64,000 nt of DNA, from NCBI RefSeq assembly GCF_051622035.1, contig NC_135360.1, positions 12,452,001 through 12,516,000 on the forward strand, read 5' to 3'. This DNA comes from Arctopsyche grandis (taxonomy: Eukaryota > Arthropoda > Insecta > Trichoptera > Hydropsychidae). Position numbers and translations under genes: made by a program. Shown in pieces: positions 1-64,000 of the stretch. The first letter of the stretch is position 1. Each line of letters starts with the position of its first letter. The notes beneath the pieces are model-generated. The model ran no database searches, was not told the origin of the DNA, and saw only the letters and a list, made by a program, of their open reading frames with translations.

Positions 1-397
1 TAAAACTTACCGTTTTGCTGAAAATCGCGAAAAACCCATATCATTTATAATTATGTTTTGAACAATTTTACTCACTTTCAGCTTGTTGTGAATTTATGTA
101 TCCTTGAATGTCTAAATTGACCGGACTAGATGCTAGCTTAAAGCATATAATCCATACTCATATATTGGATATTTAAAAAACTATAACTGAAAGTCTATTA
201 TACACTGATTTATACAATGTATGTATATTCTGTGACCCAAGAAAATTTGGCCTGCGAACACCAATTTAATTGGTAGTTGGAAAATGTTTGTCTTCAAATT
301 TCCGCACTTGAATCTCATAATTCGCTCACTATCGATGTACTTAAAAATATTTTTCATAACCAACAAAACACAAGTCAAACAACACAAAGCTGTTGAA

Positions 398-544
398 TCA
401 ACAATCGACAAAATGTCCTCGGCTGCTGGCAAATTCATAGCCCGTTTCATAAGAGGCTATGAAATCCTTTTTACAGCAATGAAAATGATTCCTCATTATG
501 ATAACTCCTTTCTTATCAATCTCCGGGATCAATTCATTTGATGC
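398..544 (-). other. Possible terminal coding exon, unidentified
   Basis: On the minus strand a TTTTTTAG acceptor-like site (intron end at 545) is followed by 48 open codons ending in TGA at 398-400. The reading contains the short stretch FHCCKKDFIASYETGYEF and looks less AT-driven than its surroundings. No start codon, donor or upstream exon was found, and a second frame through the same bases is also open (181-450). I do not recognise the protein. It may be a chance frame or a relic of a gene whose other exons lie outside the window. Confidence 0.15.
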
Positions 545-2275
545 CTAAAAAATATTTAAAAAATAATATTTTATTTAGGTCTTATTACCTACATAGCATA
601 TTACAAGAAATAAATAAATTATATAAAGGTAAAATAACTAAATTGAGCGATGAAATTATTATAGTCTAATACCATACCGACTACCCACCTGTATCATAGA
701 GATGTCACTGCGATGACCGATATTTTTTTGCTACTAGAGTCTGTACCAATGAGAAATTGTTCATTTTTACAAGCCTCTTATTGGCTTGTTAGGGATTATA
801 AAATGGACCTACCAACATTTTCTCATCCGTTCATTGTTCATTACACAGATAATCAGCATGAGATCTCATTGCATCTGCCACACCTACATAGGTTCGAATA
901 AAAATATATTTCGAATTTTTGGCAACAAGAATCAGAGGACTTCAGTGGATTCGATATCATGCGAATGGTTAGAGTTGTTTATTGTGTTTTTGAGTGTATC
1001 GTGCAATTTTTACCGATGCTTGCCCATCTTGCGAGTAATATAAACAAACAGAGAAGTTTTTATTGGACATAGGTTGAGCACCAAGCGTCAAATACGACTG
1101 ATGCTAAAATTATTTAGATCTGTCCGTGGACAGAATGTCACTTGACAACAATATAACACCTAAAGCCACTTCTATTAATATTACATTTCTCTGGTTTGTC
1201 ATGCATAAAATAATACACCTAATCGAATATTGTAATGATATTCGTATTTTTTCAACGTTTTTACATTTAATAATTTGATGGTCAGATAAAACCAATATTA
1301 GATTGGTTGACCACATTACTTTAAAAGTAGTTTCGTAGAAGCAAATTAGTCGTTCTATTTTAAAGTATTAGGATAAAATCCATCACAAGATCAAACAGAA
1401 GTTCATCAAAACAATAGATTAATTAATTACCGTTCGCATTTACTGCAGCCAAAATCAACCGACCTTAAGATTGTAAACAAACATGATTGTTTAATGGGTT
1501 TACCTTTAACCCATTTGTCGATTAGCAGATAATATCAAAAATCTCTCGGCCGCTGCGACGTATATATCAGGTCCTTATGCTTGTTAGTTTGTTCTCTAAT
1601 GTCATTAATGAGAAAGACAAAGATAAAAACACCGTTTCAGATCCATGTACATAAATTTGTGTATTGGTGAACCACTCTCGTTGCAAACATGAACTGAGCA
1701 GATAGGTCTGTTTCACAGTGCGGTTAAAATGAAAATTTTAATAAAACAAAATGAAAAATAAATCAAATACGAATAATTGCCATCACTGATGCAGTCTATT
1801 TTCCAGAATCTAAAATCTATTGTATATCATATCTAAAAATAAATTAAATTCAGCACAATTATTATTGTATTATCAGGTGCTATTGTTGCATATTATCAAG
1901 AGATAGATATCAAAAATAAATTATAGAATTCTATGTATACGATTTTTTTCTACATATTCAAGTATAAAATATAATTTTGAAAACTTTTCTGAAACTGTAT
2001 GGGGATATAAGGATAAAATAGCCGTTAAACAATTAAGAGATTTTAAAAATATTTTAATAAAAATTTCTAAATATAATAATAACAAAAAAAATACAGCTCA
2101 TAAAGCAACACAACCAACGGTGTATAAATATATCTGATAATATCGGAAAATACATATGTTTAATAGCTCAGTTGTAATTAGTTTACAATTTAAATTGATA
2201 ATCATTGGTAACATTTACTTAACTCATGAGTTAATAACATTAAAATGAAACCCCTTATAGAAATATATACATACA
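545..2275. other. AT-rich spacer, no gene seen
   Basis: Only short frames with AT-driven composition are present. I found no splice-linked coding exons, RNA gene or recognisable repeat in this stretch. Confidence 0.6.
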
Positions 2276-2655
2276 TATGTACGGGTCTACCTCACAACAC
2301 CGAAAGTGAAAAGGTCGAAATAGCAAATATCGGAAGGCAAAGATCGAAAATCCAGATCAAAAAAAAAAGGGTTCATTGTAAACGGTACTATGTATATATA
2401 ATATATATGAGTGGCATGCGGTGAAATTATCTCTCTTTTTTTGTCATACAGCCTTGTTTAATGTGTGCGCGCGCAGGATACGGGAGGAAAAGCCTGTTCC
2501 TCTTATTCCTGTTGTATCCTACTCTCGCAAATTAAGTGAGGATGTACGACGGGGGGAGAGAGACTTTTCCCGCACGCCACTGATATATATACTAACCTTT
2601 TTTCATATGTATGCATGGTAAACGAACATTTTCAACTTTTTCACGGTCACCCCAT
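2276..2655 (+). repeat. Truncated copy of a composite fold-back repeat
   Basis: This block matches, in inverse orientation, the inner part of the 644 bp palindromic element at 36921-37564: the same flanks (GGGTCTACCTCAC at one side, TTTTTCACGGTCACCC at the other) surround the same nested MITE. The outer inverted arms of the larger copy are missing here. Confidence 0.7.
2409..2582. mobile_element. Fold-back MITE, AGTGGCRTGCGG family, copy 1
   Basis: The ends GAGTGGCATGCGG and CCGCACGCCACTG are inverted, and the pairing continues inward for most of the 174 bp (CTCTCTTTTT against its complement, GCGCGCAGGATAC against GTATCCTACTC). It is flanked on both sides by ATATATAT (2401-2408 and 2583-2590), compatible with an 8-bp hAT-type target duplication, although that flank is low-complexity. 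Non-coding. Copies 2 and 3 are at 37161-37330 and 18963-19131. Confidence 0.75.
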
Positions 2656-2884
2656 ATGTACATATGTATATACATATAATAAAAAAAAACTTAATAAAAG
2701 TTTATACGCACATATGTATTATATAAACTAGTTTGTAATATATGTATATCACAATCAACAAAGCATGCAACATATGCATATTACATTGAAATAAATGGTC
2801 AAAAATGTATACATACATATGCATACATATGTAGTGAATGAAAATTTTTATGAAGTCTTATGAAATAAATAAACTATGTAGGAT

Positions 2885-5306
2885 CTACAAGATCATCGCA
2901 AGCCAACCCAATATAAAACAAGTTCCCCCAATCGGTGCAAGTCTTCTAAAACGACGATCACCAGTAAACGCCGTATAGTAGCAAGAACCACAGAACATTA
3001 CAATTCCTAGCGACAACAGTGTACCGCTCTAAAACAAATACATACATTTAATTTCCATATACAATACGATATGCAAGATTATATTATATTATACTTACAA
3101 TAACTGGTTTTCTGCACATTGGCACGCCGAGTAATGCTACACTATGTATGAAGTGGAATTTATTAGCCGTCTCATAAATACGTTTCATCTCTTCCTTGTT
3201 CTCCTCTGGGTATGCCTTATGAGCGCCATACGCCCCAAGGACTACGGCAGATGCCCCCATCAATCCGGCGATTCTTACGAAAGGTCCGGATGCTTTGGCC
3301 AATTTGTGCAACGGTTCATAATTATAAATTTGAACCGTAGACGGCATCTCCATATTAGACTTAGATCCGATTAAACCCTGAAATAAAATAAAATAAATTT
3401 ATATATACTACGGTTATAGCTTTAAGAAACAAGCATTTTATTGTTTTTTGTTAATGAACTGTATAGAAATGCATCGTTGCATTTGTGATTATGTTGGAAA
3501 ATAAGTTCATTAATATCATCATCATCATCACCATTTGTAGTTGTTCGTTATCTGCTGCTAGATGAGGACCTTTTCAGATCAACTCTTCTCTGAACAACTC
3601 GCCTACAATTTTCCTTACTGTGTCTATCCATCTCATTTGTGGTCTTAGTACTAGTCTAATGACGAAAGATCAGCATTGGGATGATGCTTTTGACACAAAA
3701 ATGATTCACTATTGTCAAACAACTTTTTTTTCTCTCTTGATTTGTATACGAATGGAGCGGTCTATTGTTATTTGACGAGAATCCAGCTAACGCTGAAGAC
3801 TACCAATGACCCACCCGTTTTCATTTTAATCTCTTCATTAAATCAATTACTCCAATCATCATGATAACCATTTGTAGTCGATTATTATCCACTGCTAGGT
3901 GAAGACTTTTTTTAGCTCAGCTCTTCTCTGATCAACTCATCAACACATTCTCCTTATTTCATCTAACTACTGCTAAATGAAGGCCTTTTCAGCTCAAATC
4001 TTCTTGGAGTAATTCACCTACTTGACCCAACACATTTTCCTTACTTTGTATATCTCATTGGTATACCTATATATATACTAGCCTCATTAACCCATTCCTA
4101 TTTCACTGAATTATGTCAGTTACTCCAATCATACTTCTCACCTATGCATGTATTTCATTTGCCATCTATCCTTGTTATACTCCTTGCGTAGTGTAAATAG
4201 GTTTTTGAGCTATTATGCTGTACATTAACATTAGAATAATATAATACTATGATTACTAACCAAATAAAATAAAATTGTAAAATAGAAAATGATCAGTAGA
4301 TCAGTAGCTATTAAAATATATATAAGATGTATTGTGAACATAATTTCGTAATAATAAAAAGCATTTAAAAATCAAAATCAATACTCCTTGCGTCCATTAG
4401 ATTATATGCAAAATTTTATAATAAAATATCCAAATATCAAATCCATATGTCATTACTAGAGGTAGGATAGTCACAGTGCTATCTATTGTTCGGCAAACCT
4501 TTAACAATGCATTTACAACCTTTGAATAATACACGGCCCCCTCAGGCTCCGGTGACTAGTCATTACTGCCAAAACACATTGATCAAAATCTTTCTTCATT
4601 TAAATGTATTTCATTCGTCTCTTTATCTCATCTTCCTTGTACTGTTGACTTGTATAAATTCGTACCGATTTTACCATTTTTTTATTTTCATAAATGTGCA
4701 TCCACGATTTTCTGAAGTTCATTAACGTTTTTAATAGCTCAAGCATTTAGAAACATTAATTTGACAAAAATTTCCTGGTTTTGTCACATAACTTAAAAAC
4801 ATATATAATTATCCTCATCTTATCCTAAATATACGCATATAAACAATAACTAATTCTATTCGCTTATTATTTATGGTTTATATGGCATAATACATTAAGT
4901 AAAAAAACAATAAAGGCAAATACGTAATAGCCTAATAAATGGTGCAATTTACATTATATTATAAAGGAGATATAATGATATAGAAGAGGGTTGTAAAAAT
5001 ACCTCACATTTAGTGTTGATATGGTTGCATTGTTCGTCATGATGAAACAATGATGAAACTCGTTAATATACTGTTTTTTTTTATTATTACAAATGTTTTC
5101 ATAAAAATAAAGAAAAAACGGCATACGAAATATTTTTGTTTGTTATTTGAGGCGCGTTTTATTTGGTAATTAAATTTTGAGTAACGAAAGGGTAGGGTAC
5201 AACTAAATTGCAAGTAACTGACGGTTTTCTTGATTATCTGTCCCAAGCCGGTGGAGACCGGATTGGTGAATATGACGTAGTTGACTGAGTCTGCCAGGTA
5301 GCCCAT
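2885..5306 (-). CDS. TMEM256: TMEM256 / DUF423 family membrane protein
   Basis: Three exons, all joined in phase 0: 5306-5223, 3377-3099 and 3028-2885, giving 168 residues. The start ATG at 5306-5304 opens a short N-terminal exon (MGYLADSVNYVIFTNPV...). Exon 2 holds the core family signature: a hydrophobic segment with the GLMGASAVVLGAYGAHK pattern, then a charged linker, an amphipathic stretch NKFHFIHSVALLG and the Arg/Lys turn MCRKPV. Exon 3 gives two more hydrophobic helices (SLGIVMFCGSCYY and PIGGTCFILGWLAMIL) separated by TGDRRFRRL, a conserved family turn. Donors (GTCAGT, GTAAGT) and acceptors (TTTCAG, TTTTAG) are canonical. The family is a small multi-pass membrane protein of poorly known function, suspected to be mitochondrial. 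Intron 1 is 1.85 kb and carries retroelement debris. The first exon is the least certain part, but its length and phase fit exactly. Confidence 0.9.
3505..4140 (-). mobile_element. Degenerate 3-prime ends of an RTE/BovB-like retrotransposon
   Basis: Inside TMEM256 intron 1, a motif reading CATCATCATCACCATTTG followed by a CTGCTAGATGAGGACCTTTTC-like segment recurs at least twice (about 3515-3640 and 3855-4070). On the minus strand this corresponds to the last codons and ATGATG-rich tail typical of RTE-type elements; a better preserved relative lies at 34490-34865. No intact frame remains. Confidence 0.55.
4141..5222. other. Rest of TMEM256 intron 1
   Basis: AT-rich intronic sequence. Short frames at 4486-4725 and 5037-5222 are not supported as exons beyond the 5223-5306 exon already assigned. 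Confidence 0.6.
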
Positions 5307-5550
5307 TGTGCTCGATTACCAATAAGACGATAAGAAGATCAGCGATAATACGAAAACTAGTCACCGATCACAAAAAAGCAGTCGCGAGAGATCAAATGAC
5401 AAACCGGCTCAGCTCGGTCAATGTCAGAGTGACCAACTGTTGATAACGATAACAAAATGTCGCCAGGTCTGTCAATGTAAAATATCGTAATGATCAAATT
5501 TCAATGCATATTCTATGTATCAGCAGTACTTTTTGAAATTGGAAAAATGG

Positions 5551-5760
5551 GTTCGGTGATTATTCTGCAAATATTCTACAAATATCACGTCATTAAAATC
5601 TCGATCACGGAACATCTGGCACCCAAAAACTATATCAATATAAAGATAGTCACGCGAAATATTGTACTAATGACAACTTGAGTGTCAGATATTCCATATT
5701 CGCGATTTTTGTGGCAACGATTGTCGTGCGCGCGATTGCAATAGTCCGTTTATCGGAAAA
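5551..5760. mobile_element. MITE copy, TTCGGTGATTA family
   Basis: Begins with GTTCGGTGATTA at 5551 and contains the family core ACATCTGGCACC and GCGCGCGATTGCAATAGTCC. A similar core recurs at 21555-21730, and GTGCCAGACG plus GATCGAGATTTTAG recur at 42975-43041. Non-coding. Confidence 0.55.
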
Positions 5761-5825
5761 ATGTTCTGATTGAAAAACTTTGATACTGAAAAACTTTTTT
5801 TAATGAAATGTTAGCTTGGGAATAG

Positions 5826-6102
5826 TTATTTTTTATTCATAACCCAGCTTCAACATTTCACTAATATATATTGAAAATTGAATTAAAAGAAATCTTATTG
5901 GGGGTATTACACTATCAACACGTTACCTATTAGTAATAGGTTAGTATTGTGATAATCAGTAGTGTATCCGGGCTGTTTTGAAATCCACGATACTAGAATC
6001 ACAATCCGTGTTGATAGTGTAATACCCCCAATAAGATTTCTTGTAATTCAATTTTCAATATATATTAGTGAAACGTTGATGCTTGGTTATGAACAAAAAA
6101 TA
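5826..6102. mobile_element. Long palindromic (fold-back) element
   Basis: The left arm (5826-5920) and right arm (6010-6102) are nearly perfect inverted copies of about 90 bp, reading from TTATTCATAACC through TCAATTTTCAATATATATTA to GGGGGTATTACACTATCAA at the inner end. The transcript or single strand would form a very long hairpin. Frames crossing it (such as 5962-6195) are by-products of the palindrome. Confidence 0.85.
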
Positions 6103-6187
6103 GCCAGTGTAATAGGCTATTACACTATCAATACGGATCGCGATAGGTGTAGATCGTGTGATAATATTGATAGTGTAATATGCCCCA
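6103..6187. mobile_element. Short inverted-repeat unit related to the inner ends of the 5826-6102 palindrome
   Basis: GGCTATTACACTATCAATA at 6115 is answered by TATTGATAGTGTAATATGCCCC near 6164-6185. This is the same terminal motif (TATTACACTATCAA) that forms the inner ends of the adjacent palindrome, so one MITE family is present in two tandem forms. Confidence 0.6.
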
Positions 6188-6328
6188 GTGTGTGAAGCAT
6201 CCACATATTTAAAATAATTGAAGCTATAGTTAATTGAAAGAAAGAATGAATGGTTTCTACCTATACATATTAAAAAAAAATATTTTAGATTTAGAAAAAG
6301 CCAAAAATATTAATGCCAAAATATTCAC

Positions 6329-6852
6329 TTCGGTGATTACATCCCAAAATTGAATCGCTACCATGATAACCACTGCTACGAAAATCCCTCGCGCGGTCTC
6401 CTGTCGCATGAAAATTCGTTGCGTAGGAAAACTGCCCAAATATCGTAAAAATAAGTATTTGTTGATGATGAGATGTTTCGTGATCGAGATTTTGGTTCGG
6501 TGATTACTAGTCAAATGTGAACCGGTCACAGGACAACCGGTCGCTCTAGATCGGTCATACGTGATAACCCGTCACACTAAAACTGGTCACGAGAAAACTG
6601 GTCACACCCGAAAATTGGTCACGAAAAAACTGGTCACACCCAAAAATTAAAAATTGGTCGAATTTTTGGGTGTGACCAGTTTTTTCGTGACCAATTTTCG
6701 GGTGTGACCAGTTTTAGTGTGACGGGGTGATCACGTGTGACCGATCTAGAGCGACCGGTTGTCCTGTGACTGGTTCACATATGACTAGTAGTCCGTTTAC
6801 CGAGATTTTAGTGACTTGCGCGAGATCGCTTTTTGAGGAATAATCACCGAAC
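6329..6852. mobile_element. Fold-back MITE with TTCGGTGATTA ends and a nested palindrome
   Basis: The outer ends are TTCGGTGATTAC (6329) and TAATCACCGAAC (6841-6852). The left interior has GCTACGAAAATCCCTCGCGC, shared with the element at 11098-11312. A second GTTCGGTGATTA at 6495 abuts a separate perfect-looking palindrome (6506-6789) that splits the outer element. Confidence 0.7.
6506..6789. repeat. 284 bp palindrome built of GGTCAC mini-repeats
   Basis: It starts and ends with ACTAGT. The arms contain repeated ACTGGTCAC/GTGACCAGT units and the pair GACAACCGGTCGCTCTAGATC / GATCTAGAGCGACCGGTTGTC. The two arms meet near 6647 at an AAAATTAAAAATT spacer. It is nested in the TTCGGTGATTA element. 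Confidence 0.85.
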
Positions 6853-7112
6853 CAAAATATGATTCTTGTGACATATATCAAGATTAATGTTATTTGAATT
6901 TCAATAATGTGTAATAAGTATGATTATTTAAAATTCTAATAAATGTTCTAAAATTATAAAGGATTTTTAAGTTCTTCGATTCTTCAATTAGAAAACGGAT
7001 AAATTGGCCCACTGGTCTACAAGTTTGCGTACACAAACGGCTGATTCGGCGATGTGACAGCTCCAATCTCCATTCTTCAGACATCCACAGTGCTTCTCCT
7101 GTCCACGTAACG

Positions 7113-9254
7113 ATGGAGTGCAGACTTTGCCTGTGCTTTGCTTCACCAGAGGCTCTCGTCTCCATCCACGACGATCGTCATTCACAGCATTTGGTGCAAC
7201 GCATTTGGACCTGCAGTCGTCTGCGGGTTAGTTATACATAACTCATTGCTATTACCAACTCATTAACCCTCGCAATCATTATTATTCTTGTCATTTGTAG
7301 GTTTTGAAAGGTGACCATATGCCAGATATGATATGCCATTCGTGTGTCAACAATTTGGAATTGCTTGACACCTTTCGAAACGCTTGTCTTCGGAGTGACG
7401 AAACGTCGAGGATGAGATCAGACAAGTCTTTGGATGTCAAACCGGAGGAAGTTTTGCTGGAAGATTTAATATGGGAAGGCGAGTTGGATGCTGATTTACC
7501 ACCAAAAATTTCTGGTTCACTAAACAATGGCGAGGTAAGTTAACATGATTTGATTCCAAACAAAACATAAATTTAATTATAGTGGTTTTAAATTCATCTG
7601 TAAACATAACTAATCAAACCATACTATAAATTTTAAGTTTTATAATTAATGAACTAACGTTTTGCTTATTTTGTAGACATACAAAGGAAAAATCGCTTCA
7701 GACGACAACAAACCAGAAATGAAGAATACCAGCAAAGAATTGACACAGACAACATCTAATACTCAATATATGTTTAACTGTGATATATGTTCAAAGTCAT
7801 TCATTAAAAAATATCACTTTGTGAGACATATGAACCGCCACTCTGGAGAAAAACCGTTCAAATGTGATATTTGTTTAAAATCATTCAATGTAAAATTTGA
7901 CCTTGGTTTACACATGAGTATTCATAGTGGGGTAAAATCACACAAATGTGACGTTTGTTTAAAATCTTTTGTTCTAAAACGTTACCTTTTGAGACATAAG
8001 AAGCGTCACTGTGGAGAAAAACTGGTCAAATGTAATATTTGTTTAAAATCATTCAATACAAAATTTGACCTCGGTCTACATATGAGTATTCACACAGGAG
8101 TAAGACCACACAAATGTGATATTTGTTTAAAATCATTCACCCAAAAAAATAGCCGTGTGAGACATTTGAGTCTCCACTTTGGGGAAAAATCGTTCAAATG
8201 TGATATTTGTTTAAAATCTTTCAATACAAAGTCTTACCTCATCATACATATGAATATTCACAGTGGGGTAAAGCCTCACAAATGTAACATTTGTTTAAAA
8301 TCATTCACTCAAAAGTCTTCACTTGCAACACATTTGAACCATCACACTGGATACAAGCCACACAAATGTGACATTTGTCTAAAATCATTTTTTCAAAAAT
8401 ATTTTCTTGTAAGACATATGAGATTCCACTCTAAAGAAAAACCATTCAAATGTGAGACATGTTTAAAATCATTTATTAAAAAATCATCACTTGCAAGGCA
8501 TTCAAAGTCTCACACTGTCGACAAGACACATAAATGTGATATTTGTTCGAAATCATTTGCTCACAAATATAGCCTTGTTGAACACAAGCATACTCATATT
8601 GGGCTAAAGGCACACAAATGTGACATTTGTCTAAAATCATTTGTCCAAAAATATTACCTTGTGAGACACATGAAATACCACTCTGAAGAAAAGCCGTTCA
8701 AATGTAACATTTGTTTAAAATCATTTATTCAAAAAAATTTACTTACAAGGCATTTGAAAACTCACACTGGAGACAAGACACATAAATGTGATATTTGTTC
8801 AAGGTCATTTTCTCATAAATATAACCTTGTTGCACACAAGAATATTCATACTGGGGTAAAGTCATACAAATGTGATATTTGTTCAAGATCGTTTTCTCAC
8901 AAATCCAACCTTGTTGTACATATGAGTATTCATACTGGGATAAAGCCATACAAATGTGAATTTTGTTTAAAGGCATTCATTCAAAAATCATTACTTGCAA
9001 CGCATTTGAACTCTCACACTGGATGCAAGCCACACAAATGTGATATTTGTTCGGGATCATTTTCTCACAAATATGACTTTGTTGCACACAAGAATATTCA
9101 TGCTGGGGAAGGGCCACACAAGTGTGATATTTATTCAAGATCATTTTCTCACGAATCTAATCTTGATGTGCCCAAGAATATTCATACTGAGGTAAAGCCA
9201 CACAATTGTGACATTTTGAGACATATGAGACATAACTCTGGAGAAAAACCTTAG
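7113..9254 (+). CDS. ZAD domain C2H2 zinc-finger protein
   Basis: Three exons in phase 0: 7113-7226, 7301-7534 and 7677-9254, giving 641 residues. The N-terminal zinc-finger-associated domain uses Cys3 and Cys6 (MECRLC) and Cys50 and Cys53 (ICHSC), the C-X2-C pairs that bind zinc and mediate dimerisation in this arthropod family. An acidic linker (EEVLLEDLIWEGELDADL) follows. Exon 3 encodes 16 regular C-X2-C-X12-H-X3-H fingers with TGEKP-like linkers, nearly all containing the KCDICLKSF core. A 17th finger has lost a Cys (Cys to Tyr) and a His (His to Pro), and the 18th is reduced to a stub before the stop. The family acts in the nucleus as DNA-binding transcription or chromatin factors; the target is unknown. 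The ATG is preceded by no other in-frame coding sign and gives the ZAD exactly at the N-terminus. Overlapping minus-strand frames are shadows of the finger repeats. Confidence 0.94.
7756..9250 (+). repeat. Tandem 84 bp zinc-finger-coding repeats
   Basis: Within exon 3 the AAATGTGATATTTGTTTAAA-type unit recurs every 84 bp, about 17 times, with high nucleotide identity. This suggests recent duplication or gene conversion among fingers. Confidence 0.85.
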
Positions 9255-9534
9255 AAAATTTGATCTCAGCTATAATTCTAGCAAAAATGCCCTTATTCGA
9301 TATCTCATACTGTAAGGTAGAATTGGAAATCTCTAATGATTTCACCTATTAACAAATTTGCAGTTTTACTCAAAAATTCTTAACTTGCCAGTATTTAAGA
9401 GTAAATATCTACTATATATAATATCAAATATCTATATGAATATATATGAATATAATATAAATATAATGTAATAAGAATATAATGTAAATATCTATATGAA
9501 TATAATCTATTTATATCTTTATTAATCTAAAGCA
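9255..9534. other. 3-prime flank of the zinc-finger gene
   Basis: AT-rich sequence with tandem TATATGAATATAAT-like motifs (9420-9510). No coding exon seen. Confidence 0.5.
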
Positions 9535-9770
9535 GTGGTTCTTAACCTTTTCAGTGAGCCGCACCCCTTTGAATTTTAAGATATGTTAAGCTATTGTTTA
9601 CTAGTAAAGAGGTTGTGGGTTCAGATCCTGGCCGGAATCGATTAAATATTCTATTCATATACGTTGCTGGCAAGACCTGGATAATTATTAAAATACAGAT
9701 CGACCGTCTCTTACTAGAATTCGCCGATTTAACTAAGCGCTGCAAAGCGGCGCGCCTTTTTCACTAAATT
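9535..9770 (+). mobile_element. hAT-like end plus tRNA-derived SINE fragment (copy 1)
   Basis: CAGTGGTTCTTAACC at 9535 is a classical hAT-type terminus. Immediately inside, 9586-9730 reads as the head and middle of the tRNA-like SINE found throughout the window: B-box-like GTGGGTTCAGATCC, then TTGCTGGCAAGACCTGGATA and GATCGACCGTCTC. Confidence 0.65.
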
Positions 9771-10799
9771 TCAACTAATTTCTATAATTTCTTTGTGACT
9801 ATTTTTTTAAGAACCTCTCTTATTTTTCAACCTGTGTATTTGCATCTCTTTTTATTTTATATACATACATACATAGATGAGAATTATCTCTTATTCTTTT
9901 ATATATATTTTCAGTGCTACAACAATAAAACAAAATTATACGAGGCGTGAAAACCAATAAAATTTACAAGTTCATAAAATTTTAGGTCAGCATTAACAGA
10001 TGGTAAGTTTTTAAGGAAAATTCACCATCAGTTACTTTAAAGAGATTGTGCGCTACTTGTTGGTTGTCCAGATTGGATTCCATCCATATATGTATGTATG
10101 TACAGATGTCTTAAAATGTCTTACAGAAATATTTTTAAAAATTAAAAGGAAGGATGACCAATCAGAAGCAAAGGGACTAAAAAAATGGAAAGTTTGGAAT
10201 TTTTTCTCCTACTCATGCTTCTTGATAAAATTCTTCAACCTCTCAACCTTGTTTCAAAGCTCTTTCAATCAAAAAATACTGATGTTATCAGTGCTCATTC
10301 TATGATTAGAAATGCATATGACGAGATCGTAATTTTAGAAATAAATTTGAAGAATTCGTAAAAATTTCAACAAATATTGCAACAAAATAAGGGTTGAAGC
10401 CAAAATTGACATCGAATCGTCAATATTTTGTCTAAAAGCACTTAAATGAATGTAGTCATGATACATGATTCCAGGAACCATTAAAATAATTTTTAATACG
10501 GCCTAGACGTAACCTAACTGTAATTCAAGGTTCATTTCATGACTTTTAATGACATTAAAGTTCACTTTCCTGCAAAGAAATTATTAGACGACGATTTATA
10601 TATGTATGTAATGTATATCATGAAGCCAAATCTCTAGGCTAGGCGACCAATATGTTAATGACTTTCACAAATCTTTGCCTAATCAATAGAAAAAAAATAT
10701 TGATAAAAAATACTGAAAATTTTTACGATGTAGTTATCGATGAATTTTGTAAAAAAGAGCGAAGAATAAAATGAAATTAAAAAAAATAAAATATGGTTT
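9771..10799. other. Spacer, no gene seen
   Basis: The frame at 10048-10305 is AT-driven and has no partner exons. Nothing else recognisable. Confidence 0.5.
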
Positions 10800-10842
10800 T
10801 TTGGACAGCACCCCCTGGTTGAAAAGTCACCGCACGCCACTG
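10800..10842. mobile_element. Terminal fragment with CCGCACGCCACTG end
   Basis: CCGCACGCCACTGG matches the terminus of the AGTGGCRTGCGG MITE family, preceded by CAGCACCCCCTGGTTG. Only one end is seen. Confidence 0.45.
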
Positions 10843-11097
10843 GACTAAATATGTACATTTAAGTTGAATACTTTATTTTTAGTGCGATATATTTGTTGAG
10901 TTCATTATTATGAAAGTAAATATGTTAACTAAAGTTCAACTAATTATCACCCTTATATGTTTCGTTTCATTGTGCGCAACGTCGGTGTGCGTGGTTGTCT
11001 ATGTCTGTAGTTGCCACATTGTGCTTTTATGTGCGTACATTTGTCAACGCGCATTCAAACGGTAAACGGGTTGCATCCCAAATGTTAATCGCTTACA

Positions 11098-11312
11098 GGA
11101 TAACTGCCGCTACGAAAATCGTTCGCACGGCTCACTGCCCAAACATTGGTCATAAAATGCTTTTTGATTTACGAAATTTGGGCAATTTTGAGCAATATTT
11201 AGCCAGTTTTCTGTACGGCGATTTTACTGTACGACAGGAGATCTGCGCGAGCGATTTTCGTAGCGACGGTTATCCTTTTAGCAATTCACATTTGCAATGT
11301 AATCACCGAACC
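11098..11312. mobile_element. Fold-back MITE, TTCGGTGATTA family
   Basis: Inverted arms AGGATAACTGCCGCTACGAA (11098) and TTCGTAGCGACGGTTATCCT (ending 11276) surround an inner region. GTAATCACCGAACC at 11299-11312 is the family end. The 143-codon plus-strand frame at 10995-11426 runs through this non-coding element and is not called as a gene. Confidence 0.7.
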
Positions 11313-11575
11313 ATTCAACATGTCGTAGTACTCCCATATTATGATGAATTTGATACAATTGTAGGGAATCATCACACATGTGTAAAAATAAAGCGTTATT
11401 GGAAACTTAAGCCATGCTCCCATTAATGACCAACCTTTTTAACTCAATATTTATATTCAAAACTCAAAATAAAGATTCAAGAAAAAGCCTCGATTGTACA
11501 ATACTAAGTCTCCTCGACAAATGGTACTCATCCCTCTATGTATAAGCGGCAAATGATGACCTCGAATCTCCCCAG

Positions 11576-11635
11576 ACAGGGACGTCATTTGGAAGGGGGG
11601 GGGGGGGCATGAGTGGGTATTTATGTATATGAATA
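11576..11635 (+). mobile_element. 5-prime fragment of the CAGGGGYGTCA MITE
   Basis: ACAGGGACGTCATTTGG followed by a 12-base G run (11595-11606) and ATGAGTGGG resembles the left end of the complete element at 25705-26033. Confidence 0.5.
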
Positions 11636-11719
11636 TATGTAGAATTCAATTCGAGAAAGGGACATGTGGTATTGGCCAATGAGACTCGTCCGGCGCTTTA
11701 AACCAAGCTTATTTATTAC

Positions 11720-12061
11720 TCGATGCGCCAAAACGAACTAATGTTCGGGTGCGGCGTTTTGCAGCATACCAAATTTAAACATAAACTCGCCAACTTAATC
11801 ATTTATACCAATATCGAAAAAATGCAAAGATGTCAAAACCAGTTTTTGAGGATTATCACCGATGCATATCGCTTCGTCACAAATGAAGAGATCCACAAGG
11901 ACCTTAAAATCAAAAAAGTAAAAGAAGTCATCCGAGAATGCGCCGGGAGGCACGAGTTGAGACTGCACCGTCACCCTAACATAGAAGCGTTGCAGCTATT
12001 GGACACAACTCACCAGCAGAGGCGTTTAAAGCGAAAAAAGCCTCACGAATTGGTGTTCTGA
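11720..12061 (+). mobile_element. Jockey-like non-LTR retrotransposon, reverse transcriptase C-terminus
   Basis: An open frame of about 112 codons encodes the jockey-clade tail pattern: a CQNQFLRIITDAYRFV block, then NEEIHKDLKI and a short basic C-terminus. Upstream catalytic parts are absent, so this is a 5-prime-truncated, dead copy. A poly-A run at 12189-12204 lies about 130 bp past the stop and may be its tail. Confidence 0.75.
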
Positions 12062-12667
12062 ATGTGAGAGATTTAGAAGCCCAATTCACAATTTTGGGGA
12101 CGGAGTGATGATTCCGTAGTGCCCGTACATGATCTGAAGAGCAACGATATCGCTGGTGATGATTTATCGGGAATCGATAAGATGGCACAAAAAAAAAAAA
12201 AAAAATAAATAAAAAATTATATGTATATAGGATCCGGATGTGAAGGATTCCAAGTGAAACGCAGATTAAGTCAGAACTATGTATTTATTAACACATGTCT
12301 TCGGGCTTGTTCTCAAACAAGTGACCATAACAACACGCATCCGGTCTTTCCCATGCATACCACACACACTTTATCCCAGCTTGACCAACCATACCTACGG
12401 CTCGTTTAAAAATCAATTCTACATGTATGTACAAGTACTCTTCTGGATTTGAAAATTGAATCCTACATGTAAGTTCATGGGTAGATATAATTAATTTGGA
12501 TTTTTAAAAAAACTGTTTGTTTAATTTTATTTTATTTCTCGCTTGTAATCTTAATACGTATACATTTTAGTGTTATTTTACAATTAAATAAATTATACAT
12601 ATCTATTTTTTTACACTCATTATTTATTTAACATTACGAAAAATATTGAATATTAGTAATATTCATT
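12062..12667. other. Spacer / 3-prime flank of the C-type lectin gene
   Basis: No coding exon. It holds the tail of the jockey-like fragment and AT-rich sequence that would contain the lectin 3-prime UTR (minus strand). Confidence 0.5.
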
Positions 12668-15600
12668 TTATAAATTTAGTTTTCTAGATATTCTTTGTAT
12701 TTCATTGTTTAAACTTTTGTCTAGAATTTCACAAATGAAGTGTTGTGTTTTAGAACAATCGTATCCCAAATAAGCATATGTGCGTAATGCTGGATTGTAG
12801 GCGAGTTTTAAACATCGACCGTTTCCTTTGATATTCATGGGATTTTCTTGCAAATTTGTGGCATTGTTGATTAGTTGCATCTCATTCTTTTCACCGTTGG
12901 CTACTGGTCTGGCAGAATTGGACCAGATCCAGAGAAGACCCGGATTAAGCCCGCCAGTCCAAAAGTCCTTTCCTAAAAACAATCCGGGAAAGTTTATAAC
13001 TGAATAGCGTACATTTAAATGAGCCAATAAATAATTTAACTACCTCTGAGGCTTGCGTGAATCTGGATGAAAGTAACTATGTCTTGATTTTCTTCGATAG
13101 TTTCCATCTCTGCTAAAGTTGAACCTCTATCTTTGCAAGCAGTACTAGCTGATTTCCAATTGAGTTCTTTAGTTGATTCGAAAAAGTAACAATTGGAACC
13201 GGCTCTTGTAAAGTTTCGAGGGCAGGGTTCTAAAATTTGAAACATGTTATTGAAATCAATCCAAACTTAACTACATATTGACGATATGAAATTTAGAATA
13301 CACGTACCTGGATTTTTTTTATTACCAGCCATTAGGTAATATATGAGTTCTTCTGCTTTTTTTAATCGTTTTTCCATAAAATCAACCCTATAAACGAGCT
13401 TCTCAATTGCTCCTAGCAGATACAGATCAGTTTCTGTTACTTCTTTCCTTGGCGGAGCTCCAGGAGGACCTTCGTTTATGAAAGGAGGATTGTTAGGCTT
13501 CTGTTTGTGATAATTGTAAGGAGATTGAGGTCTATTTGTAATTTTCGGTGGCCGTGTGGGGTACTCTTCAGACCACGTGGTAGGAGTATCAACACGGTTC
13601 GAAATGTAATAACCTTGAGTGTTAGGCAATCTCATGATCCTCTCTTGCCTGTTTGAATAAGAATTGTCGATTAATTTGATCGTGTTAGGGCTAAATAAAA
13701 CTGCACTATTGCGCAATTGTCTTATGCTGCGTACGGACCAAACCAACGACGAATTTGGTCCAACGATTTAACCAGCAGGATTAAACCAGTAGCGTACAAA
13801 ATATCGAAATAAAAATTAAATTTAAAAATTGAAATTAAATATCAAAATTAAAAATATTATTATTATATTAAAATTAAATTCAAATATCAAAATAAAATTA
13901 TAATCAATATATTAAAATTAAAATAAAATATTGAAAGTTAAAACAGAACATGCCCAATTTAAATAAATTTTCGAGATTGACCTAAAATTAGATCATCAAC
14001 AATCACATACAGATAATCCTCGACTTTTGTTTGTCGAAGATGTTTTGACTTACGTAGATACGCCTAAGATCGAAAAAAAAATCAAAGAATTATTATTTTT
14101 ACTTCCCCGTAATGCGCAGCTACTGAGCATATATCATGTGTAAGTATGGGTGACCGAGTTGATGGCTTCAACCCGAGACGTTGTCGGTTTTATCAAAGGA
14201 AATTTTTTTGTCTTCAATTGTTTCTCTCGTCGAAATAAATCAATTAATTAAATCATTTCAGAGGTAAATTTTATCGGATAATGTCTTCAATTGTTTCTCT
14301 CGTCGAAATAAATCAAATAATTAAATCCATCTCAGAGGTAAAATTTATCGGATAATGTGTGATTATTAATTTTATTTCGACGAAAGAAAAAAAAACCCTT
14401 TGACAAATCACCGACATTTTTTTTGTTAAATATTTCATCGACGGCGAAACACATTGGTGAATCGTGACGACTTATAAGAAACAATAACAAGGTTTTTTTC
14501 GCTCGTAATTATAATATTTCTCTGGTTGTAATGCATAATATAAGCATTTTCTATCAAAATGTACGAGGCCTTAAATCTAAACTGGATGAATTAGGTTCTA
14601 ACTCGGCTATTCAATGTGCTGACATCCTGGTACTAACGGAAACCTGGCTTGACGACTCTGTGCATGATTCTTTTTAATTTACATTAATGACATCTCAAAA
14701 ATAATTAAGTATTCAGACTATCTTTTATTCGCCGATGACCTTAAGCTTTTTAAGACAGTTAAGTCTCATAGTGACGCAGCCCTTCTCCAATTGGACTTAG
14801 ATGCGCTGTCAAGTTGGTCTGTCGATAATAAATTATTTTTTAGCATTCAAAAATGCTGTGTTCTCAATGTGACAAGATCTTCAAATCGCTTGATTTATCC
14901 ATATCGCCTAAGTGGTGTTGAATTAAAGTTTGTAGATGAATATTGTGATTTGGGGGTCTTGTTCTCGAATAATTTTCAATTTAAACGACACATAGACAAT
15001 ATTTGTTTGCGTGCAATAAAAATGCTGGGATTCTTACTAAGAGTTAGCAAACCTTTCCAGAGTACGTTGGTGCTTAAAATTCTTTATGAATCTTTAGTAC
15101 GTAGTATTCTAGAATTTTCTTCTATTATATGGAATCCTACCCATATAACTCATTCATTGAAGATTGAGAGAATCCAAAAACGGTTTCTCAGATATCTTTA
15201 TTTGAAACAGTGTGGTTATTATCCTTGGCTATATCCTAGTGCATTCCTATTAGGGGCGTTAGGTTTCAACTCATTGGAGTCTCGTCGGAATATGTTACTG
15301 GGAAGACACTTTTTTAAGCTGTTGAATGGGATAATACACAATCGTCAGGTTCTAAAGGAATTTAGGTTTAATGCACCTTGTAAATTCAGGGACTTGAGAA
15401 ATCGTGATTTGTTTGTTCCTCCTGTGGCTCGCACAAATATGTTGTCAACGGCTCCTATATCTAGAGCGATATATCTGCTTAACAGGATTTCTGGTGAAAT
15501 TGACCTCTTCAATATAAAATACATATACTAATCTGGTTGAGTGGTTGTTGAGGAATGCCAGTGGTTGATTTTGCCTATTATAAATATTAATGATTGTTAT

Positions 15601-16477
15601 TACTTTATCTATGTTTTTTCTTTTTTTTATGATTTTATGATTTTAATGATGTTGTGTTAATATTGTTATTATTATAAGTTATTATTACTGTTATCATGTT
15701 ATTATTACTGAATGACCGGCCACAGCGACGCGTTGGAGATCTCTGTAATGTCACTGTGGCTAATATGTTAAATAAATAAATAAAAAATAAAAAAAATATC
15801 GTCGTAATTCAAAACATTGTTGTAATTCAAAACATCAACGATGATCTAATTTTAGCTCAATCTCGCTCGTTAGCTTAATTTTGATATTTAATTTAAATTT
15901 TTTTTATTTCATTTTTATTTCGATATTTTGTACGCTACTGGTTTTAAAAGTTGGCCCAAAATCTTCGTTGGTTAAATATTTCCGAAGGGGGAAACACAGT
16001 AGTGTATCGTGACGACTTATAAGAAACAATAACAAGGTTTTTTTCGCTCGTAATTATAATATTTCTCTGGTTGTAATGCGTTTTGTCGTAATTCAAAACA
16101 TTGTTGTAATTCAAAACATCAACGATGATCTAATTTTAGCTCAATCTCGCTCGTTAGCTTAATTTTGATATTTAATTTCAATTTTTTTATTTAATTTTTA
16201 TTTCGATATTTTGTACGCTACTGGTTTTAAAAGTTGGCCCAAAATCGTCGTTGGTTTGGTGCGTACGGACCATTACTAGCCTATGATCTGAAGCTCCAAC
16301 GGCCCAATCTTCCAACAAACTACTCCAAGGTCCGGGGTTTTCGACCTCAAACCCCAAATTATTGGTTCCCGAGAGAATGGCGGCTTCCAATGTCATGTTT
16401 GTGGGTTGGAAATCGGTTTGGGTCGAAGGCGATGTCATGGTTAGGAGGAACCAGTATAATCCGATCAATTTCCACAT
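12668..16477 (-). CDS. Secreted C-type lectin domain protein
   Basis: Model of four exons: 16477-16353, 13648-13308, 13229-13044 and 12972-12668, about 318 residues. Exon 1 starts with ATG at 16477 and a signal-peptide-like run (MWKLIGLYWFLLTM). Exon 2 gives a Pro-rich stretch and a heptad-like coiled coil (AIEKLVYRVDFMEKRLKKAE). Exons 3-4 form a single C-type lectin domain with the expected cysteines: EPCPRNF, GSNCYFF, STACKDRG, GRCLKL, GYDCSK and FICEI, plus FWTGG. The usual Ca-binding WND triplet is replaced by GYDC and no clear EPN/QPD is seen, so sugar binding is doubtful. Exons 2-4 join in phase 1. The exon 1 donor (G|GTTTGAG, phase 2) fits the exon 2 acceptor in frame but is weak; an alternative donor lies about 80 bp downstream. 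Such proteins act outside the cell, often in recognition or immunity. The first intron contains a 2.5 kb transposon. Confidence 0.8.
14208..14356 (+). repeat. Tandem duplication of about 72 bp
   Basis: Two successive copies of a unit starting GTCTTCAATTGTTTCTCTCG and ending near TTTATCGGATAATGT, with a few differences, within the left part of the transposon. Confidence 0.8.
14531..15790 (+). mobile_element. Internally deleted non-LTR retrotransposon (CR1/jockey superfamily)
   Basis: 14531-14677 encodes the start of an APE-type endonuclease: ISIFYQNVRGLKSKLDEL and ILVLTETWLDD, ending at a stop. Directly after, from 14677 to 15531, the frame resumes in the second half of the reverse transcriptase with YIND and the catalytic FADD motif (YLLFADDLKLFK), followed by the palm/thumb and C-terminal region. 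The endonuclease rest and most of the RT are missing, so the copy is non-functional. The 3-prime end has the tandem AATAAATAAATA tail near 15770. A related minus-strand relic is at 30330-31111. Confidence 0.85.
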
Positions 16478-18603
16478 TCTATATCATATGTACACACAAA
16501 AATGGTAAAAGAACGTTAAAAATTGCAAGAAGATTTAACATATAATAAAAATAAATAAAATCCTGTAAATTCTAGCGTCGTATGAAATGTAACAAATAAA
16601 TAAGAATAATTTTACAGTATCTTCCAATAGATTGCTTAATTTGAAATTATACCATAGATGCGATTTATATATTGGGGAAAACACAGAAGAGTACGGTAAA
16701 CCCGTTGAGTCGATGAGTCAACATCGTGCCCACATGATATTGTCACGTTTCAGAGAAATACTTTCTCTTCTCTGAGATAAAATACATGTTTAACACAGGT
16801 GAATATGGATAATTGTCGAATATTTTGTTTTTCATATTTAAGATACTTTGCCAAATTTTTTGAGTGTTTTTTATACCTATAATTACAATGAGGCCTAATT
16901 TTTCACAAATATGGCATTATTATGATAAACGTAGGTATTATTTAATCTTTTGAATATATAATACAACGTATGTTTTGATTTCAGATTAAAAAAATAAATA
17001 AACCTTGATAAACCACTCATGTGTGGTCAATAAACCACAATAAATAAATAAAGAACACCGAAAAAAAAATACACAAGAGCCGTTTAAGGCGAAATAACCG
17101 TTACTCCAATCGTAAAAAATGTTCACGAGTTTAACTGTAAAAATTATAAATAAATTTAAAATTAATTATTATACCATTATTTAATTCATTGCATGCAATT
17201 ACCTACACCTTAATACTTTCAGGTATAATATAATAACAAATAAAGTAAAACTACTTTTGTTTATACATCGATTTATCGACCAAAGAATTACTTCCTTTTA
17301 TTTTACTGAATATGATTTAAGTAGCAACATTTTTAAACGATATGAGAAATGGAGATTTAACAAAAATAGCAACGTAATACATGAAAATCTTGAAAAATAG
17401 TTATACAAAAATACCTCAGTACAAAACACAACCAACTACTTTCACGAGCCACAACAAACTAATTTCTCCCGATCAACTTTAGTCACTTACATACACACAG
17501 CGTTCAGTTTTTATGCGAAAGAACATTTCGGTACATCAATCTTTTCTGTATGTGTAATAAATCATAACCAGTTGTTATATTATACATACATACTAGAATG
17601 AAAACGAAAAAAAGTTGAATCACCCGTAATACGAAGAGCTAACACAAAAAAAAAACACGAACAAAAATTGCTATAGAAATTATTTTATTGTAATATTATA
17701 TCGAATTGCAATACAAATTTCAATTACATACTAAATAAAAAAATAAACATTTTTACAAATACACATACGTAAATATATACCTAAGTTATACCATGCAAAT
17801 CATATGCAAAAAATACAACTATACTTATATTTTAAGAATTCCATTTAAGTGAAAAATAAGTGTCTTTTCAGATGGTCGTACATATTTGTATAATAGTTGT
17901 GGAAATATCGCATAATTGAAAACAGGATTTTATTATACTAGTGTGAAAGTGATGACCTCGTTGTTTTATACTTCCACTTTTGTAGGTCATCTCCTGATGA
18001 CGATTTTGACGTATTGTTATACATACACAGCTAATTAAATGTACAAACATGAGATGAACTGATACAACAATTTTAATAATAACTAAATTTAAACATTTCC
18101 GTGCTTGCTTGTTATTGAATGCTAAATGTTTGACTTTTCCAACAATAGTTTTACTTTTTATAAGCCTCACATCATTGCCTGAAGCCATGTGAAATAGTAG
18201 ACGTTGAGTTATTTTGTGTAAAGACATCTGCACTATAATGTTGTCAATTTACAATTAAATGATTATTAATAACAAAAATTAAATACATATTACTACATAG
18301 AATAGATCAACGTAATATTTTCGTTGTACAATATTAATAACAAAATAAGACTATTCACATACAATCGGTAACCACACATTTTAGAATAAATATTATACAT
18401 TTCACAATATTAACCATAAAACTTAAAATCGGTAAAATAATATATAATTTTATATAAGTCCTTATAAAGAAAAATAATATCAATATGTACTTATTACAAA
18501 TATTAAAATGAAAATACTGATCAATCGTCAAATACACATAATGCAAAATCTTAAAACTACATATAATATTTTACAATTTTACAACACATACATATATGTA
18601 TAT
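16478..18603. other. Spacer between the lectin start and the cadherin stop
   Basis: AT-rich. The proximal part next to 18603 should hold the cadherin 3-prime UTR (minus strand). The 121-codon minus frame at 17868-18233 has low-complexity composition, no partner exon and lies in the expected UTR side, so I do not call it. Confidence 0.5.
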
Positions 18604-19860
18604 TTAAAAGTAAACCGTCAAATTCAAGTGCTCTGACGAATTAGGATTGTTAGGATCTGCAATGTCCAAACCACCGTTTTCAATCTGAAACAAATTCAAT
18701 TATATATTACTTGTGAATATATGTATGTATGTACGAATGTATTTGTTAAATAAATAAGCCAAAATTCAAAATGCAAGAAATATTACCAACAAATTAGCTA
18801 TGTATAAATTTACAACAAATTATAATATTGACAAAAAAAAAATTAGCAAAGAAGTGCAAGCTTGCATTGATAACATTAATTAATATATTATATATATTAC
18901 AATACAAGTGCTTACAAGAGTTTTACCATTAAAACAACAATTTTGAATCAATGGACATAACACTGGCGTGCCGTGGAAATCTCCCTGTTTTTGTCGCACA
19001 GCCTTACTTGCGTGTGCGAGAGCAGGATGCAAGGGGATTAGGAGACGTCATACCGAGTCCCCTTGTATCCCGCTCGCGCATACGTACGTAAAGCTATGTG
19101 ATAAAAACAGAGAGATTTTCACGGCACGCCAATGGTACATATGTACATATGTATATATATACATATATTAAGAAAGTACTTATTATAATCTTAATCAAAT
19201 AATTAAGTAATTTTGGAACTTGTCTAGTATCGCCACGGACGTTTCACGCACAAAAATCCATTTACGTAGTACAACGGAATAGCACAATTCTTCATAAGCA
19301 CTTTGCAGTTTATATAATTATAATAAAACACACGTTTAAGTAAGTGAATGAAATCAGTGTATGAGATAGAGAAGAAAGAGGAGTGCGACAGTGGAAAAAT
19401 TTTGTGTGGTAAAAACAGACTTTGGGATCGTCATCGTCCCAGCTGAGTTTCTTCACCCTTGCTGGTATGGTGGCGGCCGGCCACGCGACCCCTGACCTGC
19501 CTCCCCCTGCGGTGGTCAAGTGGTTGCTCATGAGGGCCGCTTGGGGGCCTCCGGGGGGCAGCGCCCCCACTCCGGCGCCTCCGCCCCCTATCGCCATCCC
19601 AGGACCAGGAGACACCCCTCCGCGATGAGGAAACCGTTGAGATGCTCGCGCCATTATACCTAAAGAGCATCATATAAAAGTGCTTCATTCGCAAAGCGAT
19701 AGATAAGTACATATACACAAACAAGCATTTTTACAGAAGAACATGCGGTAATTTACAGTCCTTATTATTTTATTAAGTTGATCATCATAGAATAGACACG
19801 GATTCTAGATCTCAAGTTAACTTAAATGAAGGATTCATTCATATTAATATTCATATATAT

Positions 19861-19957
<97 letters not shown>

Positions 19958-22900
19958 CATATATTCACATGCAGAGTTCACATTTTGCCAAAAAATCCAT
20001 GTAAATACATATTTTAGTTTTTTCAGTCTTTGTACCATATAGTACATACATACATATGTACATATGTGTATATGTAGATACTATTGTACTAATAAAACGC
20101 GTCCTCTTCTAAAATTGTCCTATATTTATTTTATATATTAAATTTCCATCTATATATTTATCGTGAATATATCTCCCATTTCTTATGTACATATCTATTT
20201 ATTTATTTATACAGGTATACACCCATATTTACTAACACGACATTCATTGTAAATTGGATTATTATTGAAGACCAATTACAAACGTCGACCACAAAACATC
20301 ACAATCATTATAGAGACATATATGTATACATTTTTGCAACATTTTAAAATATCAACAAATTATGAAATGCTGTGAGCGAGAAATATGACAGGATTGCCAA
20401 TTTGATAGAAGCGTTTCCAATTAAATCAGATAAATTGGCAAACTCTGAAAGGAAACGATCGACCTTGGAGTCACATATTCAAGGTCTGGCCAGCAATAAA
20501 GCCAGGGATAGAACCCGTGACCACACAGTCAAAAGAATTACAAGCTAACCAGTGATCTATTAATAAACGATACTTTACAAAATGTTGTCACCATTAATCG
20601 AATGCATGATAAAAAAGTGATCTAACGATGGATCACAATTGACTTTGCAGGCAATTTAACAAAAACATTGCTTTTACCTCGTGGCAGGGTATTTGGATGG
20701 CTGTTGCCATCCGAAAAAGCACCACCGTTGTGATCTGCGTCTTGGCCGTTGACGTTCAAACTGCTGCTCGAGTTTGCCAATATTGTGCTTGCTCCTGCGC
20801 TGACGCTCAGTAACGACCCCGAGGCTGCTCCTGCGAGACGAAACCACTATTAAATCAAGCAAATCGTCTTAATTTAAGTTACAAGCACGCGATGGTGTCG
20901 ATGTGCATTTGAATAACCGTGTCGGCGACAGACCCAAAGCTCCAGTGAGGGCCGCCAAGTTATTGGAAGTACTGTGGTTCGATCCTGGCGCGTGGAGTCC
21001 TGTACCAGCACCGGCCACGTTATGAGGAGGAGGCAACTTTTCATGTTGTACAAATCCTGTTCCGACTTTATTACCACCGGATTTTGGACGTTTTCTGCAA
21101 TGAAAATCTATTTTATTAATAATATTAATAATAATCTGTAACTTAAGTTTATTTGAAGGACACCGATTATGCCAATTGATGGTGTCTTTAGATGTAGAGC
21201 TATGTCAAAAGTCTACTCTACATATATTATATGTTGCATCACAATATTGTTTATACATACGTATCTGTATTTCAATACTAAGGCTTTTTAACATTAATAA
21301 TTGGCCTAGCCGCCTAGTGATTTACGGTCAGTTGGCAGTGTTGCAGTATTAAGTTTAATGTCATGTATGAAATCTCGCAAATGCTTGTAATAATGAAACT
21401 ATATACATATGTATGTACTACTGTATGTGTGTATATTCCAAAGATGTTCACAAGGTTTGTAGGTACATACATACATACATGAAAAATGTGACAAGGATGA
21501 AATTTTATTTCATTTTAAACATATGTTTGTATGTATGTACATATGTATATATAAAATTTCGAACATCTGGCACCTGAAAATTCTACCCATCAAGAGCTAC
21601 CCACGCTAATTATCATATTAACGAGGACTCGAGTGCCAGATATTCCGTATGCCCGATTTTCGTGGCTACGCTTGTTGTGTGCGCGATCGCAATGTGCGAA
21701 ATAATCCGTTTACCGTATATGTATACCAGGTAGGTCAAAGAGATAAGCCCCAGTGCGCCTTCCTGCCCAATTACAAACATCAAAATTTTTTTTATAGAGA
21801 CATCTTTGGACAAATTTGACAAGCATTTTATATATATCAGCAAATTCCAGATGCTATAAACTCAAACTTTTGCGAGGGATAGGAAAGGTTGCTATTTTTT
21901 TGGAACCGTTTCAATGAAATCAGATAAATTGGCAAACTCTCATAGGAATCGATCGACCTGGAATCACACATCCAAGATCTGGCCATAGCACCGGTCCAGG
22001 GAATGAACCCATGACCACTCAGTTGAAAGCATTGCACTCAGTTGAAGTAATTGCTGACTACTGAGCTATGTTGATGGTATATGAAATACATAGAATACAA
22101 TTAAAGTAAATCAATTGTTGCTGGTTAAATATCTAAACGAATTGCTTGTGAAAAGTTCTGTTTATCTTTTTAAAATTAAAATATACACATTATTATTGAC
22201 TTGAGTAGTTGATATATTGAACTAATTTTTTTTAATATTATTTAGAAATTTTGGTAATATTACTTACACTTTATAAATATAGCCTATGAGTATTACGATG
22301 ACGATTCCCAGCAGTCCTAGTATTGTGCCGAAGATTATGATCAGCAGCATGCTGTTTCCGCTGAAGGTGGCTGCATTAGTGACCGACATCAAAGCTTCAG
22401 AAAAATGAACAATTAAAGGGACCGATGTCTGAAAACAAAAAAAAAAAAACAATCAACATGTATAATACTTTCAATTAAACTAAAATTGAAATCGAACATC
22501 TATGTATTACTTGACGAGGTGGTGCACCGGTGTCTGTAGCCATTGCCACCACATGTACAATGGACGAGTTAACCAAAGATAATGCATTTTCACGTAAGAA
22601 TATCTCTCCTTGGTCAGTTATATAAAATAAACTGAAATTAAATCAAAATTAGTCTGTGAAACGAGCGTTTAACATCATTTTTGGAGACTGAGCTGAACCT
22701 TGCATCGGCTCCTCGTAAAGTCAACATGACGACATCTCCTCTGTCGCCGTCAGCTGCTTCCACCTTACCGATGAGGATTGGCAAGCCGTTGGCTGCTTCG
22801 TCTAAATTAGGATTCACGAAGAACTCATATTGAGGGTATCGGAAACGTGGATCCCAATCGTTGACATTTAGAACGGTTATGTTGATAGTTGCAGTGTCAT

Positions 22901-24667
22901 TCTATTAGATAAAAAATACAATTAGCATACATATTTTTACGTAAATCAAATGAAATTAAATAACGAAATAACAACAACATACAGCTAGTCCATCCGTGAC
23001 CATCACTTGAAAGGTATACTTATCATCTACTTCATAATCTAGATTTTTTCTTAGAACTACTTCTCCAGCTGTATTGATAGCAAACTTTGTCAAAAATTTC
23101 CTATCAGATACAAAATATTTAAGAGCCTGAAACATATACAACACTTGTAATATGTATTCCACACTTCAAAAACATCAAATAATACTACACTTACTCTATC
23201 TCTAAGTCTATTCGTGTTTAATGTCATGAGGACGGAATTGATTGGTAGATTTTCCAATACAGTGGCGTAGTAATTTTTTTGTGAAAAATGTACAGGCTTT
23301 CTAGCAACTGATTGTTTACTGATCGTAAGCGTTGCTAGAGCATAACGATCAGGATTATCATATTGGGTCGCCTGTAAAATAACAAAAAAAAAATAATAGT
23401 AACAAACTCTTCTAAAATTTATAAGATGCATGGTAATAATCATACCCGAACAACCAAAGTGACCGGCATTAGTAAATCATCATCTAAAATTTCCCTGGCA
23501 ACGGAAACTCTAGCACTTTCTTTATCTATATTAAAACTGGGATGATCTATATTGAAAGTATAAAAAAGAGCAGCGTTGATTCCAGTATCTTGATCGATGG
23601 CAGATATTTCTTTAGGCGAGATCATCACTTGAGAACCCTAAAATCAGCAAAAGCGCACATGTAAAACTTCATTCCAGAAAATTGTAAATATAATATCGTA
23701 ATGAATTAATTACCTGACTGGCTCTATCTGGAAGAATAGCAGTATATCCATCGTCTAAAAACTTCGGATTTTGATCATCCGAGTCCAATACTTCAACGTA
23801 AAGTACAGTATCAGAAAAATTCGGCGGATTGCCTTGATCTTGAGCTCGAAGACCAATAGTAAAATTAGGAAGTGTTTCGAAATCCAGTGCTTTCCTCAGC
23901 ACTAGAGTGCCTTCCAATGAGTTCTCGAACGTGAAATAGTCCTTAAAAAAGATTTTTTTCAATTAGTTTTACTAGCATTATAATTTAATTCCAAAATAAT
24001 GTGTAATGACTGACTTGATAGGGTCCAGGTAAGACTTTGTACTCCACAGTCGAGAAAGGTCCTAGTTGATCTCGATCAGTTGCTTTCGCTGCATGCAGAG
24101 CACGACTACCAGGTGCTGTCAACTCAGCAACCCTCAACCGATATGGAGCGTTCACCCAAACTGGAGCATTGTCATTGGCGTCTGTAACTCGGATTGATAC
24201 TGGGATTTCAAAACCCTGGAACCACCCCAAGATATATTGTAACAAAGTATATTGAGATTAGTTAAGATTCAGTTACATTTAAATACTAACAGGATCACTA
24301 GTTCTTTTTCTATCACAAATGACGTTTACATATACTGATGAAGGACCAAGAACACCTTCCTTGTCTAAAGGTCTAGCCAGAGTGAGGTTCTTGGAACCAG
24401 GTGCTATTCTTACAGGACTGTCAATTTCTTTCAAACTTAAAGCTATGTTACCTATTTGTTCATGTGGATCTCCGTGTATACCCAAAACACCTGAAAGTAT
24501 AAATATTTTTCTTATTGTGGATAAAAGGAAATATGTAACAAATACGATATAAAATGGTGTAAAAAATATATTATTACCAACAATAGATCCAACCGCCAAA
24601 TCCTCACTAACAAAAAAACTTTCCACTGAACCACCACTTTCCAAGTAGCATCTGCTGTCTTGAACTC
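18604..24667 (-). CDS. Single-pass cadherin (5-prime exon missing from model)
   Basis: Fourteen exons fit in frame: 24667-24578, 24490-24291, 24215-24015, 23941-23714, 23637-23446, 23371-23195, 23126-22983, 22901-22699, 22631-22511, 22428-22268, 21094-20934, 20830-20678, 19659-19421 and 18684-18604, about 780 residues. The first exon begins in the mature N-terminus ([11 protein letters not shown]), so a signal-peptide exon must lie upstream of 24667. Extracellular repeats show Ca-binding cadherin motifs: [38 protein letters not shown] and DRD, enough for about five repeats. The membrane helix is in exon 10 ([20 protein letters not shown]) followed by GYIYK. The roughly 210-residue tail is Gly/Ser/Asn-rich and ends [12 protein letters not shown] then a 26-residue last exon ending NLTVYF. 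It should act in cell-cell contact at the plasma membrane. Size is nearer to short insect cadherins than to the giant ones; I do not assign a symbol. Confidence 0.88.
18963..19131. mobile_element. Fold-back MITE, AGTGGCRTGCGG family, copy 3 (in cadherin intron)
   Basis: Ends TGGCGTGCCGTGGAAAT and ATTTTCACGGCACGCCA are inverted, and most of the 169 bp pairs with itself (TGCGAGAGCAGGAT against ATCCCGCTCGCGCA). It sits in the last intron of the cadherin gene. The frame at 18968-19171 is a by-product. Confidence 0.75.
19852..19953. repeat. (TA)n microsatellite, about 100 bp
   Basis: Nearly pure TA dinucleotide array in the cadherin intron, self-complementary. The YIYIYI frames on both strands are artefacts. 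Confidence 0.97.
20395..20575 (-). mobile_element. tRNA-derived SINE, copy 2
   Basis: Minus-strand copy. On plus it reads TTGCCAATTTGATAG, AATCAGATAAATTGGCAAAC, GAAACGATCGACC, TCTGGCCAGCA and GAACCCGTGACC, the reverse complement of the SINE body and B-box head. Lies in a cadherin intron. Confidence 0.75.
21555..21730. mobile_element. MITE fragment of the 5551-5760 family
   Basis: Shares ACATCTGGCACC, GAGTGCCAGATATTCC, TTTTCGTGGC and GCGCGATCGCAAT with 5590-5760. Located in a cadherin intron. Confidence 0.55.
21735..22075 (-). mobile_element. tRNA-derived SINE, copy 3, near full length
   Basis: Minus strand, with the 3-prime end motif visible as CCCCAGTGCGCCTTCCTG (plus), then CAGATAAATTGGCAAAC, ATCGATCGACCTGG, and a tRNA-like head ending at CTGACTACTGAGCTATGTTG. 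Lies in the 1.2 kb intron after the membrane-spanning exon. Confidence 0.75.
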
Positions 24668-25704
24668 CTGTTGACACAAAAGAAATGATTGAATTCCGTT
24701 TCCATGTCCAATCTGTATCAAAGCAATTGATTCGGCATAAAAGCTGCTCCTCCCTCCCGTTTTAATTGAATCGCAACACTTTCTACGAATTTCTTCGTAT
24801 CAATTACGAAATAAAATCTCCAAACAATGCGGATAAGGTTTAAAACGGCGAACAATCGTGGAACAACGGCGACGACCCAGAAGCGCACACTTCCTCGCAT
24901 TTTCCATGGTGTAATTTTCATTTTTCATCTGTCGCCAAGCCTCCGTGGACCCCGGAGACTATGTCGCAATTTCCTCAACGTGTGCAATTTTAATCGCTTT
25001 CCGTCACAAATGAAAAAATATCAGTGTCAATTTTACGTGCATTTCTACCACTTAGTTCGTATCATTCCGCGGACATGTTCTTTCATCAGAAATTTTACAT
25101 TAATTAATAAGTCAATTTTATCAGTTAATGCGTGGTACAGGTAAAAGGTATGTTAAATTCTGATGTATTATACAACTTCATCAATTTCACAACTTCCTGT
25201 ACAAATACACGCCATTTATTTGATCGCGTGATTCATTGAAAATGTTGGGTATTGTCTTTTAATAATCTAATGAGCACCACGTACTTAAGTTTAATATTAC
25301 TTAATATACATTTGCAATACCCTCAATAATATTTTACTTTTATTTTTTAAGTACCTAAACAAACACATGTACATATGTAGGTAATATACATATTATACTA
25401 TATTTTATCGTTCGGCATTGTAGTGAAGATTCTATGGTTTTCTTGAAATGTGTAGGATGGATTTTAGTGCTTACAAGTATTGCTTAAGACTGTTTGAACA
25501 ATGATATCATATCAAATCTAAATAATCTGAGAAGAGGTAGCCAATAAAGATTCTAGTGCACTCAAGTCGTTGGTAGTTGGGATTAAAAACAAATATACTT
25601 CCCTCATTGTTAATCAATTTTTTCTCAAATTTATTTTTACCATGTGTCATTACGGAATTGCCCCATGGCGACACTTATGGCCAACTTTGTACAAATGTAC
25701 TATA
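24668..25704. other. Upstream flank / intron of the cadherin gene
   Basis: The cadherin signal-peptide exon should lie here or further right (minus strand). A hydrophobic frame starts at an ATG at 24921, but no donor in the required phase 1 links it to the 24667 acceptor, so I leave it out. Confidence 0.5.
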
Positions 25705-26033
25705 CAGGGGCGTCATTTGGGGGGGGTGGGGAGGTCAGGGGTGGGCAGCCCCCCCCCCCCTTGATTTGAACGGGACTATCCACGTTGCTTAATGTATTAT
25801 GATGAATAAAATGATATAATAAAATGGTATTGTAAATAAAATTATATTATAATAATAACTTTATATAATTTTATCTTTTTTAGTTTAAAAAAATGATAAA
25901 AAGAAATATTATAGTTAAAATTCATTTTAACTTATAACTTTTTATAATATAACACCCGCCCCCTTCCCAGAAAGTCATTCCTTACTGGTCAAAAATTTGG
26001 CCCCTCCTGGGAACAGCTGAAGTGACACCCCTG
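25705..26033. mobile_element. hAT-like MITE, CAGGGGYGTCA ends
   Basis: Termini CAGGGGCGTCA (25705) and TGACACCCCTG (to 26033) are inverted. Flanks GTACTATA and GAACTATA match at 7 of 8 bases, fitting an 8-bp hAT-type duplication. The interior has G runs and C runs (about 25722-25762) and an AT-rich middle. No coding capacity; the plus frames at 25570-25792 are chance. Confidence 0.8.
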
Positions 26034-26099
26034 GAACTATATATATATATATACATTTATAATATTATTATAAATTTGAAACGAATGGTGAAAAATTAG

Positions 26100-26300
26100 A
26101 ATAGGTGGTCAATTTGGTAGGAATGGTTTCAACAATGAAATCAGATAAATCGACAAACTCTGATAGGAAACGATCCACCTAGAGTCACAGACATACATAT
26201 ATCCAAGGTCTAGCCAGCAACACTGAATCAAGGCTCGAACCCGTAACCCCCCAGTTGTTGACATTATACGCTAACCACTGATCTATATTGCTGGTTAATG
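26100..26300 (-). mobile_element. tRNA-derived SINE, copy 4
   Basis: Minus strand. The plus sequence shows GTAGGAATGGTTTCAACAATG, AATCAGATAAATCGACAAAC, GTCTAGCCAGCAACACTG, GAACCCGTAACC and GCTAACCACTGATCTA, the complement of the SINE body, B box and A box. Confidence 0.75.
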
Positions 26301-28669
26301 CAATTATCTTACTATTTAGCTGCGATATAGCATTTTTACTATTTTTAAATCAAAATTTAACATGGAGAAAGTAACGTTTGTTACGTTCATTTTTTAATAA
26401 TTCACATTGCATTGATTTAATTTAAAGAAAATGAGAGTTTTCCCTAGCACGTGTCAAGTGAAAGTGACTGCCAAATACGAAAACGCATTATATATGCATA
26501 TTTTAAATTTATGACGATCGATGCGGAATTCCATTGCAGGCGTGTTCACAACATCATAAAAAAAATGCAATTGCTTTTAAATATAAATTTCATCATACAT
26601 TCTATACTGTATACCTATACTATAAGCAAATTTTCATAGTATGCGAAACGAAATTCCAATTTTTGAAACATTTTAGTGAAGTTTTCGTCGAAATATTAAC
26701 AACGTCGGTACAGAATACTGATTATAATAAAGTGGTGTTTACATTTTTAAAAAGCTACTACTGATGAAGAAGAAAGTTGAGAAATTCTTGTATGTACATA
26801 GTGCTATGAAGCATTCGTCTGGCACGGCAGCACTGCTTGTCCACCGGCCTACGAACACAATGGACTGCGCAATTTATGTTCCAAACACTTCACTTCCTAC
26901 TTCTTATCCGTTTTATTCCCCATAGGCGTACGATGAAACATCGCAAAGATATCCAAATTTAAATTACATCGATACATCTACCAAACCGTCACTAGTCTTC
27001 CTTCCAAATACGGACCTTCCCACTCATAAAACTAACGGATAGCACTTTCACAATTCTCCGTGTAAAATTTGTATGTAAACTTTGATGAAACCTTTCATGA
27101 TATAACGTTTTGAAATAAACACGGTTCGACGACCACTTTGTATGATTCATTGTGGAGCAACGTAACTTTGTAGTTTCCAAAATATGTACATACTCATACA
27201 TATCTGCCATACGAACATCAAACGACCGTTTAAAAAACATATGTACATGTGAATATGCTGGGATGTCACTGGGATGTTCGATCTAGTTAATTTCTCGCGT
27301 TCGAATGTGAAATCTAGAAATGGCGTTCATATTCGAATACATTAAGAAAACCGACGTTTCGGCAGGATGAGCACAGCCCAGTTTCGTAGAGTAGATTTGA
27401 GATCGACGGCGCGATACTGATAACCTGCGAAAATTGCTTCTCAAAACCGTAAAAGTTTTTCCAATTGTAGAAAGAAAACTGTTATTTAGAAGTATTTTTA
27501 CATGATTCCAATGAATTTACTTAATTATGTATATATGTATCTAAGGACAACAACAGTTACATACATACAGATTCACACCTGTTCGATTTCTTAGCAGTAA
27601 AATATCTACCAATGATCCCACGATATACATACAAATACATAAAGGTATAATTATATATGATTGCACGAGAGTTCATTGACTGGTAGTTTAGTTCACTAGC
27701 CCATATATGCAAGCTAGTTTACGAAATAACGATACGAAGTGCCTGCAGTGCGCCACTTGGAAAGTCTCCCCTTTTCCTGTCTACAAACCAAAGCGTATAT
27801 AGATCGTATCAAAAATAGAGGGTTGAAGTATTTGAATATTTATAAGGTATGAAGGCTTTCTGTTAAAGTGGTGCTTAAATTTGATTCAAAGTTGTGCCAG
27901 TGAAGACTGATAAATGTAATACTCTCAAGATTGTTTTGTTATCTCGTACTATTCTTATTTCTTTTTCTGTATTTTCAATTATTTAGGACCAGATACTTTA
28001 ATTTTTTCGGCTAACCCAAAAACTCACATATGTATCTACATTGAAATACGGATATGGAACAACAAGAAGACGAAGAATCTTGTGTAATAAAAATTAAGTA
28101 GATCTGGATATCCTAGGCTGTCGACATTTCGAAGACAAGTTTGTAGTGATAAATATTTTGATTTTACACTTAATGCACATACATATGTATATTTGTCACA
28201 AACGTCACCTGTAATTCACTTTTTTTAAATCAGATGTTGATGTCGGTAGTGTGTTCAACACTAGATTACGACAATTGTTCTATTTGTTGAATTGCTAAAT
28301 TCAACATGCTGTTTTAATTTTGTTAATTATAACAATATTAGAAACTACTAACCTACTATTACTAGCCTAGTACTATTTGATCTGTGTTAAATATCTCGGT
28401 ATTTAAAAAGTAGAAACTTAAATCAGGTTGCAGTCTATTATTTCTTACTAGCTGTACTGGTATACTGCCTCATTTAATACCTTGATTATATTATGATTTT
28501 GGTTCATGTGAGAGTTATGATAATTAGATATGTCTTTGCTTTATTTCTACAATATAAATAAGTATGATTATCATGAACTTATATTTTTTTTAAGACTGAA
28601 GTAAAATCTAGAATTTAAGAAGTTGAATTATGTTTTAAGAAAGTCATTGATTTAATATAACAATGAAAG
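26301..28669. other. Gene-poor spacer
   Basis: Contains less AT-rich patches (26820-26990, 27240-27430) but no splice-linked coding frame, RNA gene or known repeat that I can support. Confidence 0.45.
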
Positions 28670-28822
28670 AATATCAGAATTTATTGGGTAAATTTTAATT
28701 GATCCCGACCTTGAAGTCTGACCAGCAACACGGCAGAAATACTCAGAATAAACTCTCAACGAGGTCAACCCAAGGCTTGAACACGGGTGTCTCTTAGTGT
28801 TTATACTGCTGGCTATATACCC
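28670..28822 (-). mobile_element. tRNA-derived SINE, copy 5 (head only)
   Basis: AAGTCTGACCAGCAACAC, CTCAACGAGGTCAACCC, GCTTGAACACGGG and TTTATACTGCTGGCTAT on plus are the reverse complement of the SINE head region, as in copy 10. Confidence 0.6.
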
Positions 28823-29504
28823 AGAAGAAGTTATAAAGAGCACATAAATCAGTGAAGATCCACCTAAAAGATTCTACATAGCATGCTTTGATTATATATT
28901 AGAATTATAGGCAAAATATACATAGGGTGTTATGAAGCTAAGTGTAAAGCCGTAAAGGGTTTATAGCTCAAATACTTTAGAACATTTTACAATAACAGAA
29001 CAGAACAAATACAAGAACAGCCACACATACCTCAGTTTAGTCTTATGATTTTTTTTTTAAATATTTTTAGTAAAAACATCAAAATCTCACAGTTAATTGC
29101 TAATAATGTCCAATTATTATTTTTTTTTGTTTTTATAATGTTTATTCAATCAAATAAAAACAAATGCAACCATCTGTGTCAACAGAAAAAATATTAAAGG
29201 CACAGTAAGTTTTCAAAAATTTGTCAAGCAGGATAAAACTGATATTTTTTTGCATTTAAATTATAAATTTTTTTTTAAACCTTTTTAAAAACATTCCTAC
29301 TTATTGCCCTTTCTTCCAAGACATGCAGATATGCAGATGTCTTGCCAATTATCAGAATTAAGGTGTAAAAACCCAATTGAAGGAGCGCGCCGAACAAAGG
29401 CGTCATTCACAACGACTTTAATGTTAACTTCTAATGTCAAATAAAACAATTTTTTTTGTAAAATAATTGGACGCTTAAAAGAGTGAAAGGGACATGTTAA
29501 AGGG
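28823..29504. other. Spacer, no gene seen
   Basis: AT-rich with T and A runs. Nothing recognisable beyond a short CAAGACAT/ATGTCTTG stem near 29318-29345. Confidence 0.45.
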
Positions 29505-29700
29505 ACGGTTAAAGGGACGGCAAGATTCCAGCCTCAAAGAGCTGGCAGTCTCAGAGAGACTCTCTACAATATGTAGGAAAAGGATTCTTTCATACTTTGG
29601 CCATAAAACCAGGAAGAATGTGGATTGTTAGGAGAGGCTGGTAGTCACCGGAACGCTGGAGGGCAAGCGAGAGGACGGGAGAGGAGAGGAGCGAGAAGAC
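29505..29700 (+). mobile_element. Retrotransposon ORF2 C-terminal relic
   Basis: Across frame breaks one can read the pattern ILSYFGH, then RLVVTGTLEGKRARGR, typical of the end of an RTE/CR1-type reverse-transcriptase ORF (LVVTGKVEGKRGRGR in relatives). No intact frame. Confidence 0.6.
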
Positions 29701-30329
29701 TTAAACAACTTGTCTATTTGGAAGTCAACTTAATTGATTAGTTTCACTTTTGTTAACTTTGAACAATTCGATCGGCGACCTTGAATGTGTATTCTATTTG
29801 GAATACCATTAATTTTGATTTAGTTCTTCGATCCACGGTCCACATTAGTGTTAGGATGACTTTTGCAACAGCAATGTCGTAGTTTCAGAAGCGTGACAAG
29901 CACGCAGCGTAACTGTCTAATGACAAATGCCGAGCAAATTCGATGAACTTGGAATATAATCGCTAAGTCCCGTGCCTAACATGGACCATGCTCGTTCACC
30001 CGTACGCCAATTGTACATAGAGTCGACGTTTCGGTCGAATTATTTGCCTTCTTCTTATGTGAACCAACAATGAGCACCTGTCGACTGTCCTGCGTAGAAA
30101 GCAGCTGTTTGTTGGAAGAACTTAACGGCAATACGCTTGACACGCTTGAACCAAGACCTAGAACAATAGTGCACGCATCGAAGAAAATTTGACCGATCAC
30201 ATTATTTATTTATTTTAAAAATATATAAGTATAACAAACATAATAAAAATACATACATACATATAGCATGTAACAGAAATATGTATATAAAAAAAAAAGT
30301 TATATCGTGCTAAGTATGTAAAATGTGCT
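29701..30329. other. Unassigned spacer
   Basis: A 74-codon minus frame (29976-30200) is present but I see no motif, splice partner or family resemblance. Confidence 0.4.
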
Positions 30330-31111
30330 CGACCACCTCAACATAACTGACATTGAAGAGATCCAAGGAATTTGCCAGTAAAGTTAAGGAACACAACAGC
30401 TCTCGAGAGGGGCGAGTTCATGAGCACGTTTATTCTAGCCCTAATGGGCAACAAGATCTCGTGTTTTCATAAAACCCTATGATTTTCAGGGGCGAAAAAT
30501 TTTTGTTTCTCCAGGATAGGGTGATTGTGAATCTCTCCCCTTAATAATTTTATGAAATTCTTCCCAAGAAATAAATCTCTTCGCTTTGCCAAGGAGTTGA
30601 ACCCCAAAGATCCCAAGACGAAGCCACTATGGAACAGATATGGATAAAATCCAATTGTCTTTGGACTCGTTCCAACATCAGGAAGTAACAATATTTATAG
30701 GGTGACCATATAGTAGAGCCAGACTCATGCACACTGCGAAGTAATGTACAATATATGTAAGTAAGTGACGAATGGCAGCGCGCCCTAGATCTGTCGAATT
30801 ACGGATCACGAATCCTAGGATTTTTGTTGCACTATCACAGATATTCCCAATGGGGATGTTGAAACTCCAACTACTTTCAAAAACGATTCCCAGATCTGAT
30901 ATAAATAATACTTTTAAAAGAAGAGAATCGTGAAATTTGTACGGATACTCAATAGGGAACGTGAACGAGAGTAAGAAATGACCCGAAAATTTAGGATATT
31001 GAAGAGCAGTTCATTGATATTAGCCCATTCAAAAATATTATTTAAATCCTCCTGCAAATAAAGAGCGTCGGGTAAATCAATAATTCTCCTGTAAGTTTTT
31101 ATCATCTGCAT
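30330..31111 (-). mobile_element. Decayed non-LTR retrotransposon, relative of 14531-15790
   Basis: Minus-strand frames, broken by shifts, resemble the element at 14677-15531: ALYLQEDLNNIFEWANINEL near 31050-30980 and, at 30640-30470, LGSLGFNSLAKRRDLFLGK matching LGALGFNSLESRRNMLLGR of the other copy. Catalytic motifs are lost. Confidence 0.75.
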
Positions 31112-32280
31112 GAAATAAAAATGTGGAATGGCGAATTGATAAATGGATATGTCAAAGGGAACACGCCGTATTGCAGATAATTTTTCAAAACGTTAAGTGG
31201 ATTGATTGAAATCTGGAATTCCATGTCAATAAGCTATCCGTAGCATTATGAAAGTATCGGAAACATTGACAAAAAAACGATACAGATAAGAGTCGCCAGG
31301 AGAACAAAGGCGTTTCTCGAATAAACAGTCGTTCATAATCGAGATCGGTTCGTTTTGAGCTGATGATGGGGGTCGTGGGAAAGTACGGCAGAATCAGAGG
31401 ACCAGCCCCATCCGTCCGTGGGAATTATATTATATCTCCGCATAACAAATCATCGGTTATCGCCGACATCAGTGTCTCGGTCAAGGGAATGCATTCCGCC
31501 AGACACTTCTCTCAGAGCTAATCATCGCTAATTGTTCTTCCGAAATTTTCTTACGTTCGTGTCGAACATGTGTATGTAACTTTTAGGCGAAAGATGAACG
31601 TGCGTAGTGAAAAAATTGCCATTTCTCAACTTACGAGCGCATCACGTAACAATTGCATAAAAGAGCAGTCGTTAGGCAAATTATTGTTGAGAGAGCCAGT
31701 GAACAGAGAGTCGCTTTATCCAACTGGGCACAATATGAAACGCTTTCCTTTTTTCCGTGCGAACGAAATTGGCAAACCCTTTCCCTCGTTAGGTCTGCTC
31801 TGGTCATCAGAGATGTTACTACATAAAGGCGAATGAAAAAATTGGCATTGTCAAACGAATTTGTCACAGAATCGTGACTAATACTATTTAGAATGTGTGT
31901 TTTTGAACGTGCATGCACAGATCCAAGAACTCGAAAAGGACACCTGCTTTGGATACGGTTGAGTGCGCGACTATACGGACACCACTGACCGTACTTCCGT
32001 TCCTCGACAAGTGAGCTGGACTTTGAGTGTGTGCTACAACAGTGGATAGACTAACCCTTGACCATATTTCCTATTCACATAATATGTGTGTACGAACGTA
32101 TGAAGGTCTTCAATTTTAAACGAGTATTATATACCGAAGTCAGTTACAACGATGGTTCAACGGTAAAAGCATCCTGTTTATATACATATGTACGTACATA
32201 CATATACTACTAGTGTTGTACCCGATGAAATATCATCTTATGTATATTAAGTTATTAAATAATAAAAAAAATCAAAAGAA
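31112..32280. other. Unassigned, relatively GC-rich spacer
   Basis: 31250-32040 is less AT-rich than its surroundings and has more CpG, so it could hold a promoter or untranslated first exon. Plus frame 31570-31836 and minus frame 31631-31918 overlap on opposite strands and neither has a recognisable motif. Confidence 0.35.
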
Positions 32281-32282
32281 AT

Positions 32283-32352
32283 GTGTCGGTCCTGTGTTCG
32301 ATCCGTAGGCGGTCGAATTTTTTTCAAATACCTTTTAAATATATTTAATTTA
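32283..32352 (+). mobile_element. Second tRNA-like SINE family, fragment A
   Basis: GTGTCGGTCCTGTGTTCGAT and CCGTAGGCGGTCGAATTTTT resemble a tRNA B-box head, followed by TTTTCAAATACCTTTTAAAT. The same string in inverse orientation is at 61983-62056. Confidence 0.5.
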
Positions 32353-32657
32353 ATATTTATATTTTATTGTTTAAAAAAAAACTAACTACCTTATGTACAT
32401 ATAAACAATATAAAATAGAAAAATGAATGAATGAATTAATTAATTAAATAAATTTTCAATTACATGGCGCTAAATGATCAGAGACTTGCCTAAAGGAAAC
32501 ATTAGTAGCAAATAGTACATATAGAAGTTTTTTTCTTTCATTATTATATTTATATCAAGCGAGCAGCCGCCAGCTCGCACAAACTCCATCAACGCGAATT
32601 GGATTTCAATTAATTCGTTAGATTGTTAGGCACCGGAGTTTTTTAATGTTTGTAATT

Positions 32658-32705
32658 AATTGTCTAGGAAGGCGTATTGGGGTTTACCTGTAAGGCCTTC
32701 CTGGT
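32658..32705 (+). mobile_element. tRNA-derived SINE, copy 6 (3-prime end only)
   Basis: Carries the family tail GTCTAGGAAGGCG, TTGGGGTTTACCTG, AAGGCCTTCCTGGTATA, as at the ends of copies 8 and 9. Confidence 0.7.
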
Positions 32706-32807
32706 ATATATGTACATATGTATCTATGTAAAAAAATAGAGATGCTAGACAAAATTAATCTAACCTAACCATGGTTTGAAGTCTAACTTATTCGAATCAT
32801 CTACATA

Positions 32808-33225
32808 ATCAGCAACATAACTCAGTGGTTAGCGTATGGTGCCAACCAAGGCCGCCGAGAGGAATCTCGGGCTCTGGGAGAAAATAATTCCAGGCCCTAT
32901 GAAAAACTAAAAAAAAAGATCTTTAAGATGTATTTTTAAAATATCAGAATTGTTAGAAAAATAAGAAAGTATGTAATAATCGAATAATAAAGTATGATAT
33001 AACAGGCCCGACACGGGGCCCCTCGAATATTCTGGGCCAACAACTGAGGGATCACGGTCTCGCGCCCTTATCCAGTGTTGCTGACCTGACCTTGGTGTAT
33101 GTATGTACATATGTATGTGACTCTAGGTCGGTCGTATCGTATCAGGGTTTGGCAATTTATCTGATTTCATTGTTGAAACGGTTCCTACCATTTTAGCTAC
33201 CTACCTCAATTTGTCACCATTATTT
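32808..33225 (+). mobile_element. tRNA-derived SINE, copy 7, split by an insertion
   Basis: Head CAGTGGTTAGCGTATGGTGCC (A box) at 32821 is interrupted at 32851 and resumes at about 33039 with CAACTGAGGGATCACGG, then TTGCTGACCTGACC, TCGGTCGTATCGTATCAGGG and GCAATTTATCTGATTTC. The insert (about 32851-33036) begins AAGGCCGCCGAGAGG and ends GGGGCCCCTCGAATATTCTG. GCCAAC occurs at both junctions, a possible target duplication. Confidence 0.7.
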
Positions 33226-34489
33226 GATCTTAATTTCAAATCTAATATATAATTTCGAAAGAGACTTTGTATGTATGTATGTAATCGAAAAACAAATCAA
33301 AGTTTCTATGACGATGATTCGATATGGTTGAGTATTATTTTTTTTTCGATTCAAATAAATTTAATAAAAAAACAAATGAATATTTACTATTAGATTCGCC
33401 ATGTTTAAGCTGTATATATTGCAAATACTGAGCGAAGCCGGGTTAAACAACTAGTTTATGGTATTATACATTTATATACATATGTTAAATATGTACAAAG
33501 TTGGTCATAGTTGCTATATATATATACCTACATATAATACGTACAAAAAGTTTCAAAACAAAACAAATACGGAACGCTATTTTACCTCGATTCGTTTGAG
33601 AAGTATGTTGATATCATAAAATCTTAACATTTATTTTACGCATAATAATTGTTTTTAATTAAGAATTATATAAAAATCAAACATTTAGACGCACTAGCCT
33701 AGTTTTGCCACGTCTCGTTTGCACGTCGCGAGTCACATGTATTCCGTATTGTTAAGTGATTTTTTCTTCACATTCTTCACTAATTATACCCAAGTGTGTT
33801 CTCGATGCGATGTTACGAATCAAATTTGTGCCAGTTTAATATTAAATATAAATTTATATATGTATAAGGAAAAAGAGCTTTCCCCGAGGATTCGCAGAGT
33901 GTGACGAACACGTCGTTGCGATCGCGACGGTGACAAGCCCTCGAGATAACCAGACAATCGTACTTAATTGTACATCAATTAAGAACTTTCCAGATTACTT
34001 ACATCTGGAATACGTACGTACATACATGAACATTCTTGCGGTGATCATACGACAATTGCATTCCTAAGTGAACGATAAAAATGATAGAAATACGTGTGAC
34101 GGGAATTGCACAAGATAAATCCCACTGTCGAGCGAAAGCTACGTAAGATTTATGAGCATATGTCATACGTGCATATCCTCATTGCGGAGAAAAATAGTCC
34201 ACATTAAACACATAAATATGAGTTATTAAAAATTGCCAACAAAAAAAAAACACTTCAGTCTTTTTATTCATATAGAGATTAAATTAAATTAAATTAAATT
34301 CAAAAGCGAACTTCTTCGGTTTCGACACTTTAACGACCTTAACCTTTTTAGAGAAAATCTTTATTCATATTAATGAAAAGAGTTTTAAAATAAAAACGGC
34401 CTGCTATAATTTTCGTTCTATTCGACCAATAAAGGTGCATACATAAATTTTTTTGTGAATATTAGATTTATAACAAAGTGGTAGTTAGA
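33226..34489. other. Spacer with a possible short element at 33240-33460
   Basis: CTGAGCGAAGCCGGG and AACAACTAGTT near 33430 resemble a common insect MITE end, answered loosely by ACTAGTGTTGTACCCG at 32208. No gene seen. Confidence 0.4.
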
Positions 34490-34865
34490 TTTATATCAAA
34501 ATTTTACATAAAGTTCAATGCATTCAAACAAGTATGGAACGCTGTATACTCGAAATAACGAGAAGAGATAGGAAGCGGAATACGTGGGTGAGAATTATAA
34601 AAAGGATAGTACTCATGACATAGTGGACAGAGTTAAGGGATTGAAATGTCAATGGCGAGTCACGAAGCTTGAAGAACGGACGAAAGAAGTGCTCAAATGG
34701 TACCCTAGAGAATGTAAAAGGATGCAAGAAAGGACACGGGGGAGATGGGTGGATGAAATTAGAAAAATGTGTGGGTTGATATGGATGAGAGTTGCGCAAA
34801 ACAGAGACGAATGGAAGCGTGTTGGAGAAACCGAATGGCTTTAAATGATGGTGATGATGATGATG
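34490..34865 (+). mobile_element. RTE-like retrotransposon, reverse transcriptase C-terminus and tail
   Basis: In two overlapping frames one reads MERCILEITRRDRKRNTWV, then KGLKCQWRVTKLEERTKEVL, then RGRWVDEIRKMCGL and QNRDEWKRVGETEWL with a stop near 34844: the standard RTE/BovB-type C-terminal end. It is followed by the GATGATGATGATGATG tail. Truncated at 5-prime and frameshifted. Confidence 0.8.
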
Positions 34866-36920
34866 TAATCATGGATATACAGTCAAATTTCATATTACGC
34901 GCTAGATCTGTCCCATAAGAAAATTGAAAAAAACAAGAAGGGAAATGAAAAATAATAAAATTGTAATTTTAATTTTATTTTTTTTACATTTCTAGCGCCT
35001 TTTTGCTAAATCATGAAATTGTAACATTAAAAACAAATGCTGATTATTCTATGTATCGAATAGGATTATTAAAGCGCGAAATTTTAAGATGTTTATTTAA
35101 AAAAATATATTATATATACATATTAGAAAAAAACATTTCATATGATTTGGTCGTCAATAAGTAAAACTTTTGTTCAAGAAAATTTTAGCTGGGAAATGAA
35201 AAATATTTTTTTCATTTTCTTTAAGTGAGACATATTTTTAAATAGATCGTTGATTGTCATTTGAAAAAACCGGTAGATCCGGCCGGTTGACAACACTGTG
35301 AAAAACAATCTTATTCGAGGAATGCATTAAAATGGGATCATTTGTATGCAGACTTGAACAATGTCGAATCAATCTGATTTCGTAGTAAAAAATGTTCGAG
35401 AAAATCTTAATAAATATTAACCCTAAGTATGTATGTATTATATACAAATCATGCGATTTGAATCCCGTCAATTTTCCGATAAAATAATATTTAAATATTG
35501 TATAAATAAAATAATATGTACCTACCTGTGTATGATTGATTTTTTTGCGTTTGAATGAAACTTCCTTAAAAACAAACGAAAAAAGCTAATAATAAAATAA
35601 GCAGATATAAATGAATTCATTTGAATTTTTGTTGTTTAATTTCCACTATCAAAAGCATTATAATTTAAAATGTGTGTAACAGTATTTATATATGCAAAAA
35701 ATTAAAAATAGAAATTGAAAATGTACGTACAATGTACAAATAATAACTTCCGACACATGTTGTAATATCAACTCAAAATTTATTTAAATAAGTAAAAGTT
35801 GCAAATAAAAAATAAAAAATCTCTTCCATTCTTCATATGTAAACATATATACATATACATATATTATATATACAATATGTATGTATGTATGTACAAATTT
35901 CGTTTGTATTAAAAAATTAAAGCATCACTGTTCCGTGACGATGTATGTATGTGTCATTAAATATTTTAACCCTTTCACTCCTATCATGTTGTTACATTGA
36001 CAGTAAAAAACAAACAAGACACTCACCTTGTACTCTTAACGCCTTCGTGAATACTAGTAGGATGAATATTTTAAGCGAGAACGAAAGAAGGGAATGATAC
36101 TCTCTAAAGTCCAAAGCCATGACTATAGGTCTTGCTGTGATCATGTTTAGTTCTTGCCGATGGACTTTGTTGTTATCTCTCTGTTAAAATATTCACATCT
36201 GACATCTTAAAAACGTCGTTTTTCTGTGCTATATATATCTGTAAGAAAATTATCGTTTGGATTATTGTTATTTTAAACAGAAGATAGATATTTAATTGAG
36301 CGTGCTCTACTCCGATTTCAGACGCGAAAAGTGCAATTATATAAATTTCTAAAATGTTAACAGCAATAAAACAGACAATTATCAAAGAGTTTCAATTGCA
36401 AATTTAACCGTATCGCCACCATAAAAGAACAATATACAAAAAAAAAAAACAATCGTTTAACACTATGGGAATATGGAAGTGAAGTCGAAGGAGTCAAATT
36501 GCGCCGACAATGAAACACCCAGTGCCGATTGTTAATTACAATTATTCATTTTTAGTGAAAGAAATTACGGAAAAAGTAGAAATTGCCGTTTTGCATTTCT
36601 TTGAAGTTAATTAACTTCCGACAAATACAAACGAAATTGCAAAATATTATGGACTGACGATCGGCGACGCAACCACTTCACAGTTTATTGAATTCGAGTT
36701 TTATTGAAATGTTAATCGCTGAAAATCGAAAACGATCTACTGCACTATAATACTTATTTCAAAAGCATACATTAAACATCGCTAATGAGTGCAACGAAGA
36801 GAAAGATGAAATTCACCGTTCACAGACACGATGAAACGTTCAATATAACTAACATATTTATTACACATTTGGTTGGAAGAAAGTTGGTTATTTTTATAAT
36901 ACAATAAAAAAAAAGTACCT
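34866..36920. other. Gene-poor AT-rich spacer
   Basis: No coding exon, RNA gene or clear repeat identified. Frames are short and AT-driven. Confidence 0.5.
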
Positions 36921-37564
36921 GTTCACTAGTTAGGCTCACGCTTTGCGCTCGAAAACTGATTATTACGCTTCGCTGCGACATCGTGTTTCGACTATGTGTC
37001 AGCAGATGTCTCAAGTGTTAAAATCAGTATTCGCCCAAGTTCCTGACAATCATACATATGTACGTCTTGGGTGACCGTGAAAAAGTCGAAGTGAAAAAGT
37101 CGAAAATATTCGTTTATCATGCATACATATGAAAAACGGTTAGTGTATATGTATGTATATCAGTGGCGTGCGGTAAAAGTCTCTCTCCCCCCATCGTACA
37201 TCCTCACTTAATTTGCAGGAGCAGGATACAACAGGAACAAGAGGAACAGGCTTTTCCTCCCGTATCCTGCGCGCGCATATTAAACAAGGCTGTATGACAA
37301 AAAAAGAGATAATTTCACCGCATGCCACTCATATATATTATATATACATAGTACCGTTTAACATACACCTTTTTTTTTGATCTTTCGACTTAAGATCTTT
37401 CGATTTTCGATCTTTGCCTTCCGATAATTGCTTTTTCGGTCCCGTGAGGTAGACCCGTATAATCGTCAGAACATGTGCGAATACTGATTTTAGCACTTGA
37501 GACATTTGTTGACATATAGTAATAGTTATTTTTTGAGGGCGAAGCGTGAGCCTAACTAGTGAAC
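36921..37564. mobile_element. 644 bp composite fold-back element
   Basis: Outer ends GTTCACTAGTTAGGCTCACG (36921) and CGTGAGCCTAACTAGTGAAC (to 37564) are perfect inverted repeats, and arms of about 130 bp pair (ATGTCTCAAGTG and AAAATCAGTATTCGC recur inverted). Inside lie the GGGTGACCGTG and GTGAGGTAGACCC flanks shared with 2276-2655, and in the centre the nested MITE at 37161-37330. Confidence 0.85.
37161..37330. mobile_element. Fold-back MITE, AGTGGCRTGCGG family, copy 2
   Basis: Ends CAGTGGCGTGCGG and CCGCATGCCACTC. Sequence and flanks are the inverse of copy 1 at 2409-2582, nested at the centre of the larger palindrome. Confidence 0.8.
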
Positions 37565-37984
37565 AACTACCAAAAAAATATGTATACAAAGGGCTCTTTT
37601 CGTGTTCGGACATTTAATCATGACCATTTCATCGCGGAGGCTTTTTATCGCGGGGACAACTCACTATAGATTTTATGCAAATATTTTTTATCCACAATAC
37701 ATATTATTCTTTAATTTTAATGTTAACTGTCAATATACTTTTTGAAATGTATAATGAAACCGCCCTTCAAATATTTGGAGCAATAATTTTTTGAATCATA
37801 CCTATGTAGTTAATCTTTTTTAATAAATTTAATTGAAATCTAGTTTTCTTTTATCAACAAAAAAATAAATTATATATGTTGTTTGAAATTTTTTATTACC
37901 ATATAATATAATTTAATAATAGTTACATGAAATCTTTCCGCGAGTTGTCCCCGTGATGTTAAGTCTTATAATCGGCTTTTTTCC

Positions 37985-38190
37985 ATAAGAATGCAGCGGA
38001 ACGCCGTTCCGGAACCTTTTGCACGGCATTTTTAATGTTTCAAAAGCAATTGGACTCAAAAATATTTGTGCGTATATAACCACAAACAATATTTATACGA
38101 TAAGCTAAAATGATAAAATATGGTGCTATTATGCAGAGGATGAAATATGGATGGATACAAAAGCGTATGAACAAGAAGTGCGTTAAAAGC
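37985..38190 (+). repeat. Dispersed repeat, uninterrupted copy
   Basis: GGAACGCCGTTCCGGAACC, TTTTTAATGTTTCAAAAGCA, AAAATGATAAAATAT and GGATGAAATATGGATGGAT occur in the same order at 49455-50233, where a 0.6 kb palindromic insert separates them. Confidence 0.7.
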
Positions 38191-41100
38191 CCTGTGTATA
38201 CGTATGTATACGTATATGTACCATTTAAATCATTTCCCAAGTCGGAAAAGTTTGTTAGGATGTTCATATTTCTATTCTAAACTTTTGATTGTTTACTCAT
38301 AATACTGCAAATAGGTCAACTATGTAAAATTATAAGTACTATCGCTTCATCGTTGATATTAATCTCGCTCAAATCCGTAGTATATGGTCTTCTTTTAGTC
38401 TAGTGGTATAATTTTAATTTGATTAGCATTTTTTACAACTGCGTAGTGATCATATGTAAAATTAAACGAAAATACAACAAACACCTTAATACCGTAACGA
38501 AGCAATTGGGTTGTGACGTTGTAACGGTTGAGCTTTTGTCGGTCTTTATTTTAGAGAATTTTGCTGATAATAGCGAATTGCCATTTTTCAAGTATCATAT
38601 ATTTGTAGCATATATTCATGTTAAAAAAAAGTTGAACTTCATCCTGGTATGCTGGTATGGAATGTAATTAAATTTGCATACAATTCAATTTAAGGTTTAT
38701 ATGGGAAAATTTTATTATTAGGCGTATTTTATGCATATTATATACGATAGTACGAAAATGTTAATTAAACAATGAGTCTGAAGTTGCTTAATTGTGTAGG
38801 AAAAATCATTTTTCTTATTGATTCTGTAGAAATATTGCGCGAATATTTTATTGAAATGGGTATATTGATGTATTCTAGCGTTAGCTCACTGTTTTTCATA
38901 GATAATTGCCTATATTGAAATGAGTAATGTACGCAACAAGTTCTACGATCGAAAACAAAAACTTTTCTGATAATTTGTTCCGGTCACTTCCTGTGAGAAT
39001 CATCTCTGAGTAATAAAAAAAATATTTTACCTCACACACTGCAAGGTCAAATTATATCTCACCCATTGTTCAAATGCGATTAAAAATATTCCCTGTTTTA
39101 AAACACAAAAAGAGGATTTGAGAGGTGTTTCTGAACGACCTCCAAATTCCAGACAATCAAAATTATAAAATAAAATCTTGAAAATTGATATCCGTAATAC
39201 ATACTAATAAGATCTTTTCGATTAACATATTGAAAATAATCACTAGTAATGCATTTTCTGTTTAAATCAGTAGTGGTGCTTTTAGGGGTGGAAAAATCCA
39301 CAGTTTTACTATTATGTATGTAATTATACAAAATATATTATCTGTCACGTCATTACATATTAGTTATTATGATGCCAGTAGTTTGGTTTACATTTTTGTA
39401 TTTCCGAAATTATTCAGGTCAAACCGGAAATGCATTTTTGGCACACCCTTTCTCATTTCCGTTTCTATCAATCTGATAATTTTATCTTTTAATTTTACTT
39501 ATAGTGTACACAATAATTTCATGTATTTATTTATTTAATTGCACGTTGGCGCTATCTCGCAAAATCTGCAGATTTAAATAATTATTCCTGAAACTTTAGC
39601 TTACCAAGTAGGTCAATTACTTTGAAGCGGCACAAACTATCTATTAAAAAGCGGTAATTGAATGTTATTACATTATTTGAAAACGAACACAGTAAATCAT
39701 GTTTTAATTGACAATAAATATAAATGATGGTTGTATTACAACGTCTTAGCACACATACATATATTATTGTTTAATTTTCATATACAAACATACATTTAAT
39801 AATAAATATCACTTACATATTGATTTCCAATAAGTCAATTCCAACAATGTTTCACTGAGCAATTACACTATTGTTATTCACTTAATATTTCCTAAACATG
39901 CAATTAATATTTTACTAGAGAAATTTTCTCGTGTGAACTATTCAAGGATTCCTCTCTTACAATACGTACATACTTGGAAATTTAATCGAAATATATAAAA
40001 TGTATTAACTTTCAGTCACATCCAACTTTAAAAAACAATGAACGCATTATTTAAGATTTTTTTCGGTATTTTTAGTGAGTCATACATATAATGCGAATCT
40101 TTCGAGCGTGGTATCGTGATAGAACAATTTAGAGCACTATTCAAAATACAATATAATAGAATAATTAAGATTAATGACTTAATAAATTTTATATTTATTA
40201 GATGGCATACAGTCAAATTTAATTGGGGGTTAATCTTTTGGTGGGTAAATCTCTGTATTTTTTCGATACAACTCGATCCACGATATATTGCCGTTTGAAC
40301 GACGATTCTAAAGTATGTAGATTTGATGATGTTTACAATACGATATATGGAATACAAATGATGCCGGTTTGAAAACACGATAGCACACCTCGCGGCTTGC
40401 GTTTCCGTCGATCACTGAACCACCGTTCAAACAAAAGGTGAGGGGGAGCCGGTGCACCTGTCTTCACTCTTGTGTGAACACTTGATGAGGGGGGATTATT
40501 ATGCCCAAATGCACAGCGATATACAAAAAAATCAATCCAACCAGACAACGGAAATGATTGACCGCCGAAACGGGCACTTCCTTCCGCACCCCAGCATCAC
40601 GGGTTGGTTTAAACGTGAAAGAATAATTCTCCACGTTTCCAAGAGTTGAATTTGTTCATGTTTAAATATCACTCATAAGTCATAATACACTGTCGAAACT
40701 TAGTGGACAACGTCACTATAACACAAAAGGAAACAATATCAATAGTTTTCTGGTGTTGTAGTAACGCAGTACTTTGATATAAATATAATATGTAAGTACC
40801 TACATAATCCTACGTATGCCAGTAGTACGGGTTTGCTACAAGTCGCTGCAAACGACGCGGCTGCATGCTCATTTCGATTTCGGTATTTCGACGAAATTCA
40901 AAAAACGAGATATTCATTGGGTCGCGCAGATGACTTTTCCATGTGCATTGATGATTGGCAATTATTAAAATTGAGTTGGATCTTTCTGGCAAGTTTAAAA
41001 AGACAAGTATCAGGATCACAAGACGAGTGGAGTGGTATATTGGGAATCTGACACAGAGTTCGTATAAGTGCGAGCAGTACTCGCGGCAAATATATGCGTG

Positions 41101-41207
41101 CGAAAGAGACATCCATACGTTCGACATCGATACAAGTTCGAGTGAACATGCGGTCAAACAGTCGTGAATTTCGTCGAGATGAAAAATACCACAGCACAGC
41201 GGTACGG
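38191..41207. other. Gene-poor spacer
   Basis: 40340-40640 and 40830-41170 are less AT-rich, with overlapping frames on both strands, and may be promoter or untranslated exon sequence. I see no supported coding exon. Confidence 0.4.
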
Positions 41208-41625
41208 CTCGGTGGTGGCGTTTATGTTTAGCACCGAGAGGTTAACGGGTTCGATTCCTTGCTAATCTTTAATATTGCTGGTCAGACTTGGATATATCCA
41301 AGTCGATCGTTTCTTATCATAGTTTGCCAATCTGATTTCATTGTTGAAACGGTTCCTCCATAAAATTGGCAAAAATCATCCTACCCGCTGTTACAAATAT
41401 CTGAATTTGATTTTTATACAATATGTAAAAATTTATCTACAAGTCTAAATCCATAGATGTCTCTATGGATTAATTAATTAATTAATTATTTTTTAATTTC
41501 GTGTTCTTCAGCCTCTGGAAATACAGCGATTTATGTAATAAAAATGTATTTATTGTCTAGGAAGGCGCATTGCGGTATACCTGCTAGGCCGTCCTGGTAT
41601 ATACATATGTAAAATAAAATAAAAA
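41208..41625 (+). mobile_element. tRNA-derived SINE, copy 8, full length
   Basis: Head with B-box-like AACGGGTTCGATTCC (41248), middle TTGCTGGTCAGACTTGGATA, GATCGTTTCTTATC and CTGATTTCATTGTTGAAACG, then CATAGATGTCTCTATGG, and the tail GTCTAGGAAGGCGCATTG, TAGGCCGTCCTGG, followed by an A-rich end of AAATAAAA units. Confidence 0.8.
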
Positions 41626-42085
41626 ATAAAAATATCAGGAAAATTTATTCAGATGTAGTGAAACCTTCTTCAAGTTGGGCCACCATCATGGTGCTGCCAT
41701 AAATTGCACATTGATATCCTACTTTCACCACGTGTGTGGGAACAGGCTGCCAGTGCAGTGATCGTGGTCCAGCGTGGAGAGGGGGCATAGCATTTGTTGA
41801 ATCAGCCTGTAGCGGCTCTATGACATGGTTGAGTTTCGGTCACTATTCAGCGAGCTGGGACCAACTCGGCCATGTTGGTTTGCCGCTGCTTTACTTCCTT
41901 CCCAACCAACATATTAAATAGTCGTGTCTTCAAAAATTCCGTCGTTTCACTCCATACGCCCCCCATAACTATTTGATTCAAAGGTTTTAAATTTGAAAGG
42001 ACCCCAAGCCTTAAGCCTCAAGTTAACGAATTGTTGGGCTTATTTGAATTTAAAGGGCGATTTTCCTGTTCGAGAAGTTTCTTAG
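41626..42085. other. Spacer, possibly part of a larger element
   Basis: Less AT-rich than the surroundings and lying next to the hairpins at 42086-42419. No coding motif recognised. Confidence 0.35.
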
Positions 42086-42268
42086 CCCGCCTTTACTCGG
42101 ACAGGATGGATTAAACCGGCAGTCGTGCCTGCCCCAGGTACTAAGCTAAGGTTGTATGGGTGGGTATGCATTGTGAAACATTGCATACCCACCCATACAG
42201 CACTGAGCTTAGTACCCGGCGCAGCCACGGTGCCAGTCTAATCCATCTTGCCCATGTAAACCGGGGCT
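42086..42268. repeat. Long imperfect hairpin
   Basis: Two arms of about 85 bp meet at TTGTGAAACA (42171-42180). The inner stem GTATGGGTGGGTATGCA (42154-42170) pairs perfectly with 42182-42198, and outer pieces GGTACTAAGCT, GATGGATTA and GTTTAC/GTAAAC pair with few mismatches. Confidence 0.85.
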
Positions 42269-42373
42269 TAGAGTATGGTATTTGCCAGTGTTTGCAAGTG
42301 CCGTCGTTTTATGGTCTCGTGATCTCACGGTCGGCGCATTCTGGGGACAGAGCTGACCGACGACCAAGTTGAC

Positions 42374-42419
42374 AATCGAGCCAGAAGCCAATGCCCGGCT
42401 ATTGGCTTCTGGCTCGATT
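42374..42419. repeat. Perfect short hairpin
   Basis: CGAGCCAGAAGCCAAT (42377-42392) is followed by an 8-base loop and its exact complement (42401-42416); three more pairs extend the stem to 19 bp. It could be a transposon end hairpin or a small-RNA precursor-like fold. Confidence 0.9.
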
Positions 42420-43334
42420 TATTTAGCTTCTCCGAGTATTTAACGAAGTCAAAGATTCACTGTGTTCAGCAGGGTAGCGTTCTTAAGGTAGTAGGTATTT
42501 TTGACTAGAGCATGTGAGCTGTGGATGAAGGAAGTCTGGCCAATGGCTGTAGAATGGCTGAGTTTTCAGGGGTGAAAAGACAACTGAACACACGAATATT
42601 GAACACAGTAACAAGTGCACGCAGTGTGTTTAGCAACTTGTAGACAACTTATAGACTACTGAACACAATTAAAATGAGTTTGAAACAGTATGAAATACAA
42701 ATAAAATAAATTATAATACTCTTATGTTCTTTTGTCGTAAAATCGTTTTCAGGTTTACCTGATGGGATCTACCTGCACGGCGGAAATAGAAATGTCAGTA
42801 CTGTCAGTATTATTCTTAGTTATTCGGTATTTGATTTTATAGCTTTTATTATTTTAAAATATCCAATAAATTGATTTCAATTTCTGAAAATGTAAAATAC
42901 GGTAAAAGGATTATTGCGCACATTGTGATCGCGCGCACGACCATCGATCCACATTGATGGAGTTTTTGGGTGCCAGACGTTTTGTGATCGAGATTTTAGT
43001 GACGTGCGCGAGATCACTTTTTGCGGAATTACCACCGAACCTTAAAATACAGTATAATATGGAGAATAAATTATGCAATTAATATAATAAAACGATAACA
43101 CGATAGTGGACATTACATAGAGCATTTTGGCCAAAGTTTTAGCTGTCAAAAGGCCGATCGCCAGGTATTTATTATTATATGCAATCGTTTTAATTCATTT
43201 GTATCATTTAAAATAAAAATGTATGTATATATATATATATATATTTTAATTATTTGTAGATGTGTTTATTAAAATTTTTGCTTCATATTCTTTAGTTACT
43301 TGAAAATATTCTACAATCTACAAAATATTTCAAG
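42420..43334. other. Upstream region of the MFSD9-like gene
   Basis: Contains a MITE fragment at about 42960-43041 (GTGCCAGACG, GATCGAGATTTTAG, ACCACCGAACC) and AT-rich sequence. The promoter and 5-prime UTR of the downstream transporter gene should be in its right part. Confidence 0.5.
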
Positions 43335-44874
43335 ATGAATTTGAAAATAATCATTTTATATTTAATAACTTTCGTAGTAAGTACTTTTCGTTTCTTACTT
43401 TTTTAGTAATGAATGTATATTATGAAAATTAATCCACTTACAAACTTTTTTTTCAGGATTTATTTGCTGTGGGTCTTGTTGTGCCGTTGATTAGCTCTCA
43501 TGTAATATCTCTCGGCGGAACTCACTTTATAGTCGGCCTTATGGGTTCCTTTTATTGTGGATTACAATTATTTTCAGGGCCGATACTGGTAAAACTGCTT
43601 TATCTAAAATTGTTTTACATTGTCTTAAATCCTTTCAACGTTTAATTTTTTTAGGGGAGTTTGAGTGACGTGAATGGCCGAAAGCCTGTGCTCATTGTAA
43701 CATTACTTTGCTGTAGTATTGCCTATTTTTGTTTCGGATGTATATCGTCTATATATGTATTATTATTTCTTCGCATGGTGCTAGGTAAGTTTGGCGTTTT
43801 TGAAATACACACTATTAAGCAGAAATTCTTATTACATATAATCTAATCAATTGCAGGTGTGTTTAAACATACGCAAACGTTATCAAAAGCCTTTGTTACG
43901 GATATTGTAAAAAGTGATGTGCAATCAGAAGTTTATGGTAAAATGGCAGCTATATCTGGTGTAGGTATAACTTTAGCACCAGTAATCGGTGGACACATTT
44001 CTGAAGACTATCCTGATCATGGATTTTTAACGGTTTGCATGATAACATCAATTTTGTTTGTAGTAAATGCAGGTAGGAATTAATTATTTTGTTGAAATAT
44101 TTTATTTTATATTACTTCATTACTTTTTATGACTTTATTTCAGGCTTGGTTTATGCTATTAAAGGCAATAAAAACGATACTCGGGAAACATCAAAGTCAG
44201 ATGTTGCAGTAAAAAACATAAATTATTTACAATTAATCAATAATAGTTGGGCTAAATCAATCAAGGAATTAAAAGACATAGATTGGTATACATATTGGGA
44301 TGCTTTTCTCCTAAAAGGTCTTGTAGGTTTTAGTATGAGTATTTTCCACTCTAATTATTCACCGTTACTTAAAATAAATTACAACCTGTCTCCAAAATGG
44401 ATTGGATATACAATATCTTTTCAAGGTGTAGTCGGTTCATGTTGCAGTTTCTTCATTGACTATTTAAATAACAAGTTCTATAAAAATGACAAAAACTACA
44501 CTCAAAGAAACTTGCATTGTTTTGCAGCGCTGACATGCACATTTGCAATCATGATAATTTGCAACCAATGGTACTTGTTTGTCTTATTGTTAATACCGAT
44601 AGCCACGGCAAATGCTATTTTGAGATTAATCACATTAGAGATGATTGTTAGAAAGTCATCTGAAAAGCATAGAGGATCCTTAATTGGCGCTGCAAATAGC
44701 GTTCGATCAATTTCTGGTATCATCGGTCCGTTTGTAGCCGGATCATTAGCGGATTTAGTAGGTGTTAGATATGTTTTGATAGTTTCTTTAGTGTCTGCCA
44801 GTATAGGATTTGCGATCGCTCGAAGTTATAGGAAGAGTGATAAATACATTAAAATAGACAAGAAAAAGAAATGA
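43335..44874 (+). CDS. MFSD9: MFSD9-type major facilitator transporter
   Basis: Five exons: 43335-43376, 43457-43588, 43655-43784, 43857-44072 and 44144-44874, about 416 residues, with canonical GT-AG borders and consistent phases (0, 0, 1, 1). The ATG at 43335 opens the first membrane helix. Exon 2 gives DLFAVGLVVPLISSHV, the exon 2/3 junction gives the MFS motif A in the loop after helix 2 (GSLSDVNGRKPVL), exon 4 has IFKHT-type VFKHTQTLSKA and the GVGITLAPVIGG helix. The C-terminal half repeats the fold and carries a second motif, GSLADLVGVRY. These blocks match the vertebrate MFSD9 pattern as I remember it. The family are 12-helix secondary transporters in endomembranes or plasma membrane; the substrate is not known. 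The C-terminus is Lys-rich. It is convergent with PET100, about 0.5 kb apart. Confidence 0.92.
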
Positions 44875-45369
44875 TGCATGTTTGTAAAGATTTTATAAAA
44901 CAAATCATACAAATTTCCCAAAAAAAAAAACAAAACATTATTTTAAAAAAATAGCCCCTCATTCCAAATACTGCTGATTTATTTAAATATCATCGATATT
45001 ATTTAATGAAGTTATTTTGATCGATATATTACATAACAGTATTATATTTTAAATAGAGTGAATATCCGTGATATGTGTACAGGGTGTATTATATATTATA
45101 ATGTACAAATATAGTTGTTAAGTTTGTAATGATTTATATGTATTTTGTTAAATAAATATGTTTATAAATTGATAGAAATGTTTTTGAAATTAAATTTCAA
45201 TTCATTTGTCCTATATCTGTTTTTATTCCAAATTTTTACTTCTCAATACAGAAACAGAATGTACATAATTACATAAGATTGAAAATTTTAGAGATGGCAA
45301 AAAAAAAAACAAAATCTGACGCGTATACTTTATTAAGAGACTATTTTACAATTTTAAATAAATATTATA
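44875..45369. other. Convergent 3-prime flanks of MFSD9 and PET100
   Basis: AT-rich sequence with AATAAA-like signals (for example near 45150) expected to contain both 3-prime UTRs. Confidence 0.5.
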
Positions 45370-45618
45370 TTACTGTTTATTCTTCATTTCGTGTTCTTTG
45401 ATAGCTGCCGCAAGTGTTTCTTGTTCTTTCTGACGCAAGAATAATTTAGTGTTTTTTAAAAGAATTTTATCTGATTCTTTCTCTGGTGGGTACATTTCTC
45501 GTTTGAAGTTAGTAACCCACCTTTCAAAATAAGCTGGTTGATTAAACAGGTGGAATGCAACGACGGGAAATGCCATATACAGAGACATTCTCAATATTTC
45601 CAAATGCAGTCGCGCCAT
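45370..45618 (-). CDS. PET100: PET100, cytochrome c oxidase assembly factor
   Basis: An uninterrupted 82-residue frame from ATG at 45618. The upstream in-frame part has no ATG, so this start is firm. The N-terminus MARLHLEILRMSLYMAFPV forms the membrane anchor of the family, followed by the conserved FNQPAYFERWV segment and a basic, then charged helical C-terminus (LFLRQKEQETLAAAIKEHE) ending KNKQ. Length and layout match PET100 of animals, which sits in the mitochondrial inner membrane and helps assemble complex IV. TTGATCTAG just before the ATG could be a splice acceptor for a 5-prime UTR intron. Confidence 0.92.
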   Translation of the reverse strand: MARLHLEILRMSLYMAFPVVAFHLFNQPAYFERWVTNFKREMYPPEKESDKILLKNTKLFLRQKEQETLAAAIKEHEMKNKQ

Positions 45619-47129
45619 GTCTAGATCAATATAAAAAATAAATAAATTCAAGTTTTAAAATCGAATAAAAACACCGAGAAGTAAAAGAAAAGGTATAAAC
45701 CTGATAATTCACTATTGCAATTTTGACAACTGACAGTTCACCTACTGCTAGTGTTATTTTTCTTGATCTTCCCATAACAACAATATTTATGACCATATGC
45801 TATGTTTTGATTTTTATTGATTGTGGTTTTAACATTTGCAAACATAGAAATGCGTATCTATTTTTATACTGTGTAAAGGTAAACATGTAAAAAATAAAAA
45901 AAAAACATTATTTTTCGTAATTTTTTAGAAATTCACGAAATACCAACAATATATCATATCTATCATAAAAAATGAAAGGTTTGTATAAATGATAATATAT
46001 GTATTTATCATTTCAAAGCTAATAATTTTTTCAAATCATTCAAAAATTCACGCACATACATATATTTCCATATATTATAAGTCACAAGTTAAAGAAGTAC
46101 AATAATTTTTCGTTATCTGCAACAATATGTTCCATGTAATATTTTTTCTCTTTAACATGTCTTACTTTCTAATACAACTTAATTGTTTTAAATTATAATA
46201 TAAATTGAAAATATACACATCTATATTATTATTTTAATTGCCAGTTTTGTAAGTGGTATCTCAAGGTTAATGTAGAACTATCTCAACGGATCAATTGAAT
46301 TATGATTGTTGTACAAAACTCATGACCAATAAAAAAACCCATTTTTATGTATCCTATTCCTTATAGGGGTGGACCATATTAATTGGTTTAATCTGTACTA
46401 CATAGCTATACTAACTTTAAAATCCAAGTCCCAATTATGTACTGCAGATCTGATAGATCATTGCGGTCTTTCCCTTTTTGGGGGCCCCAAAATGGGTCTT
46501 TGCTACCAAAATTTATAACTTATAAATCATTATCATTGTCCACAATACGTTCGTAAGCAAAGAATAAATTAAAATATTACCTATCTTACATAGTAATTTA
46601 AAATAGTACCTATTTTATTCCAAAAATTGTCAGCGTTTCAAGTACATATAGTAAATAAATAAAAAATATGCTTTTGTAAAATCCTAATGAAAAACCATAT
46701 ACTGAAAAACATGGTGAAAAACGACGATAGCATTTTTTTTGCTGAAGTGGGGGCCTCAAATTTTAAATGCGCTCGAACCCCCTATTTACTTAACCCGTCA
46801 CTGCATGTACCATACATATATTTTTGCAAAATGTGAAAAATTTATATTTGTGAATGGCTTAATATGAATCTAGGATAAAAAATTGATAACTTGTATATAA
46901 TGGATTTTTTTTACAATTGTATATACATATGAAGAGATGCTGAAAACAATAAGTGGTTATTAAAAAAAAATCTGAAAAAACTTGCAGCGTTTCTGTTATC
47001 ATCTAATATTGCGATACTAAGATAATATTATAGTAAGCAGAAAAAAATATATTATTCGAGTTCAATAATGAATAACATTTCAATAAAATTAACCTGAAGA
47101 TGCTTGGCACATATTAATTTCAGGTTTTT
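45619..47129. other. Spacer with unclassified repeat-like pieces
   Basis: AT-rich. At 46740-46806 GGGGGCCTC and GAACCCCCTATTTACTTAAC followed by CCGTCACTG resemble a hAT-type end, but no matching opposite end was found. No gene seen. Confidence 0.4.
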
Positions 47130-47532
47130 CAGTTTTTGTCAATACATTGCTAAAACTTTATAGTGGATTGAGCATTGATAAATTACAAAAAGTGCAAAAT
47201 AGGGCAATACGTGCAATTTTGATTATGAGGAACCGTACAAATGTTAAAATGAATTAGAATGGTTGGGTACTAGAAATAGTCTATTACCTAGATATTTTAA
47301 TAATTCCATTGTTAGAAATAGAGATATGCATAATTATAGAACTAGAAATAGGAATAAATAATTTATAGGTACATAGATTTAAGAAAGCAAGAACTGCAAG
47401 ATGTGTTTTCCATGGGGGTATTCAAATCTATAATACCCTTCATGAAAATATAAGAGGTGCCAAAAACATTAGTGCCTTCTTGAAGGGTTTTAATGGATTC
47501 CTCTATGATGCTTACTATGGAAGATGTAATTA
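47130..47532 (+). mobile_element. Decayed non-LTR retrotransposon C-terminus
   Basis: Across stops and shifts the sequence reads like the end of a non-LTR reverse-transcriptase ORF: LQKVQNRAIRAIL (47190), LEWLGTRNS, RNRNN, then RKARTARCVFHGGIQIYNTL and ISAFLKGFNGFLYDAYYG. It is a different lineage from the copies at 14.5 and 30.5 kb. Confidence 0.65.
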
Positions 47533-48071
47533 AATTTAGATTAATATTTAAAATTCATATGAAAGTAGGTAATATTATAGTTATTAATTTAAGTTTGTTA
47601 TTTTTTTATTGCATGTTATAATTAGAAATTTTCTATCAAATAAATATAATTTTGTATCAGCAAGAAAAAGGTATACATATCTGAAGTACAAATTGATCTT
47701 GTTCATAAAAAATATTATAAATGCTGTGTTTTGGAACAAAGAATCACTGAAAATAGCTTACAAAAAGTTTTTTCTTAATAAAAATACAAGCGAAAACATT
47801 AGAATTTAGTTATTCTTTATCATAGTTGAGCTTTTTTTAACTAGTCCCGAAATATAAATTACAGCAAAACGAGGGTTTAATTAAGATTGATCTATTTGAT
47901 TTTTGTCAGTTGTTTTCATACACAAAAACTAATTTGTCAAGTAATAGTATCAAATCGGTGAGTAATACAACATTTTCGCAATCGACTCTAAGCTCCCCTT
48001 TATTAGTTTTCTGTTGAAAATAAGCTTGTGGGTGAGTGAAGTACGTATCGAGCCTACACACATCCGTTGCA

Positions 48072-48078
48072 TATAAAA
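48072..48078 (+). promoter_or_regulatory. TATA box of the RPRFamide-like gene
   Basis: TATAAAA in ATATAAAAAG about 30 bp before the presumed start of the non-coding first exon (about 48103-48120), which ends at a GTGAGT donor at 48164. Confidence 0.55.
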
Positions 48079-48102
48079 AGAATCGACTGGAAACATTTTT
48101 AA

Positions 48103-49163
48103 TAGTACTGAAAAGGGTTCACGTGCGGCATTAACTGTTGTTCAACTGATTATTTTATTGCAAGTGAGTAATTCAATAGTATTTCTTTATAAAATCTCTT
48201 GATCAATATACAGTTTACTTGATTTGTTTTCTGTAATTTTATAGGATTAAAAAAATGGCCAGTCGAATATTGCTTCTAGTACTTCTTATATCTATAATTT
48301 CTGCAACACTCACACTTGCTTCAGAGTATGAAGACTGGCCTGAAGATGTAGTCGTGCAAAATATTCTGAAAAATCATTTGATATCAAACCTGCGGTACAC
48401 TTTTTATCTTAATTTTGTAACTATATAATACACATAAAATTTTTAATCACATTCCAACATAAATTATATTTTGCTCTTAAGGTTGCCACCAAGTTCTTTT
48501 ATTTTTTTAAGAAGGTAGATATCATCATACAATTTATCGGCATCTTATTCTACATTTACGTATTTTGTGGCATCTTAACATTTTCGGTATTTCAAATTTT
48601 CGTTCTTAAGATTAATTACTGAAAAAATATTTGAACCGACTAACCGGCAAGTAATCAGTAGTCTTTATGTATACCTTCGTAGCCTCAATAATAAAGTTTT
48701 GTACACAAGATATCGCCAGAAATTTCGTACACGAGATATGAGCCACAAAGATCTTTAATTCTTTTTACGCTTTGTATACAGCTATGAATTTCTAATATAC
48801 AATTTTATTTATTTTTATAATTTTGTGGGGATTTACTACATATTCGGAGAAATAACACTCAAAACCCGGAGCCCAGATACAACAAGCTGAACCCCGGAGA
48901 TTCCGGGTCAAAATCATAGGGGGTGGCAACCCTAATTTCTCTGGTTTTAAAATATTTACAATACCATTCATTAAATATTTGCAGCGTTTTTTTGTGACGT
49001 AACTCACTGAAATAGCGTTCCGGCACTTTTTATTTTAAAAATTGTTTTATTTTTGTATGCGCTCTGAGACATCTGAGAAGTTGTTTTAAATTTAATTTAA
49101 ACTATATATCAATATATAATTTTCTTTAATAAAAGTTTGATGAGAAATGATTGTTTTAGAAAA

Positions 49164-49259
<96 letters not shown>

Positions 49260-51243
49260 TTTTGATAAGTTGCATTCAATATGGATATATGATTTTAATT
49301 TGATAGTTGCATTCAATATTTGTTCAAAATTTAAATTGTAATATTTTTCTATATAATTTTATAAATAAATCTTATGTTTAGTATGAAAGTACCTACATAT
49401 GTATACAAGGCTTTTTTAGAAGGCTTTTCTATTTTTGTCATGTGACGCAATAGAATGGCGTTCCAGCACCTTTTTTCATAGTATTTTTAATGTTTCAAAA
49501 GCAATTAGACGAAACTATGTTCGCGCGTATAATATAATGATATTCCATATATGTATTTACATAACACTGTTCGACAAATGACGAATTTTTTTTTGGTTCA
49601 GAGACAAGATATGACTTTTCTTATAGATCTATGCCCAGTGAACACGAATCTGGTAATAAAAAATGTTGATTGACTCGAGCTTCAGAGATATATGTGTTTT
49701 TTAAATCGCGCGATTTTTCTATATCTTGGTGTTGTTCGGTCGATGTCTCAAAATCTGTCAATTTCCTGTTCAAAATGAATATTGGAATCTATAGTCGGGT
49801 ATTTTATCGTTCATTTGTAGTACTTTTCAGCTTTCAAATCTCTCTAAGTAGTCGTCAAGTTCAAATCAAAAGTCAAAAGTACGTATTTTCACTTGGGATA
49901 ACTGGCTTACCTCGATAAAATAAACGAATTTTTGTTATTAGTCCCCTAGAATAGTCGAAATATGATTTTTCTAAGTGGAATTTTATTTAATTCTCATATA
50001 ATGACAATTTAATATATTATCCCTATTCATTCAATTCAGACTCTTGTATGTAAATGCGAGTAAATACGAATCTCGAGCCAATCAACATTTTTTATTACCA
50101 GATTCGTGTTTACTGGCCATAGATCTATAAGAAAAGTCATATCTCGTCTCTGAACCATTTTTCGTATCGAAACGTGTAATTAGTCAAAATGATAAAATAT
50201 TATGTTATGAACCGGATGAAATATGGATGGATTCGAAATTTTGGCGTTCTTAATAGCGTGGCATAGGAAAAGCTGCTTTAAATTTCATTTAAGTTATATT
50301 TGAATATTATTTTCTCTTTTAATAACAAGTTCGGCAACTTTATTATTATTATTATTAATATTGAAAATATAATAATATATATTAATTTTTCTGTCAATAT
50401 ATCGTATATGAATAGAAAACTCGATTAACTGATAAGAAATATCTTATTTTATTATTAATTAATTAATGCATATATTATGTTGGGTACTGTGTGTTACATG
50501 ATAGCATCCTGTTTTTATTGTGATAATTTCACAGAAGATTGCACAAACAAATAACGCCGATAAAACTGTTCAGGAAACATATGTCAAACTTGATGTCAAG
50601 AGGGACGAAATTAGTTTTTCCCCCATTCAAATATATGTACACATACATATGTATCTTCATATGTACATATATGCGCATACGAAATATTTGCAATAAAGAT
50701 ATTCGATTTATAAAATTAATCTGTTTAAATATTTCGTTAGTGCAATGAAAAAATTTATTTTGTTATTTGATTGAATTATTATTTATTTTTATATTTTATG
50801 ATGGTTAAATTCATTGATTACGGATTACATACAACTCTATTATTAACAATAATAATATTTTTATATCAGATTATTGAAAAATCAACTTCCGGCGTATTCT
50901 AAGAATGATAATCCCAATTATTTGACTCGCATGTTGCGCTCTGGAACTCTCAGTTATAGGCCAAGGTACAGTATATTTTTTAATGTGACGTTTTCTTCAC
51001 ATCTTGATGGTAAAATAATGTATTAATTTATGTTGAATTTTTTAGATTCGGTAAGAGGACTCAGAATGATATTTCACACAATTCGTTGAATTCAAAGGTA
51101 TCGTTTTTTTCTCCATTATTCTGATTGTTTGACTTTATATACACATATATTTGAATTTATTGAACAGTTAAAAAAATATTTTTTATTCAATGAAGGAGGA
51201 CTATAAGCTTTCAGAAGAAAATGCTGCATATTTTGGATGGTGA
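48103..51243 (+). CDS. Secreted neuropeptide-like precursor with one RPRF-GKR site
   Basis: Proposed five-exon gene: non-coding exon about 48103-48163; 48245-48394 with ATG at 48255; 50870-50965; 51046-51097; and 51196-51243 with TGA at 51241. All borders are GT-AG and phases agree (2, 2, 0), giving about 111 residues. The N-terminus is a strong signal peptide (ASRILLLVLLISIISATLTLA). The mature part starts near SEYEDWPED. Exons 3-4 give NYLTRMLRSGTLSYRPRF followed by Gly-Lys-Arg, the canonical signal for prohormone cleavage and C-terminal amidation, so the product should end -RPRFamide. No dibasic site lies before it, so the peptide could run from the signal cleavage site (about 57 residues) or be cut at single Arg. 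The intron between exons 3 and 4 splits the codon of the penultimate Arg (AG|A), as in NPY/NPF-family genes. The remainder does not look like typical NPF. If exon 5 is skipped, read-through gives a stop at 51122-51124. I cannot name the family with confidence. Confidence 0.75.
48480..48932. mobile_element. MITE with AGGTTGCCACC ends in the peptide gene intron
   Basis: AGGTTGCCACC at 48480 and GGTGGCAACCC ending 48932 are inverted, flanked by TA on both sides (48478-48479 and 48933-48934), compatible with a TA target duplication of the mariner type. The 71-codon minus frame in its right part (48792-48932) and beyond is not a gene. Confidence 0.75.
49169..49255. repeat. (TA)n microsatellite, about 87 bp
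   Basis: Pure TA array in intron 2 of the peptide gene. The YIYIYI frames are artefacts. Confidence 0.97.
49440..50250 (+). mobile_element. Dispersed repeat split by a palindromic insert
   Basis: The outer pieces match 37985-38190 in order. Between them, 49593-49679 and 50072-50157 are inverted copies of about 87 bp (TGGTTCAGAGAC, TAGATCTATG, GTAATAAAAAATGTTGATTG, CTCGAG). The frame at 49670-49918 lies within this insert and is not called. Confidence 0.75.
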
Positions 51244-51400
51244 AACTTTATTTAATGATTTAGCTCAATTTTGAATAGCACAAATTAATCTTAAGCATTT
51301 AAATATGTAGTATTAGTAGTAAAAAATGCGCCATTAAATTATTGAGTATATTTCACTTATTTTTGTTTATATATATTCAAATTTGTTTTTTTTATCATTG

Positions 51401-51406
51401 AATAAA
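51401..51406 (+). terminator. Possible polyadenylation signal of the peptide gene
   Basis: AATAAA about 160 bp after the proposed stop codon, the first well placed signal downstream on the plus strand. Confidence 0.4.
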
Positions 51407-53155
51407 AATCATAATAAAGGTAAATGAAACATTTGGAATTGTTTATTTGTGTATAATATTGAATATTGTGCTTAAACATTTATTTTTTGCTTAACAGGCT
51501 TAGCATGTACATTATATATATATATAATATATGTATATTTAAATTATAAATAAACAGTAATGATTTTTACATCTAAGCTAAACGAAGTTTTTCTTTATAT
51601 ATAAAATTTTATATTCAATTGACACTCTCCATATAAATAATGAGTTGAAAAAACGTCTTAGAAAAACGATAAACATAATAACATGGATAAAAATAGTCTT
51701 ATATCATTTCAAGAATATATTATATGTATGTATGTATGTATTATAATTGATAGTTTATTTTTGTTTAAAGTAGAATTTTTTTTTTTTGTAAAATAAATTT
51801 TGGCACAATATACATAAATTGGTTTTTGACTACAGAATATTTAATTAAAATGTGTCGTCAATTTTAGATTTAAAATGGGTAAGAATGCAATTATTCATAC
51901 AAACATTTTAATAAATGTATCAGATTATGATTTATTTTTCTGAAAATATATGGTTGAATTGAATCTAATTAAATCCATGAAGTTTGTAGTATTTTTTTTC
52001 ACAACCAACCAAAATATTAATTACTATTAAGTTTATTGTATTCTATTATATAAATAAACAAATATTATTTATTTAAACAAGTGTTAAATTCAACATGCTG
52101 TGTGTTGTATTTGAAAATATTAGTTATTATGTTTTTCGTGTGGATTATATTAGTGATTAAATTGGAAGATACATCATTTGGCAAAAATTTTAAAAGTCAT
52201 TGAGATTTATATCTATAAAATCAAATATAGATTAACAGGTTAATTGTAAATGTACATATGTAAATGCGTATAATGTTACACGTATATGTATATACATATG
52301 TTGAATTAAAATAGTATTTCCGTTAACCTGTTAAGATATTTTGATTAATTGTGTGGGAATATGAGCATTAAAAAAATACTTTCATAAGATTCAATTGATT
52401 TTTGATTTGTATTAAAAGTACAGTCATTTTAATCTATAAAAATTTAAGAATATTATTATATAACCTTAATTATATAATTCATTAAAAAATCAGTAAATTT
52501 AATATAAATACATATTGAAAATTGGAATAAAATAAAATGCATACGATATTACAGTTAAAGAGATAATGTTAACTTTGGAAAAAACTTCTTGTTATGTATA
52601 ATAGTTACTAATTTATTCAGGATATTTATTCGAAAAATTAATTGATTAATTTGTATTAATAATAACCAGTTAATTTGGAATCTATTATTTTAATTATAAT
52701 ATCTAATACACTGATTTGAAAGTAATTCTAGTCTACCAAGTATATGATCACTATAAAGACATAGAATATAGAAGAATTAGAAATAGATTAAGTCATTAGT
52801 GTAAGAAGTCGGATGGAAGTTCTGGGGCATTAGCTTTTACATAAGTGTTAAAATAACATCCATAAAACTACATAAATACTACAAGGTAAGTATCCAACAA
52901 GTCTAAATAACAAATAGACACTATAAAGGACCTAATGACAGAAAAAGGCAACATTTTAAAATGCTCAATAAAAAATCTAAATTATCATAGTTATTACTAT
53001 GCTACAAATAAATAAGATTTTTATAATACAAATTTAATACACATGTAAAATTATTAAATAAAAAATAATGTTCCTACAGAACAACAAAATACTTTCCCTT
53101 TTTACTATTTTATGAAAATATATATAAAAAAAATGTAATTATTAAAATGGACATC

Positions 53156-53174
53156 GGGGGGGGGGGGGGGGGGG
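53156..53174 (+). repeat. Run of 19 G residues
   Basis: An uninterrupted G homopolymer (53156-53174) in otherwise AT-rich DNA. It could form a quadruplex or mark an assembly or library artefact. Confidence 0.9.
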
Positions 53175-54026
53175 AATTTATGTGAAAAATTTATATTTGA
53201 TTGTGCATAAAATAAAATCTATTTTATATACTTTAAATTGAAATATTTTATGCTAGTATACTTTCAGATATGGATCGAGAAATAAGTATGTATTGGGACA
53301 TGTCATAAAAACAAAAATAAAAGATTTTAGTGACTGAATGTTATATTAATTCAATATTATTGATTTGGGTTTCAATCCTTTTCATATATTTAAACACACA
53401 GATACTCTTGAAATGGAGAGTTATTTAATTGTCCATTATCAAATTTATGACTCTACTTTTGAATATGTATTACATACTTATTAAATGTGTATTAGATAAA
53501 TAAATCCAGTATGATGATACTTGTTTTAGTAAAACAATTATAAACTTGTCCCATAGCATATATATATTTCTTATTTGGGAAAGATTTTAATGTAAATGTT
53601 AACAAAGAGGCTAAATATCTTTTATGTACACACAAATATAAGTACATACATTGAAAATGAACTAATTTACATATCCTTAATGAAAGTTTACATTCTACTT
53701 GAGCGCTGGTTACAAACTAACAATGTCTTAAACAAAGAACATTCCTAAACATGTTCGTGTGTATGTTTATGTAACTATTTACATGGAAAATGTTTGGATA
53801 CATGTTTTGCACATGCGTACATTAGCTCAAATTTCCTGCGATTAAACAACAATACAACATTATACATACATAGTTGAGTTAAGTGCATATAAAATATTTA
53901 TTACATAGTTGCCAATGTTCAAAGCTATTTTTTTTAACTTTATTATGTACAATGATTTATTTAGGAAAAGGCTTGCCGTACCGTGCAAAAATATATAATA
54001 ACTATATGGCGAGGAATTAACGCGCT

Positions 54027-54032
<6 letters not shown>

Positions 54033-54098
<66 letters not shown>
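54033..54098. repeat. (TA)n microsatellite, about 66 bp
   Basis: Pure TA array in the spacer downstream of the macroglobulin gene. Confidence 0.97.
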
Positions 54099-54101
<3 letters not shown>

Positions 54102-54346
54102 ATGTATTTTACAAAATATCTTAATACATATTGATCATACTGAAGCCGATCTCATTAAAATTACATTAGTTAGTGAGATTTACATATACTTTGTACAAAT
54201 TATATAACATTGATTTCATCATTGTTTTTAAAATCACTGCACTCTTTTTATTTTATTTGAATTTCATTATTAATATCATAAGACAAAAAGTATTTTTAAT
54301 TCCTCTTTAGGGTTTGCAAAATATAATCACATTAAATAAACCCACT

Positions 54347-57300
54347 TTACACTTGTCTACTACTTAATTTTGTTCCATTTCTATTGAATTTACTGGATTC
54401 TGCCTCTATTTTTTCTTGATTTTTATCCATTTCTATCTGTACAGCTTCTTTAAGCAAGCTCCACAATTCGTTTCGGTCAACTATCAAAAGTTGTTCCTTC
54501 TTATCGGGCAAAAACTTCGATGGTGGAGTTTCTGAAATGAGTCCTAGTGTTGTTTCAGATATTGGCTGCATTGGTGGACGTTGCTTTTCGCGATTAATTG
54601 ATTTAGGAATCTGGGACATCTGATAAGAAGCAGTTTGAACAGTTGAAACTACTTCTTGACTCATCAAAGTAGTTTCATCAACTGGTGATACTTTTTTAAT
54701 AGAGTTTTCAGTTGTAGTTGGTTTTTCTTCAGTAGAAGATAGCTTTGATTGCTTGTTTGTTTCTTTTTTTATTTCATTTAAATGCGAAATTGTAGTCGGA
54801 TTTGTATTATCTGTAGCATTTAATTCATAACTTTTTGTTACTGGTGTATTTGATTGTGTGGTTGGTGGGCTAGTGTTAATAATAACTTCATTAAACTTAG
54901 TTGTTGTTTCGTTTTGTAGATTTGCTGGAGTGTCAGATGATATTGAATAATTTATTTCAGTAGTAGTTATTGTAGTTATTGGCGTAGTGGGTGTTGTATT
55001 TGTAAATGGTTTAATATGTTTCTTCAGCATTTCATGATTTTCCCCATAGGTATGTTTCAGAGTTCCCTTTTTCCTCGTTGTAGGTTGCTTCTTTTGAAAC
55101 GGTTGCTTCTTTTCTATGTCGAATAACATTTTTGCCATATTTGACGTTAGAGGTGGTGTCAATTTTTGTTGTACTACAATTTCATCACCACTTTCATTGA
55201 GCTTAACTTTTTGTATTCCTTTCACAATTTTGTTTTTATCTTGTGAAACGGTTATAGAAGGAACGATGATTGGAATATCATTACTAATATTTTTCAAATT
55301 CTCATTCAAATCACTACTTGAATTTTTGACGGAGACTAATGTTTTATTTTTTAGGTCAATTTTGGGTGGAATTTCTAATTTGTTTGATATTTCAGTAGTT
55401 ATTTCAATTGGTTTTAAATAATTTCTGCATATTTTTCCACATTCACATATGTCAGGCAGATCTTGACCAACATTTGGTATTCCAGTATCAGTTTTACCAA
55501 ACCACGTTATCAAATCATCCTCTATTATTCCCTTAAGTAATGGACTTCCAGGTTTTGTATGGAAAAATAATTCGGCAGCTAAATCTGGACGAGTCGCTGG
55601 ATATATTGTAGCAAAAGCTGGCCGGAGGGAACTCAAAACAAATGTGGATCTAGCTTGATACGTTACACACACTGGACAAGCGGAACTTATCTGAAAAATG
55701 TAACAAGGTGTGATAAATGATGGCATACATATAATAATATTTAAAGAATAAAAATGTTGCAAAAAACTCATTTTGCACTCACATTGGCAAAAGAAAACCA
55801 CACAAAATTATTGCTTGAACCATGCTGTAAATCTGCAAATGACGCTTCTTCTAAAACGACGGGATTCACTGACACAACTTCATAACCTGAGAATAGGGAT
55901 ACTTCAAGTCGAAGTGCACCTGATCTTTCTTGACTTTTCCATCTTGATACAATAATAAATATAAGTGATTAGATATATAAAATTTACTACAAATTATTCT
56001 AACTGAAGCATTTATTCACCTGAAACATGTTTTTATATTCAATGTAGGTAATTTTCCTTGTAATTCTTCCAAGGAACTTCTTTCTGGTCTGATTTCTTCG
56101 ATTACAGCCGACCACAAAGTTAATAGTGCATTATCAGACGATGGTGTATATGCTGAGTATGTTATCCGACCCTATAATAAATAGTATATGTACAAATACA
56201 AATGTAGAAACCTTCATGCACGTGTTTAATTTAAGAAATATAAATATTATATTACCTGTACAGTTGCACAACCAGCTCCGGTTGCATAAACAAACACTTT
56301 GGTTGGTAATGATGGCAAATGTAAATGGCGAGCAGGATGATCAGCTTTTAATTCTACAGTATCAGTAAGCTCCATTCCAGCTGTGGCTAAGGATACTGTT
56401 AATGATCTGTGTCTAAAATAATGAAAGGTCTCTAAAGTATATGCAGTGAGACTATATATATGTACATATATTATGTATCAACATAAAAAATCTTTATGAA
56501 ATATACTAAAATTAAATTTAATTACCTATCATATGCCAAAACTGAGAAAGCAGAGAATGCTTTAACAGCTTGATACAACAATTCAATGTGTTTATCTAAA
56601 ATATGAGATCTGTAGAATAAATATCTGGCAACAGGTTCGGCACTTTGTAGATCTCCCAAAACTGTATATACGGAGAGGGCTTTGAGCGAAGCTTTGAAGT
56701 CTTCTAAGCTTGCTGTAAACATATTATATATTAAAAATAAGACAATGACATTCTCAATAAAATTCTAAAATATAAAACCATACTTAGCACAGGTGGATTG
56801 GATCGTCTATTTGAATCTTCTTCATAGAGCCAATCCGCGTCGCGTCTTGGTAATGGATGCGGCCACCCAAAATCGCCTTCTTCTGTTGTTGAAGCATTTT
56901 TCAATAATTGTAATGCTTCATTCAAAAATGGACTCCTATTTAAATTAGAAAAATATATTAATCAAACAGAATTTGTAATTTTTTAAGAGACTAAGTAAAT
57001 ATAACATACTGAGAAAGTGCTAATGCATAGGTCATCGATGCCAATGGATGAGATGAACTAACGTTGTGTAATTTTTTTTCTAGAAATACTCTTGCGTTAA
57101 TAACGGTTTCCAAATCAAGCTAGAAATTTAATAAAAACGTATGGTTTTAATATTTTTATAGTTTAAAAAGTATACATTCACAATAAGTATCCACTAACAT
57201 CATTTTCCATTCCAATTTCCATCAGAGTGATCAAAGTTTCCGCAGTGGTTTCCACATTTCTTTCTAATTGTAAAATATCTTTAGACAAGTTTTTCCATTT

Positions 57301-60300
57301 TTCAACAATACCGTAATCAAGTTCTTCATATGCATTTAATGATCGTTTGATGTTATTACTGTCAATTTCAATGTCAGTAGTGAACATAGATATTTTTACA
57401 TCGGCCGAAAGCGGTGTAAAGCTTCCATCTTCTTCTTGTCTCATCTGTATCCAATGCTTCATTGATTCAAGAAGTTCAGGATCAACACTAAAGTATGACT
57501 GAATCTTCGTTAAAACTTCCAGAACGTGAACAGTTGCCAAATGACTACTCATGCTTGGATGATCACTAAAGGAATTATCATTTTTTCTGAACGCCAAAAG
57601 TTTTTGTACCTAAAATGAAATTTGATTAAATTTCCAGAAACAAATTGAAATAGCACTCGAAAGGAAATGGAAAACAAACTTGTCCTGGTAATTTTCCAAT
57701 AATAGTTTCGTGCTGAGTGGTGTTTGCGGTATTCAATGCAAACAATGGTGTGAAGACTGAGATTGCAGCTGCGAGGCTGGATGTTGGAGACTTTCTCGTA
57801 TCTTCATCTTCCAATGTCTTGAGAGAATAGCTGATCGGAGATGTCGGTATTGCTAGACCACCGGCGACGAGAAGATCGCCTGAAGCCGTACCAGGAACTG
57901 CCCATCTCGGCAAAGCGAGTTGCACAACTTGTGAGAAACCTGCTTCGTCATTGAAGTTCCACACCCTATAAATAATTTGAGTTTATTTTTAACGAGTAGA
58001 AATTAAAATTATTTTTGTTTGAAACATAATTGATGTTCTTTGTTATACCTGAAGTCAGCTTGATTTCCCCAAGGAGATGAAAAACCAACGTGTCGTACAT
58101 GATGAGCAGCATCCAATTTCCATGCGGCAAGAGTACCGGAAGGAGGTAGAGCTCCTTTACCGGCGGTTATTGTACCTCTAGCCCATGATACCCAAAAGGT
58201 TCTGAATCCACCAGGGGTAAGTGCATTTGTAATTTCACCTGCTGAAAGGTGAACGCTATATCCTGAAAGTGATGAAATAATAAAATTGTTATAATTTAAA
58301 ATGCTTGTACCGGTTTAAAAGCGTCCATTTCTTATTCAAATACTTAAATAATGGGATTAAGTTTAGGGTAGGTCTGTACCCAGCACCGCCAAGCACGGTA
58401 TATTTTTAAATACCAACACGAAAGGGTCGAAGATTAATGTGAAAAATTTTGTAATGTAAAGCGAAAACTTTTTGGAACGAGTGATAAAATCAGAGAAAAT
58501 AAATCAGCGGCGGTTACTGATGATGCAAAGGCAAAATATGCTATTTTGGATGATTGTTTTTGGACATACGTCTTTGGCGCAAATGTGCGGAGTTTTAGCA
58601 TTTTTCTCGACATTTTCCCTTAACAGAACCGGGATAATGAAAACGTCATAAACGGATCTGTCTGAGCCCGGCCGTCGAGAATTGAATTAAAAGTTTCATT
58701 GTTCCGAGTCGAACGGGAAAGAGGAAGCAAAAACTTTTTTCATAAGGTGAGACGCCATCTTATTTACCTGCTTTTTTCGGGAGCCCTTGTATTTTTGTCG
58801 TCCGTTACACCATTTCTAAAACGCTCATTAGACGAAATGAAAAAGGTTCTGGCGGCGTTCCCCCCCCCCCACTTTTGCACGGAGAAAATTCCGATTTTCC
58901 AAATGAGAGTTTGCTTTTTCAAATTGCCCAAAAATGACGCATCAACTTTTATATTCTACCGCGATAATTAAAATTAAAACATCAAATGTCACTAGAGAAA
59001 TCGAAAGAAAATTGAACAGTAATAAGATAATTTGACAAAATATCATATATTAATTGTTGTGAACATAATAGACTAGTGGTTAGCATGTAATGCTTTGAAC
59101 AGAGTGGTCACGGGTTCAAATCCCACTGCTGGCTAGACTTTGGATTTGTGTCTGCAGGTCGATCGTTTCCTCTCAGAGTTTGCCAATTTATCTGATTTTC
59201 ATTGAAACGGTTCCAACAAATTGGCAACCTTATACATTTTCTCGCAAAATATCGAGTTTTCAGTATAAAATACTGAAAATTTACAAATTTGACCATAAAT
59301 GTCTCTGTGGATGTTAAGAGGGCTGGACACCAGCGCCTTGTCCAAACAAACGTATTACACTTCTACCTTCCTCAATTATGGAACTAGATAAATTATTTTT
59401 AAAAATATCCCATGGATATCCACCATTGGCATGCATCTGTGCTTTTATTTTTTTGATTAGTTATTTTTCATATGAGCTAGGAGCCGCTAAACATCTATAA
59501 AATCACCTCTTTTTTAACCTCGATTTTGTCGATTTAAAATACGTATTATCTGGTCGAAGCGCAACTGTCGCGTTCACTCAATATACATATATGTACATTC
59601 ACTCAATATATATATCGAAGAAAGGAATGGCAACAAAATTAAGGTTTCGGATGTACAGCCCTCTTAATTGATATGTATTTACTGAATTTCGCTGAATTGT
59701 TTAAAATGCTGCAAATTTACAAATTTGACCATAGATGTCTATGTGGATTGACATGTATTTATGTACTTTGTATTATAATAATAATATTTGTATCAAATGT
59801 ACAATGTTTCTGGCCAGGAAGGCGCATTGGGGTTATCTGTTAGGCCTCCCTGGTATAAATTAAATATAAAATGAAATAAAAATGTAAAAAATACTAGTAA
59901 TAAATAGCATGAGTATCAAGTTGTGCGACTTCGTTAAGTTGGATTTCACTAAACTTTCAATGAAAGGCTCAATGAAATCTTGAAAAGCCCTTTCATAGAT
60001 TATGCACAAAAGAAAACTTGGTATTCAGTACACTCACCGTGCTGTCCCCTGCCAATCCAAACCAACGAGTTTTCAGCATCTCCAATATTGACATGATACA
60101 TACTATCTGTTGGGCCACGTTCATCTGACAGAGCTATTCTCACCGAATTACCAGCTCTGACTTCGAACACGAGGACTTCCCTGTTTCGAGGAGCGGCAAT
60201 CCATTCATATCCGAACCTATCGTTAGTAGATATCAGAGTATGTTCTAGAAGTTGAAAATTACATGTTAACAGTCATACAAAATTTGGTCAAAATTCAATA

Positions 60301-60471
60301 TAGTTATTGGGAAATAAATACCATTAGCGCAAAAGTAAGCACTTTCAGTGTCAGTCCTAGTCAAACCTTCAGATCTAACGCGAAGTGTGACTGTGCGTGT
60401 TGTAGTACCACCTTTGGGTATAGCTTGAACACCGTGAGATACACAGCCTCCAGTCAATCCGGAAACTTCAG
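54347..60471 (-). CDS. Alpha-2-macroglobulin/complement-family protein with FA domain, C-terminal half
   Basis: Twelve exons fit in frame: 60471-60322, 60244-60038, 58262-58049, 57965-57680, 57609-57199, 57119-57010, 56935-56784, 56712-56526, 56412-56256, 56171-56020, 55942-55783 and 55690-54347, about 1175 residues. The first (acceptor phase 1) continues an upstream part not in the window. Order: end of a macroglobulin segment (TVTLRVRSEGLTRTDTES), then a farnesoic-acid-O-methyltransferase-like (FA) domain (FGYEWIAAPRN, MYHVNIGDAENSLVWI, FRTFWVSWARGTITAGKG, VRHVGFSSPWGN), then a thioester-domain helical fold (LPRWAVPGTASGDLL, GDFGWPHP, YTVLGDLQSAEPVARYL), a VFVYATGAGCATVQG strand, and a receptor-binding-like domain (GALRLEVSLFSGYEVV). 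The place where relatives have GCGEQ has none, so thioester chemistry is lost. The last exon adds about 400 residues rich in Ser, Thr, Lys and Pro. From memory the A2M plus FA combination is that of CPAMD8-like proteins. It is presumably extracellular, in innate immunity or matrix. Confidence 0.88.
54350..55450 (-). other. Low-complexity Ser/Thr/Lys-rich tail within the last macroglobulin exon
   Basis: This part of exon 12 encodes repeated Thr-rich stretches (TNTTPTTPITTITTTE) with scattered Lys and ends in a predicted helix (NELWSLLKEAVQIEMDK). It has no family resemblance that I see and could be heavily glycosylated. Confidence 0.7.
59052..59870 (+). mobile_element. tRNA-derived SINE, copy 9, with insertion
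   Basis: Best preserved head: A box TGGTTAGCATG (59077-59087) and B box GGTTCAAATCC (59113-59123), the internal RNA polymerase III promoter of a tRNA. Then TGCTGGCTAGACTTTGG, GGTCGATCGTTTCC, GCCAATTTATCTGATTTTC, TTTACAAATTTGACCATA. The 3-prime end follows the insert at 59713-59860, with AGGAAGGCGCATTGGGG and TTAGGCCTCCCTGGTATA. The middle segment appears twice, on either side of the insert. Confidence 0.8.
59318..59663. mobile_element. piggyBac-like non-autonomous element (TTAA target)
   Basis: The ends GAGGGCTGGACACC and GATGTACAGCCCTC are inverted (11 of 14) and both are flanked by TTAA (59314-59317 and 59664-59667), the target site and duplication of piggyBac elements. It lies inside the SINE. 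No transposase. Confidence 0.7.
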
Positions 60472-61306
60472 CTGAAACAGAAAAACAATTCAATGTATAT
60501 AATATCGTATTTATAGAACAAATTAACATACGATAATTGAGCCTTATGTATGCAGATCGAGTTTATTTAGGTTCAACGGTTTATTTAAACAAATAGTCGG
60601 GTTAACCATAAACAGCGGTTCAATGGCATTAGGAATGCCGAACAAACACATTTCTAGTGCTCGAACAAATGTAAATGGAATTATAATCGCAAAATAAAAT
60701 AATAAATATATTCGATTGGGAGCATGTTAGACTGGCTATTTTAAAATCGCATTATCTGCCGAAAGTTGAACGTTGAAGTTGCGCCGTTGCGTTGTGCAAA
60801 AGTTTTCGCAAAAATAAAATAAAATAAAATTGTAGGCGAAATAAACGTAACGTAATTAGTAGATTAATAGTTAATATAATTAGCTAAGTGAGTCTGCGAT
60901 GCGAGCGCGAGCCGGCACTGGCGTGTGGACTTACTTAATTTAATTACTTAATAAGGATATCTCATCATATCAAATTTATCCGCCGGATATTATACCTTTA
61001 CTTAGGATAATTGGATATGTGCGAGAAAGACGTTTATTTTCATCTAAAAGCGAACTAGTTCTATGCGAAAAAAATAACTAATTATTACAGGGTGTCAAGT
61101 GGTGCTAAAAGCTTTTGAAAATTTCATTTATTTATTATTTATTTCCTTAAGAAGTACCTCAATACCTGATTTTTATAAAAAAAAATTTACGTCATGTCGA
61201 TAAGAATTTCAGTAACCGATACTAAGTTTCAGTTCGATAGGAGTAACGGTGTTCAAAAAATCCCCAAAATACACAGACACACACACACACATTTTTTCTA
61301 GATCAT

Positions 61307-61410
61307 AAAAACGTGATCAGTATTCGATTCTGAGTTCGAATCAGTCAAAATCTCGAGTTCGAATTTTCGCATGATCACAAAACTTCATCTATTGTTACTA
61401 CGTACATATA
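61307..61410. repeat. Inverted repeat, left partner of 63880-63967
   Basis: AAAACGTGATCAGTATTCGA, TCTGAGTTCGAATCAGTCAA and CTCGAGTTC at 61307-61360 occur inverted at 63916-63967. Weaker similarity (CTATTGTTAC, ACGTACATA) extends the match outward. Confidence 0.7.
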
Positions 61411-61982
61411 TAAAGTTTTAATCAATAATGTACATATACCTATCCTTACATATATACATACATACATATGTGTACATATGTTCAATCGTAGTAACTTATT
61501 ACTACCCCTAATACCATAATTATGTGGTTCCCGGAAAGTATATATATACGAATGTATTTACTATATATTTTTACATATTTTTGCCACAGTGATATTACAG
61601 AATACTCTAACGCGTCATTGTGACGAGACATCATATACATATATAGGTATTATATCGCTATTCTGTGTGTCTGTCTGTATGTCTATCGGTGTATCTGAGA
61701 TAACGCTCGCCGTACTATAATAGTCATTTCGATTCGACATACATATGTACGTCACAACTTAACCACTGCCAACAAAACGTATAACAAAAAAAAAAAAACT
61801 TCTATATATAATGTTTGCTTCCAGTGTTTTCTGTAGACAAATAGACGGCGACAAGTCTCTGAGCATTTACCGCCATCCATCGAAAATTTATTTAATTAAT
61901 TATTTTTTTATTGGTGTTTTATATTGTTTACATGTAGGTAGGTAGGTAGGTAGTTTTTTCCATTTTTTATTCATATTTAACA

Positions 61983-62056
61983 ATTAAATATATTTAAAAG
62001 GTATTTGAAAATAATTCGACTGCCTGCGAATCAAACACAGAACCGACACATTTCAT
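61983..62056 (-). mobile_element. Second tRNA-like SINE family, fragment B
   Basis: Inverse orientation of 32283-32352: ATATTTAAAAGGTATTTGAA, AATTCGACTGCCTGCGAATC and AAACACAGAACCGACACA. Confidence 0.5.
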
Positions 62057-62227
62057 AATACATATAGAAAGAAGACAGACATATAAGCATACTACAAATA
62101 CTATATATACATATGTACATATAAGAATTAGCGAGACATCTATGTACGTTATAGATAATACATTTTTGAAACCATTCAAATAGTGGTGACATATGTATGT
62201 ATGTATGTAGATTATAGGATGGTTTTT

Positions 62228-62445
62228 GCCAATTTGATGGAGGAACCGCTTCAACAATGAAATCAGATAAATTGTTAAACTCTAATAGGAAACGATCGAC
62301 TTGGAGTCACAAATATCCAAGTCTGACCAGCAGCATTAAAGATTATACTCAGAATAAATTATTTTCAATCGAGGTCAGCTCACGGGATCGAACCAAACCA
62401 ACATATCAACGCAACCACCGAGCCACGCTGCTGGTTATTGGTATA
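62228..62445 (-). mobile_element. tRNA-derived SINE, copy 10
   Basis: On plus: GCCAATTTGATGGAGGAACC, TTCAACAATGAAATCAGATA, GAAACGATCGACTTGGAGTC, AAGTCTGACCAGCAGC, GGGATCGAACC and CAACCACCGAGCCACG, the reverse complement of the SINE body and its B and A boxes. Confidence 0.8.
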
Positions 62446-63879
62446 TCTAATGTTCTTACAAAATACTTATTAAATATATCGGTAATATTTTCTTGTCTAG
62501 CTTATAAATCAAGACCAACATATCGGCGTATCCCTAACATTCATCCGATTCATCTCATCTTTGAAAATTAAATTATATCTACATATGTACCTACATATGA
62601 AATATTACACATACAGTACTTTTATACAATATGTAGATGAAGTCGTATGTCGGGCAAACTGGAATTTTTAAGACGCGTTGTACGTGTCGTTGCTTTGTAT
62701 CGAATTTATTTCGTTTCCTTTATTTTATTTTTTTTCGGGAAAATCGTCTAGATGGAAATGCGCGGTCGCTCTAGCGTCGAATTTCATGAATAATTCATCG
62801 GAGACCTCATTTACCGCAGAAAAACAGGTCGTATTGCAAAATTTCTCGTGTCAAAGGAGAACGCTTAATGAAGATAGACCGGAAAGCGTTCGACGCGATA
62901 CGACGCACACGTTGCGCATTAATTCGCTAAAGAGAGGAGTCATTTAAAAAAAAATAAAGAAAATCATGCAGATGGGACGACTTTTCACGAGAAACTGGCT
63001 GAATTTGGAGCGTGGAAGTTGTAAAGCTATGGCGAATGAATGATGCAAGAATCAGACAAATGGGATCGCAAAGGGCGTGAAAGAACGTTTAGAAATCACT
63101 CGGGAGATAAATGGATGGGACACTAATGACGTGCCGGTCATGATGAATAGATTCGGTCGCATATTCGAAACTCGTCTATGGAGAAAAAGATGCTGAAAAG
63201 GACTTGTTTGTGCCGACGATGCCGAGAAATCGCTCTGCGGTATCCTCTAGAGATATAAAAATAATTTTAAACGTTTCAGCCTTATCAAAAATCAATGATT
63301 AAAATAAGGCTTTCTTATAACAATCAAGATTTTTCTTAGGAAGGAATTTTTTGAATTTTAATATACATATGTACATAGATGAATCAACTTCTTTTTACCT
63401 ACATTATTAATGGATAAAATTGTCATATTTTAATAAAAATAAGAGTTAATACACATACATAGTAAACGTGCATTGACTAATTGAATCATTACGGAAACAT
63501 ATATATAAGATATTTTGTTGGATTAATTTGTGTTTCTATCGGACATTGTATCCATTTGGTACAGTTGTTATTTTATCCCTTTTCTGTTCAATTTATAAAT
63601 AAACTAGAAGCTTACGAGCTCAATAGCTCGTTATCTGAACGCGAACATGAAAAGTTCGACGGCGTAATAAATAATAAAAAAATGATGAATTACGAACCAG
63701 TCTGAAAAAAATAAACGAATGGTAACGGAAACAAGATAATGAACGGCAATTTTTATATTTTGCAGATCGCGTATGAATGTTTGTACAATTTAAATGCTTT
63801 TTATTATAACTAAATTATGTTCCCAATACATCTTATATCTATTTTAATACCTACTGATTTACTGATCATTTTCTAATTT

Positions 63880-63967
63880 TCAATTTTTGCTATATCTATG
63901 TACGTCGTAACAATAGAACTCGATATTTTGACTGATTCGAACTCAGAATCGATCACTGATCACGTTT
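63880..63967. repeat. Inverted repeat, right partner of 61307-61410
   Basis: GAACTCGATATTTTGACTGA, TTCGAACTCAGAATCGATCA and CTGATCACGTTT form the complement of the left partner, 2.6 kb away. Confidence 0.7.
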
Positions 63968-64000
63968 GTCACAAATAAACATGCTCATTTGTACGCGAAC

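Follow-up and report, generated by a model that had tools for sequence, protein, structure and literature searches.

A probable neuropeptide F gene with a strongly diverged peptide in the trichopteran Arctopsyche grandis

Does a predicted peptide that ends in RPRFamide, and that is encoded on contig NC_135360.1 of the trichopteran Arctopsyche grandis (assembly GCF_051622035.1), represent a new RFamide family or an unusual member of a known one? The known family at issue is that of neuropeptide F (NPF), the invertebrate counterpart of NPY. The locus lies within a stretch of 64,000 nucleotides, termed the window (positions 12,452,001 to 12,516,000 of the contig; C6:12452001-12516000 in the genome searches), and all coordinates below refer to this window.

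Gene model and surroundings

A model of an RPRFamide-type gene with five exons was obtained on the + strand, and its exon boundaries, phases and translation were computed directly from the window sequence. A TATA box (TATAAAAA, 48072..48079, +), which is a probable core promoter, precedes by about 30 bases the position 48103 at which an initial annotation of this DNA had placed the gene start. The probable non-coding exon 1 (48103..48163, +) takes its start from that position together with the TATA box, while its end is given by a GTGAGT donor. Exon 2 (48245..48394, +) contains the start codon at 48255, the predicted signal peptide and the stretch SEYED...ISNLR, and stops within an Arg codon in phase 2 (CTG CG/, corresponding to NLR/; a slash denotes a splice point), at the position of an NPF1a-type exon. 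Exon 3 (50870..50965, +), with 96 nt and phase 2-2, codes for LLKNQLPAYSKNDNPNYLTRMLRSGTLSYRPR up to the splice point and occupies the position of the optional NPF1b exon. Exon 4 (51046..51097, +) completes the Arg, continues with Phe-Gly-Lys-Arg for amidation and cleavage, encodes part of the C-terminal peptide and ends in phase 0; its end was set at 51097 because with an end at 51098 the frame stops after 104 residues. Exon 5 (51168..51206, +) supplies the end of the precursor (LKKYFLFNEGGL) and a TAA stop codon (51204-51206), and two predicted AATAAA polyadenylation signals follow at 51401 and 51413 (51401..51418, +).

When the coding parts 48255-48394, 50870-50965, 51046-51097 and 51168-51206 are joined, the frame is open throughout and yields a precursor of 108 residues. 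This begins with the hydrophobic, signal-like N terminus MASRILLLVLLISIISATLTLA, for which cleavage after LA was judged by eye, and goes on as SEYED...GTLSYRPRF-GKR; the full sequence behind the signal-like N terminus is SEYEDWPEDVVVQNILKNHLISNLRLLKNQLPAYSKNDNPNYLTRMLRSGTLSYRPRF-GKR-TQNDISHNSLNSKLKKYFLFNEGGL. It has one YRPRF-GKR amidation site, and frame, splice ends and processing site are all intact. The boundaries 48394/, /50870, 50965/ and /51046 of the initial annotation were recovered with GT/AG ends, and its view of the locus as a gene for a small secreted amidated peptide agrees with the signal-like N terminus, the joined open frame and the RPRF-GKR site. On the other hand, neither its precursor length of 111 residues nor its coding end at 51243 was reproduced.

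The gene model is very probably real, as judged from the sequence. That open frames and splice-like sites came together by chance, without a gene, appears extremely unlikely, though such a coincidence would be eased by short exons, AT-rich introns and the frequency of splice-bounded open stretches: those of phase 2-2 with an Arg-type donor end number 104 on the + strand of the window and are thus not rare. Within 48395-51045, 50870-50965 is the only candidate of 60-200 nt with phase 2-2 and an Arg end, and no further alternative exon was found between exons 2 and 4. A chance origin is opposed by the TATA box, the four GT/AG introns, the signal peptide and the intact amidation site, and likewise by a G+C content of 0.35-0.39 in exons 2-4 versus 0.27 in intron 2, to which exon 5 (0.18) adds no support.

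A further argument is provided by the split form of the amidation site. The unspliced six-frame patterns R.R[FY]G[KR][KR], [RK].R[FY]G[KR] and RPRF gave 0 matches each, therefore the site is invisible without splicing. The split motif RPR/gt...ag/[F/Y]G-basic-basic, spanning up to 3 kb, is present a single time in the window and was found in 2 of 300 dinucleotide shuffles, whereas the looser RxR form, which also occurs once, was found in 19 of 300; the figures for the split motif are flattering, since it was picked after the gene had been seen. It is the rarity of this motif, combined with the signal peptide, the continuous frame, the promoter and the polyadenylation signals, that makes a chance origin unlikely.

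Several other features were observed in the window. Intron 2 harbors an inverted repeat (49594-50157) with 90-nt arms that are 94% complementary and 384 nt apart, which has the look of a MITE-type insertion. Upstream of the gene, a Pet100-like mitochondrial assembly factor (45370-45651, -; Pfam E 2.1e-22) constitutes a possible synteny anchor, and pieces of a major facilitator transporter are present at 43661-44874 (+), where MFS_1 matches 44089-44874 with E 1.1e-14 and two preceding frames resemble further exons. On the other side, exons of a thioester/alpha-2-macroglobulin-like (TEP-like) gene extend over 54347-57597 (-), with a TED domain at 57178-57597 (E 1.7e-6) and, at 54347-55801, a weak receptor-domain match (E 0.016, under the curated cut-off) whose frame continues into a long Thr-rich tail. 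An open frame of the C2H2 zinc-finger type (7719-9254, +) comprises 511 residues in a single frame with 16 stretches, its DNA showing 84-base tandem units, and at 6579-6723 two adjoining tandem arrays of 32 bases, whose units are related but run in opposite directions, resemble the ends of a palindromic element. Rfam and tRNA scans of the window returned nothing.

Probable assignment to the NPY/NPF family

As described in PMC7314547 and PMC6585902, the signature of NPY/NPF genes consists of an intron between the second and third base of the Arg codon of the final Arg-Phe, together with an intron in the C-terminal part. Both are present here: intron 50966-51045 is inserted behind the second base of the codon for Arg in the terminal Arg-Phe (CCA AG/gt ... 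ag/A TTC; 50965/51046), and intron 51098-51167, in phase 0, lies in the C-terminal part as is typical of NPY/NPF. Moreover, the product has the RxRF/Y-amide type of end with Gly and a dibasic site (YRPRF-GKR), and its peptide follows directly after the signal peptide and terminates at RPRF-GKR, an arrangement also reported for insect NPF-1 and NPF-2 (PMC7179676). It is thus highly probable that the gene is an NPF gene with a strongly diverged peptide. The Arg-codon intron and the further C-terminal intron are the reason why a divergent NPF is preferred to a new RFamide family; very probably this is an unusual member of a known family, which is identified by its splice-site layout and not by peptide similarity. 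The initial annotation had named a divergent NPF, another RxRFamide family or something new as options: the first gains from the Arg-codon intron as an NPY/NPF signature and the last loses by it. Its clean splice phases hold true, while the position of the intron and the NLR/ end of exon 2 had been left unused.

The case for the NPF family is built on the anatomy of the gene and on the processed end, because similarity of the peptide body is weak and Pfam is empty. The body was compared with six reference rows, of which three are peptides drawn from as many papers and three were cut from a single paper on Lysmata. The tail of exon 3 (17 residues before RPRF) gave a permutation P of 0.057 with a mean score of -2.3, which is lower than any of the references reached in its leave-one-out mean (11.4 to 40.8), while the equivalent tail of exon 2 gave P = 0.74 and a mean of -20.7. 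The YY of most NPFs is absent from the predicted peptide. Helical moments did not decide the matter, with 0.36 for exon 3, 0.49 for locust, 0.38 for Drosophila and 0.06 for exon 2. In Pfam, the precursor matched no family at E up to 10, in a search lacking a positive control that insect NPFs match the NPY model. A PDB sequence search returned six matches, all to Dicer-2 (E 0.53 to 0.77), which were taken as chance, and of 30 pattern stretches in viral contigs none was confirmed.

The lack of a recognizable body and the empty Pfam result speak for a new RFamide family unrelated to NPF, with RPRF acquired by convergence. In addition, SYRPRF and YRPRFamide are absent from the literature searched, as are GTLSYRPRF, LSYRPRF, SYRPRFamide, YRPRF-NH2, YRPRFGKR, NLRF-NH2 and NLRFGKR, which means only that these strings are not printed there; NLRFamide does occur, in two papers, one of which deals with LWENLRFamide from locust gut (PMC4237046). 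Such a family would, however, require a double coincidence, a phase-2 intron in the Arg codon and another exon with a phase-2 end in Arg, and the split RPR motif arose in just 2 of the 300 shuffles, so that this explanation is very unlikely. The prospect of a short neuropeptide F (sNPF) gene, suggested by the RxRF-amide end, is close to negligible. Polyneopteran sNPF has an RLRF end in mid-precursor, after dibasic RK and before RR (PMC7179676), whereas the present peptide ends in RPRF, with KR behind it and no dibasic site ahead; an RLRF-amide between RK and RR in mid-precursor was not found. Furthermore, the accounts in PMC7314547 and PMC6585902 give the Arg-codon intron for NPY/NPF genes and not for sNPF.

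Elevenin, being a disulphide peptide, was ruled out by the complete lack of Cys among the 108 residues of the precursor. Its gene shows a similar Arg-codon intron (PMC6585902), a point against the NPF assignment.

Probable optional exon, search for further copies and predicted function

An optional exon between two others has been described for NPF1 genes of termite, locust, Bombyx and Daphnia, and in genes or transcripts of cockroaches, phasmids, beetles and Lepidoptera (PMC4237046), and the insertion of about 40 residues in NPF1 is regarded as a basic feature of Pterygota (PMC7179676). In the present gene, exon 2 and exon 3 each stop within an Arg codon in phase 2, as in the layout of NPF1 with an optional exon, and 50870-50965 keeps the frame as a phase 2-2 exon set into the Arg-codon intron, after NLR/ and before /F. 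Open stretches of this kind are common enough by chance, the + strand of the window having 104. Since exon 2 ends in the same phase and also in an Arg codon, exon 3 probably corresponds to the optional NPF1b exon, while phase, codon and position suggest that exon 2 is homologous to the NPF1a exon. The first exon of NPF1a ends in RPR and thus gives RPRF-amide, but exon 2 ends in NLR; for this reason the gene is not filed as a regular NPF1 and is credited only with an NPF1-like layout. RPR is located solely on the optional-type exon 3, which suggests that the first exon lost RPR while the optional-type exon kept it.

Two products can be predicted accordingly. With exon 3 included, the peptide ends in GTLSYRPRF-amide and has 58 residues if uncut inside, whereas skipping of exon 3 leaves a 76-residue precursor with ISNLRF-GKR and a predicted peptide of 26 residues, SEYEDWPEDVVVQNILKNHLISNLRF-amide; both lengths, 26 and 58 residues, are similar to those of the beetle products NPFa (28) and NPFb (66) (PMC13295887). 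It may be proposed, as a tentative and by no means favored possibility, that the gene is a splice switch between these two RFamides, in which RPRF has disappeared from the ancestral, constitutive NPF1a exon, leaving the formerly optional NPF1b exon as the sole carrier of the receptor-binding end. If this were true, NPF signalling would be switched on or off, or diverted to a different receptor, through inclusion or skipping of exon 3, on which the receptor-binding end would depend. If RPRF is indeed confined to the optional-type exon, the gene would also provide a natural test of the role of that exon.

The genome (475,669,232 bases in 189 contigs) was searched for further NPF genes, and the Pfam NPY family was matched in 0 of 14 control genomes, so that the negative results from this genome come without a positive control. 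With the precursor as query, three places were obtained (E up to 10), each an exon of the same gene; thus no second copy was found, in a search lacking a positive control for short neuropeptide exons. Queries with NPF1 of the desert locust and NPF2 of the migratory locust yielded 0 candidates each, likewise without a positive control. The pattern [FY]Y-xxx-[AG]RPR/GTR had one match (C13), which contains an in-frame TGA (backwards control 1 and 1), and [YF]LQ[ED]L[DE]x[FY]Y had none (control 0 and 1); such canonical patterns are blind to ends like SRPR or RVR. The absence of a canonical NPF1 or NPF2 exon from these results fits a single diverged NPF gene.

A sub-case of NPF membership is that the locus is a lineage-specific paralogue, an NPF1 or NPF2 duplicate that is diverged or decaying, with the true NPF elsewhere or missing from the assembly. 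NPF duplications are known, since NPF-1 and NPF-2 occur in all polyneopteran orders (PMC7179676) and a termite has a third NPF copy, possibly a pseudogene, with the same intron site (PMC4237046), and the high divergence of the body would suit a duplicate. A paralogue is nevertheless unlikely: neither the locust queries nor the two patterns, applied without a positive control, revealed a canonical NPF in the same genome, and decay is at odds with the intact frame, splice ends and processing site.

If the gene is a diverged NPF, we infer the following course for its product. Splicing would complete the penultimate Arg codon across the intron, and the signal peptide would direct the precursor into the secretory pathway, where a prohormone convertase would cut at Lys-Arg, the basic residues would be trimmed and Gly would be converted to the amide. 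NPF serves in feeding and as a brain and gut hormone (reviewed in PMC6389622); by extension, the GTLSYRPRF-amide peptide may be released by endocrine cells of brain and/or gut and take part in feeding and metabolism through an NPF-type GPCR.

Comparison with known NPF systems

The closest layout considered is that of the insect NPF1a/NPF1b gene. There, as here, a single exon that stops in phase 2 within an Arg codon carries the signal peptide and the beginning of the peptide, an in-frame middle exon follows, F-GKR is on the next exon and the last intron lies in the C-terminal part. The present gene differs in that the first exon ends in NLR instead of RPR, that the middle exon has 32 codons as compared with 38 (PMC13295887) to about 40 (PMC7179676), and that the LQELDRYYSQVA body of insect NPF1 is absent. 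Insect NPF-2 likewise combines a variable body with a conserved PRF-amide end, but no optional exon is given in the account of NPF-2 in PMC7179676, and the body of locust NPF2 is unmatched here. The long NPF of the decapod Lysmata vittata also carries a second stretch, ending in RSRPRF-amide, behind an NPF body, although both of its halves keep NPF-like bodies (PMC7212414).

Finally, the divergent beetle NPFs have RYamide or PYamide ends and a disulphide, in contrast to the retained RPRF and the lack of Cys in Arctopsyche, yet their peptides have changed strongly too, and the phase-2 intron helped to have them recognized as orthologues (PMC6585902). NPF genes can escape similarity searches because the intron splits the conserved end while the body drifts; among beetles, that of Tribolium was missed by similarity at first and that of Oryctes still is (PMC6585902). 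Here, as in these beetles, splice phase can point to an NPF gene where protein similarity fails.
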